DNA of 43,019 nt from assembly GCA_030725745.1 (NCBI GenBank), contig JANRFH010000006.1:1-43019 (forward strand), written 5' to 3'. Position 1 is the first letter of the stretch. Every line of letters starts with the position of its first letter. Positions 1 to 43,019 of the stretch are shown here, piece after piece. Source of the DNA: Akkermansiaceae bacterium. GTDB lineage: Bacteria; Verrucomicrobiota; Verrucomicrobiia; Verrucomicrobiales; Akkermansiaceae. Under the pieces are notes generated by a model. The model had not been told where the DNA came from, searched no databases, and saw only the letters and a program-made list of their open reading frames with translations. Made by a program: the position numbers and the translations under genes.

Positions 1-45
1 GGGCATTCTTCATCTAAGTCTGCGGAGCGAAAGAAATCCTACCGA

Positions 46-1413
46 TTATAACTCAAACTCCACACCCGGCTCGGGAATGATGATCTCCGCATCTGGTAGG
101 CGGCTCTGGAGTTCCTCCTTGAACCACGCCATCGCGCCCTCGTCACCGTGCACGAGGAAGATTTTCTTCGGCTTCACCTTCACCGCGAAGTCCGCGATCG
201 CATCCCGCGTAGAGTGCCCGGAGAAATCGAATGCACGCACCTCGCAATTCAGAGGCACAGCGGGGTAGGCAGGATCGAGCACGATCTTGTCACCAGGCTT
301 CGCCGCGCGAATTTTCCCTCCAGGAGTTTGCGAATCCGCGTAGCCTACGAAAAACAAACCATGCTTCGGATTCTCCAGCACGCCTTGTCTGGCGAAATTA
401 TTAGAAACCGTTTTTTCCGACATCATTCCACTGGAGAGGGCGTAGATGCAGCCGTTGTGGAACGGGATGGGACCCACGCGCCTCTTGCCCTTGCCACCAC
501 CGGCTAACTCCATATCGTTCAGGAACTTGAAGCCGCGCTTGTTACGCCTACTCACATCGCTGAACTTGTCGTAAATTGTCGTCATCTTCGTGCTCAGGCC
601 ACCGATGTAAACGGGAGCTTTAGCGTTGACCAAACCTTCCTCCTTGAAGCGCTGAAGCATCGTCAACACTTCCTGCGTCTTACCCATCGCAAAAACAGGG
701 ATGAGCACGGAGCCGCCGCGTTTCAGCACTCCATCGATCGCCGCCGCCAGCTCGTTCTCCTCCTCATGCCGTGAGTAATCTGCCCGCCTCGGCTGCTCGC
801 CGCGCGTCGTTTCCACAATCAGCACATCCACTTCCTCCTCCGGGAAAATCGCGCCCTTCTGCAGCGTGCTGTCCTCAAAATTTACATCTCCCGTGTAAAA
901 AACTTTTTTCCCCTCCGCCTCAAACATCACCCCCACAGAGCCCATGATGTGCCCCGCATCGTAGAATTCCGCTGTGACTTTACCTGCATCATCCACATCG
1001 AACTTCCGTCCCACATTTCTGTATTCGAAAATCCCCTTCATTCTATCCAGCTCACCGTGGCGGAAAAACGGATAATCGCTGATACCAAGTTCCGTGCGCT
1101 TAGACTCCATTACATTTACAGAGTTATGCAGCATCGCACACGCAAGCTCTCCAGTCTCCGCAGATAAGAAAACCTTCGCGCCCCGCTGGCGTTTCACGAT
1201 CACAGGCAGAGTGCCAACATGATCCAGATGCGAGTGCGTCACGAAAATAGCATCCGCGGAATCCTGCTCAATCAGTTCGTAGCGCGGCTGCGCATCCAGA
1301 CCCTCTTCCTTCGGATGCATCCCCGCATCAAGCACGATCCTTACCCCACCGGACTCGAGCAAATACGAATTCGCCCCGATCCCCACATCCCTGCACATAC
1401 TTTTGAATACCAT
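46..1413 (-). CDS. MBL-fold beta-CASP RNA-processing-type hydrolase
   Basis: Likely a cytoplasmic zinc-dependent nuclease of the metallo-beta-lactamase/beta-CASP family (CPSF73/Ysh1-like), which cuts RNA or trims 3' ends; the substrate cannot be read from sequence. The zinc motif HSHLDH lies at residues 60-65 of the 455-residue form. It is followed by a GH-containing loop (DAGHIMGS), a YTGDVNFED strand with the conserved Asp, a central beta-CASP insertion, and a C-terminal RMMBL part (DFSGHSTRD, then FLVHGDE). The whole family architecture is present and of usual length. The ATG at 1413 was chosen; a TTG seven codons upstream is also in frame. The gene is a single leftward unit, and what lies downstream of it is outside the window. 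Family assignment is secure, the exact role is not. Confidence 0.85.
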   Translation of the reverse strand: MVFKSMCRDVGIGANSYLLESGGVRIVLDAGMHPKEEGLDAQPRYELIEQDSADAIFVTHSHLDHVGTLPVIVKRQRGAKVFLSAETGELACAMLHNSVNVMESKRTELGISDYPFFRHGELDRMKGIFEYRNVGRKFDVDDAGKVTAEFYDAGHIMGSVGVMFEAEGKKVFYTGDVNFEDSTLQKGAIFPEEEVDVLIVETTRGEQPRRADYSRHEEENELAAAIDGVLKRGGSVLIPVFAMGKTQEVLTMLQRFKEEGLVNAKAPVYIGGLSTKMTTIYDKFSDVSRRNKRGFKFLNDMELAGGGKGKRRVGPIPFHNGCIYALSSGMMSEKTVSNNFARQGVLENPKHGLFFVGYADSQTPGGKIRAAKPGDKIVLDPAYPAVPLNCEVRAFDFSGHSTRDAIADFAVKVKPKKIFLVHGDEGAMAWFKEELQSRLPDAEIIIPEPGVEFEL

Positions 1414-1537
1414 CTGTCCGGGCAGACTCCCCAATGCCCCCCGTCATGTCAACTGTCCGGCTACCTAATTCATTTATAAATTCTTACTAAAACTATGTAA
1501 TATATGTCAGATCTGCTCTAAGAACACTGCTCCCCCC

Positions 1538-2015
1538 ATGCGTTTTTCACTCCAGTTTTCCGTGTTTTTTATGACGGTTGCTGCCTCACAGGCTCTGGAG
1601 ATCCGCACCTATTCATCCGCGCGTCACGACCGTTTCATCACCGGCGGCATCTCCGGCACCACGCTCAATCCCGACGCTTACTACGACTCCAGCCTCTACA
1701 CCGGCGTGGGCTTTGCTACACAAGGAGCGGATGGCAGGCTACCCCCTCGCCCCGCAGAGCTCCGAAGAGAACGGCATCCTAACCTTCACCTACGCTCGCC
1801 GCACCGATGCCGCCGCCCGCGGCCTCACCTACGCGGCCGAATTTTCCGAAACCCTCGAAGCCCCATCATGGAGCACCACCCTCCCCGCAGGAGCCAGCAG
1901 CTCCGCCGTGCCCTTCGATCCCGCGGTCCCCGGCTACGAGCAGGTCAGCGTCTCCATTCCCACCGGCTCGCCGGACAAAAACTTCGTCCGGGTAAGCGTC
2001 ACGCTGAACGAGTAG
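1538..2015 (+). pseudogene. Decayed secreted protein (internal deletion plus frameshift)
   Basis: Remnant of a secreted protein. The first frame encodes a signal peptide (MRFSLQFSVFFMTVAASQA) followed by LEIRTYSSARHDRF and a stretch ending TGVGFATQ at about 1725. From there the sensible protein continues in another frame, from YPLAPQSSEENG to the stop at 2015 (…FVRVSVTLNE). The N-terminal piece resembles the start of large exported, trypsin-like or autotransporter-like proteins I associate with Verrucomicrobiota, and the C-terminal piece resembles their final beta-rich domain (from memory, not searched). The middle is gone and the join is out of frame, so no functional product is expected. 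The stop lies seven bases from the convergent asnS end. A programmed frameshift is conceivable but less likely given the missing middle. Confidence 0.6.
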
Positions 2016-2021
2016 CGCCAC

Positions 2022-3377
2022 TCAATACTCGCAATGCCCCGGCGTCCTCGGGAACGGGATCACATCGCGGATGTTAGAAATCCCAGTCACAAACATCAGC
2101 AGCCGCTCAAACCCGAGGCCGAAGCCCGCATGCGGCACCGTCCCGTATTTCCGCAGATCCGCATACCAGCCGTATGCCTCCGCATCGATCCCGTGTTGTT
2201 TGAAATTTTCTAACAAAACATCATACCTCTCCTCACGCTGTGACCCACCGATGATCTCACCAATCCCCGGCACCAGCACATCCATCGCCGTCACCGTCTT
2301 GCCATCGTCATTGAGGCGCATGTAGAAAGGCTTAATCTCCTTCGGGTAGTTGAAAACAATCACCGGTTGCTTGAAATGCTCCTCCGTCAGCCAACGCTCA
2401 TGCTCGGACTGGAGATTCAGCCCGTATTTCACCGGGTATTGGAAATCCTTGCCCGATTCCTCCAGCAGCTTCACCGCATCCGTGTAGGAAATGCGCACGA
2501 AAGGTTTCCCCAACACCCCCTCCAGCCGCTCGCGCAGCCCCTTGTCCACAAACTTCTCGAAAATCGCCAGATCCGGATCCGCCAGCGCCTCCTTCACTAG
2601 GAAACGCAGCATCTCCTCAGCCACATCCATGTCCCCCGCCAGATCGCAAAACGCCATCTCCGGCTCCACCATCCAGAACTCCGCCGCATGCCGCGAAGTG
2701 TTCGAGTTCTCTGCCCGGAATGTGGGGCCGAACGTGTAGATATTCGAGAGCGCACACGCCGTCGCCTCCCCCTCCAGCTGCCCGGAAACCGTCAGATACG
2801 CACGTTTCCCGAAAAAATCCTCCGCATCCTTCCCGATCTTATCATCCGGCAAACTCGTCACGCGAAACATCTCCCCCGCCCCCTCGCAATCGCTCGCCGT
2901 GATAATCGGCGTATGCATGTAAACAAAATCCCTCTCTTGGAAAAACCGATGCACCGCATACGCCATCCGCGATCTCACCCGGAACGCCGCCCCAAACAAA
3001 TTCGTCCTCGGCCTCAAATGCGCGATCGACCGCAAAAACTCCGGCGTGTGCCCCTTTTTCTGCAACGGATAATCCTCCGGAGCCGTCCCGATCAACCTCA
3101 CCGACACCGCCTGCATCTCCCAATCCTGCCCCTTCGCCGGAGACGGCACCAATTTCCCCGAAACACACACCGAAGCCCCCGTCGTCATCTTCGCCACATC
3201 CTCATACCCCGGAATCCCCGCATCCGCCACAATCTGCAAATTCCCCAAGCAAGACCCGTCATTCAGTTCAATAAACGAAAACGCCTTCGAGTCCCGCCGC
3301 GTCCGCACCCACCCCGCCACCTCCAATGAATCGGAGCCTTCCGTGCGTGCTAAGACGTGCTTGATAAGTGTTCGCAT
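2022..3377 (-). CDS. asnS: Asparaginyl-tRNA synthetase
   Basis: Class IIb aminoacyl-tRNA synthetase that charges tRNA-Asn with asparagine in the cytoplasm. The 451 residues start with an OB-fold anticodon-binding domain (LEVAGWVRTRRDSKAFSF, about 18-105). The class II catalytic core follows: motif 2 region TFRAENSNTSRHAAEFWMVE, then the C-terminal motif 3 region GFGLGFERLLMF, ending in FPRTPGHCEY, which is diagnostic for AsnS over AspRS and LysRS. Length is normal for bacterial AsnS. The ATG at 3377 is preceded by an A/T-rich leader (3386-3410) rather than a clear Shine-Dalgarno. Presence of AsnS means Asn-tRNA need not be made only by the GatCAB route. It converges on the decayed gene at 1538-2015. 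Confidence 0.96.
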   Translation of the reverse strand: MRTLIKHVLARTEGSDSLEVAGWVRTRRDSKAFSFIELNDGSCLGNLQIVADAGIPGYEDVAKMTTGASVCVSGKLVPSPAKGQDWEMQAVSVRLIGTAPEDYPLQKKGHTPEFLRSIAHLRPRTNLFGAAFRVRSRMAYAVHRFFQERDFVYMHTPIITASDCEGAGEMFRVTSLPDDKIGKDAEDFFGKRAYLTVSGQLEGEATACALSNIYTFGPTFRAENSNTSRHAAEFWMVEPEMAFCDLAGDMDVAEEMLRFLVKEALADPDLAIFEKFVDKGLRERLEGVLGKPFVRISYTDAVKLLEESGKDFQYPVKYGLNLQSEHERWLTEEHFKQPVIVFNYPKEIKPFYMRLNDDGKTVTAMDVLVPGIGEIIGGSQREERYDVLLENFKQHGIDAEAYGWYADLRKYGTVPHAGFGLGFERLLMFVTGISNIRDVIPFPRTPGHCEY

Positions 3378-3680
3378 GGGCGAAACTCTAAATTTTAAAC
3401 GTTAAACCTCAAGGAAGATGCTTCCGCCAATTCGCCTCCCCGCAATCGCCCGGCAAGCCCCGTCATAACACGGCGTAGCCGCAAGGAGGGGCTGAAATCT
3501 TCCGCCCGGCAACCCCAGCCATATCCAACGCATCAGAATTTCCACAGCAGTTTCCGCAGCAGTCTCCGCAAACCCTCACATCTATTGACATCACCATCTA
3601 TTTCAGCAAGCCTCCAGACAATGAAAACCAGCACGCATATCGGCGATCGGTGAAACCAATTACACTGTTGCCAAAAAATA
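3378..3680. other. Gene-free stretch upstream of asnS
   Basis: About 300 bases with no convincing gene. Nearest asnS is a low-complexity run, CTCTAAATTTTAAACGTTAAA on the top strand (3386 onward), similar to leaders in front of fusA, map and secY. A short direct repeat CGCCCGGCAA occurs near 3448 and again near 3500, and the text between is GC-rich without codon structure. Base composition drops to AT-rich from about 3560 into the next gene. Confidence 0.5.
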
Positions 3681-4280
3681 GTGAGAAGAGTAGCAAAATG
3701 GACGTTGATCACCCTGTTAGGGTGTGTCGCCATTTTTTCCCTGTTCTGGATGTATTTCAGCTATCGCCGTCAGGCCATCGCAGGTGATTGGACTGATCCA
3801 GTAGTAGAGTTTTGTGAAGTTCGTCACAGCACGAATTCAGACCAGTCGGTATTTCTCATTCACTACTATTACACTGTTTCACAGACTGCAAAATTAAAGC
3901 ATCCATTTTATGTTTGGAAGGATACAGCTTGGGAAAGACGAATCGATGAAAGACATCATTCCATCGCCAGAGGTTACGGGGTAAGCATCGTAGAAAGTGG
4001 AAAAGTTTTCACTTTTCCAGTGGGCAATGCAATCGACCAGGTCTTGTGGTCTGATGCAATTGCCCTGTGCATAATAGGGAATGGATGGCTAAGTGTTGAT
4101 GGTTCTGAACGTGAGGTATTACCAGCCTCATTCATTCCGCCTTCTGGACTGACTAATTCACTATCTGAAAAAGAACTCATGGTGCCCACCTCAGCAGAGA
4201 GGCACCCCGCGATTGCGACGCTTATTCGTGATCAAAACCTAGGAGACAGAGAGGGACGCAACTATTACAAACCCAAATGA
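3681..4280 (+). CDS. Orphan membrane-anchored protein, function unknown
   Basis: I do not recognise this 199-residue protein. A GTG start gives a short basic N-terminus and one hydrophobic segment (about residues 7-27, TLITLLGCVAIFSLFWMYF). A soluble remainder follows with aromatic-rich stretches (FLIHYYYTVSQ, FYVWKDTAWERR), so a single-pass inner-membrane anchor with the bulk outside the cytoplasm is likely. No catalytic motif or metal site is obvious. Codon use and base content are clearly more AT-rich than the flanking asnS and hsp20 genes, and the gene stands alone between gene-free stretches. This fits recent acquisition. No Shine-Dalgarno sits before the GTG, so the start is uncertain. 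Confidence 0.55.
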   Translation: MRRVAKWTLITLLGCVAIFSLFWMYFSYRRQAIAGDWTDPVVEFCEVRHSTNSDQSVFLIHYYYTVSQTAKLKHPFYVWKDTAWERRIDERHHSIARGYGVSIVESGKVFTFPVGNAIDQVLWSDAIALCIIGNGWLSVDGSEREVLPASFIPPSGLTNSLSEKELMVPTSAERHPAIATLIRDQNLGDREGRNYYKPK

Positions 4281-4740
4281 GCCAACAAGTTGCTGTGCTG
4301 AATTAGAGCACAGACCAGCCCACGATGGTAATTGAGTTGGGCACAGATAGGCTCCATTTCCTCCTAAATGTGATTTCTATTAAAAGGGACAGGCCTCTTG
4401 TATAGCAGGCTCATCCAGTTAGGGAGACCTGGAATTCTTAAGTCCCGGCAGGGACGATCAGAACGTAGCCGGGCGGTGGAGTAAAACGGAACCCCCGGAC
4501 ATATGCCACAAGGGATCTGGCGGGCAAGGGGTAGACTCCGCCACCAGTTCTGCTCCGCCGCAGCCCACCAACGGCATGGCATGATTGCGGCTTCGGCGGT
4601 GCCCGTGAGTGACGGCGATTGCCGCTCGCCGCCGTTTTCCATGGCCATTTTACCCCGCATTCCGCTGCGCTGCATACGGGGCTACGCTCTGGACACCCCT
4701 CCGGGGTTTGGATTCCGGGCTTTTCCCTAGCTTGATCGCC

Positions 4741-4768
4741 ATGGGGAGGTCGCCATGGGGAGGTCGCC
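4741..4768. repeat. 14-bp tandem duplication
   Basis: Two perfect head-to-tail copies of ATGGGGAGGTCGCC at 4741-4754 and 4755-4768, with a partial unit (GATCGCC) just before and ATCG after. They lie in non-coding DNA, so slippage is the simplest origin. Confidence 0.8.
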
Positions 4769-4948
4769 ATCGCTTCCGAGGCATTGTTCAGGACGGGAAC
4801 CCTGTGTCATTTCGTCACCCCCACCGGGAACGCCTGTCCAGCCGGACGCGTCATTTTTTCCCGGAAAATGCAAATGGAAATCTCCAAACCCTTGATTCCA
4901 AAGGGATCAGCGATCTGGACTAGTTCCTGCATTCTATTTCCCCAACAA

Positions 4949-4976
4949 GCCGTCCGGCACCAATTCGCCGGGCGGC
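4949..4976 (+). promoter_or_regulatory. GC-rich hairpin in the hsp20 leader
   Basis: The arms GCCGTCCGGC (4949-4958) and GCCGGGCGGC (4967-4976) pair at nine of ten positions around an 8-base loop. The hairpin ends 22 bases before the hsp20 ATG. Its position would suit a temperature-sensitive or stabilising leader structure, but it does not cover an obvious ribosome site, so its role is open. Confidence 0.45.
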
Positions 4977-4998
4977 GAACTTCAAACCAATAGAAATT

Positions 4999-5454
4999 AT
5001 GAGCACAATTACCACATGGAACCCCTATCAAGAACTCGAGCGCATCCAAGATCGCGTCTTCCGCGCCATCCGCACTGCAAACGGCCAATGCGACAGCGAG
5101 GGAGCATGCCTCCCCACACCTGCCGATTGGTCGCCCGCCGTCGAGGTCTCTGAAAACGAAACACAATACTCCATCAGCGCCGATCTCCCGCAGGTCTCAC
5201 GCGAAGATGTGAAAGTCGTTGTTGAAAACGACAGCCTCATCGTCAGCGGCGAGCGCAAGCAAGCAGAGGCACCGGAGGGCACGAAAGTCCATCGCAGCGA
5301 GCGCCGCTACGGCACGTTCCGCAGGACGTTCAACCTCCCCGACGATGCCGATGCAGAAGCTGTCAATGCCTCCTTCAAAGACGGCGTGCTGACGGTCACC
5401 ATCGCGAAAAGCGAGGCGAAGAAGCCGAAAAATATCGAAGTCCGGGTGGACTGA
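4999..5454 (+). CDS. Hsp20/alpha-crystallin small heat-shock protein
   Basis: ATP-independent holdase chaperone that binds unfolding proteins and forms oligomers in the cytoplasm. It has 151 residues. A short N-terminal arm (NPYQELERIQDRVFRAI) is typical of the bacterial IbpA/Hsp18 class. The alpha-crystallin domain runs from about residue 47 (WSPAVEVSENETQYSISADLP) to 143 and includes the signature GVLTVTIAKSEAKK. The C-terminal IEV is a weak version of the I-x-I/V oligomerisation motif. The gene is a single rightward unit with a leader hairpin (4949-4976) and a strong terminator directly after it. Heat control is expected but no CIRCE element (GAGTGCTAA-type inverted repeat) is visible upstream. 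Confidence 0.93.
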   Translation: MSTITTWNPYQELERIQDRVFRAIRTANGQCDSEGACLPTPADWSPAVEVSENETQYSISADLPQVSREDVKVVVENDSLIVSGERKQAEAPEGTKVHRSERRYGTFRRTFNLPDDADAEAVNASFKDGVLTVTIAKSEAKKPKNIEVRVD

Positions 5455-5472
5455 TTTCATGGATCGTTTTGG

Positions 5473-5506
5473 GCGGGAGGCATCTTCGGGTGCCTCCCGC
5501 TTTTTT
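5473..5506 (+). terminator. Rho-independent terminator of hsp20
   Basis: A perfect 10-bp stem (GCGGGAGGCA at 5473-5482 pairs with TGCCTCCCGC at 5491-5500), an 8-base loop and six Ts, starting 19 bases after the hsp20 stop. Textbook intrinsic terminator. Confidence 0.92.
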
Positions 5507-5634
5507 GTGTGCAGCCCTCGCCGAGGCGAAATATCTGCCCGTTTCCTCGCGTATCTTGTGGCATCACCCGGCACCCCGCCTGCCATACCCGGACTTGCCA
5601 TTGCTACGGGTGCCGCTACATTCTTCCCAAATAA

Positions 5635-6477
5635 ATGAAGTGTTTTTCTCTCTCAACCGCCGCGCTGCTGTGTGCCGCAATCTCCGCTTCCGCTCAGGAA
5701 TCCGTTGAGGCCGTCACCGCGAAGCAAACGAATTTCCTAGAGATCGTCCAAGCTGGCGGGATCATGATGTATCCTCTCGCCCTGATCTCGGTCATCGGCG
5801 GCGTCCTTATCCTGCTCTACCTCCTCACGATCCGTCGCAACGCCGTCGTCAGCGACAAATTCATGAACAATGCAGAGGCGATGATCCGCAAACGCGATTA
5901 CCTCGGCCTTGTCGCCTACTGCCACCGCCAGAACGAATCCATGGCGCGCGTGACCCAGAAAACCCTCGATTTCTTCACAAAATACCCCAGCGCCTCCTTC
6001 GGCGAAGTCCGTGAAGTCGCCGAGGCAGAGGGCTCGCGCCAAGCGGGCATGCTCAGCTCTCGCATCACTTATCTTGCTGATATTGGCTCCATCGCTCCAA
6101 TGGTCGGCCTGCTTGGCACCGTGCTCGGCATGATCAAATCCTTCCTCCAAATCTCCGGTGGCGATGTCCAAGGCGTGCGCCAAATGGAACTCGCAGAAGG
6201 TGTTTCCGAAGCCCTCATCACCACCGCCGCCGGCCTCGCCATCGGCATCCCGGCACTCGTTTTCTACTCTCTCTTCCGTGGCCGTGTGCAGAAATACATT
6301 GCCGAGCTCGAAGCCGCCGCCACCCACCTCATGGCACTTCTTCACACTCAGGTCGCCCACCAGCAACCCGGCGGAGCCCAAGTCGCTGACACGCCCGCCC
6401 AGCGCTCCCGCGAGGATTACGCCATGCCGGTGCCATCCCCGCTCGGCAACGACCGCCCAGATCTCCACGGCATCTAA
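5635..6477 (+). CDS. MotA/TolQ/ExbB-family proton-channel protein
   Basis: Inner-membrane channel subunit that, with an ExbD/TolR partner, couples proton flow to work across the periplasm. In the 280 residues, a cleavable-looking signal peptide (ending near residue 20, ISASAQ) precedes three membrane segments: about 45-66 (MMYPLALISVIGGVLILLYLL), about 140-170 (IGSIAPMVGLLGTVLGMIKSF) and about 190-215 (TTAAGLAIGIPALVFYSLF). Segments two and three carry the family's conserved Gly/Ala/Thr-rich pattern. An extra N-terminal signal-like region is known in a subset of ExbB proteins. It is first in an operon with the ExbD/TolR gene (12 bases on) and a TPR protein. Tol versus Exb identity cannot be settled; no TonB or TolA gene lies nearby. 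Confidence 0.9.
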   Translation: MKCFSLSTAALLCAAISASAQESVEAVTAKQTNFLEIVQAGGIMMYPLALISVIGGVLILLYLLTIRRNAVVSDKFMNNAEAMIRKRDYLGLVAYCHRQNESMARVTQKTLDFFTKYPSASFGEVREVAEAEGSRQAGMLSSRITYLADIGSIAPMVGLLGTVLGMIKSFLQISGGDVQGVRQMELAEGVSEALITTAAGLAIGIPALVFYSLFRGRVQKYIAELEAAATHLMALLHTQVAHQQPGGAQVADTPAQRSREDYAMPVPSPLGNDRPDLHGI

Positions 6478-6489
6478 CCACGCCTCACC

Positions 6490-6909
6490 ATGAAGTTTTC
6501 TAACAGACAACCGGAAGCCGCCACCATGCAGTTGGCGCCGATGATCGACATCGTTTTCCTGCTGCTCATCTTTTTCATCGTCACCTGGCAGTTCACCCGC
6601 TCGGAAACGGAACTCTCCGTCTCCGTCCCCACCGCCCAGGAAGGCGCGGAACCCGAGCGCCAGATGGGTGAAATCGTCATCAACATCCTCGCAGACGAAA
6701 CCATACGCGTGGAGGGCACCACGGTGGATCTCGACCAGCTTTACGAAAAGCTTTCCTCCATCGCTGCTCAGTTTGAGAACCAGCCTGTCCGCATACGCGG
6801 CGATGGTGGAGTTGTCTACCAGCGCCTCGTCGAGGTCATCGATACCTGCCAGAAGGCCGGTATCTGGAACATTTCCTTCGCCACTCAGCGACCCACCCCG
6901 TCTAATTAG
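6490..6909 (+). CDS. ExbD/TolR-family biopolymer transport protein
   Basis: Partner of the upstream TolQ/ExbB channel: one membrane helix plus a periplasmic domain that links proton flow to an energy-transducing protein. In 139 residues, the helix LAPMIDIVFLLLIFFIVTW (about 15-34) carries the essential membrane Asp at residue 20. The periplasmic part ends in the usual QPVRIRGDGGVVYQRLVEVIDTCQKAGI pattern around residues 95-125. Length is typical. It begins 12 bases after exbB and is followed 8 bases later by the TPR gene, so the three are almost certainly co-transcribed. Confidence 0.92.
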   Translation: MKFSNRQPEAATMQLAPMIDIVFLLLIFFIVTWQFTRSETELSVSVPTAQEGAEPERQMGEIVINILADETIRVEGTTVDLDQLYEKLSSIAAQFENQPVRIRGDGGVVYQRLVEVIDTCQKAGIWNISFATQRPTPSN

Positions 6910-6917
6910 ATACCGGA

Positions 6918-9323
6918 ATGCCACGCCGCCTTTCATTTCCCCTATCCCTCTGCATCCCGTGCTTGCTGCTCGGCTCACTGCCGCATCTTCATGCGCAGGC
7001 ACCACTTCGTGCGGGAGTCGTCGATGAACTCCAGAACGATCCAGGCAACGATTTCTTCCAACGCGGGGTGAACCTCTACAATTCCGCACAGGAAGCCGTC
7101 GATTTCGAAACACGCCGCCGCTATTACTTAAACGCTGCGGATAAATTGGCAGCCTACCTCAATGAATTTCCAAACCATGCCAATGCCGAACCGGCACTCT
7201 GGTATCTTGGCAACAGCTATTACCAAGCGGGCGACAAAGAGGAGGCCAAGCGTATCTTCGCCAGCTTGATCAACCGTTTCCGGCAGGGGAAATACGCTAC
7301 AGCAGCAGCCTACACGCTCGCCGCAGACCACTACAACCTCCGCGAATACGCCAACGCCGCGCCACTTTTCGAGCGCTTCGCCCAGAATTCCACAAAGCCG
7401 GGAGACGCTGCGCGCGGCTACCTTTACGCAGGAAACTGCTATCGCCAGCTGGGGCGCGAACGCGAAGCCATCGCCTCCTACAATCGCGTCGTCGCAGATC
7501 CCCATGGTCTAGTTTTTAGAGCCCAAGCACAGATCTATATCGGCTACATGGAGTCGGCTTCGGGCAAACTCAAAGAAGCCCTCGCGACCTTCTCAGAAGT
7601 CGCGAACTCCGCCGCCGTAGCTAAATATCGTGGTGAGGCCGCACTCCAAGCCGCCATCATCGCCACCAAGCTCGGCCAGACCGATACTGCCGAGAAATTC
7701 CTCCGTTTCATCCTCGATAGCCCCGGCATGGAAGAGTTCCGCCCAGACGCGCAGATCGCGCTCATGGAGAACTATTACACCCGCAAGGAATACGTCACCG
7801 TCATCGATATCTTCAACAAGAACACTCTCAAGGCCGAAGGCGAACGCGAAGCTCTCCGCCTCCACATCGCCGCGAAGGCCTTGATGAAACTGAAGAACCC
7901 AACCAAAGCAGCGGAGCTTTTCCGCGAAGTCGAACGCCTCGCCGATCCCGATGGTGACCTCGCCTTTTCCGCAGCTTATTACCGCCTGAACTGTTTCTTC
8001 CAGATCGAGGGGAAATTCGTCATCGATCAGGTAGACGCCTTCCTCCAGCTCTATTCAAAAGCGCGCCCGGACGACAAACGCATTCACACCGCCCTCCTCA
8101 TCAAAGCGGAAACCCAGTTTGCCGCCAACGAGATCAACGAAGCGGCCAAAACCTACTCCAAGATCGACCCAACGCTTCTCAGCGATAGCAATCGCCCCGG
8201 CTTCCTCTATCAGCGCGGCTGGTGCCTCGCCGAGGCAGGTGACCACCAAGGAGCCATCCGCTCCCTCACCGAATTCATCAACGCAAATCCCGAGGATGCA
8301 CGCATCTTTCCCGCTATCGTGAAGCGCGCCCGCGCCTACAAGGAAGTCGGCGAATCCGCAAAGGCCGTCGCAGATTACGACCGCCTCACCACCGATGATG
8401 CCGTGCCCGAAGACCTCTCTTCCATCGCGTGGCTCGAGTCCGCCCGCGTTCGCCGTGAGGAAGGAAACATCGAGAACATGCTCATCCGCTACAAGGCTCT
8501 ACTCGCCAAAGTTGATGACCTCACCGACAACCTCAAGGCAGAGGCAAACTATTGGATCGGCTGGGGAATGGTGAAAAACAATGCCCCGAAAGAAGCAGCA
8601 CCCTTCCTGAACCTCGCCCGCGAACTCCGTCCTGAAGCCTTCGCAAAACATGCTGGCCTCCTGCTCTGCCTCTCGCACTTCGCCGCCCAAGATCCAAAAG
8701 GCCTCACGGAGGAAATCGATCTCGCAATCACAGGCAAATACGAAGAAGAAATCCCAGACCAAGCTATCCAATGGGCGGGCATGCAGTCCTTCAACTCAGG
8801 AAGTTACGAACAGGCCGCCCGTTTCCTAGAACTCGTCGCTGATACCGAGGAACCCCGCGCCACTCAGAAGGAAATTTGGCGTTACCTTGCCAAAGCCCGC
8901 ATTGAGATCGGAAAATTTGCAGATGCCCTTCCCGCCATAGCAAACGTGCTGGATGTGGAGGAAAACGCCGCATGGAAGGCCGATGCACTCCTCGACCGCG
9001 CCCGCGCTCTTCTAGGATTGGGACGTCACGCAGAGTCACGCAAAGCCGCCGATGAAGCCATGGAGCTCCGTCCCCAAGGTCGCACCGCCGCCTACCTTCG
9101 CATCATTTCAGGTGATCTTTTCATCCATGAGGAAAACCTCGGCCGCGCCGCTGCGGAATACCTCAATGTCATCAATTTCCACGAGGATGAGAACCTCAAG
9201 CCCCTCGCCCTATACAAGCTGATTAAGGTTCTCGAAACCCAAGGCAACGCCGCCGAAGCCGCGAAATACCGCACTCAGCTCGCCAACGACTTCCCGAACT
9301 GGAAAGCTCCCGAAGGCGAGTAG
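6918..9323 (+). CDS. Exported TPR-repeat protein linked to TolQR
   Basis: Large exported protein made almost entirely of tetratricopeptide repeats, probably a periplasmic or outer-membrane scaffold. A signal peptide ends around residue 27 (PHLHAQA). Helical TPR-like pairs run from about residue 45 to the end; clear examples are EPALWYLGNSYYQAGDKEEA and RGYLYAGNCYRQLGREREAI, with further copies such as PGFLYQRGWCLAEAGDHQGA. At 801 residues it is far longer than CpoB/YbgF or BamD, the TPR proteins usually tied to Tol and outer-membrane assembly. It starts 8 bases after exbD and is followed 7 bases later by a phosphatase-like gene. Cooperation with the TolQ/TolR pair is inferred from the operon. 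Confidence 0.88.
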   Translation: MPRRLSFPLSLCIPCLLLGSLPHLHAQAPLRAGVVDELQNDPGNDFFQRGVNLYNSAQEAVDFETRRRYYLNAADKLAAYLNEFPNHANAEPALWYLGNSYYQAGDKEEAKRIFASLINRFRQGKYATAAAYTLAADHYNLREYANAAPLFERFAQNSTKPGDAARGYLYAGNCYRQLGREREAIASYNRVVADPHGLVFRAQAQIYIGYMESASGKLKEALATFSEVANSAAVAKYRGEAALQAAIIATKLGQTDTAEKFLRFILDSPGMEEFRPDAQIALMENYYTRKEYVTVIDIFNKNTLKAEGEREALRLHIAAKALMKLKNPTKAAELFREVERLADPDGDLAFSAAYYRLNCFFQIEGKFVIDQVDAFLQLYSKARPDDKRIHTALLIKAETQFAANEINEAAKTYSKIDPTLLSDSNRPGFLYQRGWCLAEAGDHQGAIRSLTEFINANPEDARIFPAIVKRARAYKEVGESAKAVADYDRLTTDDAVPEDLSSIAWLESARVRREEGNIENMLIRYKALLAKVDDLTDNLKAEANYWIGWGMVKNNAPKEAAPFLNLARELRPEAFAKHAGLLLCLSHFAAQDPKGLTEEIDLAITGKYEEEIPDQAIQWAGMQSFNSGSYEQAARFLELVADTEEPRATQKEIWRYLAKARIEIGKFADALPAIANVLDVEENAAWKADALLDRARALLGLGRHAESRKAADEAMELRPQGRTAAYLRIISGDLFIHEENLGRAAAEYLNVINFHEDENLKPLALYKLIKVLETQGNAAEAAKYRTQLANDFPNWKAPEGE

Positions 9324-9330
9324 GCACCCC

Positions 9331-9654
9331 ATGAGGCGACTGCTTTTCATCTGCTCACAAAACAAACTGCGCAGCCCCACCGCAGAAAGCATCTTTGCAG
9401 ATCACCCAGGCATCGAGGTCGATTCCGCAGGTCTCAACAACGATGCCATCGTCCCCTTGTCTCACGAGCAGCTTCGCTGGGCGGACACCATCATCGTGAT
9501 GGAAACCACTCACCGCACCCGCCTGAATCGCAATTTCTCCAAATCACTGGGCGGAAAACGCATCGCCGTCCTCGGAATACCCGACAACTACGAATACATG
9601 GATGAGGAGCTGATACGCCTCTTGAAATCCAAGTGCCGCCCCTACCTTCCGTAG
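9331..9654 (+). CDS. Small low-molecular-weight tyrosine-phosphatase-like protein
   Basis: A 107-residue protein with the CX5R phosphatase loop at its N-terminus (FICSQNKLRSPTAE; Cys8, Arg14, Ser15) and a late Asp in GIPDNYEYMDEEL that could be the general acid. This matches the short predicted phosphatase family (COG4551-like), which is smaller than classical LMW-PTPs of about 150 residues. Substrate unknown; cytoplasmic. It starts 7 bases after the TPR gene, so it probably belongs to the exbB-exbD-TPR transcript. Its stop is 2 bases from the convergent lepA end. The active-site loop is intact, so it is likely functional. Confidence 0.82.
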   Translation: MRRLLFICSQNKLRSPTAESIFADHPGIEVDSAGLNNDAIVPLSHEQLRWADTIIVMETTHRTRLNRNFSKSLGGKRIAVLGIPDNYEYMDEELIRLLKSKCRPYLP

Positions 9655-9656
9655 GA

Positions 9657-11456
9657 TCAGTCGTTATTCTTCAGCACCTTGATGAAAGCGTCCTGTGGGA
9701 TGTTCACTTTGCCGAACATCTTCATCTTCGCCTTACCTGCTTTTTGCTTCTCGAGCAATTTCCTCTTACGTGAAATATCGCCGCCGTAGCACTTCGCGGT
9801 CACGTTCTTGCGCATCGCGGAGATCGATTCACGAGCTACGATTTTCCCGCCTACAGCCGCCTGTATGGCGACCACGAAAAGGTGGTTCGGAATGACTTCC
9901 TTTAGCTTGCCCGCAAGGACTCTGCCGTAAGATTCCGCCTTGTCGCGATGGACAATGGTCGAGAAGGCCTCGACAGGATCCCCGGCGATGAGCATGTCCA
10001 TTTTTACCATCTTCGCGGAGCGGTAACCGGCGTGCTCGTAGTCCATGGAACCGTAGCCTTTGGTCATGGATTTTAGCTTGTCGTTGAAATCCACGAGAAT
10101 TTCCGCAAGCGGCAAGACACAGGAAAGCATGACTCGGAAATCGTCGATGGTCTCCGTGTTGGTCACTTCGCCTCGTTTCTCCATGACAAGCTGCATCATG
10201 TCACCGATGTATTCGCCCGGAACCATGATATAGACGTTCACCACCGGCTCACGGATTTCCTGGATGACCTGCGCCTCCGGGAAAAGGGTGGGGTTGTCCA
10301 CGATGACTTCCGAGCCATCAGTGAGATCCACATGGTAAATCACGGACGGATAGGTTGAAATCACATCCATGTCGAATTCGCGGCGGAGCCTTTCTTGGAT
10401 GATCTCCATGTGCAGCAAACCGAGGAAACCGCAACGAAATCCGAATCCAAGCGCCATCGAAGATTCCTGGGCGAAGGTAAACGCCGGATCATTGATCTGC
10501 AATTTACCCACCGCCATTTTCAATGCCTCATAGTCCGAAGAATCCACCGGATAGATACCCGTGAATACCATCGGCTGGATCTCCTTGTAACCGGGCAAAG
10601 CCTCGGGACACGGATGCGTGGAGTCAGTCATCGTATCGCCGATTTTTACCTCAGCAGCAGATTTCATGTTCGCAATGACGTAACCCACATCGCCGGGAAC
10701 CAGCACATCGCGCGCACTCATCTTCGGGGTGAAGACGCCAACCTCCTTGATCTCGTAGGTCTTGTCGGTCGCAAAAAGCCTGACCCGCTGGCCACGCTTC
10801 ATCGTTCCGGAAAATACGCGGACATAGGAAACCACACCACGATACGTATCATAGAGAGAGTCAAATACCGTCGCCCGCAGGAGTTTATCGGGATTCTCCA
10901 CCGGCGCAGGAACTCTCGCCACAATCGCCTCAAGGATTTCCTCAATACCGATACCTGCCTTCGCCGATGCAGGAATGCAATCTTCCGCCGGAATGCACAG
11001 GATGTCTTCGAGCTGCTTCTTGCACTTCTCAACATCCGCCGCCGGGAGGTCAATTTTGTTTAGCACCGGGATGATTTTAAGATTCTGCTGCTCGGCGAGA
11101 TGGAGGTTCGCCACCGTCTGGGCTTCGACACCCTGCGCAGCATCCACCATCAGGATCGCGCCCTCGCAAGCCGCCAGTGCCCGAGAAACTTCATACGTGA
11201 AATCCACGTGACCCGGCGTATCAAGGAGATTGAGCTTATAGGTTTTTCCATCCTTCGCCTTGTAGGTCATCGCCACCGGGTGGGATTTGATCGTGATCCC
11301 CTTCTCACGCTCCAGATCCATCGAGTCCAGCTGCTGCGCTGAAGTTTCACGCATCGTCACCGTGCTCGTAGCCTCCATCAACCGGTCAGAAAGCGTGGTT
11401 TTCCCGTGGTCGATGTGGGCGATGATGGAGAAATTTCGGGTAAGCTCGGTGGACAT
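9657..11456 (-). CDS. lepA: Elongation factor 4 (LepA)
   Basis: Ribosome-bound translational GTPase that helps ribosome biogenesis and back-translocation under stress; cytoplasm and membrane-associated. Of 599 residues, the G domain carries AHIDHGKTTLSDRL (G1), [14 protein letters not shown] (G3) and NKIDLPAA (G4). EF-G-like domains II, III and V follow, then the LepA-specific C-terminal domain (DISRKRKLLEKQKAGKAKMK, ending in NIPQDAFIKVLKN). Length and every GTPase motif are as expected. It is a single leftward gene lying between the tyrosine-phosphatase gene and the divergent brnT; an imperfect inverted repeat occupies its upstream region (11530-11580). Confidence 0.97.
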   Translation of the reverse strand: MSTELTRNFSIIAHIDHGKTTLSDRLMEATSTVTMRETSAQQLDSMDLEREKGITIKSHPVAMTYKAKDGKTYKLNLLDTPGHVDFTYEVSRALAACEGAILMVDAAQGVEAQTVANLHLAEQQNLKIIPVLNKIDLPAADVEKCKKQLEDILCIPAEDCIPASAKAGIGIEEILEAIVARVPAPVENPDKLLRATVFDSLYDTYRGVVSYVRVFSGTMKRGQRVRLFATDKTYEIKEVGVFTPKMSARDVLVPGDVGYVIANMKSAAEVKIGDTMTDSTHPCPEALPGYKEIQPMVFTGIYPVDSSDYEALKMAVGKLQINDPAFTFAQESSMALGFGFRCGFLGLLHMEIIQERLRREFDMDVISTYPSVIYHVDLTDGSEVIVDNPTLFPEAQVIQEIREPVVNVYIMVPGEYIGDMMQLVMEKRGEVTNTETIDDFRVMLSCVLPLAEILVDFNDKLKSMTKGYGSMDYEHAGYRSAKMVKMDMLIAGDPVEAFSTIVHRDKAESYGRVLAGKLKEVIPNHLFVVAIQAAVGGKIVARESISAMRKNVTAKCYGGDISRKRKLLEKQKAGKAKMKMFGKVNIPQDAFIKVLKNND

Positions 11457-11529
11457 GGGCGCGCGGGGCGAATGGATTGCACGAAATCACGGAAATTGCA
11501 CCTAAAAATCGAAGAGGTGTAGGAGTGTG

Positions 11530-11580
11530 GGAAATCCTGCCCTCATCCTACCTACTCGCACCCGTAGTGCAGGATTTTCC
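11530..11580. repeat. Imperfect inverted repeat upstream of lepA
   Basis: GGAAATCCTGC (11530-11540) faces GCAGGATTTTCC (11569-11580), complementary apart from one extra base, around a 28-base loop. It sits between lepA and brnT. No T-run follows, so it is not a plain terminator. Confidence 0.4.
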
Positions 11581-11646
11581 ATACTTTATATTCCCCTATA
11601 TCAAATTAGAAGTGGAGCAGTTCGTTCTTCGTTGCCTAAAACTCAC

Positions 11647-11676
11647 TTGACTGCGTGCCTTATCGGCACACATATT
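11647..11676 (+). promoter_or_regulatory. Probable brnT promoter with embedded operator
   Basis: A TTGACT -35 box (11647-11652) is followed by an 8+8 inverted repeat, TGCGTGCC (11652-11659) and GGCACACA (11665-11672), with one mismatch and a 5-base centre. A weak -10 (ACATAT or CATATT, about 11670-11676) follows at 17-18 spacing. A palindrome between the promoter boxes fits autorepression by the toxin-antitoxin complex. Transcription would begin only a few bases before the start codon. Confidence 0.5.
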
Positions 11677-11683
11677 ATTGCAG

Positions 11684-11968
11684 GTGCAATTCGATTGGGA
11701 TCCAAAAAAGAACGATGAGCTAAAAGAACAGCGTGGCATTTCCTTCGAAGAAATCGCATTGCTGCTCGGCTCGGGTGTTCTTTGGAAGGTCACTGGGCAC
11801 TGGAATCCGGAGAAATTCCCAAACCAATCGGTATTTCTCCTTCCTATCGACGGCTACATACATGCGGTTCCTTTTGTCCGGAACGAAGAAACGATTTTTC
11901 TAAAAACCGCATTTCCAAGCCGCAAGCTCACACGACTCTACAAAGCAGAACAGGAGCAAAAACCATGA
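11684..11968 (+). CDS. brnT: BrnT-family (DUF497) ribonuclease toxin
   Basis: Toxin of a type II toxin-antitoxin pair; BrnT proteins are RelE-like mRNA-cutting enzymes. The N-terminus MQFDWDPKKNDELKEQRGISFEEI is the family hallmark (FxWDxxK…GxSFEEA), and the rest follows the compact fold with FLLPIDGYIHAVPFV and a C-terminal basic SRKLTRLY. At 94 residues it is normal length. The start is GTG at 11684 by homology to the family; an in-frame TTG at 11678 is possible. No Shine-Dalgarno is visible and the predicted transcript start is almost at the codon. The stop overlaps the antitoxin ATG (ATGA, 11965-11968), and the toxin-first order is typical of brnTA. Confidence 0.82.
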   Translation: MQFDWDPKKNDELKEQRGISFEEIALLLGSGVLWKVTGHWNPEKFPNQSVFLLPIDGYIHAVPFVRNEETIFLKTAFPSRKLTRLYKAEQEQKP

Positions 11969-12231
11969 ACAAGAAACAAGAAAAGGAACTGCTTAACGCT
12001 CTCGAGGGCGGGAACATCGAATTGAAAAATCCGAGTGAATCATTGCTTCTAGAACTCGAGCGCGCAGCTGATAACACGTTCCGAAAAGACAAACGGATCA
12101 ATATCCGCCTGAGCAACCATGATCTTGTAGGGATTCAGCGCAAGGCCTCGAAACAAGGCCTGCCCTATCAGGCTTTGATCGCCTCACTCATCCACCAGTA
12201 TGTGGAAGGTGACCTTGTAGCCAAGCGGTAA
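11965..12231 (+). CDS. BrnA/CopG-like antitoxin
   Basis: Cognate antitoxin and likely DNA-binding autorepressor. In 88 residues, the C-terminal half contains a ribbon-helix-helix-like block (RINIRLSNHDLVGIQRKA followed by KQGLPYQALIASLIHQYV), as in CopG/BrnA-type antitoxins that pair with DUF497 toxins. The N-terminal half (LEGGNIELKNPSESLLLELERAA) would wrap the toxin. The ATG overlaps the toxin stop by four bases, indicating coupled translation. It ends 9 bases before the convergent map stop. The pair sits beside the secY-map end of the ribosomal locus, where alpha-operon genes would be expected in many bacteria. Confidence 0.82.
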   Translation: MNKKQEKELLNALEGGNIELKNPSESLLLELERAADNTFRKDKRINIRLSNHDLVGIQRKASKQGLPYQALIASLIHQYVEGDLVAKR

Positions 12232-12240
12232 GCCATAAAC

Positions 12241-13047
12241 TCACCCAATCTCCAGCGGAGGGATGCCCAGTTGCTCCGGAAGCGCGATACGCGGCCTGTC
12301 GGTCAGGATTTCCGGGTCACCATGCGTGATCAGGACGGTGTGCTCGAAATGGGCGGAAGGCTTGCGGTCTGCGGTGATGACCGTCCAGCCGTCTTCGAGG
12401 ATTTTTACCTCGGGGACACCTTCGTTGATCATTGGCTCAATGGCGAGGCACATGCCGGGCATAAGGGTCGGCGATTTTCCTCGCGGGCGATAGTTCGGAA
12501 CCTGTGGCTCCTCGTGAAGTTTCCTTCCAACTCCATGACCGACGAATTCGCGGACGATGGTGAATCCAAAAGGTTCGGCATATTCCGCAACAGCTCCGCA
12601 AAGGTCAGCCAGTTTGCGACCGGCGCGTGCTTTGGAGATCGCTTCGTAGAGCGATTGCTCGGTGACAGCGAGTAGCCTCTTGGTTTCAAGCGGGATTCCA
12701 CCGCAGGCGATGGTGGTGGCGTTGTCACCGATGAAACCGCTTTTGATGATTCCGACGTCGATCTTGAGGATATCGCCCGGCTGGATGCGGCGCGTGCCAC
12801 CGATGCCGTGAACAACCTCTTCGTTGACGGAAATGCAGGTCTGCCCTGGAAACCCTCGGTAGCCGAGAAATGCACTGCGGCAGTCGTTTTGCTCCATGAG
12901 GTCTGCCGCGAGATCGTCGATCTCCTTAGTCGTGACCCCTGGTTTCACCTCTGCAATGAGCTTCTGAAGGATCGAGGAAGCGACTCTCCCCGACTCGCGC
13001 ATGCGGTCGATCTCCTTCGAATTCTTAATGGGAATCCTGACGCGCAT
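12241..13047 (-). CDS. map: Methionine aminopeptidase type I
   Basis: Removes the initiator methionine from new proteins; dinuclear metal enzyme of the cytoplasm. In 268 residues all five metal ligands are visible: Asp in ILKIDVGI, Asp in FIGDNATT, His in EFVGHGVGR, Glu in CLAIEPMI and Glu in AHFEHTVL. Length fits type Ia, without an N-terminal zinc extension. It follows secY in the leftward locus, the usual order, separated by 105 bases of A/T-rich DNA with a short inverted repeat. Normally infA, rpmJ and the alpha operon would follow; here the locus stops and a toxin-antitoxin pair converges on it. Confidence 0.96.
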   Translation of the reverse strand: MRVRIPIKNSKEIDRMRESGRVASSILQKLIAEVKPGVTTKEIDDLAADLMEQNDCRSAFLGYRGFPGQTCISVNEEVVHGIGGTRRIQPGDILKIDVGIIKSGFIGDNATTIACGGIPLETKRLLAVTEQSLYEAISKARAGRKLADLCGAVAEYAEPFGFTIVREFVGHGVGRKLHEEPQVPNYRPRGKSPTLMPGMCLAIEPMINEGVPEVKILEDGWTVITADRKPSAHFEHTVLITHGDPEILTDRPRIALPEQLGIPPLEIG

Positions 13048-13074
13048 TGCTCTGAAATTCTAAAACTTAACTTT

Positions 13075-13126
13075 TAAATCCTAAACCTTCCAACACTCTG
13101 GACTGAATCCAGTCGTTTAGAATTTA
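13075..13126. repeat. A/T-rich inverted repeat between secY and map
   Basis: TAAATCCTAAAC (13075-13086) faces GTTTAGAATTTA (13115-13126) with one mismatch. A smaller palindrome GACTGAATCCAGTC lies in the loop (about 13101-13114). The surrounding DNA is made of reiterated AAATTCTAAA/TTTAGAATTT-like words. It may act as an intergenic processing or attenuation structure, or be a low-complexity spacer. Confidence 0.45.
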
Positions 13127-13152
13127 ATGCTTATAATTTAGGATTTTCCGCC

Positions 13153-14646
13153 TCACCCGTGAGTCTGGTTGTAAATATAGGCGGTGATAGCGAGGACGAT
13201 GAGCACTGCTATAATGAGCCAGAGATAGAGGATTGCGTTGCGAGGAGCTGCATTGCTCTGGTTCGCTAAGCGGTCGTAGCGTCCCTTCAGCTTGCCCTTG
13301 CGGAGGAAGCCGTCGTAGTGCTTCTGGAGGAGGTGTGTCTCCACCTGGCGCATCACATCGAGGACGACGCCGACCATGATCAGAAGCGAAGTGCCGCCAA
13401 AGAAGTGGAGGACGAGCGATCCAGGAGGAAGGCCGACGATTTTTCCGATAACCGCAGGAAGGAAGAACAGTAGGGCGAGGAACAACGCACCGGCGAAGGT
13501 GAGGCGTGTCATCGTGAAGTCGAGGAAGTCAGCCGTAGGCTTGCCTGGGCGCTGGCCGGGGATATAGCCGCCGTTGCGTTTGAGGTCTTCCGCGATCTGT
13601 GAAGGCTGGAACATCATTGCCACCCAGAAGTAGGAGAACAGGAAGATGCCGACACCACCGAGGATGTAATACCACATGCCGCCACCGACGAGTTCGCCGT
13701 AGAGCTTGGTGGCCCATGGCTCACCTGCGAAGAACCACTGAAGCATCATCGGAGGAAGAGAAAGGACAGCGGAAGCAAAGATGATCGGCATAACACCCGC
13801 ATAGTTGACCTTAAGGGGCAGATACTGGGTTTGACCGCCGAACTGCTTGCGACCGACAACACGTTTTGCATATTGCACCGCAATTTTTCGCTGTGCCTGA
13901 GTGATGGCGATAGTTGCCGCAATGACGACGAGGAGCAGGGCGATCATTACCACCATCATGACGGCCTTGAATGGCTCACCGGAGGTGAAATACGTCCATG
14001 CTTGGATGAGTGCTCCCGGCAGGCCGGAAATGATGTTCACCGTGATGATGATGGAAATACCGTTTCCAATGCCCTTTTCAGTGATCTGATCACCGATCCA
14101 CATCAGTAGAATAGTTCCAGCAACGATCGTGAGGACGGTTAGCGCGAACCACATGACAGTAGGATTTGGCACTAGAGTTCCGAATTTTTCTACTCCCTGC
14201 ATGTAGGGAATGCTTTCCGGACTTGTGAGGGATTTCGCGACGAAGAAACCCTGCACCAGTGCAATCACGATGGTGATGTAGCGGGTGTATTGGGTGATCT
14301 TCTGGCGACCTCCGTCCTCGCGGGCGAGCTTGGCAAACTTGGGCACGATCGCCGTCATGAGCTGCACCATGATCGATGCGGAGATGTATGGCATGATGCC
14401 GAGCGCGAAAACTCCGCACTGCGTTAAGCCACCACCCGAGAAGACGGCGAGGAGAGCAGTGACGCCGCCCTGTTCAGTGGCGTCCTTTTTAGCCATCTCC
14501 TCCAGCCACTCTTTAATGACGGTAGCATCAACACCCGGAAGCGTGATGTGCACGCCGAGACGGACGATGACGATGAGGGCGAGGGTGAAGAGGATCCTGT
14601 CCCGGAGTTCAGGGATTTTCCAAGTGTTCGCGAAGGCGGAGATCAT
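13153..14646 (-). CDS. secY: Protein translocase subunit SecY
   Basis: Central pore of the Sec translocon in the inner membrane. In 497 residues it shows the ten-helix SecY pattern: N-terminal FTLALIVIVRLGVHITLPG, the TLPGVDA plug region, ALGIMPYISASIMVQLMTAI (helix 2), and the cytoplasmic YVQRKIAVQYAKRVVG-like loop seen here as QAQRKIAVQYAKRVVGRK. The later loop FLKRNGGYIPGQRPGK appears as LKRNGGYIPGQRPGK. It is about 50 residues longer than the E. coli protein, mainly in the first periplasmic loop and the C-terminal tail. It lies between rplO and map as usual. Upstream is a reiterated A/T-rich leader instead of a Shine-Dalgarno. Confidence 0.97.
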   Translation of the reverse strand: MISAFANTWKIPELRDRILFTLALIVIVRLGVHITLPGVDATVIKEWLEEMAKKDATEQGGVTALLAVFSGGGLTQCGVFALGIMPYISASIMVQLMTAIVPKFAKLAREDGGRQKITQYTRYITIVIALVQGFFVAKSLTSPESIPYMQGVEKFGTLVPNPTVMWFALTVLTIVAGTILLMWIGDQITEKGIGNGISIIITVNIISGLPGALIQAWTYFTSGEPFKAVMMVVMIALLLVVIAATIAITQAQRKIAVQYAKRVVGRKQFGGQTQYLPLKVNYAGVMPIIFASAVLSLPPMMLQWFFAGEPWATKLYGELVGGGMWYYILGGVGIFLFSYFWVAMMFQPSQIAEDLKRNGGYIPGQRPGKPTADFLDFTMTRLTFAGALFLALLFFLPAVIGKIVGLPPGSLVLHFFGGTSLLIMVGVVLDVMRQVETHLLQKHYDGFLRKGKLKGRYDRLANQSNAAPRNAILYLWLIIAVLIVLAITAYIYNQTHG

Positions 14647-14812
14647 GGTATTGGTGAAAACTTCAAACTTAAACTTTCAAACTACAACCGGTGTGGGATA
14701 CGCCCGATTGGTTTTTTGCTCCGGCTCGCCGGATGCGCAGGGTTTTAATAGAACGGAGAGGAAGCATGCAAGTGCTCCCTCTCCTGAAATCAGATGATGT
14801 CGGGGTCGACGA

Positions 14813-15310
14813 TCAAGCTTCTGAGGCGTCGCCTTCTGGCTTCACCGGTGTCCGGGTCTTAGGAGCAGGGTCAGCAAAGCTGCCACCTGCTTTTTCGATC
14901 TTCTCACGGGCAGTCTTGCTAACCTTGTGGAAAACGACCTTGAAGGACTTTTCAACTTCCCCGTCTCCGAGGAGCTTGATCTTATCAGAAGGACCATTGA
15001 CCAGGCCGCAGGCGCGGAGAGCAACTTCGTCTACGGTAGCACCGCTTTCGAAACGATCATCGAGGTCGCCAACATTAACGACGTTCCACTTGTCGCGGAA
15101 ATCGAAGTTGTTGAAGCCGCGCTTTGGAAGACGACGGTGAAGGGGCATCTGGCCACCTTCGAAGCCGACGCGTGTGCCGGATCCTGAGCGAGCCTTCTGG
15201 CCTTTGTTACCTTTACCTGCGGTTTTACCTTGGCCGGAGCTTTCTCCTGCGCCGAGGCGTTTCACGCGGTGTTTGGCACCCGGGTTTGGGCTGAGATTAT
15301 GGAGTTCCAT
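14813..15310 (-). CDS. rplO: 50S ribosomal protein L15
   Basis: Large-subunit assembly protein. The N-terminal MELHNLSPNPGAKHRVKRLG and glycine-rich GESSGQGKTAGKGNKGQKARSG are diagnostic, followed by GGQMPLHRRLPKRGFNN. The protein has 165 residues, about 20 longer than usual, because of an acidic/proline C-terminal tail (KTRTPVKPEGDASEA). rpmD (L30), which normally lies between rpsE and rplO, is missing: only 63 bases separate this gene from rpsE, and these hold a small REP-like hairpin. Confidence 0.96.
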   Translation of the reverse strand: MELHNLSPNPGAKHRVKRLGAGESSGQGKTAGKGNKGQKARSGSGTRVGFEGGQMPLHRRLPKRGFNNFDFRDKWNVVNVGDLDDRFESGATVDEVALRACGLVNGPSDKIKLLGDGEVEKSFKVVFHKVSKTAREKIEKAGGSFADPAPKTRTPVKPEGDASEA

Positions 15311-15348
15311 GTTCTTTGGAGGTTGTTGATTGTTCTTTGGTTATGGCA

Positions 15349-15374
15349 TGGCGGATACAATCCGCCGCCACGTT
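15349..15374 (-). repeat. REP-like hairpin, copy 1 (after rpsE stop)
   Basis: In the leftward direction, a 26-base element begins at the last base of the rpsE stop codon and contains the perfect hairpin GGCGGAT-TGT-ATCCGCC. It matches the element at 42994-43019 at 25 of 26 positions, the difference being in the loop. No T-run follows, so it is not an ordinary terminator. Confidence 0.75.
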
Positions 15375-16102
15375 TAGATGGCTTTCTCTTTCTTCTGTTT
15401 GCCGCGTGTGCCGAGGATTTGGTCACGGGTGCGGACGGAGGAAAGCGCCTTAAGAGTCGCTTTGACGACGTTTGCGTGGTTGGAAGATCCCATGGACTTG
15501 CCGAGGACATCGCGGATGCCGACTGCTTCGCAGACTGCACGGACACCGCCACCGGCGATAATTCCCGTTCCCGGGGATGCTGGCTTGAGGAGAACCTTGC
15601 CACCGCCGTATTCCGCGTAGGTTTCGTGGGGGATGGTTCCGTCAACGATGTTCATCGGGACAAGCACCTTGCGAGCTGCCTCGCTGGCCTTGCGGATGCA
15701 ATCGGCGACCTCATTGGCCTTGCCGAAACCGACACCGACTTTGCCGAGCTTGTTGCCACAGACGACGAGTGCCGAGAAGCTAAAGCGGCGTCCGCCTTTA
15801 ACAACTTTCGCACAACGGTTGATGAAGACGACTTTTTCGGAAAGCTCGTTGCCATCAGCATCAGTAGGAGCTGCGCGCTCTTCGCGACGTGGGCCGCCGC
15901 GTCCGCGTCCACCACCGCCGCCGCCGAAGCCGCCGCGTCCACCGCCACCACCTTGGTAACCACCGCTTTGCGGAGGGCCGGATTGTTCTGGAGCGGCTGC
16001 AGCAGGCGCTGCCGGGGAGGCCGCTGGTGCGGACTCAGTTTTTGGAGTTTCGGCAGCCGCCGGAGTTGCCGGTGTGCTTTCGTTTTCAGGAGTATTAGCC
16101 AT
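15374..16102 (-). CDS. rpsE: 30S ribosomal protein S5 with long N-terminal tail
   Basis: Small-subunit protein at the decoding/mRNA entry site. The conserved S5 body starts near residue 86 ([26 protein letters not shown]) and runs through [13 protein letters not shown] and [19 protein letters not shown] to the end. In front of it is an unusual extension of about 80 residues: first Ala/Pro/Thr/Glu-rich, then Gly/Arg-rich ([20 protein letters not shown], residues 51-70), resembling an RGG box. The total is 242 residues against roughly 166 in E. coli. The ATG at 16102 lies 12 bases after the rplR stop and the reading frame is unbroken, so the tail is most likely translated. It is probably disordered. 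Confidence 0.95.
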
Positions 16103-16114
16103 GTGATAGGGGAA

Positions 16115-16471
16115 TTAGAATTTGAGTCCGGCTTCGCGGGCTGCGTCGGCAAGAGCTTTCACTTTGCCATGGTAGAGGTGGCCGCCGCGGTCGAAGACCA
16201 CATCGGTGATGTTAGCGGACTTGGCGCGCTCCGCGAGGAGTTGACCCACTTTCTGTGCGGAGGCGATGTTCGAGGCGTTGCCTTCGAAGCTCTTGTCCAT
16301 GGTAGAAGCGGATGCCAGCGTGCTGCCCGCTGCGTCGTCGATCAGCTGTGCGTAAACGTGCTGGTTCGAAAAATAGACTGCAAGGCGTGGGCGCTGAGGA
16401 GTGCCGGCCACTTTGCGGCGGATGCGTTTGTGAATCCGCTGGCGGATGGATTTGCGTTGGATGGTGCTCAT
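16115..16471 (-). CDS. rplR: 50S ribosomal protein L18
   Basis: 5S rRNA-binding protein of the large subunit. In 118 residues the basic N-terminus ([32 protein letters not shown]) and the C-terminal [28 protein letters not shown] are the standard L18 signatures. Length is typical. It is tightly packed between rplF (20 bases upstream) and rpsE (12 bases downstream) within the spc-type gene order. Confidence 0.96.
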
Positions 16472-16491
16472 TTAACGGAGATGTTTTATGG

Positions 16492-17031
16492 TTATTTACC
16501 GACGCTCTTGCCTTCCTTGCGGCGGACGAATTCGCCGACGTAGCGGACACCTTTGCCTTTGTATGGCTCAGGCGGATAGAACCCGCGGACTTCGGCTGCG
16601 AATTGGCCGACAAGTTGTTTGTCGATGCCTTCGACCTTGATCTTGGTGTTTTCGTTCACCGTGACGGTAAGGCCGGAAGGAATAGGGTGGAGTAGCGGAT
16701 GCGAACGGCCGAGGGAAAGATCGAGATCCGATCCCTTGACTGCAGCACGGAGACCGACGCCTTGGATCTCAAGATCCTTGGAGAAGCCGGCCGATACGCC
16801 AGTGATCATGTTGTTGACGATGCTGCGAACCGTGCCGTGAAGGGCGCGGTGTTGACGCTGCTCGGTGGCGCGGGAAACGATGACGGTGCCGTCTTCGGTT
16901 TTCAGCGAGATGCCTGCAGGAACTTCGAAATCAAGTTTGCCTTTAGGGCCTTCGACTTTGATGTTGCTGCCGTCGATTTTGATTTCGACTTTCTCAGGCA
17001 GAGAGATTGGTTTGAGTCCGACTCGTGACAT
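16492..17031 (-). CDS. rplF: 50S ribosomal protein L6
   Basis: Large-subunit protein near the factor-binding site. The 179 residues begin MSRVGLKPISLPEKVEI and carry the two repeated L6 domains and the conserved C-terminal PEPYKGKGVRYVGEFVRRKEGKSVGK, which contacts 23S rRNA. Normal length. It sits between rpsH and rplR as usual. Confidence 0.97.
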   Translation of the reverse strand: MSRVGLKPISLPEKVEIKIDGSNIKVEGPKGKLDFEVPAGISLKTEDGTVIVSRATEQRQHRALHGTVRSIVNNMITGVSAGFSKDLEIQGVGLRAAVKGSDLDLSLGRSHPLLHPIPSGLTVTVNENTKIKVEGIDKQLVGQFAAEVRGFYPPEPYKGKGVRYVGEFVRRKEGKSVGK

Positions 17032-17058
17032 TGTATTAAGTAGGTTCGAGTTTGGGGA

Positions 17059-17454
17059 TTACCAGATGTTGGCGAGGATTTCTCCGCCGAGTTTCTGGCG
17101 TTTAGCGGATGCTCCGGACATCACACCTTTCGAAGTCGAAAGGATGGAGATGCCGAGGCCGGACAGGACGCGTGGGATTTCCTGAGAACCGACGTATTGG
17201 CGACGGCCAGGCTTGGAAACGCGCTTGAGGTCGGTGAGAACCGGGCGACCGTCGATGAACTTAGGGCTGACCTTAAGTTCGGTGCGCTCGCCGGTGACGA
17301 CTTCGTATTTCCAGAGGTATCCCTCTTGCTTGAGGATCTCGGCGATGTCCGCCTTGATCTTGGAGTAGGGTGCGGTGAATTCCTCGTTTCCGGCGCGTGC
17401 TGCGTTTTTGAAACGTGTGAGGAAGTCGGAGATTGGGTCTGTGAGAACTGCCAT
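17059..17454 (-). CDS. rpsH: 30S ribosomal protein S8
   Basis: Primary 16S rRNA-binding protein that organises the central domain; in E. coli it also represses the spc operon. In 131 residues, DPISDFLTRFKNAARAGNEEF at the N-terminus and the C-terminal GISILSTSKGVMSGASAKRQKLGGEILANIW are diagnostic (STSKGVM, GGE). A clear Shine-Dalgarno AAGGA lies about ten bases before the ATG, unlike many genes in this locus. rpsN (S14), usually between rplE and rpsH, is absent: only 28 bases separate the two genes. Confidence 0.97.
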   Translation of the reverse strand: MAVLTDPISDFLTRFKNAARAGNEEFTAPYSKIKADIAEILKQEGYLWKYEVVTGERTELKVSPKFIDGRPVLTDLKRVSKPGRRQYVGSQEIPRVLSGLGISILSTSKGVMSGASAKRQKLGGEILANIW

Positions 17455-17482
17455 AATATTGGTTTCCTTTTATTCTATGGGG

Positions 17483-18064
17483 TTAAGCGGTAGCCGTGGC
17501 AGCCTCTTCGGCTTTCTTGACGTCGCGGAATGGCATGCCGAGTTCGGTGAGGAGCTCGCGCCCTTCGTTATCGGTGTTGGCGGAGGTGACGAAAATCAGG
17601 TCGAAGCCGATTTGGCGTTTGATCTGATCGAGTTCGATCTCAGGGAAGATAGTTTGGTCAGAAATGCCGCAGGCGTAGTTTCCACGTCCGTCAAAGGACT
17701 TAGGGGAAATACCGCGGAAATCTCGGATGTTCGGTGCGGTGACGTTGATGAAGCGGTGGAGGAACTCCCACATGCGCTCGCCACGGAGAGTGACGCGTGC
17801 ACCAAGGGGCTCGCCTTCACGGAGCTTGAAGTTGGCGACAGCCTTCTTCGAGAAAGTGATGGAAGGCTTCTGGCCGGTGATCTTGGAGATCTCGACGACG
17901 GCGTCATCGACGGCAACCTTGCGATCTGGGGCTTTGCCCATGCAGGAAGTGACGACGATTTTTTCCAAGCGAGGAACTTGGTGCGGATTGGTGTAGCCAA
18001 GCTTCTTTTTCAAAGCTGGCACAACCTTTTCATTGTAGTGCTGTTGCAGTGCTGGTGTACTCAT
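17483..18064 (-). CDS. rplE: 50S ribosomal protein L5
   Basis: 5S rRNA-binding protein that forms the central protuberance bridge. In 193 residues it contains LQQHYNEKVVPALKKKLGYTN, the KPSITFSKKAVANFKLREGEPLG block, and the C-terminal GFDLIFVTSANTDNEGRELLTELGMPFR typical of L5. It is slightly longer than usual because of an alanine-rich end. It lies directly downstream of rplX and upstream of rpsH. Confidence 0.97.
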   Translation of the reverse strand: MSTPALQQHYNEKVVPALKKKLGYTNPHQVPRLEKIVVTSCMGKAPDRKVAVDDAVVEISKITGQKPSITFSKKAVANFKLREGEPLGARVTLRGERMWEFLHRFINVTAPNIRDFRGISPKSFDGRGNYACGISDQTIFPEIELDQIKRQIGFDLIFVTSANTDNEGRELLTELGMPFRDVKKAEEAATATA

Positions 18065-18126
18065 TTGTTTTAGCGGGTCAGCGCGTGTTTGTGGTTAACG
18101 CTTAAGCGCGGGCGGCCTTTTGGGGC

Positions 18127-18360
18127 TTAGCCCAGTTTCTTTACATTGGAAATATGGACAGGCGCATCAACGGTCTTGATGCCGCCATCCGGATCCGCTT
18201 CGGAGCGGCGGACGGCTTTTTGGACAGTGCGGCCACCTTCGACAACAACCTGGCCCTTAGCCGCGTTGATGCTGAGGACGGTGCCTTTTTTGCCTTTGTG
18301 GTTACCGGCGATGATTTCGACCTGGTCGCCTTTTTTGACGTGTGTCTTGATGGTGCTCAT
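18127..18360 (-). CDS. rplX: 50S ribosomal protein L24 (short form)
   Basis: Assembly-initiator protein of the large subunit. The KOW motif is clear ([25 protein letters not shown]), followed by [23 protein letters not shown] and [10 protein letters not shown]. The 77 residues are shorter than the roughly 104 of E. coli; the final zinc-ribbon-like portion is absent. Such short L24 forms occur in several phyla, and the stop is followed by a normal intergenic gap, so this is not a truncation by mutation as far as can be seen. Confidence 0.95.
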
Positions 18361-18379
18361 TATGAAAGTGGTTCGGGTA

Positions 18380-18745
18380 TTAGAGAACCTCTGGTGCGAG
18401 GGACACGATCTTCATGAATTGCTTTTCACGGAGTTCGCGGGCGACAGGGCCGAAGATACGGGTGCCGCGTGGGTTATTGTCTTTGTCGATGAGGACGATC
18501 GCGTTCGAATCGAAGCGGAGGATCGAGCCATCAGGACGGCGGACAGGAAATGCGGTGCGGACGACGACGGCCTTAACGACGCTGCCTTTTTTGACAGAGG
18601 CGGTAGGGATCGAATCGCGGATGTGAGCTGTGATCACGTCACCGACTCGTGCGGAACGTGTGCGCTTGCCGAGAACGCCGATCATTTTTGCGGTGCGGGC
18701 GCCCGTGTTGTCTGCAACAGCGAGCTTGGTTTCCATCTGGATCAT
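18380..18745 (-). CDS. rplN: 50S ribosomal protein L14
   Basis: Large-subunit protein forming intersubunit bridges. The 121 residues start [22 protein letters not shown] and include [33 protein letters not shown] and the closing [26 protein letters not shown], the full family pattern at normal length. It lies between rpsQ and rplX. Confidence 0.97.
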
Positions 18746-18779
18746 GTCAGTGGTGTCGTAAAGGGTTGTAAAAAAGGGA

Positions 18780-19052
18780 TTAGTGGGAAAGAACCTCGGA
18801 GAGAGCCCAGCGCTTCAGTTTGGAAACGGGACGAGTCTCGACGATGCGGACGCGGTCGCCGATGGCAGCCTCGCTCTTTTCGTCGTGCACGTAGTATTTC
18901 TTTGAGCGCTTGACGATTTTGTTGAACTTCGGGTGAGGAACGCGGGCGATGTGCTCGACGACGATGGTCTTCTCCATTTTGTTGGAAATGACAACGCCGA
19001 CGCGGGTCTTGCGTTTATGGACGGCCTCGGTGGCCTCTGATGATTCGCTCAT
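18780..19052 (-). CDS. rpsQ: 30S ribosomal protein S17
   Basis: Primary 16S rRNA-binding protein with an OB fold. In 90 residues, [39 protein letters not shown] and [21 protein letters not shown] are the standard S17 motifs. Normal length, between rpmC and rplN. Confidence 0.97.
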
Positions 19053-19090
19053 GATGGTTTCGGTGAAATTGGCCGGGTGCCGGGAGGGGC

Positions 19091-19285
19091 TCAGGCTGGG
19101 TCGTTGTTGATGGTTAGGATCTGCGCGATTTCGCGGCGAACCTGTTTGAACCGAGCCGGATTCTCAAGCGTTCCTGCGGAGCGCTGGAGGCGGAGGTTCA
19201 TGGATTCCTGTTTGAGATCAAGCAGGCGGCGGAGGCGCTCGTCTGCGGAGAGTTCGCGGATGTCTTTGGCTTTGGAGAGTGCCAT
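19091..19285 (-). CDS. rpmC: 50S ribosomal protein L29
   Basis: Small helical protein at the polypeptide exit, next to L23. The 64 residues have the two-helix pattern: [20 protein letters not shown], then [30 protein letters not shown], with the characteristic L.LR.Q...G.L.N..R...VRR.IA spacing. Follows rplP as in most bacteria. Confidence 0.95.
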
Positions 19286-19304
19286 GGTCGTATCGTAGTA
19301 AGTG

Positions 19305-19724
19305 TTATTGGTGCGGATTGCGTGTCACGAGGCGTGTGCGGAAGCCGAGCTTGTAAGAAGCAAGGCGCATGGCCTCTTTGGCGGCTGATTCAGATACACC
19401 AGCAACTTCGAAAAGCATGTTGCCAGGGCGGATAACTGCTACCCAGGTATCGACAGCACCTTTACCTTTACCCATCCGGGTTTCAGGGGGACGGCGTGTG
19501 ATGGACTTGTGTGGGAAGATCCGGATGAAAACCTTGCCCTTCCTTTTCAGGGAGCGGTTGATTGCGACACGGCAGGCTTCGATCTGGCGCGTGGTCATCC
19601 AGGCGCGTTCGAGGGTCTGAAGGCCGAAGTCACCGAAGGCGACGGTGGTTCCGCGCTGGGCGTTACCGGCGCGTGATCCGCGGTGGCTCTTGCGGAACTT
19701 GGTTCTTTTGGGCATCAAAGGCAT
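19305..19724 (-). CDS. rplP: 50S ribosomal protein L16
   Basis: Large-subunit protein near the A-site tRNA elbow. In 139 residues, [63 protein letters not shown] and the C-terminal [25 protein letters not shown] are diagnostic. A good Shine-Dalgarno (AGGAG) precedes the start. The second in-frame Met three codons on (MPKRTKF) is an alternative start that would match most L16 proteins exactly. Confidence 0.97.
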
Positions 19725-19781
19725 GACTTATTTCTCCTTGTTGAGTGGTTAAATATTATGAGTGGGCGGGCTTGGTAATGA

Positions 19782-20570
19782 TCAAGCGGTTGGGGCTGCT
19801 GGTGCTGGAGCCGGAGCGCCACCACCTTGCGGGCGGTTGTCTGGGCGTCCACCGCCACCTTGGCGACGGTCACCACCACGGTTTCCACGGTCACCGCGAT
19901 CTCCACGGTTGCCACGATCACCACGGTCTGGGCCGGGCTTGCCATCGTCCTCTTTCTTGTTGATCCAGCATTTCACGCCGATGATACCGTAAACGGTGCG
20001 TGCTTCGGCGAAGCCGTAATCAAGAGGGACACGGAGAGTTTGGAGAGGCACTTTGCCTTCGCGGTAGCTTTCTGCACGGGCAATGTCAGCACCACCGAGG
20101 CGGCCGCCACAACGGACGCGGATACCTTCGGCACCGAATTCCATGGCGGTCTGGATGGAGCGCTTCATGGCGCGGCGGAATGCGATACGGCGCTCAAGTT
20201 GGATAGCGATTTGCTCTGCGACGAGTTGTGCATCTAGCTCCGGTTTGCGGATCTCGAGGATGTCGAGTTTCACCTGGGAGTCTTTGCAGATCTTCTGAAC
20301 CTCAGCGGTCATGATCTCAATCTCTTTGCCCTGGCGACCAATGATCAGGCCGGGACGTGAGGAGTGGAGAGTGACGCGGACGCTGTTCCATGCACGCTCG
20401 ATGACGACGCGGGCAAGGCCTGCATTGACGAGCTTGTTCTTGAAGTAGCCACGGATGGCGAGGTCTTCGTGAAGCTTGGTGGTGTAGTCTTTGCCGCTGG
20501 CATACCATTTGGAGCGCCAGTCTTTGTTGACGGCGAGGCGGAAGGCGATCGGATTTACTTTTTGTCCCAT
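19782..20570 (-). CDS. rpsC: 30S ribosomal protein S3 with Arg/Gly tail
   Basis: Small-subunit protein at the mRNA entry tunnel, with helicase-like roles. The conserved body has the N-terminal MGQKVNPIAFRLAVNKDWRS, a KH domain with the loop RPGLIIGRQGKEIE (about residues 62-80), and GFAEARTVYGIIGVKCWINK near residue 205. Beyond it is an unusual tail of about 53 residues built from DRGDRGNRG-like repeats and then proline/alanine (residues 210-262). The total is 262 against 233 in E. coli. The repeats are visible in the DNA as GTGGCGACCGTGG-like words (19830-19940). The tail is probably disordered and RNA-binding. Confidence 0.96.
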   Translation of the reverse strand: MGQKVNPIAFRLAVNKDWRSKWYASGKDYTTKLHEDLAIRGYFKNKLVNAGLARVVIERAWNSVRVTLHSSRPGLIIGRQGKEIEIMTAEVQKICKDSQVKLDILEIRKPELDAQLVAEQIAIQLERRIAFRRAMKRSIQTAMEFGAEGIRVRCGGRLGGADIARAESYREGKVPLQTLRVPLDYGFAEARTVYGIIGVKCWINKKEDDGKPGPDRGDRGNRGDRGDRGNRGGDRRQGGGGRPDNRPQGGGAPAPAPAAPTA

Positions 20571-20603
20571 GGTGTTAGGTAGAAATGGTTATCGGGAGTG
20601 GAT

Positions 20604-21038
20604 TCAGGCGGTGGCTTCCTCGGAGGCCGGGGCTTCTTCTGTTGATACTGGCTTATCGGCCTTCTTGGCGGCGGCTTTCTTAGGAGCGCGCTTTTTCTTT
20701 TCCGGAGGAGCTCCGACGAGTGTGATGGAAATGTGTGAGGTGCGCTTGATGATGGCACCTGCAGAACCTTTAGCACGTGGCTTGAAACGACGCATCGTAG
20801 GCCCTGCACCAATGACGGCTTCCTTAATCATGAGGGAGCTCGCATCGAGTGAGAAATTGTTCTCCGCATCTGCGATGGCGGTCTTGAGCGTTTTCCCGAT
20901 GAGGAATGCTGCCTTCTTCGGAGTGAAGGTAAGAATGTCGAGCGCGTTGGAGACGGGGAGTCCCTGAATTTCGCGGGCGACGTCGCGCGCTTTCTTGGGC
21001 GAGAGACGGACAAATTTGGTGATGCTAGTGACTTCCAT
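20604..21038 (-). CDS. rplV: 50S ribosomal protein L22 with Lys/Ala tail
   Basis: Large-subunit protein whose beta-hairpin lines the exit tunnel. The body has KFVRLSPKKARDVAREIQGLP at the start and GPTMRRFKPRAKGSAGAIIKRTSHISITL near residues 78-107, where macrolide-resistance changes occur in other species. A tail of about 35 residues follows, first Lys/Ala-rich (PEKKKRAPKKAAAKKADK), then acidic. The total is 144 against about 110 usually. The gene upstream in the same transcript is not rpsS but an exported coiled-coil protein. Confidence 0.95.
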   Translation of the reverse strand: MEVTSITKFVRLSPKKARDVAREIQGLPVSNALDILTFTPKKAAFLIGKTLKTAIADAENNFSLDASSLMIKEAVIGAGPTMRRFKPRAKGSAGAIIKRTSHISITLVGAPPEKKKRAPKKAAAKKADKPVSTEEAPASEEATA

Positions 21039-21070
21039 GGTCGGCGGTTGTTTGAGAGTTGGTGGGAAAC

Positions 21071-21781
21071 TTAGTTTTGGGTAAGAAGGGCGGCGGTATC
21101 GCCGAGACGTGGTGTTTGTCCCGGAGTATCGATCTGTTCGACGAATGCACCGGAGATGCCCTTGCGGACATCCGCGAGGATGGCTTTTCCGTAAGGCTGT
21201 TGGCCGTGGATGAGGCGGAAGGTCATTCCAATCTTCGCACCCTGGCTTTCACCGAGATTGAGGACTAGCATGCCTGTTGCCTGATCCAGGCTGACGATTT
21301 TCGCCTGCTGGAGGTTTCCGGTGCGGACATCGGGGCGGGGTTTCTGGCGGAGACCTGTGACGGAGTCAAGCTCTCTGATTGCTGTTTCTACACGCATTCT
21401 TGCTTCCGGGTCGGAAACGACGGCTTCGAGCAGGTATTCCTGTACCGAGGCGGCGAGTTTCACGGAAGCGGTTTCGAGCGTGTTGATGCGTTCGTTGGCG
21501 AGTTCGAGGTCGGCAGCTGCCTGGATGAGGCGGTCGTCGCCACCATCGAGCAGGTTTTTGCCGAGAGCTTCGAGACCGACGCGCACTTTGGTGAGCTGTT
21601 CGGTGGATTCCTTCTCCGCTTTGTTTGCCTCAACGAGTGAGAGCTCCAAAGTGCGGTTCTTTTCTTGAAGATCAGAAACGAGCTTTTGGAGATCCACGTT
21701 GTCCTGCGCCTGGCACGGCACGACCATGGCCAGCAACCCGAGGGCGGCGGCGTAGGAACGTGGATGACAGATGAAGGACAT
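21071..21781 (-). CDS. Exported coiled-coil protein inside the S10 cluster
   Basis: I cannot name this 236-residue protein. A signal peptide is likely (SYAAALGLLAMVVPCQAQ, cleavage near residue 25). A long heptad-rich helical region follows, about 28-130 (VSDLQEKNRTLELSLVEANK, LELANERINTLETASVKLA). The C-terminal beta-rich domain (about 155-236) contains MLVLNLGESQGAKIGMTFRL, like the small barrel seen in other exported coiled-coil proteins. It sits between rpsS (35 bases upstream) and rplV (32 bases downstream) on the same strand, so it should be co-transcribed with ribosomal proteins. A periplasmic or envelope role is implied by the signal peptide. Codon style matches its neighbours, which argues against a recent insertion. 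Confidence 0.85.
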   Translation of the reverse strand: MSFICHPRSYAAALGLLAMVVPCQAQDNVDLQKLVSDLQEKNRTLELSLVEANKAEKESTEQLTKVRVGLEALGKNLLDGGDDRLIQAAADLELANERINTLETASVKLAASVQEYLLEAVVSDPEARMRVETAIRELDSVTGLRQKPRPDVRTGNLQQAKIVSLDQATGMLVLNLGESQGAKIGMTFRLIHGQQPYGKAILADVRKGISGAFVEQIDTPGQTPRLGDTAALLTQN

Positions 21782-21816
21782 TTCGATGAGGATTGCGGAG
21801 ATGAAACGGAAGCGGA

Positions 21817-22089
21817 TTACTTCTTACCGATGCCGCCGTGGGCACGGAAGATGCGGGTCGGTGCGAATTCGCCGAGTTTGTGGCCGACCATGTTTTCCGT
21901 GACATACACGGGAACGAAGGTCTTGCCGTTGTGCACGGAGAAGTTGTGGCCGACGAAGTCTGGCGTGATCATGGACTTGCGCGACCAGGTTTTGATCGGC
22001 TTGCGGTCGGATCCGGCTTCGGCGACGGCATCGATCTTGGCGAGGAGCTTCTGATCGACGAATGGACCTTTCTTGAGGGAACGTGGCAT
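21817..22089 (-). CDS. rpsS: 30S ribosomal protein S19
   Basis: Small-subunit head protein that pairs with S13 near the A-site. The 90 residues start [19 protein letters not shown] and include [50 protein letters not shown] in conserved order. Normal length. Upstream is rplB as usual; downstream, instead of rplV, is the exported coiled-coil gene. Confidence 0.97.
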
Positions 22090-22122
22090 TTGGTGATTCT
22101 TTTAGGAGTTCTAGGAAAGGGA

Positions 22123-22968
22123 TTACTTCTTCTTGCGATCGTGACGGGACTCGACGATGAAAACGCTGGTGGTCTTCTTCTTCTTGCGGGTCTTCTGACC
22201 CTTCGCGTGACCCCATGGGGAGAGAAGGTGCTGGCGACCACCGCCGGACTTGGACTTGCCCTCACCACCACCGTTCGGGTGATCGACGGGGTTCATGCAC
22301 ATGCCGCGAACGGTCGGGCGGACACCCTGCCAGCGTGAGCGGCCGGCTTTTCCGGAGACTTCGTTCATGTGGTCGCGGTTGCCAACGACACCGATGGTGC
22401 AGTAGCAGGCTTCGTGGAAGCGGCGGATTTCACCGGAGCGCATCTTGATGAGCGCCCAACCACCGTCGCGGTTGGAAAGAACTGCGCTCTGACCTGCGGA
22501 GCGGGCAACTTTGCCGCCGTTACCAGGAAGGAGCTCGATGTTGTGGATTTCCGTTCCGAGAGGCACTTTGGAAAGTGGCATCGCGTTGCCGACCTTAGGA
22601 GCCGCAGTTTCGCTGGAGATCACAGTCGCACCGTCTGTAAGACCGGCAGGAGCTAGGATGTAAGATTTCGTGCCGTCCTTGTATTCGAGAAGGGCGATGC
22701 GGCAAGTGCGGTTCGGATCGTATTCGATACCGATGACAGTTGCTTCCATGTTGCGCTTGTTGCGTTTGAAATCGACAAGACGGTAGTGGCGCTTGTGACC
22801 ACCGCCGATGTGACGTGTGGTGATGCGGCCCGTGTTGTTCCGGCCACCCGAGCGCTTAAGCGGGGTGAGCAGGGATTTCTCCGGCTTGCTCTTGGTGATC
22901 TCTTCGAAAGAAGGGAGCTCCTTGTAGCGCTGGGATGGGGTAAGTGGCTTGAAAGTTTTTAGTGGCAT
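22123..22968 (-). CDS. rplB: 50S ribosomal protein L2
   Basis: Core large-subunit protein needed for subunit joining and peptidyl-transferase function. In 281 residues, [23 protein letters not shown] lies near residues 39-61 and the catalytic-centre segment [18 protein letters not shown] in the last quarter. The usual second His of VDHPHGGGEG is Asn here, while the preceding His is kept. Normal length. It lies between rplW and rpsS. Confidence 0.97.
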
Positions 22969-23030
22969 GACTCGCAGACGTTAAAAATGTTGGCGTTTTG
23001 CTACCCGCTTTGACGGCGGGGAGGCAGGGC

Positions 23031-23315
23031 TTAGATGAGGTCGATGGATTCTCCGTCCGCGAGGCGAACGATGGCTTTCTTGTAGCTGGCGGTGCGGCCT
23101 TGGTCAGCGCGGCGCTTGCGACGGACTTTGCCGTCGTAGTTTGCGGTGCGGACTTTGACGACCTTCTTGTCGAAAACGGTTTCGACGGCCTGCTTGATCT
23201 CAAGTTTGTTGGCGAAACGGTCGACTTCGAAGACAACCTCGTTGTTCTGCTCTTGGAGCAGTGAGGCCTTTTCGCTGAGGCGGACGTTCTTAATGACCTG
23301 GTAGATGTCTTTCAT
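23031..23315 (-). CDS. rplW: 50S ribosomal protein L23
   Basis: Exit-tunnel protein that docks trigger factor and SRP. The 94 residues include YQVIKNVRLSEKASLLQEQN, the VFEVDRFANKLEIKQAVETVF block and VVKVRTANYDGKVRRKRRADQGR, the usual L23 order. Normal length, packed between rplD and rplB. Confidence 0.96.
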   Translation of the reverse strand: MKDIYQVIKNVRLSEKASLLQEQNNEVVFEVDRFANKLEIKQAVETVFDKKVVKVRTANYDGKVRRKRRADQGRTASYKKAIVRLADGESIDLI

Positions 23316-23336
23316 GGTCGTAGGTGTTCTGGGAAA

Positions 23337-23945
23337 TTAGGCTGTGCGTTGTGCGAGGACGGAGACGGAGTCGCCGACGAGGATGATGACCCGTGCGAGG
23401 AGCAGTTGCTCAACGTTAAGATCGGAAGGGGTGACAAGCTGTGTCCATGCGACGTTGCGTGCAGCGAGCTTGGTGGAGTCGTCGAAGTTACCAACGAGGA
23501 GGACTTTGCGGTCGGCCTCGGTGATGTTCTTCAGGCTGGCGAGGAAAGACTTGGTCTTGCCATCGGAGACTGCGAAGGAATCGACAGTGAAGATTTTCTC
23601 AGCGCGGGTGAGGTCACCGAGGACGCGGCGCATAGCGAGCTTGCGGACGGACTTGGGGACGCTCTTTGCGTAGGAGCGGTTGCGTGGGCCGAAGACGACA
23701 CCACCACCGACGAAGATAGGAGCGCGCTTGTCGCCGTGGCGAGCGTTACCGGTTCCCTTTTGCTTGTAGATCTTCTTGTTGTTACCACGAACTTCGCCAC
23801 GGGTCTTGGTGTGGGCGGTGCCGGAACGGCGGTTCGCACGGTATGCGGTGACAAGGTCGTGGACGGCTTGGCGGCCTTTTTCCTCGCCGACGAGGGCGAG
23901 GTTGGCTGCTTCGGCATCTGCTGCTGTGAAGGCTTTTGCGGACAT
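23337..23945 (-). CDS. rplD: 50S ribosomal protein L4
   Basis: Exit-tunnel constriction protein; in E. coli also the autogenous repressor of the S10 operon. In 202 residues, [39 protein letters not shown] is the tunnel-loop signature (about 54-92), followed by [26 protein letters not shown]. Normal length. No Shine-Dalgarno is visible before the ATG. Confidence 0.97.
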
Positions 23946-23987
23946 GGCGGAAATTTAAATGGAATTCAGGAAAGGGCGGGACGCTGC

Positions 23988-24617
23988 TTATTTCTTAGTA
24001 GCCGCGCGGATCGTGAGGTAGGAACCTTTGTGGCCTGGCACGGAACCGGAGACGAGGATCACTCCATCTTCTTCACGGACTGCGATGACTTTAAGGTTCT
24101 GCATGGTGGACTTGGTGGTGCCCATGTGTCCGGGCATCTTCTGGTTCTTCCAAACTCGGCCTGGTGTGGAACCAGCTGCGATGGCGCCGGAACGACGGTG
24201 CATCATGTGACCATGTGCCATTGGCTGACCGTGGAACTTGTGGCGTTTGACAACACCTTGGAAACCACGACCGATGGTCTTACCGATGACATCGACGTAT
24301 TGACCTGCTTCGAAAAGCGCGAGGCCGGGATGTTCGGTTGGAAGTTCGGCACCAGCTTCGAAACGGAACTCTTGGACAACACGTTTTGGTGCTGAGCCAG
24401 CTTTCTTGAAGCGGGCGAGATCTGGTTTGTTGACGCGGAATTCTTTCTGATCGTCGAAACCAACCTGAACGGCGGTGTAGCCGTCGGATTCAACGGTCTT
24501 GGATTGCAGAAGAGTGTTTCCGGAAACGTCGATGACGGTAACGGGGATGCTTGAACCGGCTTCTTTATCGAAGATACGGGTCATGCCGAGTTTTTTGCCT
24601 AGGAGTCCGAGTGACAT
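23988..24617 (-). CDS. rplC: 50S ribosomal protein L3
   Basis: Early-assembly large-subunit protein reaching the peptidyl-transferase centre. In 209 residues, LGLLGKKLGMTRIFDKEAGS opens the protein, and the conserved GRGFQGVVKRHKFHGQPMAHG with PGRVWKNQKMPGHMG in the second half is diagnostic; the Gln that is methylated in E. coli L3 lies in this region. Normal length. The leader is a reiterated AATTGAAAATTGA sequence (24622-24655) without a Shine-Dalgarno. Confidence 0.97.
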   Translation of the reverse strand: MSLGLLGKKLGMTRIFDKEAGSSIPVTVIDVSGNTLLQSKTVESDGYTAVQVGFDDQKEFRVNKPDLARFKKAGSAPKRVVQEFRFEAGAELPTEHPGLALFEAGQYVDVIGKTIGRGFQGVVKRHKFHGQPMAHGHMMHRRSGAIAAGSTPGRVWKNQKMPGHMGTTKSTMQNLKVIAVREEDGVILVSGSVPGHKGSYLTIRAATKK

Positions 24618-24621
24618 AGCT

Positions 24622-24655
24622 AATTGAAAATTGAGGATTGGAAATTGAAAATTGA
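24622..24655 (-). repeat. Reiterated AATTGAAAATTGA leader before rplC
   Basis: Two identical 13-base words (top strand AATTGAAAATTGA at 24622-24634 and 24643-24655, 21 bases apart) form the spacer between rpsJ and rplC. The same kind of motif is, from memory, dispersed in intergenic DNA of several phyla. Confidence 0.6.
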
Positions 24656-24667
24656 CGAAGGCACCGG

Positions 24668-24976
24668 TCAGATGCGGATCTTGATGTCAACACCGGCAGG
24701 GAGGTTGAGCTTTTTGAGCTCATCGACGGTGCGTGCGGTTGGATCGACGATGTCGAGGAGACGCTTGTGGGTACGGATCTCGAATTGCTCAGCTGATTTT
24801 TTGTTCACGTGGACGGAACGGTTAACGCTGAATTTTTCGATGCGGGTTGGAAGCGGGATGGGACCAGCAACACGTGCGCCGGTGCGCTTTGCTGTTTCCA
24901 CAATTTCGAGGGCCGAGCGGTCAATAGCGCGGTGATCGAAGGCACGCAGGCTGATGCGGATTTTCTGTGCAGACAT
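24668..24976 (-). CDS. rpsJ: 30S ribosomal protein S10
   Basis: Small-subunit head protein, also NusE in antitermination. In 102 residues, [44 protein letters not shown] and the C-terminal [19 protein letters not shown] are fully conserved. First gene of the S10-type cluster; here it follows fusA directly, with tuf missing from between them. No leader attenuator of the E. coli L4 type is apparent in the short gap. Confidence 0.97.
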
Positions 24977-25012
24977 ATGAGGTGGTGGTTGGTTGTGAGA
25001 TGTTTGGGAAAG

Positions 25013-27154
25013 TTATGCGACGCGGTCGACGGCGATTTCCTCGACGATGGATGTCGGGACTTGCTCGAAGTGCGAGGGAGTCATCGCGTAGGATGCGCGA
25101 CCTGATGAAAGTGTGCGAACGGCAGTGGAGTAACCGAACATTTCCTTGAGAGGAACGTTTGCGGAAACGACGGAGAAGGAGCCTTTCGATTCCATACTCT
25201 GGATCTGACCGCGGCGGCGGTTGAGATCGCCCATGACATCGCCCTGGTAGTCGTCCGGAGTGGAAACTTCGACGGCCATGATTGGCTCGAGGAGGATAGA
25301 GCCAGCATTCTGGAAGGCGTCGCGCATCGCGAAGATGGCGGCCATGGTGAAGGCGTTTTCGTTGGAATCGACGTCGTGGTAGGAGCCATCGAGCACGTCA
25401 ACGTGGACGTCGATGACCGGATAGCCTGCGACAACACCGTTGGTAGTTGCTTCGCGGCAGCCTTTGAGGACGGCGTTGATATATTCCTTGGGGATGGATC
25501 CGCCGACCGTTTTGTTTTCTACGGTGATCCCCTTCCCTGCCTCGTTCGGCTGTACGGAGAGGATGACGTGGCCGTATTGGCCGCGGCCGCCGGATTGCTT
25601 GACCAGTTTGCCTTCGCCGCCTGCGGCTTTAGTGATGGTCTCGCGGTAAGTGATTTGCGGAGCGCCGGTGTTGGCGTCCACTTTAAACTCGCGTTTGATG
25701 CGATCCACGATGATCTCAAGGTGGAGTTCGCCCATGCCGGAAATGATGGTCTGGCCGGTTTCTTCGTCGGTCTTGACCATGAAGGTCGGGTCTTCGTCGG
25801 ATAGGCGAGCGAGAGCGAGGGCGAGTTTTTCCTGATCCGCTTTCGTGCGGGGCTCGACGGCCATGGAAATGACTGGCTCAGGGAAAGTAGGTGGCTCTAG
25901 GACGACGTCGTGGCCTTCGGCAGCAAGGGTGTCACCGGTGGTGGCATTCTTGAGGCCAACCATAGCTGCGATATCGCCAGCGTAGCACTCTTCGATGTCC
26001 TTGTGCTCGTCTGCCTGGATGCGGATGAGGCGACCGACGCGCTCGGACTTGCGGGTGCGTGGGTTGTAAACCGTATCACCTTTGCGGACGACACCGGAAT
26101 AAACGCGGAAGAAAACGAGTTTTCCGACGAACTTGTCTGCCCACAGTTTGAAGACGAGTGCGGTGAATTTCGCGTTGTCGGTGGTGGGGATTTCGATGGA
26201 AACCTCTTCGTTTTCCGGATCCATGCCGGTGGTGAAGGGAATATCGAGAGGAGAAGGAAGGTAGTCGACCACAGCATCGAGGAGATACTGGACGCCTTTG
26301 TTTTTGAAAGCCGAGCCGCCCGCGACGGGGACGAGCTTGTTGGCGATGGTGGCGCGACGGATGGCCTGCTTGAGATCGGTGATAGTGATCTCTTCTTCCA
26401 TGAGGAATTTCTCGCCGAGGATCTCATCGCAATCGGCGGTGGTGGAGATGAGCTCGGCGTAAGCCTCATTTGCGATGACTTCTTGCTCTGCGGAGAGGTC
26501 GGTGACCGTGTAGGTGGAGCCGAGTAGGTCGTTATCGGAGTAGTAAACAGCCTTGCGGTTGACGACGTCGATTTGACCCTTGAGGTTTTCCTCGCAGCCG
26601 ATTGGGATGAGGATGCGAACGGCGTTTGCGCCGAGCTTTTCCTTCACTTCGCTGACGACGTTGTCGAAATCAGCTCCGGTGCGATCCATCTTATTGACGA
26701 AAATGATGCGCGGAACGTTGTATTTCGTAGCTTGGCGCCAGACTGTTTCGGTTTGTGGCTGGACGCCGGCAACGCCGCAGAAGACAACGATAGCGCCATC
26801 AAGAACCCGGAGGGAGCGCTCCACCTCAGCGGTGAAATCGACATGCCCGGGGGTATCGATGATGTTGATGCGCTGTTTCTCTTCAGTGAAGAGTTTGGAA
26901 ACGCTTTCTTCCTCTCTCTGCCACCACTCAGTGGTAACAGCAGCGGAAGTAATAGTGATTCCGCGTTCACGCTCTTGCTCCATCCAATCGGTAGTAGCGG
27001 CACCATCGTGCACTTCACCGATTTTGTGAATCATCCCGGTGTAGAAGAGGATCCTCTCAGTGAGGGTCGTCTTACCGGCGTCGATATGCGCAGCGATCCC
27101 GATATTGCGGGTCCGCTCAAGCGTATAAGGACGGTCTGGATGGTTTGGGCTCAA
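25013..27154 (-). CDS. fusA: Elongation factor G
   Basis: Translocation GTPase of translation. In 713 residues, G1 [19 protein letters not shown], switch [23 protein letters not shown] and G4 NKMDRTGAD are intact, followed by domains II-V and the C-terminal [16 protein letters not shown]. Length and motifs match the canonical EF-G rather than mitochondrial-like or resistance paralogues. The start is a TTG at 27154 ([20 protein letters not shown]); no in-frame ATG precedes the GTP-binding region. It is preceded by an A/T-rich reiterated leader (AAACTTTAAA at 27155-27164 and 27169-27178 on the top strand). It follows rpsG as in the str operon. Confidence 0.97.
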
Positions 27155-27180
27155 AAACTTTAAACTCTAAACTTTAAATC
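27155..27180 (-). repeat. Reiterated AAACTTTAAA leader before fusA
   Basis: Top-strand AAACTTTAAA occurs at 27155-27164 and 27169-27178, joined by CTCT. It fills the rpsG-fusA gap up to the TTG start and lacks a Shine-Dalgarno. Confidence 0.55.
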
Positions 27181-27199
27181 TCAATGAAGAGGAAGAGGA

Positions 27200-27673
27200 T
27201 CAGAAACGGAAGTGGGCGAAGGCGCGGTTTGCCTGTGCCATTTTGTGAACGTCGTCGCGCTTGCGAACTGCTGCACCTTGGTTGTTTGCGGCGTCTTTGA
27301 TCTCGTTGGCGAGAGCGACGTGCATTGGAGTGCCTTTGCGGTTGCGGGCGTAGGAAACGAGCCAGCGCATGGCGAGGGACTCGGAGCGATCCGGGTCAAC
27401 TTCGAGAGGCACCTGGTAAGTAGCACCACCAACGCGGCGGGACTTAACCTCAACACGTGGCTTGGAGTTTTCCACAGCACGAGTGATGACTTCGAGAGGA
27501 TCGACAGTGTCGGTTCCTTCGTTGGCACGATCGATAGCGGCATAGACGATGCGTTGGGCGAGCGAGCGCTTGCCGTCCTGCATGACCTTGGTGATGAGGT
27601 GGCCGACGACTGGGCTGTCGTAACGTGGGTCGCGACGGTCTGGCTTGGTGAAGATTCTCTTGCGGCGTGGCAT
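27200..27673 (-). CDS. rpsG: 30S ribosomal protein S7
   Basis: Primary 16S rRNA 3'-domain binder; autoregulates the str operon in E. coli. In 157 residues, MPRRKRIFTKPDRRDPRYDSPVVGHLITKVMQDGKRSLA and the conserved RRVGGATYQVPLEVDPDRSESLAMRWLV are diagnostic, ending KMAQANRAFAHFRF. Normal length. Confidence 0.97.
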   Translation of the reverse strand: MPRRKRIFTKPDRRDPRYDSPVVGHLITKVMQDGKRSLAQRIVYAAIDRANEGTDTVDPLEVITRAVENSKPRVEVKSRRVGGATYQVPLEVDPDRSESLAMRWLVSYARNRKGTPMHVALANEIKDAANNQGAAVRKRDDVHKMAQANRAFAHFRF

Positions 27674-27718
27674 GACTTGAAAAAGTAAGAATTAAATAAG
27701 AGGGATTATTCGATAACC

Positions 27719-28102
27719 TTAGGCCTTGGCAGCCTTTGGTCTCTTCGTGCCGTATTTGGAACGAGCTTGGCGGCGCTTATCGACACCGAGGGTATCGAGT
27801 GCACCACGGACGATGTGATAACGGACACCCGGAAGGTCTTTCACCCTACCGCCGCGAACGAGGACGATGGAGTGTTCCTGGAGGTTGTGGCCTTCGCCGC
27901 CGATGTAGGCGATGACTTCAAAGCCATTGGTAAGGCGAACCTTGGCAACTTTACGAAGCGCGGAGTTTGGCTTCTTAGGCGTCCGGGTCATGACCTGGAG
28001 GCAGACACCGCGGCGTTGCGGGCAGTTGACGAGAGCGGGTGACTTCGACTTCTCGACGGGAACGTGGCGTCCTTTGCGAACGAGCTGGTTAATGGTCGGC
28101 AT
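27719..28102 (-). CDS. rpsL: 30S ribosomal protein S12
   Basis: Decoding-centre protein. In 127 residues, [20 protein letters not shown], then [21 protein letters not shown] and [21 protein letters not shown]. Both lysines whose change gives streptomycin resistance elsewhere (in TPKKPNSA and RVKDLPG) are wild type, so a streptomycin-sensitive ribosome is expected on this basis alone. A good AAGGA lies before the ATG. First gene of the long leftward locus. Confidence 0.97.
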
Positions 28103-28397
28103 GATTTCCTTCGTGTTTGTGGCTTTGTCTTAAAATAGCAATTGGGACAAACCGGCACGAAGACGGGGCTTTCAAAAACCCGTTTTCGCTTTTTTCCGGA
28201 GCTGCACCCGATAATTTCCCTGTTTTGCGGGCTAAAACCTGTGTTTAGAGGTCAGTCAGCCCAGCGGTGGGGGGCGGGACTTTATTCTTTTCGCCCCACC
28301 TGACAAGACCTTTTTGGAGATTTTTGAAAAAAGATTCAGGAAGGCATCTGAATGCCGGTATTCCTTGGAAAATCGGTGTAATCCCGACCGAAACGGG
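28103..28397 (-). other. Gene-free leader region of the rpsL locus
   Basis: About 295 bases between the DUF3592 gene and rpsL, both leftward. It holds a probable terminator for the upstream gene (28327-28365), an imperfect GC-rich stem (GGTGGGG at 28266-28272 with CCCCACC at 28294-28300, outer GTCA/TGAC pairing), and an AT-rich stretch near 28130 (TGCTATTTTAAG in sense) that could be a -10 element. No single promoter with both boxes well placed could be identified. The promoter of the whole ribosomal locus is expected here. Confidence 0.45.
28327..28365 (-). terminator. Probable terminator after the DUF3592 gene
   Basis: On the lower strand AGGAATACCGGCAT pairs imperfectly across TCAG with ATGCCTTCCT, and a TTTTTT run follows (top-strand A-run at 27-32 of 283xx). 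It lies 33 bases after the gene's stop. Confidence 0.55.
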
Positions 28398-28832
28398 TCA
28401 GCTAAGATGCGGATGAAAAAAGGCGAGCAGCTTGTCGCCATTGATAAAAATGGTGGTGACGGCAGCAACAGCCATCCCCAGAGCACCAAGCACGACCGAA
28501 AACCCGTAGAGTTCACCGAAAGTCGCGATGCATTCCTTGTCTTTCGCCAGATTAGTCGCCACGCGAACGCTTTCACCGACTTTGAAGTCAGGAGGACTGG
28601 ATGACTGTGAGGAGACGAATTCCCTTTGTTCACCGTCGATCAGGTAGCTGACGCGTGGTGCATAGGTCGTACTTGAACCCTTTTTCTTCGATGATTTCTT
28701 CTTCTCGACCAACCCGATGACGGTTCCGTCGTTTGCTTGGGCATCTTTGAGCCAAGAATACGTGCCAATGCCGGTGGCCACTCCGAAGACAATCAGAATG
28801 AGTGATACGACCAATACGATCCAACTAATCAT
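28398..28832 (-). CDS. DUF3592-type small membrane protein
   Basis: A 144-residue protein with one hydrophobic segment at each end (about 2-24, ISWIVLVVSLILIVFGVATG, and about 110-132). Between them is a domain with TVIGLVEKKKSSKKKGSSTTYAPRVSYLIDG and a later GESVRVATNLAKDKECIATFGELYG. This layout (two helices and a beta-rich loop with YxPxVxY) is that of DUF3592 proteins, whose function is not established. The loop should face the periplasm. It lies 47 bases after another small membrane protein in the same direction, and has its own terminator. Confidence 0.75.
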   Translation of the reverse strand: MISWIVLVVSLILIVFGVATGIGTYSWLKDAQANDGTVIGLVEKKKSSKKKGSSTTYAPRVSYLIDGEQREFVSSQSSSPPDFKVGESVRVATNLAKDKECIATFGELYGFSVVLGALGMAVAAVTTIFINGDKLLAFFHPHLS

Positions 28833-28879
28833 GGCTTGAAATTAGAGCTTCGGATTGGGCGGAGTCAGCAAAAAATCGG

Positions 28880-29254
28880 TCAAAATCCGCTCTTGGGGTT
28901 GAAATGCTGCGCAACATCCTTGTCGAGCAACAACACGTAAGAAACCCAAGCAAAAAACACCGGCATAGCTACCAGCCAAAGGCTTAACAGAGAAAACAGG
29001 GGACTGCCGGCAGATATGAGGCCAATTAACCCGATTGCGCCGATGATCGCTCCGAGAGCGGAAAGTATTCCGACCAATAACCGCGCCCAATTCGCGCCTT
29101 TGAATAGGAAAAACGATAAGATGCAGGTGAGCGTAAAACGCACCGCACTTGTGGGCTTAAATACCCCGGTCAGCGATGTCAGGATGATGATGTTAACCAG
29201 CGAAAAGACTACCAACGCAATCGCGACGAAATTGACCTTCATCTCACCTCTCAT
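28880..29254 (-). CDS. Small polytopic membrane protein, unknown
   Basis: Not recognised. The 124 residues are mostly hydrophobic, with about four predicted membrane helices: roughly 8-27 (IALVVFSLVNIIILTSLTGV), 36-52, 58-78 (LVGILSALGAIIGAIGLIGL) and 88-110. Basic residues between the segments fit an inner-membrane protein. No motif is visible. An internal ATG four codons later (29242) has AGAGG just before it and may be the real start. Located between tex (31 bases upstream) and the DUF3592 gene; co-transcription with tex is possible. Confidence 0.6.
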   Translation of the reverse strand: MRGEMKVNFVAIALVVFSLVNIIILTSLTGVFKPTSAVRFTLTCILSFFLFKGANWARLLVGILSALGAIIGAIGLIGLISAGSPLFSLLSLWLVAMPVFFAWVSYVLLLDKDVAQHFNPKSGF

Positions 29255-29285
29255 GCCTATGTTTATTTATCTAAGGCTAAGAAAG

Positions 29286-31601
29286 TCAACGCTTCTTCGC
29301 CTGCCCCATCGCTTGGGAGAACCAGTCATTGCCAGCTGGTGCTGCCTGTTGTGGGCGGCGGTTTTGCTGGGGGCGTCGTTCGTTTCCGCCGGGGGAGCGG
29401 TTGCGCTGGCGCGGTTCGAAATCGGGGTTGGATTTCATCGAGAGGCCGATGCGATTCCTTTTCAAATCCACTTCCATGACCGTAACCTGGACTTTCTGGC
29501 CGACTTTGACGACTTCCGCGGGGTCACGGACGAATTGATCGGAGAGCTGGCTGACGTGGACGAGGCCGTCTTGGTGGACGCCGACATCGACGAAGGCTCC
29601 GAAGGCGGTGACGTTGGTGACGATGCCGGGGAGCTTGAGGCCTTGGGTGAGGTCTGAGGGTTTCTCAACTCCTTCGGCAAAGGTGAAGGCTTCGAAGGCT
29701 TTGCGGGGGTCGCGGCCGGGTTTTGCGAGCTCGGCGACGATATCTTTAAGCGTAGGGAGGCCGACTTCCTCGGAAACGTAGGCCTGGAGGTTGATTTTCT
29801 GGCGCAGGGAGTCCTGCTGGATAAGATCTGAAACGGAGCAACCGAGGTCGGCGGCCATTTTTTCCACGAGGGCGTAGCGTTCCGGGTGGACGGCTGAGGC
29901 GTCGAGTGGGTGGGCGGCATCGCGGATGCGGAGGAATCCGGCGGCTTGCTCGAAGGCTTTTTCGCCGAGGCGTGGGACTTCTAAGAGCTGGGCGCGGGAG
30001 GTGAAACCGCCTTTTTCAGTGCGGAAGGCGATGATGTTTTCGGCGATGGAGTTGCTGAGGCCGGAGACGAAGGCGAGCAGGTGCTTGGAGGCGGTGTTTA
30101 GCTCTACTCCGACGCCGTTGACGCAGGATTCGACCGTGTCATCGAGGGAGGTTTTGAGGGCGCGCTGGTCGACATCGTGTTGGTATTGGCCGACGCCGAT
30201 GGCTTTTGGGTCGATTTTCACAAGTTCAGCGAGGGGATCCATGAGGCGGCGGCCGATGGAGACGGCTCCACGGACGGTGACGTCTTCGTTGGGGAATTCC
30301 TCGCGGGCGGCATCAGAGGCGGAGTAGATGGAGGCTCCGCTTTCATTGACCATAATGACTTGGATGGAGGCGGGGAGCTTGAGTTTTTTGATAAATGACT
30401 CGGTCTCGCGGGAGGCGGTGCCGTTGCCGATGGCGATCGCCTGGATGTCGTGCTTTTTGATGAGGCCGACGACTTCGGTGGCGGCTTCGTAGAGCTGGCT
30501 GTTTGAGCCGGCGGTGCAGTGGAGGACGGTGTGGTGGAGAAGATTGCCCTGGGCATCGAGGACGACGGTCTTGCAGCCGGTGCGGAAGCCGGGGTCGATG
30601 GCGAGGGTGCGTTTGCGGCCGAGGGGCGAGGCTAGCATGAGTTCGCGGAGGTTCTCGGCGAAGACCTGGATGGCGGTCTCATCGGCGCGTTTTTTGCCGA
30701 GCAGGCGCATTTCCGTTTCCATGGAGGGCATGAGGAGGCGCTTGCAGCCGTCTTCGGTGGCGAGGCGGACTTGCTCCCCTGCCCCGCCTTTTCCTGTGAC
30801 CCATGAGTGGATGCCGAGGGAGGAGACGCGCTCCAGTGGGACTTCGACGCGCATGAAGAGGAAGGCTTCTTTTTCCCCACGGCGGATGGCGAGCATGCGG
30901 TGGGATGGGATGGATTTGAAGGGTTCTGACCACTCGAAGTAGTCGCGGAATTTCGCGGCATCCACCTCTTCCTCTTTGCCATACATGATGCGTGAGGAAA
31001 CGGTGGCCTCCTCGGTGTAGATTTCGCGGACTTTTCCACGCAGGGCGGCGTCATCGGCGACGCGCTCGGCAATGATGTCGCGTGCTCCGGCGAGGGCGTC
31101 TTCGGCGGTGGTGACGGCCAGTTCCTTGTCCTCGGATTCGTTGATGAATTTGGCGGCTTCCTCGGCGGGATCGGCGTTTTGGTTTTCCAGGAGGAAATCG
31201 GCGAGTGGCTCGAGGCCGCGGTCGATGGCTTTGGTGGCGCGGGTCTGGCGCTTCGGGCGGTAGGGGGCGAAAATGTCTTCCAGGGCTGTAATCGTAAGGG
31301 CGGCGAGGACTTTTTTCTTCAGTTCATCGGAGAGGAGTTTGCGCTCGTCGAGGGATTTCAGGATGGAGGCGCGGCGGGAATCGAGCTCGGCGAGCTGGAG
31401 CATGCGGTCGCGGACGGCCTGGATCTGGACTTCATCGAGCATGCCGGTGGCCTCCTTGCGGTAGCGGGAAATGAAGGGGATCGTGGCGCCTTCTGCGAGG
31501 AGCTTCGCGGTGGCGGTTACGGAGGAGAGGGAAATTCCGGTCTCGCGGGCGATGAGTTCGAGGTGGGCTTGGGAGGAGGAGGAAGGGACGGTATCGGACA
31601 T
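29286..31601 (-). CDS. tex: Tex-family S1 RNA-binding protein
   Basis: Cytoplasmic nucleic-acid-binding transcription accessory protein (Tex/YhgF), related to eukaryotic Spt6. In 771 residues: an N-terminal helical region with ATIPFISRYRKEATGMLDEVQ (about 33-55); the YqgF RNase-H-like domain around AIDPGFRTGCKTVVLDAQG (about 335-353); the helix-hairpin-helix part with VGVELNTASKHLLAFVSGLS; and a C-terminal S1 domain (GIVTNVTAFGAFVDVGVHQDGLVHVSQLSD). It ends in a glutamine/arginine-rich tail (QRNRSPGGNERRPQQNRRPQ). Normal length. The first gene of its direction here; upstream is the palindromic intergenic region. Confidence 0.96.
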   Translation of the reverse strand: MSDTVPSSSSQAHLELIARETGISLSSVTATAKLLAEGATIPFISRYRKEATGMLDEVQIQAVRDRMLQLAELDSRRASILKSLDERKLLSDELKKKVLAALTITALEDIFAPYRPKRQTRATKAIDRGLEPLADFLLENQNADPAEEAAKFINESEDKELAVTTAEDALAGARDIIAERVADDAALRGKVREIYTEEATVSSRIMYGKEEEVDAAKFRDYFEWSEPFKSIPSHRMLAIRRGEKEAFLFMRVEVPLERVSSLGIHSWVTGKGGAGEQVRLATEDGCKRLLMPSMETEMRLLGKKRADETAIQVFAENLRELMLASPLGRKRTLAIDPGFRTGCKTVVLDAQGNLLHHTVLHCTAGSNSQLYEAATEVVGLIKKHDIQAIAIGNGTASRETESFIKKLKLPASIQVIMVNESGASIYSASDAAREEFPNEDVTVRGAVSIGRRLMDPLAELVKIDPKAIGVGQYQHDVDQRALKTSLDDTVESCVNGVGVELNTASKHLLAFVSGLSNSIAENIIAFRTEKGGFTSRAQLLEVPRLGEKAFEQAAGFLRIRDAAHPLDASAVHPERYALVEKMAADLGCSVSDLIQQDSLRQKINLQAYVSEEVGLPTLKDIVAELAKPGRDPRKAFEAFTFAEGVEKPSDLTQGLKLPGIVTNVTAFGAFVDVGVHQDGLVHVSQLSDQFVRDPAEVVKVGQKVQVTVMEVDLKRNRIGLSMKSNPDFEPRQRNRSPGGNERRPQQNRRPQQAAPAGNDWFSQAMGQAKKR

Positions 31602-31999
31602 GGTAATCGGGGTGGGATTTCTACGCCGAAACCCGGGTGGCAGGCAAGGTGAGCCGGAGGGAAAATTTCACACTAGGGAGGGGTTTAGGCTTGCTCGATT
31701 GGCCGGGGTGCATCAGGCGCGGTCAGGGTTCCGTCACTAAGAGGGGAAGCAGATATTTTCACCACGGATTTCACAGATTATCACGGATGAAGACTCATGA
31801 ATTCTCTGGAAAGTGCCAGAAGTGGGGTTGAACTAATATTTCCAAGAACGGAAAACTTAGATCTCACCTACTCTTATCCGTGATCATCTGTGAAATCCGT
31901 GGTTAAATCTTTCATTTTCTTGGGTCATCTCCCTCGTATACGTGCTTCGAATTGAAGCTGGTCAATTTCGACTCGGGCGACCATGGCTTTCCGCGACAA
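31602..31999. other. Divergent intergenic region with 28-bp inverted repeat
   Basis: About 400 bases between tex (leftward) and the acyltransferase gene (rightward), with no credible gene. It should hold both promoters. The main visible structure is the 28-bp inverted repeat at 31761-31903; the 87 bases between its arms are AT-rich with no recognisable site. Confidence 0.55.
31761..31903. repeat. 28-bp imperfect inverted repeat (ACCACGGATTTCACAG)
   Basis: The left arm at 31761-31788, starting ACCACGGATTTCACAGATTA, is complementary to the right arm at 31876-31903 at 27 of 28 positions. The interior is 87 bases. It resembles the 'CCACGGATTTCACGGATTATCACGGAT'-type intergenic text (recalled, in shortened form) found in many environmental genomes. 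No reading frame lies inside, so it is not a simple insertion sequence. Confidence 0.85.
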
Positions 32000-33097
32000 A
32001 TGAGTGAATCCCCACCATCCACACCTCCCAAGCAGAGGCTGAAGTTCATCGACTTGGCGCGATCCATCGCGATTCTGCTGATGCTGGAGGGACATTTCGT
32101 GGGGCTGACGCTTTCCGAAGCATCGCGGGACACTGCGCACCCTGTTTACATGGTGTGGAATTTCATTCGGGGCTTTACCGCTCCGTTGTTTTTCACGGTG
32201 GCGGGGATGATTTTCGTCTTTCTTTTGACCGGAGAAAAGGAAGCGGCCTTTTTGAAATCCCAACGTGTCCGGAAGGGTTTGCGGAGGGCTTTGGAGCTGT
32301 TTTTCTGGGGATATATCCTGCAAATTAACGTCGCAAACATCCCCACATATCTGCAAGGCAACTTAGAGAGCTGGATCTTTGCCTTTCATGTGCTGCAATG
32401 CATTGGCGTGGGGTTGATCACCCTGATCCTGATCTCGGGATTAAGAAAGGCTGTGGGGAAATTCCGCCTTGAGGCATGGTATGTGGCAGCGCTGGTGATC
32501 TGCATGGCTGTGTATTCCTATCTGAAAGGTCTTCCGGAGGCGGCCTATGTGCCTGCGGGCTGGCATGATCTATTTCAAAACGCGATTCGAGGGCCGCGAT
32601 CCGTGTTCCCTATCGCTCCGTGGTTGGGATTTGCGTTTCTCGGGGGAGCCATGGGTGCCTATCTGCGCTCAATTGAGCACCGCCCGATCACTTGGAAATC
32701 GTGCCTGTGGTTTTTCTACATCGCGTTAGGTTTGCAGCTAATATTCCTTATAACCATAGCGCTGCCGCTACCTTCGGCTGCTTCTAGCGGGATACAATGG
32801 TTCACGCAGAGGGCTTGTCAGGTCGCTATTTTCCTAGGAATCCTACGCTTGGTGGAAATCCGGTGGGGTATTGGCGTGGAGTGGCTGCTGCGCGTGGGCA
32901 GGGAGACTTTTGCCATATATATTGTCCATGTGATCGTGCTTTACGGAGGGATTTTCGGTATCGGGCTGAATGACTGGTTCAGTAAAAGCCTGAATCCATG
33001 GCAGGCAGCCCTCGGAGCGGCGCTCTTCCTCAGCGTGTTCACTGCCCACGGGCAGCTCCTGAACCTCTGGAAAACGAGAAAAAGAGTTCATAAATAA
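32000..33097 (+). CDS. Polytopic membrane acyltransferase (DUF1624/HGSNAT-like)
   Basis: Probable inner-membrane acetyl- or acyl-transferase that modifies an envelope sugar. The 365 residues begin with a short soluble stretch, then KFIDLARSIAILLMLEGHFVG (about 14-34), which is the R-x-x-x-(A/L)-x-x-M-x-x-(x)H signature near the first helix of the DUF1624/heparan-alpha-glucosaminide acetyltransferase-like and acyltransferase-3-like families. About nine or ten further helices follow. The ATG at 32000 was preferred over an in-frame TTG at 31952. A lipoprotein SGNH hydrolase follows 82 bases later, so the two may add and remove the same acyl group. The substrate is unknown. Confidence 0.75.
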   Translation: MSESPPSTPPKQRLKFIDLARSIAILLMLEGHFVGLTLSEASRDTAHPVYMVWNFIRGFTAPLFFTVAGMIFVFLLTGEKEAAFLKSQRVRKGLRRALELFFWGYILQINVANIPTYLQGNLESWIFAFHVLQCIGVGLITLILISGLRKAVGKFRLEAWYVAALVICMAVYSYLKGLPEAAYVPAGWHDLFQNAIRGPRSVFPIAPWLGFAFLGGAMGAYLRSIEHRPITWKSCLWFFYIALGLQLIFLITIALPLPSAASSGIQWFTQRACQVAIFLGILRLVEIRWGIGVEWLLRVGRETFAIYIVHVIVLYGGIFGIGLNDWFSKSLNPWQAALGAALFLSVFTAHGQLLNLWKTRKRVHK

Positions 33098-33179
33098 AAT
33101 GGAAAAAATAGGCCAGATGTATAGGGTCTGCGCCTGTAAAAGTGGTGCTCTCGAAGTCTTCGGGGGCTTTTCCCAGCGA

Positions 33180-33884
33180 ATGAAACGTTTCAAGAAAAGG
33201 CTGATGTTATTAGGAAAAATTCTCGGTTTTCTGGGTTTGACCGGGTGCGTCCCGGCAATGAGCGGCACGGAGAAAATCGAGAAGGTTCGGGACGGCAGCG
33301 CGAACCCTAAGATCTCCGTTCTATTCATCGGAAACAGCTACAGCTTCGGAGTTCCGAGGGCGTTTGCGAAGCTATCGCGTGCGAAGGGAAAGCATGTTTC
33401 CGTGAAGCAATCGACGATCGGTGGCTGGAGCTTGGAGAAGCACATGACGCAGCCTGAGACCTTGGAAAAGCTGCACAGCCGCAATTGGGATGTGGTGGTG
33501 ATCCAAGATCATTCGCTGAATCCCGGCAGCTCTGAGGAGAACCGCCGTGAGGTCATGGATCCTGGTGTGAAATTTTTCGCCGATGAGGCACGCGCGATGG
33601 GAGCGATGCCGCTTCTCTACCAAACTTGGGGGCGGCGGGATGGTTATCCACCTTCCCAGGGCAAGGATTTCTTCGAAATGAACGAGCGTGTGAGAATGGG
33701 CTATCGCAACGCCTCGGCGCAGGCTGGAGGGATTGCCATTGTGCCGGCGGGAGATGCTTGGGAACGTGAATTCAAAGCAGGTAGAGGCATAGGGCTCTAT
33801 CACGAAGACGGCAGTCACCCGAGTGCGGCGGGCGATAAAGTCACTGCGGCCGAGTTCTACCGAGTGATCTTCGGGGGAGAGTGA
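33180..33884 (+). CDS. SGNH/GDSL-type hydrolase lipoprotein
   Basis: Likely envelope-anchored esterase or deacylase. A lipoprotein signal ends in the lipobox LTGC (Cys23 in the 234-residue form beginning MKRFKKRLMLLGKI). The mature protein has the block I motif LFIGNSYSFG (nucleophile Ser53), a VVVIQDHSLNPGSS segment, and block V DGSHPSAAG near the C-terminus with the catalytic Asp-x-x-His. The reading frame is open upstream to 33099, but only the 33180 start gives a clean lipoprotein signal. It follows a membrane acyltransferase on the same strand and ends at a strong hairpin terminator. Confidence 0.82.
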   Translation: MKRFKKRLMLLGKILGFLGLTGCVPAMSGTEKIEKVRDGSANPKISVLFIGNSYSFGVPRAFAKLSRAKGKHVSVKQSTIGGWSLEKHMTQPETLEKLHSRNWDVVVIQDHSLNPGSSEENRREVMDPGVKFFADEARAMGAMPLLYQTWGRRDGYPPSQGKDFFEMNERVRMGYRNASAQAGGIAIVPAGDAWEREFKAGRGIGLYHEDGSHPSAAGDKVTAAEFYRVIFGGE

Positions 33885-33902
33885 TTCCAGGAAAATGAAA
33901 AA

Positions 33903-33933
33903 GCGGACTACCCGTTGAGGTAGTCCGCCTTTT
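33903..33933. terminator. Bidirectional terminator between SGNH gene and gapA
   Basis: A perfect 10-bp stem (GCGGACTACC at 33903-33912 with GGTAGTCCGC at 33919-33928) and 6-base loop. It is flanked by an A-run on the left (from about 33891) and a T-run on the right, so it can stop transcripts from both convergent genes. Confidence 0.9.
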
Positions 33934-33976
33934 GAAAAACAGGATGTACGCCGCCTGAAGGCAGCGCTCCGTTTGG

Positions 33977-35105
<1,129 letters not shown>

Positions 35106-35146
35106 TACCTCGCTTAGTTAGCTTGAACCCTGCCAAAATAGGGGGG

Positions 35147-36121
35147 TCAGGAAGAAAAAATGACTTTGTAGGCGTGATTTTCCTCAAGGATACGTGAGCG
35201 CAGGCCGAGGGAATCGAGATGCGCTTCGTAGGGAAGCTGGCGGTTCGCGACGAGGAGGAGGGTGCCGCCGCGCTTCAACGAGGCTGCAGCAGTGGTGAGG
35301 AATGCCTTACCGAGATCGATGTCTTTCGACTGCGCGGTGTGGAAAGGTGGGTTGGTGATGATGTGATCGTATTTTTCCGGTAGCCCGGTAGAAACGTCGT
35401 GCCAGTGGAAGGCGGCTTTTGCGGAAAGATTTTTCCGGGCACAGTCGAGGGCGCGGGAGTCGGCTTCGAAAAGGTCAACGCGCTCGATGCGGGAGGATTT
35501 TTCCAGCGCTATCCGGCTTAGATATCCCCAGCCCGCGCCGAGATCGGCGACGTTTCCGCGCAGCGAGGGGGGAAGGTGTGCTGCAAGAAGTTCGGAGCCG
35601 GGATCGATGCGACCCGAGCTGAAGACGCCGGGCTGGGTGAAAAATCCAGAGCCAGGTATTTCATAAAATCCTTCGAGTTCACGCCATTCATTGAGCAGAT
35701 CGGCCTGCCATGGAGTTTTGTTAGATACGGCGAAGGCGCGGCATTTGTTTTTCGAAACGGAAGCTAGGAGTGGGGACGCGCGGGAGATTTCTTTTTCGTA
35801 ACGGGAAGCGCCTGCGGTATTGGCGAGGGCGGTGATGAGCACGCCACCGGGCGCTAACAAATCATGGGCGCGTGCGAATCCAGCGAGGATCTCGCCTTTG
35901 GATTTCCCGGGGAGGAAAAGGATGGTGGAGAACTTGCCGGTCGGCTGATCGGTTAGCGGCATCCCGGCGGCTTCGCATTGCACAGCGAGAGGCTTGAGAG
36001 GCTGCCATGCGGTGAGTGGCGGGAGGTCGGGATGGGGTTCCGCTCCGAGGAAAAGGATTTCGCCGGATGGGGGCTGAAACTCGCGATACGCGAGGACAAG
36101 GGTTTCCAGGGCGGGATTCAT
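35147..36121 (-). CDS. rsmC: RsmC-type rRNA guanine-N2 methyltransferase
   Basis: Probable SAM-dependent methyltransferase acting on 16S rRNA (RsmC) or a sister RlmG-type target. In 324 residues, the N-terminal half is a degenerate methyltransferase-like domain (about 1-165). The C-terminal half is the active one, with the SAM-binding NVADLGAGWGYLSRIAL (about residue 195) and the N-P-P-F-H catalytic motif in HIITNPPFHTAQ. GTLLLVANRQLPYE is also typical. The ATG at 36121 overlaps the hemA stop (ATGA), so it is translationally coupled. Start chosen on that overlap; a GTG 14 codons upstream would invade hemA. Confidence 0.85.
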   Translation of the reverse strand: MNPALETLVLAYREFQPPSGEILFLGAEPHPDLPPLTAWQPLKPLAVQCEAAGMPLTDQPTGKFSTILFLPGKSKGEILAGFARAHDLLAPGGVLITALANTAGASRYEKEISRASPLLASVSKNKCRAFAVSNKTPWQADLLNEWRELEGFYEIPGSGFFTQPGVFSSGRIDPGSELLAAHLPPSLRGNVADLGAGWGYLSRIALEKSSRIERVDLFEADSRALDCARKNLSAKAAFHWHDVSTGLPEKYDHIITNPPFHTAQSKDIDLGKAFLTTAAASLKRGGTLLLVANRQLPYEAHLDSLGLRSRILEENHAYKVIFSS

Positions 36122-37110
36122 CGCAGCAGCTTCTCCAGCTCCGCCTCGATGATTTTTTCGCACTCAAGGATCTGTTGGAGGCGGCGGCTCTTCGCCTCTT
36201 CGGCTAGCTGCTCGAGGGCATCGATGTCGTAGAGATAGACCTCTTCAATTTCGCCGACGGCGGCATCGATGTCGCGCGGGACAGCGATATCGATGAGGAA
36301 TAGCGGCCTGAATTTCCGGGCACGGCGGACAGATTCAATCTCCTCTGCGTGGATGATCGTGTGCGGCGCTCCGGTGGATGAAATGACAACATCCACATCT
36401 TTGAGCACCGGCAACCAGTCATCGAAACGCACGGCGCGGCCATTCATTTCTGCTGCGAGCTCGACGGCGCGGTCATGGGTGCGGTTTGCAACGATGACCG
36501 ACTTCGCCCCGCGTGAAACGAGCGCCTGTGCAGTGAGGCGGCTCATCTCCCCTGCCCCGAGTACCATCACCTCGCTGTCCTTGAGGTGCCCGAAAATTTT
36601 CTCCGCAAGCTCCACTGCGACGTTCCCGATAGAGGTCGAGCCCTCTTGGATGGATGTCTGGGTGCGGACTTTTTTGCCGACGCTGAAGGCTTTCTGAAAC
36701 AGTTTATTGAGTATCCCGCCAGTTGTCCCAGCGGCATGGGCGGCACTGTAGGCCTGCTTCACTTGGCCGAAGATTTCCGTTTCCCCGAGCAACATGGAAT
36801 CCAGCCCGCTGACCACCTTGCAAAGGTGGCGCGCAGCCTCGGCCTTCTCATGGCGGTAAAAAGGCTCTTCGTGGCCATGGACTTTATCCGCCAGAAAAAG
36901 TTCTAACTTCTGCATCGTGGCGCTTGCACTTTCCGCAGCGAGGTAAAATTCCGTCCGGTTGCAGGTGGAGACGACAACCCCCTCCGGCGCACCGACCATC
37001 TCAAGTAGATTTAGCGATGCCTCACCCAGCTTGGTGTTTCCCACGGCAAACCGCTCTCGCACCTCGACCGGTGCGGTTTTGTGATTCAGTCCCAGACAAA
37101 CGAGTTCCAT
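36118..37110 (-). CDS. hemA: Glutamyl-tRNA reductase (short form)
   Basis: First committed step of C5-pathway haem synthesis: reduces glutamyl-tRNA to glutamate-1-semialdehyde. In 330 residues, MELVCLGLNHKTAPVEVRE opens the catalytic domain, the nucleophile Cys50 is in VVSTCNRTEFYLA, and the NADPH domain shows VMVLGAGEMSRLTAQAL and VIVANRTHDRAVELA. It stops around the end of the linker helix, so the C-terminal dimerisation domain present in the roughly 420-residue E. coli enzyme is missing or much reduced. The ATG (37108-37110) overlaps the upstream ccsA-like stop by one base (TGATG), and rsmC overlaps its own stop. Confidence 0.93.
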   Translation of the reverse strand: MELVCLGLNHKTAPVEVRERFAVGNTKLGEASLNLLEMVGAPEGVVVSTCNRTEFYLAAESASATMQKLELFLADKVHGHEEPFYRHEKAEAARHLCKVVSGLDSMLLGETEIFGQVKQAYSAAHAAGTTGGILNKLFQKAFSVGKKVRTQTSIQEGSTSIGNVAVELAEKIFGHLKDSEVMVLGAGEMSRLTAQALVSRGAKSVIVANRTHDRAVELAAEMNGRAVRFDDWLPVLKDVDVVISSTGAPHTIIHAEEIESVRRARKFRPLFLIDIAVPRDIDAAVGEIEEVYLYDIDALEQLAEEAKSRRLQQILECEKIIEAELEKLLR

Positions 37111-37880
37111 CAGACAAATGCAAAAACCACGAGAGAGAGGACAAACAAGGCAACCGCGCCCAGCGAAAATCTCCGCCCGGTGATGCCGCGCACGCGTTTC
37201 ACAACCATCAGGGCGATGTATGCGCTCCAGACACCGGTCGCGACGAAGACATGCTTCCATGCCCCGGGATTTTCATGTGGCATGAGAATTCCTGCAATCA
37301 GACCGATGGTTAGAAGAAACATCCCGAGCCACAGGAGCCTTTCCAAAGAAACCAGAAGTTCGCGCACCGGCGGCAGGAAGCGGAAGAGCCCACCCTTGAG
37401 ATGATGCTCTTTTAGTTGGCGATCCAGAACCAGAAACATCACCCCGGCAACTGCGGCGAGTGCCAACGCACCGTAAGCAAGAACCGACATCGCCGCATGG
37501 GTTTCTCCCCAATGAGTCGTGCCAGTGATCCTTTCCGGATTCGCTGCGAGCTTGCCCGGCAAAAGCGCAAAACCCTGAAATAGAGCCACCAGCGGCGCGG
37601 TGAAAACTCCGAGCAGAGAAATGCGATACATGGGCCCCACCAGCAGGTAAAACAAGGTCAGCGACCACGCGAGGAAGACCGCGATCTCAGCGATGCTGCG
37701 CAGTGGGCAAGCGGCCCTCATTTCCCCGCGGATGCCAAGATATCCGAGCTGGCAGAGGAAAACCCCGATCATCCACCAAGCAGTCCACTGACTGCGGCGT
37801 CCATGACGCAGCACCGCCAGCCCTCCGGCACCAGCCATGAGAGCGAGAAATGTCGCAGCGATGAGGAACCAACGATCCAC
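37110..37880 (-). CDS. CcsA/HemX-like cytochrome c assembly membrane protein
   Basis: Polytopic inner-membrane protein of the cytochrome c assembly (CcmC/CcmF/CcsA) superfamily, which handles haem for cytochrome c or, as HemX, is linked to HemA level. In 256 residues about eight helices are visible. The central TGTTHWGETHAAMSVLAYGALALAAVAG carries conserved histidines, and a later His lies in GILMPHENPGAWKHVFVATGVWSAYI. The long WWD motif of CcmC is not obvious, which favours the HemX side. The start is GTG (MDRWFLIAA). Adjacency to hemA with a one-base overlap matches the hemA-hemX arrangement. 48 bases separate it from the SUMF1 gene upstream. Confidence 0.8.
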   Translation of the reverse strand: MDRWFLIAATFLALMAGAGGLAVLRHGRRSQWTAWWMIGVFLCQLGYLGIRGEMRAACPLRSIAEIAVFLAWSLTLFYLLVGPMYRISLLGVFTAPLVALFQGFALLPGKLAANPERITGTTHWGETHAAMSVLAYGALALAAVAGVMFLVLDRQLKEHHLKGGLFRFLPPVRELLVSLERLLWLGMFLLTIGLIAGILMPHENPGAWKHVFVATGVWSAYIALMVVKRVRGITGRRFSLGAVALFVLSLVVFAFV

Positions 37881-37928
37881 GCCCCATCCATCGCCCGTCC
37901 GCCGCCATGATGCAAGACCTTCTGGGTG

Positions 37929-38762
37929 CTACTCCATTTCAAAAACGATACGGAAGCCCTGGTTTGGCAGCGAGGCGGTGCGGAACATTCTGCCCATATC
38001 GAGGAGATTGTAGAAATGGCAAGTGCCCGCCGAGCACCACCAGGAGCCTCCGCGCCCGCAGATTTTCCGCTCCATATCCTTCGCATCCATCCATACCGGA
38101 TACCCCTCACAATACTCGAAGACGTTGCCGATCACATCATAGAGCCCCCATGTGTTCGGGGGAAAACTTCGCACAGGAGCCGTCAGCACAAAGCCGTCTT
38201 CACGCGTGTTTTTCCGGTGGTTTTCGCCATTCCAAATATTCGCGTGCTTCGCTTCGATTTCACCGCCCCAAGGATAAAGCGTCTTCGCCCCGGCACGTGC
38301 GGCGACCTCCCATTCGTCGAAATGTGGCAAGCGCCCACCCGCCCATTTGCAGTACGCCCGCGCGTCCTCACCGGAAATCTGTGTGACCGGATGATCCGGC
38401 AAATCCGCAGCCACCTGCCCATCGGCGCCGAAGGGATGCCGCCAGTCCGCTCCCTCAATTTTCTTCCACACCCATTCCGCATCGCCCTCGCCACCCACGA
38501 GGCTCCAGCCATTCCGCTCTGCATGGGTGACATATCCAGTGGCTTCCACGAAGGCCGCGAACTGTGCATTCGTCGTCTCAGCATCAGCGATGCGGAAGCC
38601 CTTGGTCTCGAAAACGTGCGGCTTATTCAGCGAATGATCCTGCGAGCCGAGCTCATATTTCCCGGCAGGGACGGTGACCAGCCTGTGACCGTGCGGCTCG
38701 CCCACGGCCTCTCCCTGACAGATCGCAGAGAGGCCGAGAAAAACGATGACGGGAAGTTTCAT
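37929..38762 (-). CDS. Exported formylglycine-generating-enzyme-like (SUMF1) protein
   Basis: SUMF1/FGE-sulfatase domain protein of 277 residues with a signal peptide (MKLPVIVFLGLSAICQGEA). The fold is complete: LVTVPAGKYELGS, ETTNAQFAAFVEATGY, HPVTQISGEDARAYCKWAGGRLPHFDEWEVAAR, LYPWGGE, APVRSFPPNTWGLYDVIGNVFEYCEG, and the final GRGGSWWCSAGTCHFYN with GFRI. Unlike most bacterial SUMF1 proteins it keeps both active-site cysteines with the enzyme's spacing (C-x4-C, Cys243 and Cys248). It could therefore convert a sulfatase Cys or Ser to formylglycine, but export would place it outside the cytoplasm. No sulfatase gene lies in the window. Nine bases follow the upstream paralogue gene. Confidence 0.88.
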   Translation of the reverse strand: MKLPVIVFLGLSAICQGEAVGEPHGHRLVTVPAGKYELGSQDHSLNKPHVFETKGFRIADAETTNAQFAAFVEATGYVTHAERNGWSLVGGEGDAEWVWKKIEGADWRHPFGADGQVAADLPDHPVTQISGEDARAYCKWAGGRLPHFDEWEVAARAGAKTLYPWGGEIEAKHANIWNGENHRKNTREDGFVLTAPVRSFPPNTWGLYDVIGNVFEYCEGYPVWMDAKDMERKICGRGGSWWCSAGTCHFYNLLDMGRMFRTASLPNQGFRIVFEME

Positions 38763-38771
38763 CGATCCGCG

Positions 38772-39650
38772 TCAGTGTTCGGAAATCCATTTCTCAGCAG
38801 CAGCCCTCACTCCATCCCGCAGCGGACGTGAATATGGGATTTCCACCTCAACGTATTCATAATGACGGACGCCGGAAATCGGATCGGTCAGGATAGAAGA
38901 GTCATCGGCTTGGTCATTCGCGGAAAGTCCGTTTTCCTCCGCCTGCTTCCGAAGGCCTTTCACGTATGCCTTTTCAAAATCCGTAGCCAGATACGGCGCG
39001 TATTTCTGCTCTCTCATCAGCAGTGCTATTAGCGAAACGAGATCCCGTTGGGCGATGCGTGAGCAGTTCAGTTTCGTGCGGCGCTCCCGGACAGCATCCG
39101 GCTCATTCTCATCATATTCATGATCCATGATAGACGCATACCACCCGGAGACTTCCGGAGGAGCACCACCTTCCTTCGCTTTGTTGATCGCAGTAACCAG
39201 CCTTTCCTCAAGAGCCAACAGCTCCGGAAGAGCTTCGATAGCGGAAGTTCTTTTAATGATGTCGAAAAGGAACGAGTTCAACGACATAGGATCCGCACCG
39301 TAGCAGTCGCCCATTTCCTCCATCTCCTTATCCGCGTTTTTATCAGGCTGCGGTGTCACCGGCTCCCTCGTCAGGTCGATTTCACCAAGCCGCTTACGCA
39401 CCGCTGGGACAATGCTATCGCGGTTGGAATTGATGAGAGCGATATTTCCATCAGAGAAATAAGCGCCTGAGTAATCCTGAATCTGAAAAGCCTTGAAGGG
39501 GACCTCCTGCGTTGTCATCAGCACATCGCAGACCTGTGAATAGGAGCCAGGAGCAGAAATGAGTTGGTTTAGGTATGCGGTTCCCGTTTCCGCAAAAGCA
39601 GGCTGAACGGCGATCAGAAAGGCAGCGGCAAAAGGTAAATGGCGTTTCAT
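38772..39650 (-). CDS. Exported paralogue A, function unknown
   Basis: Not recognised. The 292 residues start with a signal peptide (MKRHLPFAAAFLIAVQPAFA). The mature part includes LISAPGSYSQVCDVLMTTQEVP, a GDCYGADPMSLNSFLFDIIKRTSAIEALPEL block, QRDLVSLIALLMREQKYAPYLATDFEKAYVKGLR and the end VEIPYSRPLRDGVRAAAEKWISEH. It is closely related along its whole length to the next gene, and shares its signal peptide end and C-terminal segment. No catalytic motif is evident. Helix-rich, likely periplasmic. It starts at 39650 (ATG), where the frame opens further upstream without support. It is followed 9 bases later by the SUMF1 gene. Confidence 0.82.
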   Translation of the reverse strand: MKRHLPFAAAFLIAVQPAFAETGTAYLNQLISAPGSYSQVCDVLMTTQEVPFKAFQIQDYSGAYFSDGNIALINSNRDSIVPAVRKRLGEIDLTREPVTPQPDKNADKEMEEMGDCYGADPMSLNSFLFDIIKRTSAIEALPELLALEERLVTAINKAKEGGAPPEVSGWYASIMDHEYDENEPDAVRERRTKLNCSRIAQRDLVSLIALLMREQKYAPYLATDFEKAYVKGLRKQAEENGLSANDQADDSSILTDPISGVRHYEYVEVEIPYSRPLRDGVRAAAEKWISEH

Positions 39651-39660
39651 AGGAATCAGG

Positions 39661-39711
39661 GAAATTTCAACTTCCATGCTGCCTTCAATTTCGCGTTTCG
39701 GAAGTAAATTT
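39661..39711 (-). promoter_or_regulatory. Duplicated upstream element of paralogue A
   Basis: Contains the 19-base word GCGTTTCGGAAGTAAATTT (top strand, 39693-39711), plus ATGCTGCCT (39676-39684) and GAAATTTCA (39661-39669), in the same order as upstream of paralogue B. The 19-base word starts 42 bases before the start codon in both cases. Confidence 0.6.
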
Positions 39712-39747
39712 GAGGTAAAAACATGGCGGCGGACGGTGTGCCCCACC

Positions 39748-40638
39748 TCAACGATCCTCCGTATTTTCGGAAATCCATTTCCTTGCTGCCCTCCTCACTC
39801 CGACGCGTAATTGCCGGGAATACGGGATTTCAACATTATGGTAATCGTAGTGGCGAATGCCAGAGATAGGATCGATCTTGATGTGTGAATCGTCTTTCTT
39901 TTCCGGCGCATCCAGCCCCCTCTCGTGTGCCTGCTCGCGCAAACCTTCAACATAAGCCTTCTCGAAATCAGTCGCTAGATAAGGCTCGAATTTCTGCTCA
40001 CGTAGAAGGATCGCGATGAGCATCACGAGATCCCGCTGGACGATACGCGAGCGGTTCAGATCCCTACGGCGTTCAATAGCAGCCGGCGGTTCGTTATCAT
40101 TGTATCCATCGCCGTCGACCAACATGTAGTAGCCTGAAACTTCGGGAAGACTTCCACCCCTCTCAGCGTTTACAATCGACTTAGAGAGATTTGCCTCAAG
40201 GGTCATCAACTCGAGAAGAACTTCAATTGCCTTGGTTCGCTTGACGATTTCCAAAAGGAATGAGTTCAGCGAATACGGATCTGCACCGTAACAATCAGAC
40301 ATCATTCGCTCATTCTTGCTGGCATTGGGATCAGATTTCGGCGACTTCGGTTCTTGCGACAAATCAATCGCACCAAGTCGCAGCCTAATTGCAGGGATAA
40401 GTTCCTCACGGTGAGCTTCCATGAGTTCGATATTGCTGTCGGAAAAGTTCGTCCCGGAATTATCTTGAATCCGAAAGGCTTCGATCGGAATGCCTTCAGA
40501 AATCGATGAAGATATGCATACCTGTGAGTATGAGCCGGGTGCGGTGATCAGCTTGTCGAGAAGGTCAGTTCCCGTCTCCGCAAAGGCGGGCTGGACGGTG
40601 AGCAGGATGGCGGCGGCAAGTGAGAAACGGGTTATCAT
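39748..40638 (-). CDS. Exported paralogue B, function unknown
   Basis: Second copy of the same family: 296 residues with signal peptide MITRFSLAAAILLTVQPAFA and the same blocks (APGSYSQVC, SDCYGADPYSLNSFLLEIVKRTKAIEVL, QRDLVMLIAILLREQKFEPYLATDFEKAYVEGLR, EIPYSRQLRVGVRRAARKWISEN). Shared residues run end to end, so this is a tandem duplication, now diverged. Promoter-region sequence is duplicated too (see 40649-40699). Function unknown; the two copies may be partners or have specialised. The gene is followed by its sister 97 bases later. Confidence 0.82.
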   Translation of the reverse strand: MITRFSLAAAILLTVQPAFAETGTDLLDKLITAPGSYSQVCISSSISEGIPIEAFRIQDNSGTNFSDSNIELMEAHREELIPAIRLRLGAIDLSQEPKSPKSDPNASKNERMMSDCYGADPYSLNSFLLEIVKRTKAIEVLLELMTLEANLSKSIVNAERGGSLPEVSGYYMLVDGDGYNDNEPPAAIERRRDLNRSRIVQRDLVMLIAILLREQKFEPYLATDFEKAYVEGLREQAHERGLDAPEKKDDSHIKIDPISGIRHYDYHNVEIPYSRQLRVGVRRAARKWISENTEDR

Positions 40639-40648
40639 GATGACATTG

Positions 40649-40699
40649 GAAATTTCACCCCCAATGCTGCCTCCATGATGGCGTTTCGGAAGTAAATTT
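40649..40699 (-). promoter_or_regulatory. Duplicated upstream element of paralogue B
   Basis: Identical 19-base word at 40681-40699, with ATGCTGCCT at 40664-40672 and GAAATTTCA at 40649-40657. Spacing to the start codon equals that of paralogue A. Confidence 0.6.
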
Positions 40700-40745
40700 C
40701 CGGAAAATTAAGGGCAGACCCGAACACTGCGGATTTGGAATAAGA

Positions 40746-40803
40746 AAAGCAGGAAGGCAGGAAAAAATCCGAAACCAAATCTCTTTTCCTGCCTTCCTGC
40801 TTT
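40746..40803. terminator. 20-bp perfect inverted repeat after the lipoprotein gene
   Basis: Arms AAAGCAGGAAGGCAGGAAAA (40746-40765) and its exact complement (40784-40803), loop 18 bases. It lies 20 bases after the lipoprotein stop, and a T-rich stretch follows on the lower strand (CTTTTCTTATT), so it can end that transcript. It also resembles a dispersed intergenic palindrome. Confidence 0.7.
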
Positions 40804-40823
40804 CCTCATTCAACCGATCCACC

Positions 40824-41606
40824 TCAGGGAGCTTCAGCGAATGTCTTCGCATTATTTCGCAACTGCTCCTCGCGTGTCTTCCATGGATCGATCCCCTTCT
40901 GCGTGAACACCGCGATGCCGATTACGCCGACATTGCGCGTGTCGCCGGTCTTCAGGTTGGCGTAGGAATTCGACACGCTTGAAAACTCAAACGCCGCAAC
41001 CTTGCTGTAACTTGTTCGGAAGCCATCGATCTCCAAGCTCTCCCCGGGTGCGACCACATAGCCGCGTTTGGAAAAGGTAGCCGTCTTCCCATCCTGCACG
41101 TCCAGCCCATCCACGCTCGCCACGATCTCCAGATCGCTCTTGCTGCGGTTTTTTACGATGATGGAATAATTGCTGCCTTTGCTACCTGCAACCAAGCGCC
41201 TGCCCCAGCCGTTTTCCTTGTAGGTGGGCAAATAACTAAATCCTCCCTTGATGCCCCACTCCACCAAGCCACCGGCCGCCGTCTGCAAAGCACCCACCCG
41301 GTGTGCATTTCCAATCGCATCTACGCCTGCCTTGTCATTGTAGAAAATCGCATCGACCCCCTGCGGCTTAGCGGAGGTGCGGGCGAAATAGGTGTCTTGG
41401 AGTTTCGATTCCTTTTCATCACCCCAGCCAGTGGCGAGGCCGGGGCGTTCCTCGACTTTTCTGGTATCAGGAGAATTCCAAGGAATCTTGCTTGCATCAG
41501 ATTCACTGGAGCGGAGCGGTGTGCCGCCACCCTGTGGCGCACACGAGTTAATAAATACGATCGAGATGAGCAATGCTCCCAACGGCAAAACGAATTTCAG
41601 TTTCAT
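40824..41606 (-). CDS. Lipoprotein, function unknown
   Basis: Not recognised. The 260 residues start with a lipoprotein signal (MKLKFVLPLGALLISIVFINSC, Cys22 in the lipobox I-N-S-C). An unstructured stretch follows, then a domain with VGALQTAAGGLVEWGIKGGF and LVAGSKGSNYSIIVKNRSKSDLEIVASVDGLDVQDGKTATF. It closes with RGYVVAPGESLEIDGFRTSYSKVAAFEFSSVSNSY and NVGVIGIAVF. The beta-rich C-terminal half looks like an immunoglobulin-type or sandwich fold. The ATG sits two bases from the first of three operator-like motifs and faces a BlaI-type repressor and M56 peptidase pair, so it is a likely target of that switch. A hairpin terminator follows. Confidence 0.78.
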   Translation of the reverse strand: MKLKFVLPLGALLISIVFINSCAPQGGGTPLRSSESDASKIPWNSPDTRKVEERPGLATGWGDEKESKLQDTYFARTSAKPQGVDAIFYNDKAGVDAIGNAHRVGALQTAAGGLVEWGIKGGFSYLPTYKENGWGRRLVAGSKGSNYSIIVKNRSKSDLEIVASVDGLDVQDGKTATFSKRGYVVAPGESLEIDGFRTSYSKVAAFEFSSVSNSYANLKTGDTRNVGVIGIAVFTQKGIDPWKTREEQLRNNAKTFAEAP

Positions 41607-41608
41607 AG

Positions 41609-41624
41609 TGCTGGAAAAACAGCA
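41609..41624 (-). promoter_or_regulatory. Candidate BlaI-type operator 1
   Basis: TGCTGGAAAAACAGCA, arms TGCTG and CAGCA around a 6-base centre. Directly in front of the lipoprotein ATG. Confidence 0.55.
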
Positions 41625-41651
41625 TTTAAAATCCACCTCGTCAACTTTAAA

Positions 41652-41667
41652 TGCATTTTTTCCAGCA
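41652..41667 (+). promoter_or_regulatory. Candidate BlaI-type operator 2
   Basis: TGCATTTTTTCCAGCA, matching 14 of 16 positions of the reverse complement of operator 1. In the middle of the divergent gap. Confidence 0.5.
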
Positions 41668-41674
41668 TTTAAGT

Positions 41675-41690
41675 TGCAGTTTTTCTAGCA
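41675..41690 (+). promoter_or_regulatory. Candidate BlaI-type operator 3
   Basis: TGCAGTTTTTCTAGCA, matching 14 of 16 positions of operator 1's reverse complement and exactly 23 bases after operator 2, about two helical turns. It ends 17 bases before the regulator start. Confidence 0.5.
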
Positions 41691-41707
41691 TCTGGCATTT
41701 TCCTCCT

Positions 41708-42091
41708 GTGAAACGATTTGAAAACGGCCAGATCACACGCCGCGAGCGACAAGTGATGGACATCCTTTTCCGCAAGGGGAAATGCACGGCGGAAGATGTC
41801 ATGGAGGAGCTGCCCGATCCGCCAAGCTACTCCGCCGTCCGCGCACTGCTTTCCACCCTTGAACAAAAGGAACTCGTCACCCACTCAAAGGATTCACGCC
41901 GCTATGTATACAGCGCAGCTGTTCCCGAAAAGAAGGCGAAGCGCACCGCGCTGAAACAACTCATGGCCACCTTCTTCGATGGCAGCCCGGAGAAGCTCGT
42001 CGCCTCACTGCTCGATCCGAAAGACCAGAACCTCTCGAATGACGAAATCGCCCGCATCAGGAAACTCATCGACGGCGACGAAGGAAAATGA
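41708..42091 (+). CDS. BlaI/MecI/CopY-family repressor
   Basis: Winged-helix repressor of the penicillinase-repressor family, usually removed by a partner BlaR1/MecR1-type protease. In 127 residues, ITRRERQVMDILFRKGKCTAEDVMEELPDPPSYSAVRALLSTLEQKELVTH is the DNA-binding domain (about 8-58), ending at the wing SKDSRRYVYSA. The C-terminal dimerisation helices follow, KKAKRTALKQLMATFFDGSPEKLVASLL. The GTG at 41708 gives a family-like start (MKRFENGQITRRE); an in-frame ATG at 41651 lies inside the operators and is unlikely. The M56 peptidase gene follows 16 bases later. Three motif copies upstream suggest autoregulation. Confidence 0.9.
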   Translation: MKRFENGQITRRERQVMDILFRKGKCTAEDVMEELPDPPSYSAVRALLSTLEQKELVTHSKDSRRYVYSAAVPEKKAKRTALKQLMATFFDGSPEKLVASLLDPKDQNLSNDEIARIRKLIDGDEGK

Positions 42092-42107
42092 AACCCTCAC
42101 CACGGAA

Positions 42108-42992
42108 ATGATCGCGCTCGCCACCTTTTCACTCATCGCCACCGGCTTGGTTCTGCTCGCCGGGCGAAAGGATGCCGCACGCGATCCAAGGCTGACCTTT
42201 TCACTGCTGATGCTGATGGCTGTACTCCCACTGCTGGGCTTCTTCCTCCCGAAAATCGAAGTCCTTCCAACTACCGCCGCCGCAAGCACATCCACCTTCC
42301 CATGGGCAATTGTTCTCACCACGATCTGGGCAAGCGGCCTCCTCATCTGCATCGCAAGGCTCGCTTGGGCAGCAATCGGGCTGAACCGCTGGAGAAAACG
42401 CGCGACCGAAATCGAATCCATCGATGGAGTCGCCGTCCTCGAACTCCCGGAACTTCGCGGACCTGTCGCCGCAGGTATTTTCCGGAAAGTCATTTTCGTC
42501 CCGGAATCGTGGAAAACGTTCCCTAAAGACGAGCAGAAAATGGTACTCGCCCACGAACTCGCCCACCACCGCCGCCGCGATCCCCTCTGGCGCCTCTGCG
42601 CGGAACTCGCCCGCGCCGCCCATTGGTATCACCCCCTCGCTCACTGGATGGCGAAGCGTTTCAGCCTCCAGTGCGAATACGCCTGCGATGAATCCGTCAT
42701 CCGCCAAGGCAGCGATGCAAAACGCTACGCAACACTCCTCTGCGACTTCGCAGAAAAACGCGCCAACTCCCCCTTCGCCCTCGCCATGGCGGATTCTTCA
42801 TCGTTGGAAAAACGCGTAGGCCGCATGTTCCAGCCCACTAGCCGCAGCGGCATCCTCACCTTCGCGATCCTCGGTAGTTTCGGAGCCATCACCGCCTGCG
42901 CCCTTGCGATGCTGGGCAACCAGCAAACCCACGTGCCGGACGCTGAAATCCAATTGCGCATGACCGCAAATCCGTTTCCGGGAGAGCGATAG
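42108..42992 (+). CDS. M56-family (BlaR1-like) membrane metallopeptidase
   Basis: Integral membrane zinc peptidase likely to inactivate the neighbouring repressor when it senses a signal. In 294 residues: three helices in the first half (about 2-20, 28-46, 66-90); the zinc motif HELAHH (HExxH, about residue 151) with the following RRRDPLWRLCAEL; and the second-site YACDESVIRQG (about residue 191). One more helix near 252-274 (ILTFAILGSFGAITACALAML) and a short tail end the protein. The beta-lactam-sensing penicillin-binding domain of BlaR1/MecR1 is absent, so the signal is something else. Start at 42108 (ATG) avoids a long open extension into the repressor. Confidence 0.9.
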   Translation: MIALATFSLIATGLVLLAGRKDAARDPRLTFSLLMLMAVLPLLGFFLPKIEVLPTTAAASTSTFPWAIVLTTIWASGLLICIARLAWAAIGLNRWRKRATEIESIDGVAVLELPELRGPVAAGIFRKVIFVPESWKTFPKDEQKMVLAHELAHHRRRDPLWRLCAELARAAHWYHPLAHWMAKRFSLQCEYACDESVIRQGSDAKRYATLLCDFAEKRANSPFALAMADSSSLEKRVGRMFQPTSRSGILTFAILGSFGAITACALAMLGNQQTHVPDAEIQLRMTANPFPGER

Positions 42993-42993
42993 G

Positions 42994-43019
42994 AACGTGG
43001 CGGCGGATTGCATCCGCCA
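42994..43019 (+). repeat. REP-like hairpin, copy 2 (after M56 gene stop)
   Basis: 26 bases starting one base after the stop of the peptidase gene, with hairpin GGCGGAT-TGC-ATCCGCC. Identical to the rpsE-linked copy (15349-15374) except in one loop base. It runs to the window end, so more may lie beyond. Confidence 0.7.

Follow-up and report, generated by a model that had tools for sequence, protein, structure and literature searches.

A predicted exported protein encoded between rpsS and rplV in the S10 ribosomal protein cluster of Verrucomicrobiota

The S10 cluster is a textbook case of fixed gene order. What, then, is a gene for a predicted exported protein doing in the middle of it, and how widely is it found there? 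The window analysed here, a 43,019-nt stretch of DNA from an Akkermansiaceae bacterium (contig JANRFH010000006.1), carries on its minus strand the order fusA, rpsJ, rplC, rplD, rplW, rplB, rpsS, X, rplV, rpsC, rplP, rpmC, rpsQ, rplN, rplX and rplE, with the cluster genes named by eye from their translations (rplW, rplB, rpsS, rplV, rpsC and rplP served as search queries too). Gene X, as we call it, is a minus-strand open reading frame (ORF) that occupies exactly 21071–21781 (stop codon included), starts with ATG and encodes a protein of 236 aa, defined here by the ORF list, its translation and homologues at the same site, that belongs to an unnamed family. It is separated by 35 nt (21782–21816) from rpsS upstream (21817–22089, minus strand; the query for the class-wide search) and by 32 nt (21039–21070) from rplV downstream (20604–21038, minus strand), exactly as in an earlier note on this DNA that had placed the gene between these neighbors without giving a strand. 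The source genome contains one full-length copy of X. Two of the ribosomal proteins have tails that look like extensions of the usual proteins: a Gly/Arg/Asp-rich repeat (GDRGNRGDRG...) at the C terminus of RpsC (window 19782–20000, minus strand) and a Lys/Ala-rich tail on RplV.

Closely related genomes have the gene in the same place. A match to X was found at E ≤ 0.1 in 56 of 59 relatives, and the remaining three genomes are 59–84% complete. Among 84 loci from the genus and the order (30, 28 and 26 from successive searches, some genomes being counted twice), an X-type ORF lies directly ahead of rplV in every one and rpsS lies upstream in 83; in locus L072, the contig ends before the rpsS position. 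Five other families of the order contribute 22 of the genomes in this set, and the 19 of their loci that entered alignment A1 have 20–29% identity to X. Plain tblastn with X returned nothing in five of the 22 other-family loci, yet four of these could be aligned in A1, and the genome search had picked up the remaining one (L072). The same gene at the same site in many other genera and families is more than chance placement would produce. The earlier note had called for a comparison of homologous neighborhoods, and had named a gene confined to this genome and accompanied by transposon scars as the outcome that would count against it; instead, relatives, other families and other classes carry X at the same place, and on the strength of that shared site we reject insertion by a mobile element. 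The feature that the note flagged is real and unusual, and it is wider than the note could know.

Within the class, sampled as 189 genomes that are at least 90% complete, a profile matched 139 at E ≤ 0.001; 127 genomes had listed coordinates for X, and 149 had them for rpsS. In 104 of the 149 genomes with listed rpsS coordinates, X follows rpsS on the same strand at a distance of at most 501 nt; the other 45 comprise 12 with only weak X matches elsewhere and 33 without a listed X. Reading the rpsS gap in all 45 (L113–L150 and L293–L299) revealed no such gene in 43, a 127-aa form in L150 and a divergent ORF in L145. The last (genome G239) encodes 180 aa between rpsS and rplV, with a signal-like start and a β-like pattern, was missed by the profile and is perhaps a decayed or fast-evolving X. 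Among the class matches listed at E < 1e-12, a single one is away from the site (G147:C196, 9.4e-13). A further 22 class loci yielded 13 short forms (L151–L162 and L168), eight long forms and one locus (L169) that lacks both rpsS and rplV. The short form, mostly 108–130 aa, consists of a signal sequence and the β-domain, lacks the helix and occupies the same site (L150–L162, L168 and L222); with L150 included, it occurs in five class families of the sample (f13, f16, f37, f45 and f48). The helical part of X has been lost or gained between lineages. At the other extreme of length, L167 (G174) encodes a 558-aa long form in which a large low-complexity Pro/Ala/Lys-rich stretch precedes the helix, and which ends 324 nt ahead of rplV.

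Across the phylum, a broader profile matched 162 of 240 genomes at E ≤ 1e-5, paralogues included. Eighteen loci from outside the class, chosen among the best matches and so biased towards presence, included 13 with X between rpsS and rplV, four (L207, L208, L215 and L219) with X directly before rplV but no upstream rpsS, the upstream genes looking unrelated by eye, and one paralogue at another site (L212). An unselected count comes from the 101 non-class genomes of the 240-genome sample for which rplV coordinates were listed. In 52 of them, X immediately precedes rplV: in 36 the listed X match ends within 196 nt of rplV, and in 16 more (8 of 38 and 8 of 27 loci read) an X-type ORF ends anywhere from 10 nt inside rplV to 101 nt ahead of it, the 10-nt overlap occurring in two loci. 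In 34, rpsS and rplV are 12–213 nt apart with nothing X-like between them; these include L231, L233 and L267, with gaps of 178–213 nt in which no X was found and a weak profile match, its place not listed, in each genome. In 14, rplV has neither rpsS nor X beside it and the S10 cluster is split (L226, L228–L230, L240, L241, L245, L253, L255, L257, L276, L279, L282 and L285; in several of these genomes, the X profile matches weakly at another place), and one locus (L289) is at a contig end. The conserved position between rpsS and rplV on the same strand is therefore found in many lineages and missing from many others, and the many lineages without X indicate that the link is dispensable at the scale of the phylum. 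A scan of a wider contig set with X as the query gave 28 loci, all titled Verrucomicrobia, Akkermansia or relatives; Verrucomicrobiota was the only phylum searched.

Some loci in which the cluster has come apart show X siding with one neighbor. In 21 fetched non-class loci (L207, L208, L215, L219, L224, L235, L239, L242, L244, L250, L254, L258, L261, L262, L275, L277, L280, L286, L287, L288 and L292, which come from related lineages and do not represent 21 independent events), X is directly ahead of rplV and no rpsS occurs upstream in the stretch read. In these loci, the cluster has been interrupted on the rpsS side of X, which has remained next to rplV. In one of them, L219 (positions 1542–2194, genome G320), the X before rplV starts without a signal and a signal-like start is present in an overlapping upstream frame; this gene may be broken, misread or split.

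Selection on X is purifying, with a median dN/dS of 0.15 and a maximum of 0.48 over 121 pairs from 94 distinct genes. It evolves faster than its neighbors (median 0.17 versus 0.04 for rplV and 0.05 for rpsS, in a comparison whose pairs are not independent and include duplicate loci, with a maximum of 1.45 in that run). Distances between C-terminal domains track those of rpsC plus rplV (Mantel r 0.785 over 41 rows, with none of 2000 permutations as high), as expected if X descended mainly vertically. The earlier note's description of the codon style as matching is fair, though X sits at the low end of the ribosomal range: measured against the ribosomal genes of the window plus fusA, X has a codon adaptation index of 0.625, and 14 of those 16 genes score higher (range 0.59–0.80), as do 4 of 16 other large ORFs of the window that were chosen by size, without annotation.

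Neither gap around X in the window has a promoter or terminator match. A search of window positions 20500–22400 returned no sigma-70-like promoter and no terminator-like site on the minus strand, with seven such sites on the plus strand, and among 127 distinct gap pairs, a terminator-like hairpin was present in one upstream gap (L078) and in no downstream gap. The isolation of X from the ribosomal transcript by a promoter and terminator of its own, which the earlier note had named as a way for its idea to fail, is therefore not what these searches for sigma-70-like promoters and terminator-like sites found. The gaps are short, with medians of 20 nt between X and rplV and 27 nt between rpsS and X, the latter figure being weakened, like a Shine-Dalgarno count (17 of 127) that we do not rely on, by start codons that were assigned by a rough rule and are in some cases clearly wrong. 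From the short gaps and the near absence of terminators, we infer that X shares a transcript with the ribosomal genes. A set of close relatives has a wider rpsS-X gap of 74–120 nt, AT-rich in some, that might hold a promoter or a small element; in L003, L005 and L036, the gap measures roughly 100 nt, and AT-rich repeats of the type TTTAAA...TTTAAAGTTT are present there in both orientations.

The architecture that the earlier note had proposed, a signal peptide, a coiled coil and a β-rich C-terminus, is largely borne out by prediction, the coil being the less secure part. Approximately the first 26 residues (21704–21781, minus strand) form a predicted Sec signal sequence, in which a hydrophobic stretch (an 11-mer from residue 11 with a mean Kyte-Doolittle (KD) value of 2.59) is followed by small residues. 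The call uses hydrophobicity as its sole measure: an 11-mer with a mean KD of at least 1.8 occurs within the first 70 residues in 38 of 41 diverse aligned homologues. Because rpsC, one of six ribosomal controls, likewise exceeds the cut-off (1.81), the measure does not separate cleanly, and the result supports a Sec signal but falls short of proof. Residues 28–142 (21356–21700, minus strand), the part that is missing from the short form, are predicted to form a long helix or coiled coil; the AlphaFold model of the whole protein (mean pLDDT 72.6, pTM 0.34) places helices at 28–123 and 125–142 and six strands within 159–232. The hydrophobic periodicity of residues 28–142, at close to 3.5 residues, is modest, being reached by 3.3% of 2000 shuffles, and the term coiled coil therefore depends mainly on the predicted helix. 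Residues 158–232 (21086–21310, minus strand), common to the long and short forms, are predicted from the models, alignment A3 and fold matches to be a small six-stranded β-barrel, and this domain scores better when modelled alone (pLDDT 83.7, pTM 0.75). In A3, which consists of 41 hand-picked rows (L071, L170 and L171 begin inside a longer ORF), G177 is invariant and G181, G185, R192, R206, G227 and D228 are present in at least 90%.

On balance, we favor the view that X is an exported, co-transcribed envelope protein that was fixed early in the phylum and became a stable member of the S10 operon. X would be made from the S10 transcript and exported via Sec by its predicted N-terminal signal; judging by eye, an N-terminal anchor may retain it in some other classes. 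It would probably oligomerize through the helix, and its β-barrel would probably dock on a periplasmic partner (an envelope complex or the cell wall, for example), much as FlgT-like or MreC-like domains build periplasmic assemblies. Sharing the S10 transcript would make X abundant, in an amount that scales with ribosome output and hence with growth; such coupling to growth is plausible, and so is a functional form of the tie between an envelope protein and ribosome production that the earlier note had expected from co-transcription. A bolder version, which we offer as a tentative proposal and would not expect to hold in full, is that X serves envelope assembly in this phylum specifically and that the S10 transcript hard-wires its dose to the synthesis of ribosomes, an arrangement that would have been present early in Verrucomicrobiota, with X persisting as a bare β-domain in some lineages and disappearing from others.

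The main rival to the envelope-protein reading is that the S10 operon captured X once and has kept it vertically ever since, as breaking up the operon is costly, so that X has an ordinary envelope role, uses the operon's strong promoter and gains nothing from being matched to ribosomes. The vertical signal in the distances fits this account, as does the patchy absence of X, with only weak matches elsewhere in genomes that lack it at the site. Purifying selection and the persistence of X beside rplV where the upstream rpsS is absent suggest instead that the linkage has been kept, although both are compatible with a captured gene too, and we consider capture without benefit a possible explanation that has well under an even chance of being right.

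For a family that has no Pfam or NCBIfam model of its own, finding a conserved, predicted exported protein in the S10 cluster throughout much of a phylum strongly hints at a function. The placement hints at an old tie between ribosome making and cell-envelope building and is relevant to how bacteria keep the growth of the envelope in step with their ribosome content; if the dose is in fact hard-wired, X would be a built-in link from ribosome production to envelope growth. The state of the site (long, short or absent) may also be of use as a marker in phylogeny. Ribosomal operons are known to contain non-ribosomal genes, and secY in the spc operon resembles X in being such a gene of the export route; it differs in being almost universal and in encoding the translocon itself, whereas X encodes a predicted exported protein. 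In the titles and abstract openings that our literature search covered, we found no description of a gene lying between rpsS and rplV in Verrucomicrobiota, nor of an exported protein family at this place. The available part of PMC3444138 names a PVC signature protein, the hypothetical protein CT421.2, without linking it to X. A transposon essentiality map and targeted mutagenesis exist for Verrucomicrobium spinosum, according to PMC12283558, and would make the role of X directly testable.

Could X belong to a family that is already known? The Pfam scan of X gave no family at the cut-off (best E 0.095; two unrelated weak matches), an NCBIfam search gave a single match of 14.7 bits against a cut-off of 270, and Foldseek gave nothing at E ≤ 0.001. 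The families shown for 31 aligned members were all matched weakly: coil-rich proteins, MreC and FlgT_C, with E values of about 1e-4 at best. Two of these names recur, and membership in the MreC family or in a flagellar H-ring, FlgT-like system draws on several likenesses. The MreC plan is an anchor, a coil and a β-domain, which X shares, including a G...G...GM pattern in the β-domain; a few members weakly match MreC models (best E 2e-4, in one member), and a PDB profile search gave a weak MreC match (E 0.019). FlgT_C (PF16538) is weakly matched by 9 of the 31 members (best E 0.0089), and FlgT is among the best PDB fold matches of the C-terminal domain, with Z 10.5 for 8z5n chain 0 (rmsd 2.9, 81 aligned residues; taken to be FlgT because of the title of the entry and because it ranks next to 3w1e) and Z 9.7 for 3w1e (rmsd 3.0, 81 aligned); the FlgT domain, like the one predicted for X, is a small β-barrel of a periplasmic protein. 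Against MreC, PF04085 is absent from the Pfam scan of X, and the sole PF04085 match in the genome is another gene, on contig C30, at 125 bits (cut-off 28). MreC genes are commonly beside mreB and mreD, though this is not strictly defining; the neighbors of X are rpsS and rplV, in the S10 operon. X is also predicted to have a single barrel. Against FlgT, X is encoded in a ribosomal operon, its family matches FlgT only weakly in sequence, the Pfam scan of X shows no FlgT_C, and the genome, which is 95% complete, has no FlgT_C match at E ≤ 1 and no match to the flagellar export gate FHIPEP at E ≤ 0.01. We reject both identities, and membership of X in either system is very unlikely. FlgT is a component of the H ring in Vibrio motors, according to PMC7693769. 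The N-terminal barrels of F1- and V-type ATPases tie with FlgT as fold matches (Z about 10), and the fold match assigns no function to X. X lacks the ATPase core, and its likeness to the F1-ATPase alpha/beta barrel is probably just that of a common barrel.

Least probable of all, and hardly to be expected, is that X acts as SecM does ahead of secA, where an exported nascent chain controls translation of the following gene: the predicted export of X, its short gap to rplV with the 10-nt overlap in two loci and its persistence beside rplV without rpsS would suit such control of L22 synthesis, but the last residues of X homologues differ widely in A3 and show no conserved arrest-like C-terminal tail, a short form lacks the helical part, and the whole barrel, which a sensor would not need, is conserved.

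X does have relatives in its own genome. Contig C52 carries tandem paralogues of 265 and 269 aa, each with an anchor-like N-terminus, a long helical part predicted by eye and a related C-terminal domain, that are weakly similar to X (E 4e-4 and 2.6e-9) and have no ribosomal protein gene in the stretch read around them. X seems, therefore, to be the ribosomal-operon branch of a wider envelope-type family. The pair lies at approximately 103178–104807 of that contig in the source genome (G000; L263:474–2103), near an opposite-strand gene that resembles rlmH by eye, and a comparable tandem pair is present in a genome of genus g18 (L221).
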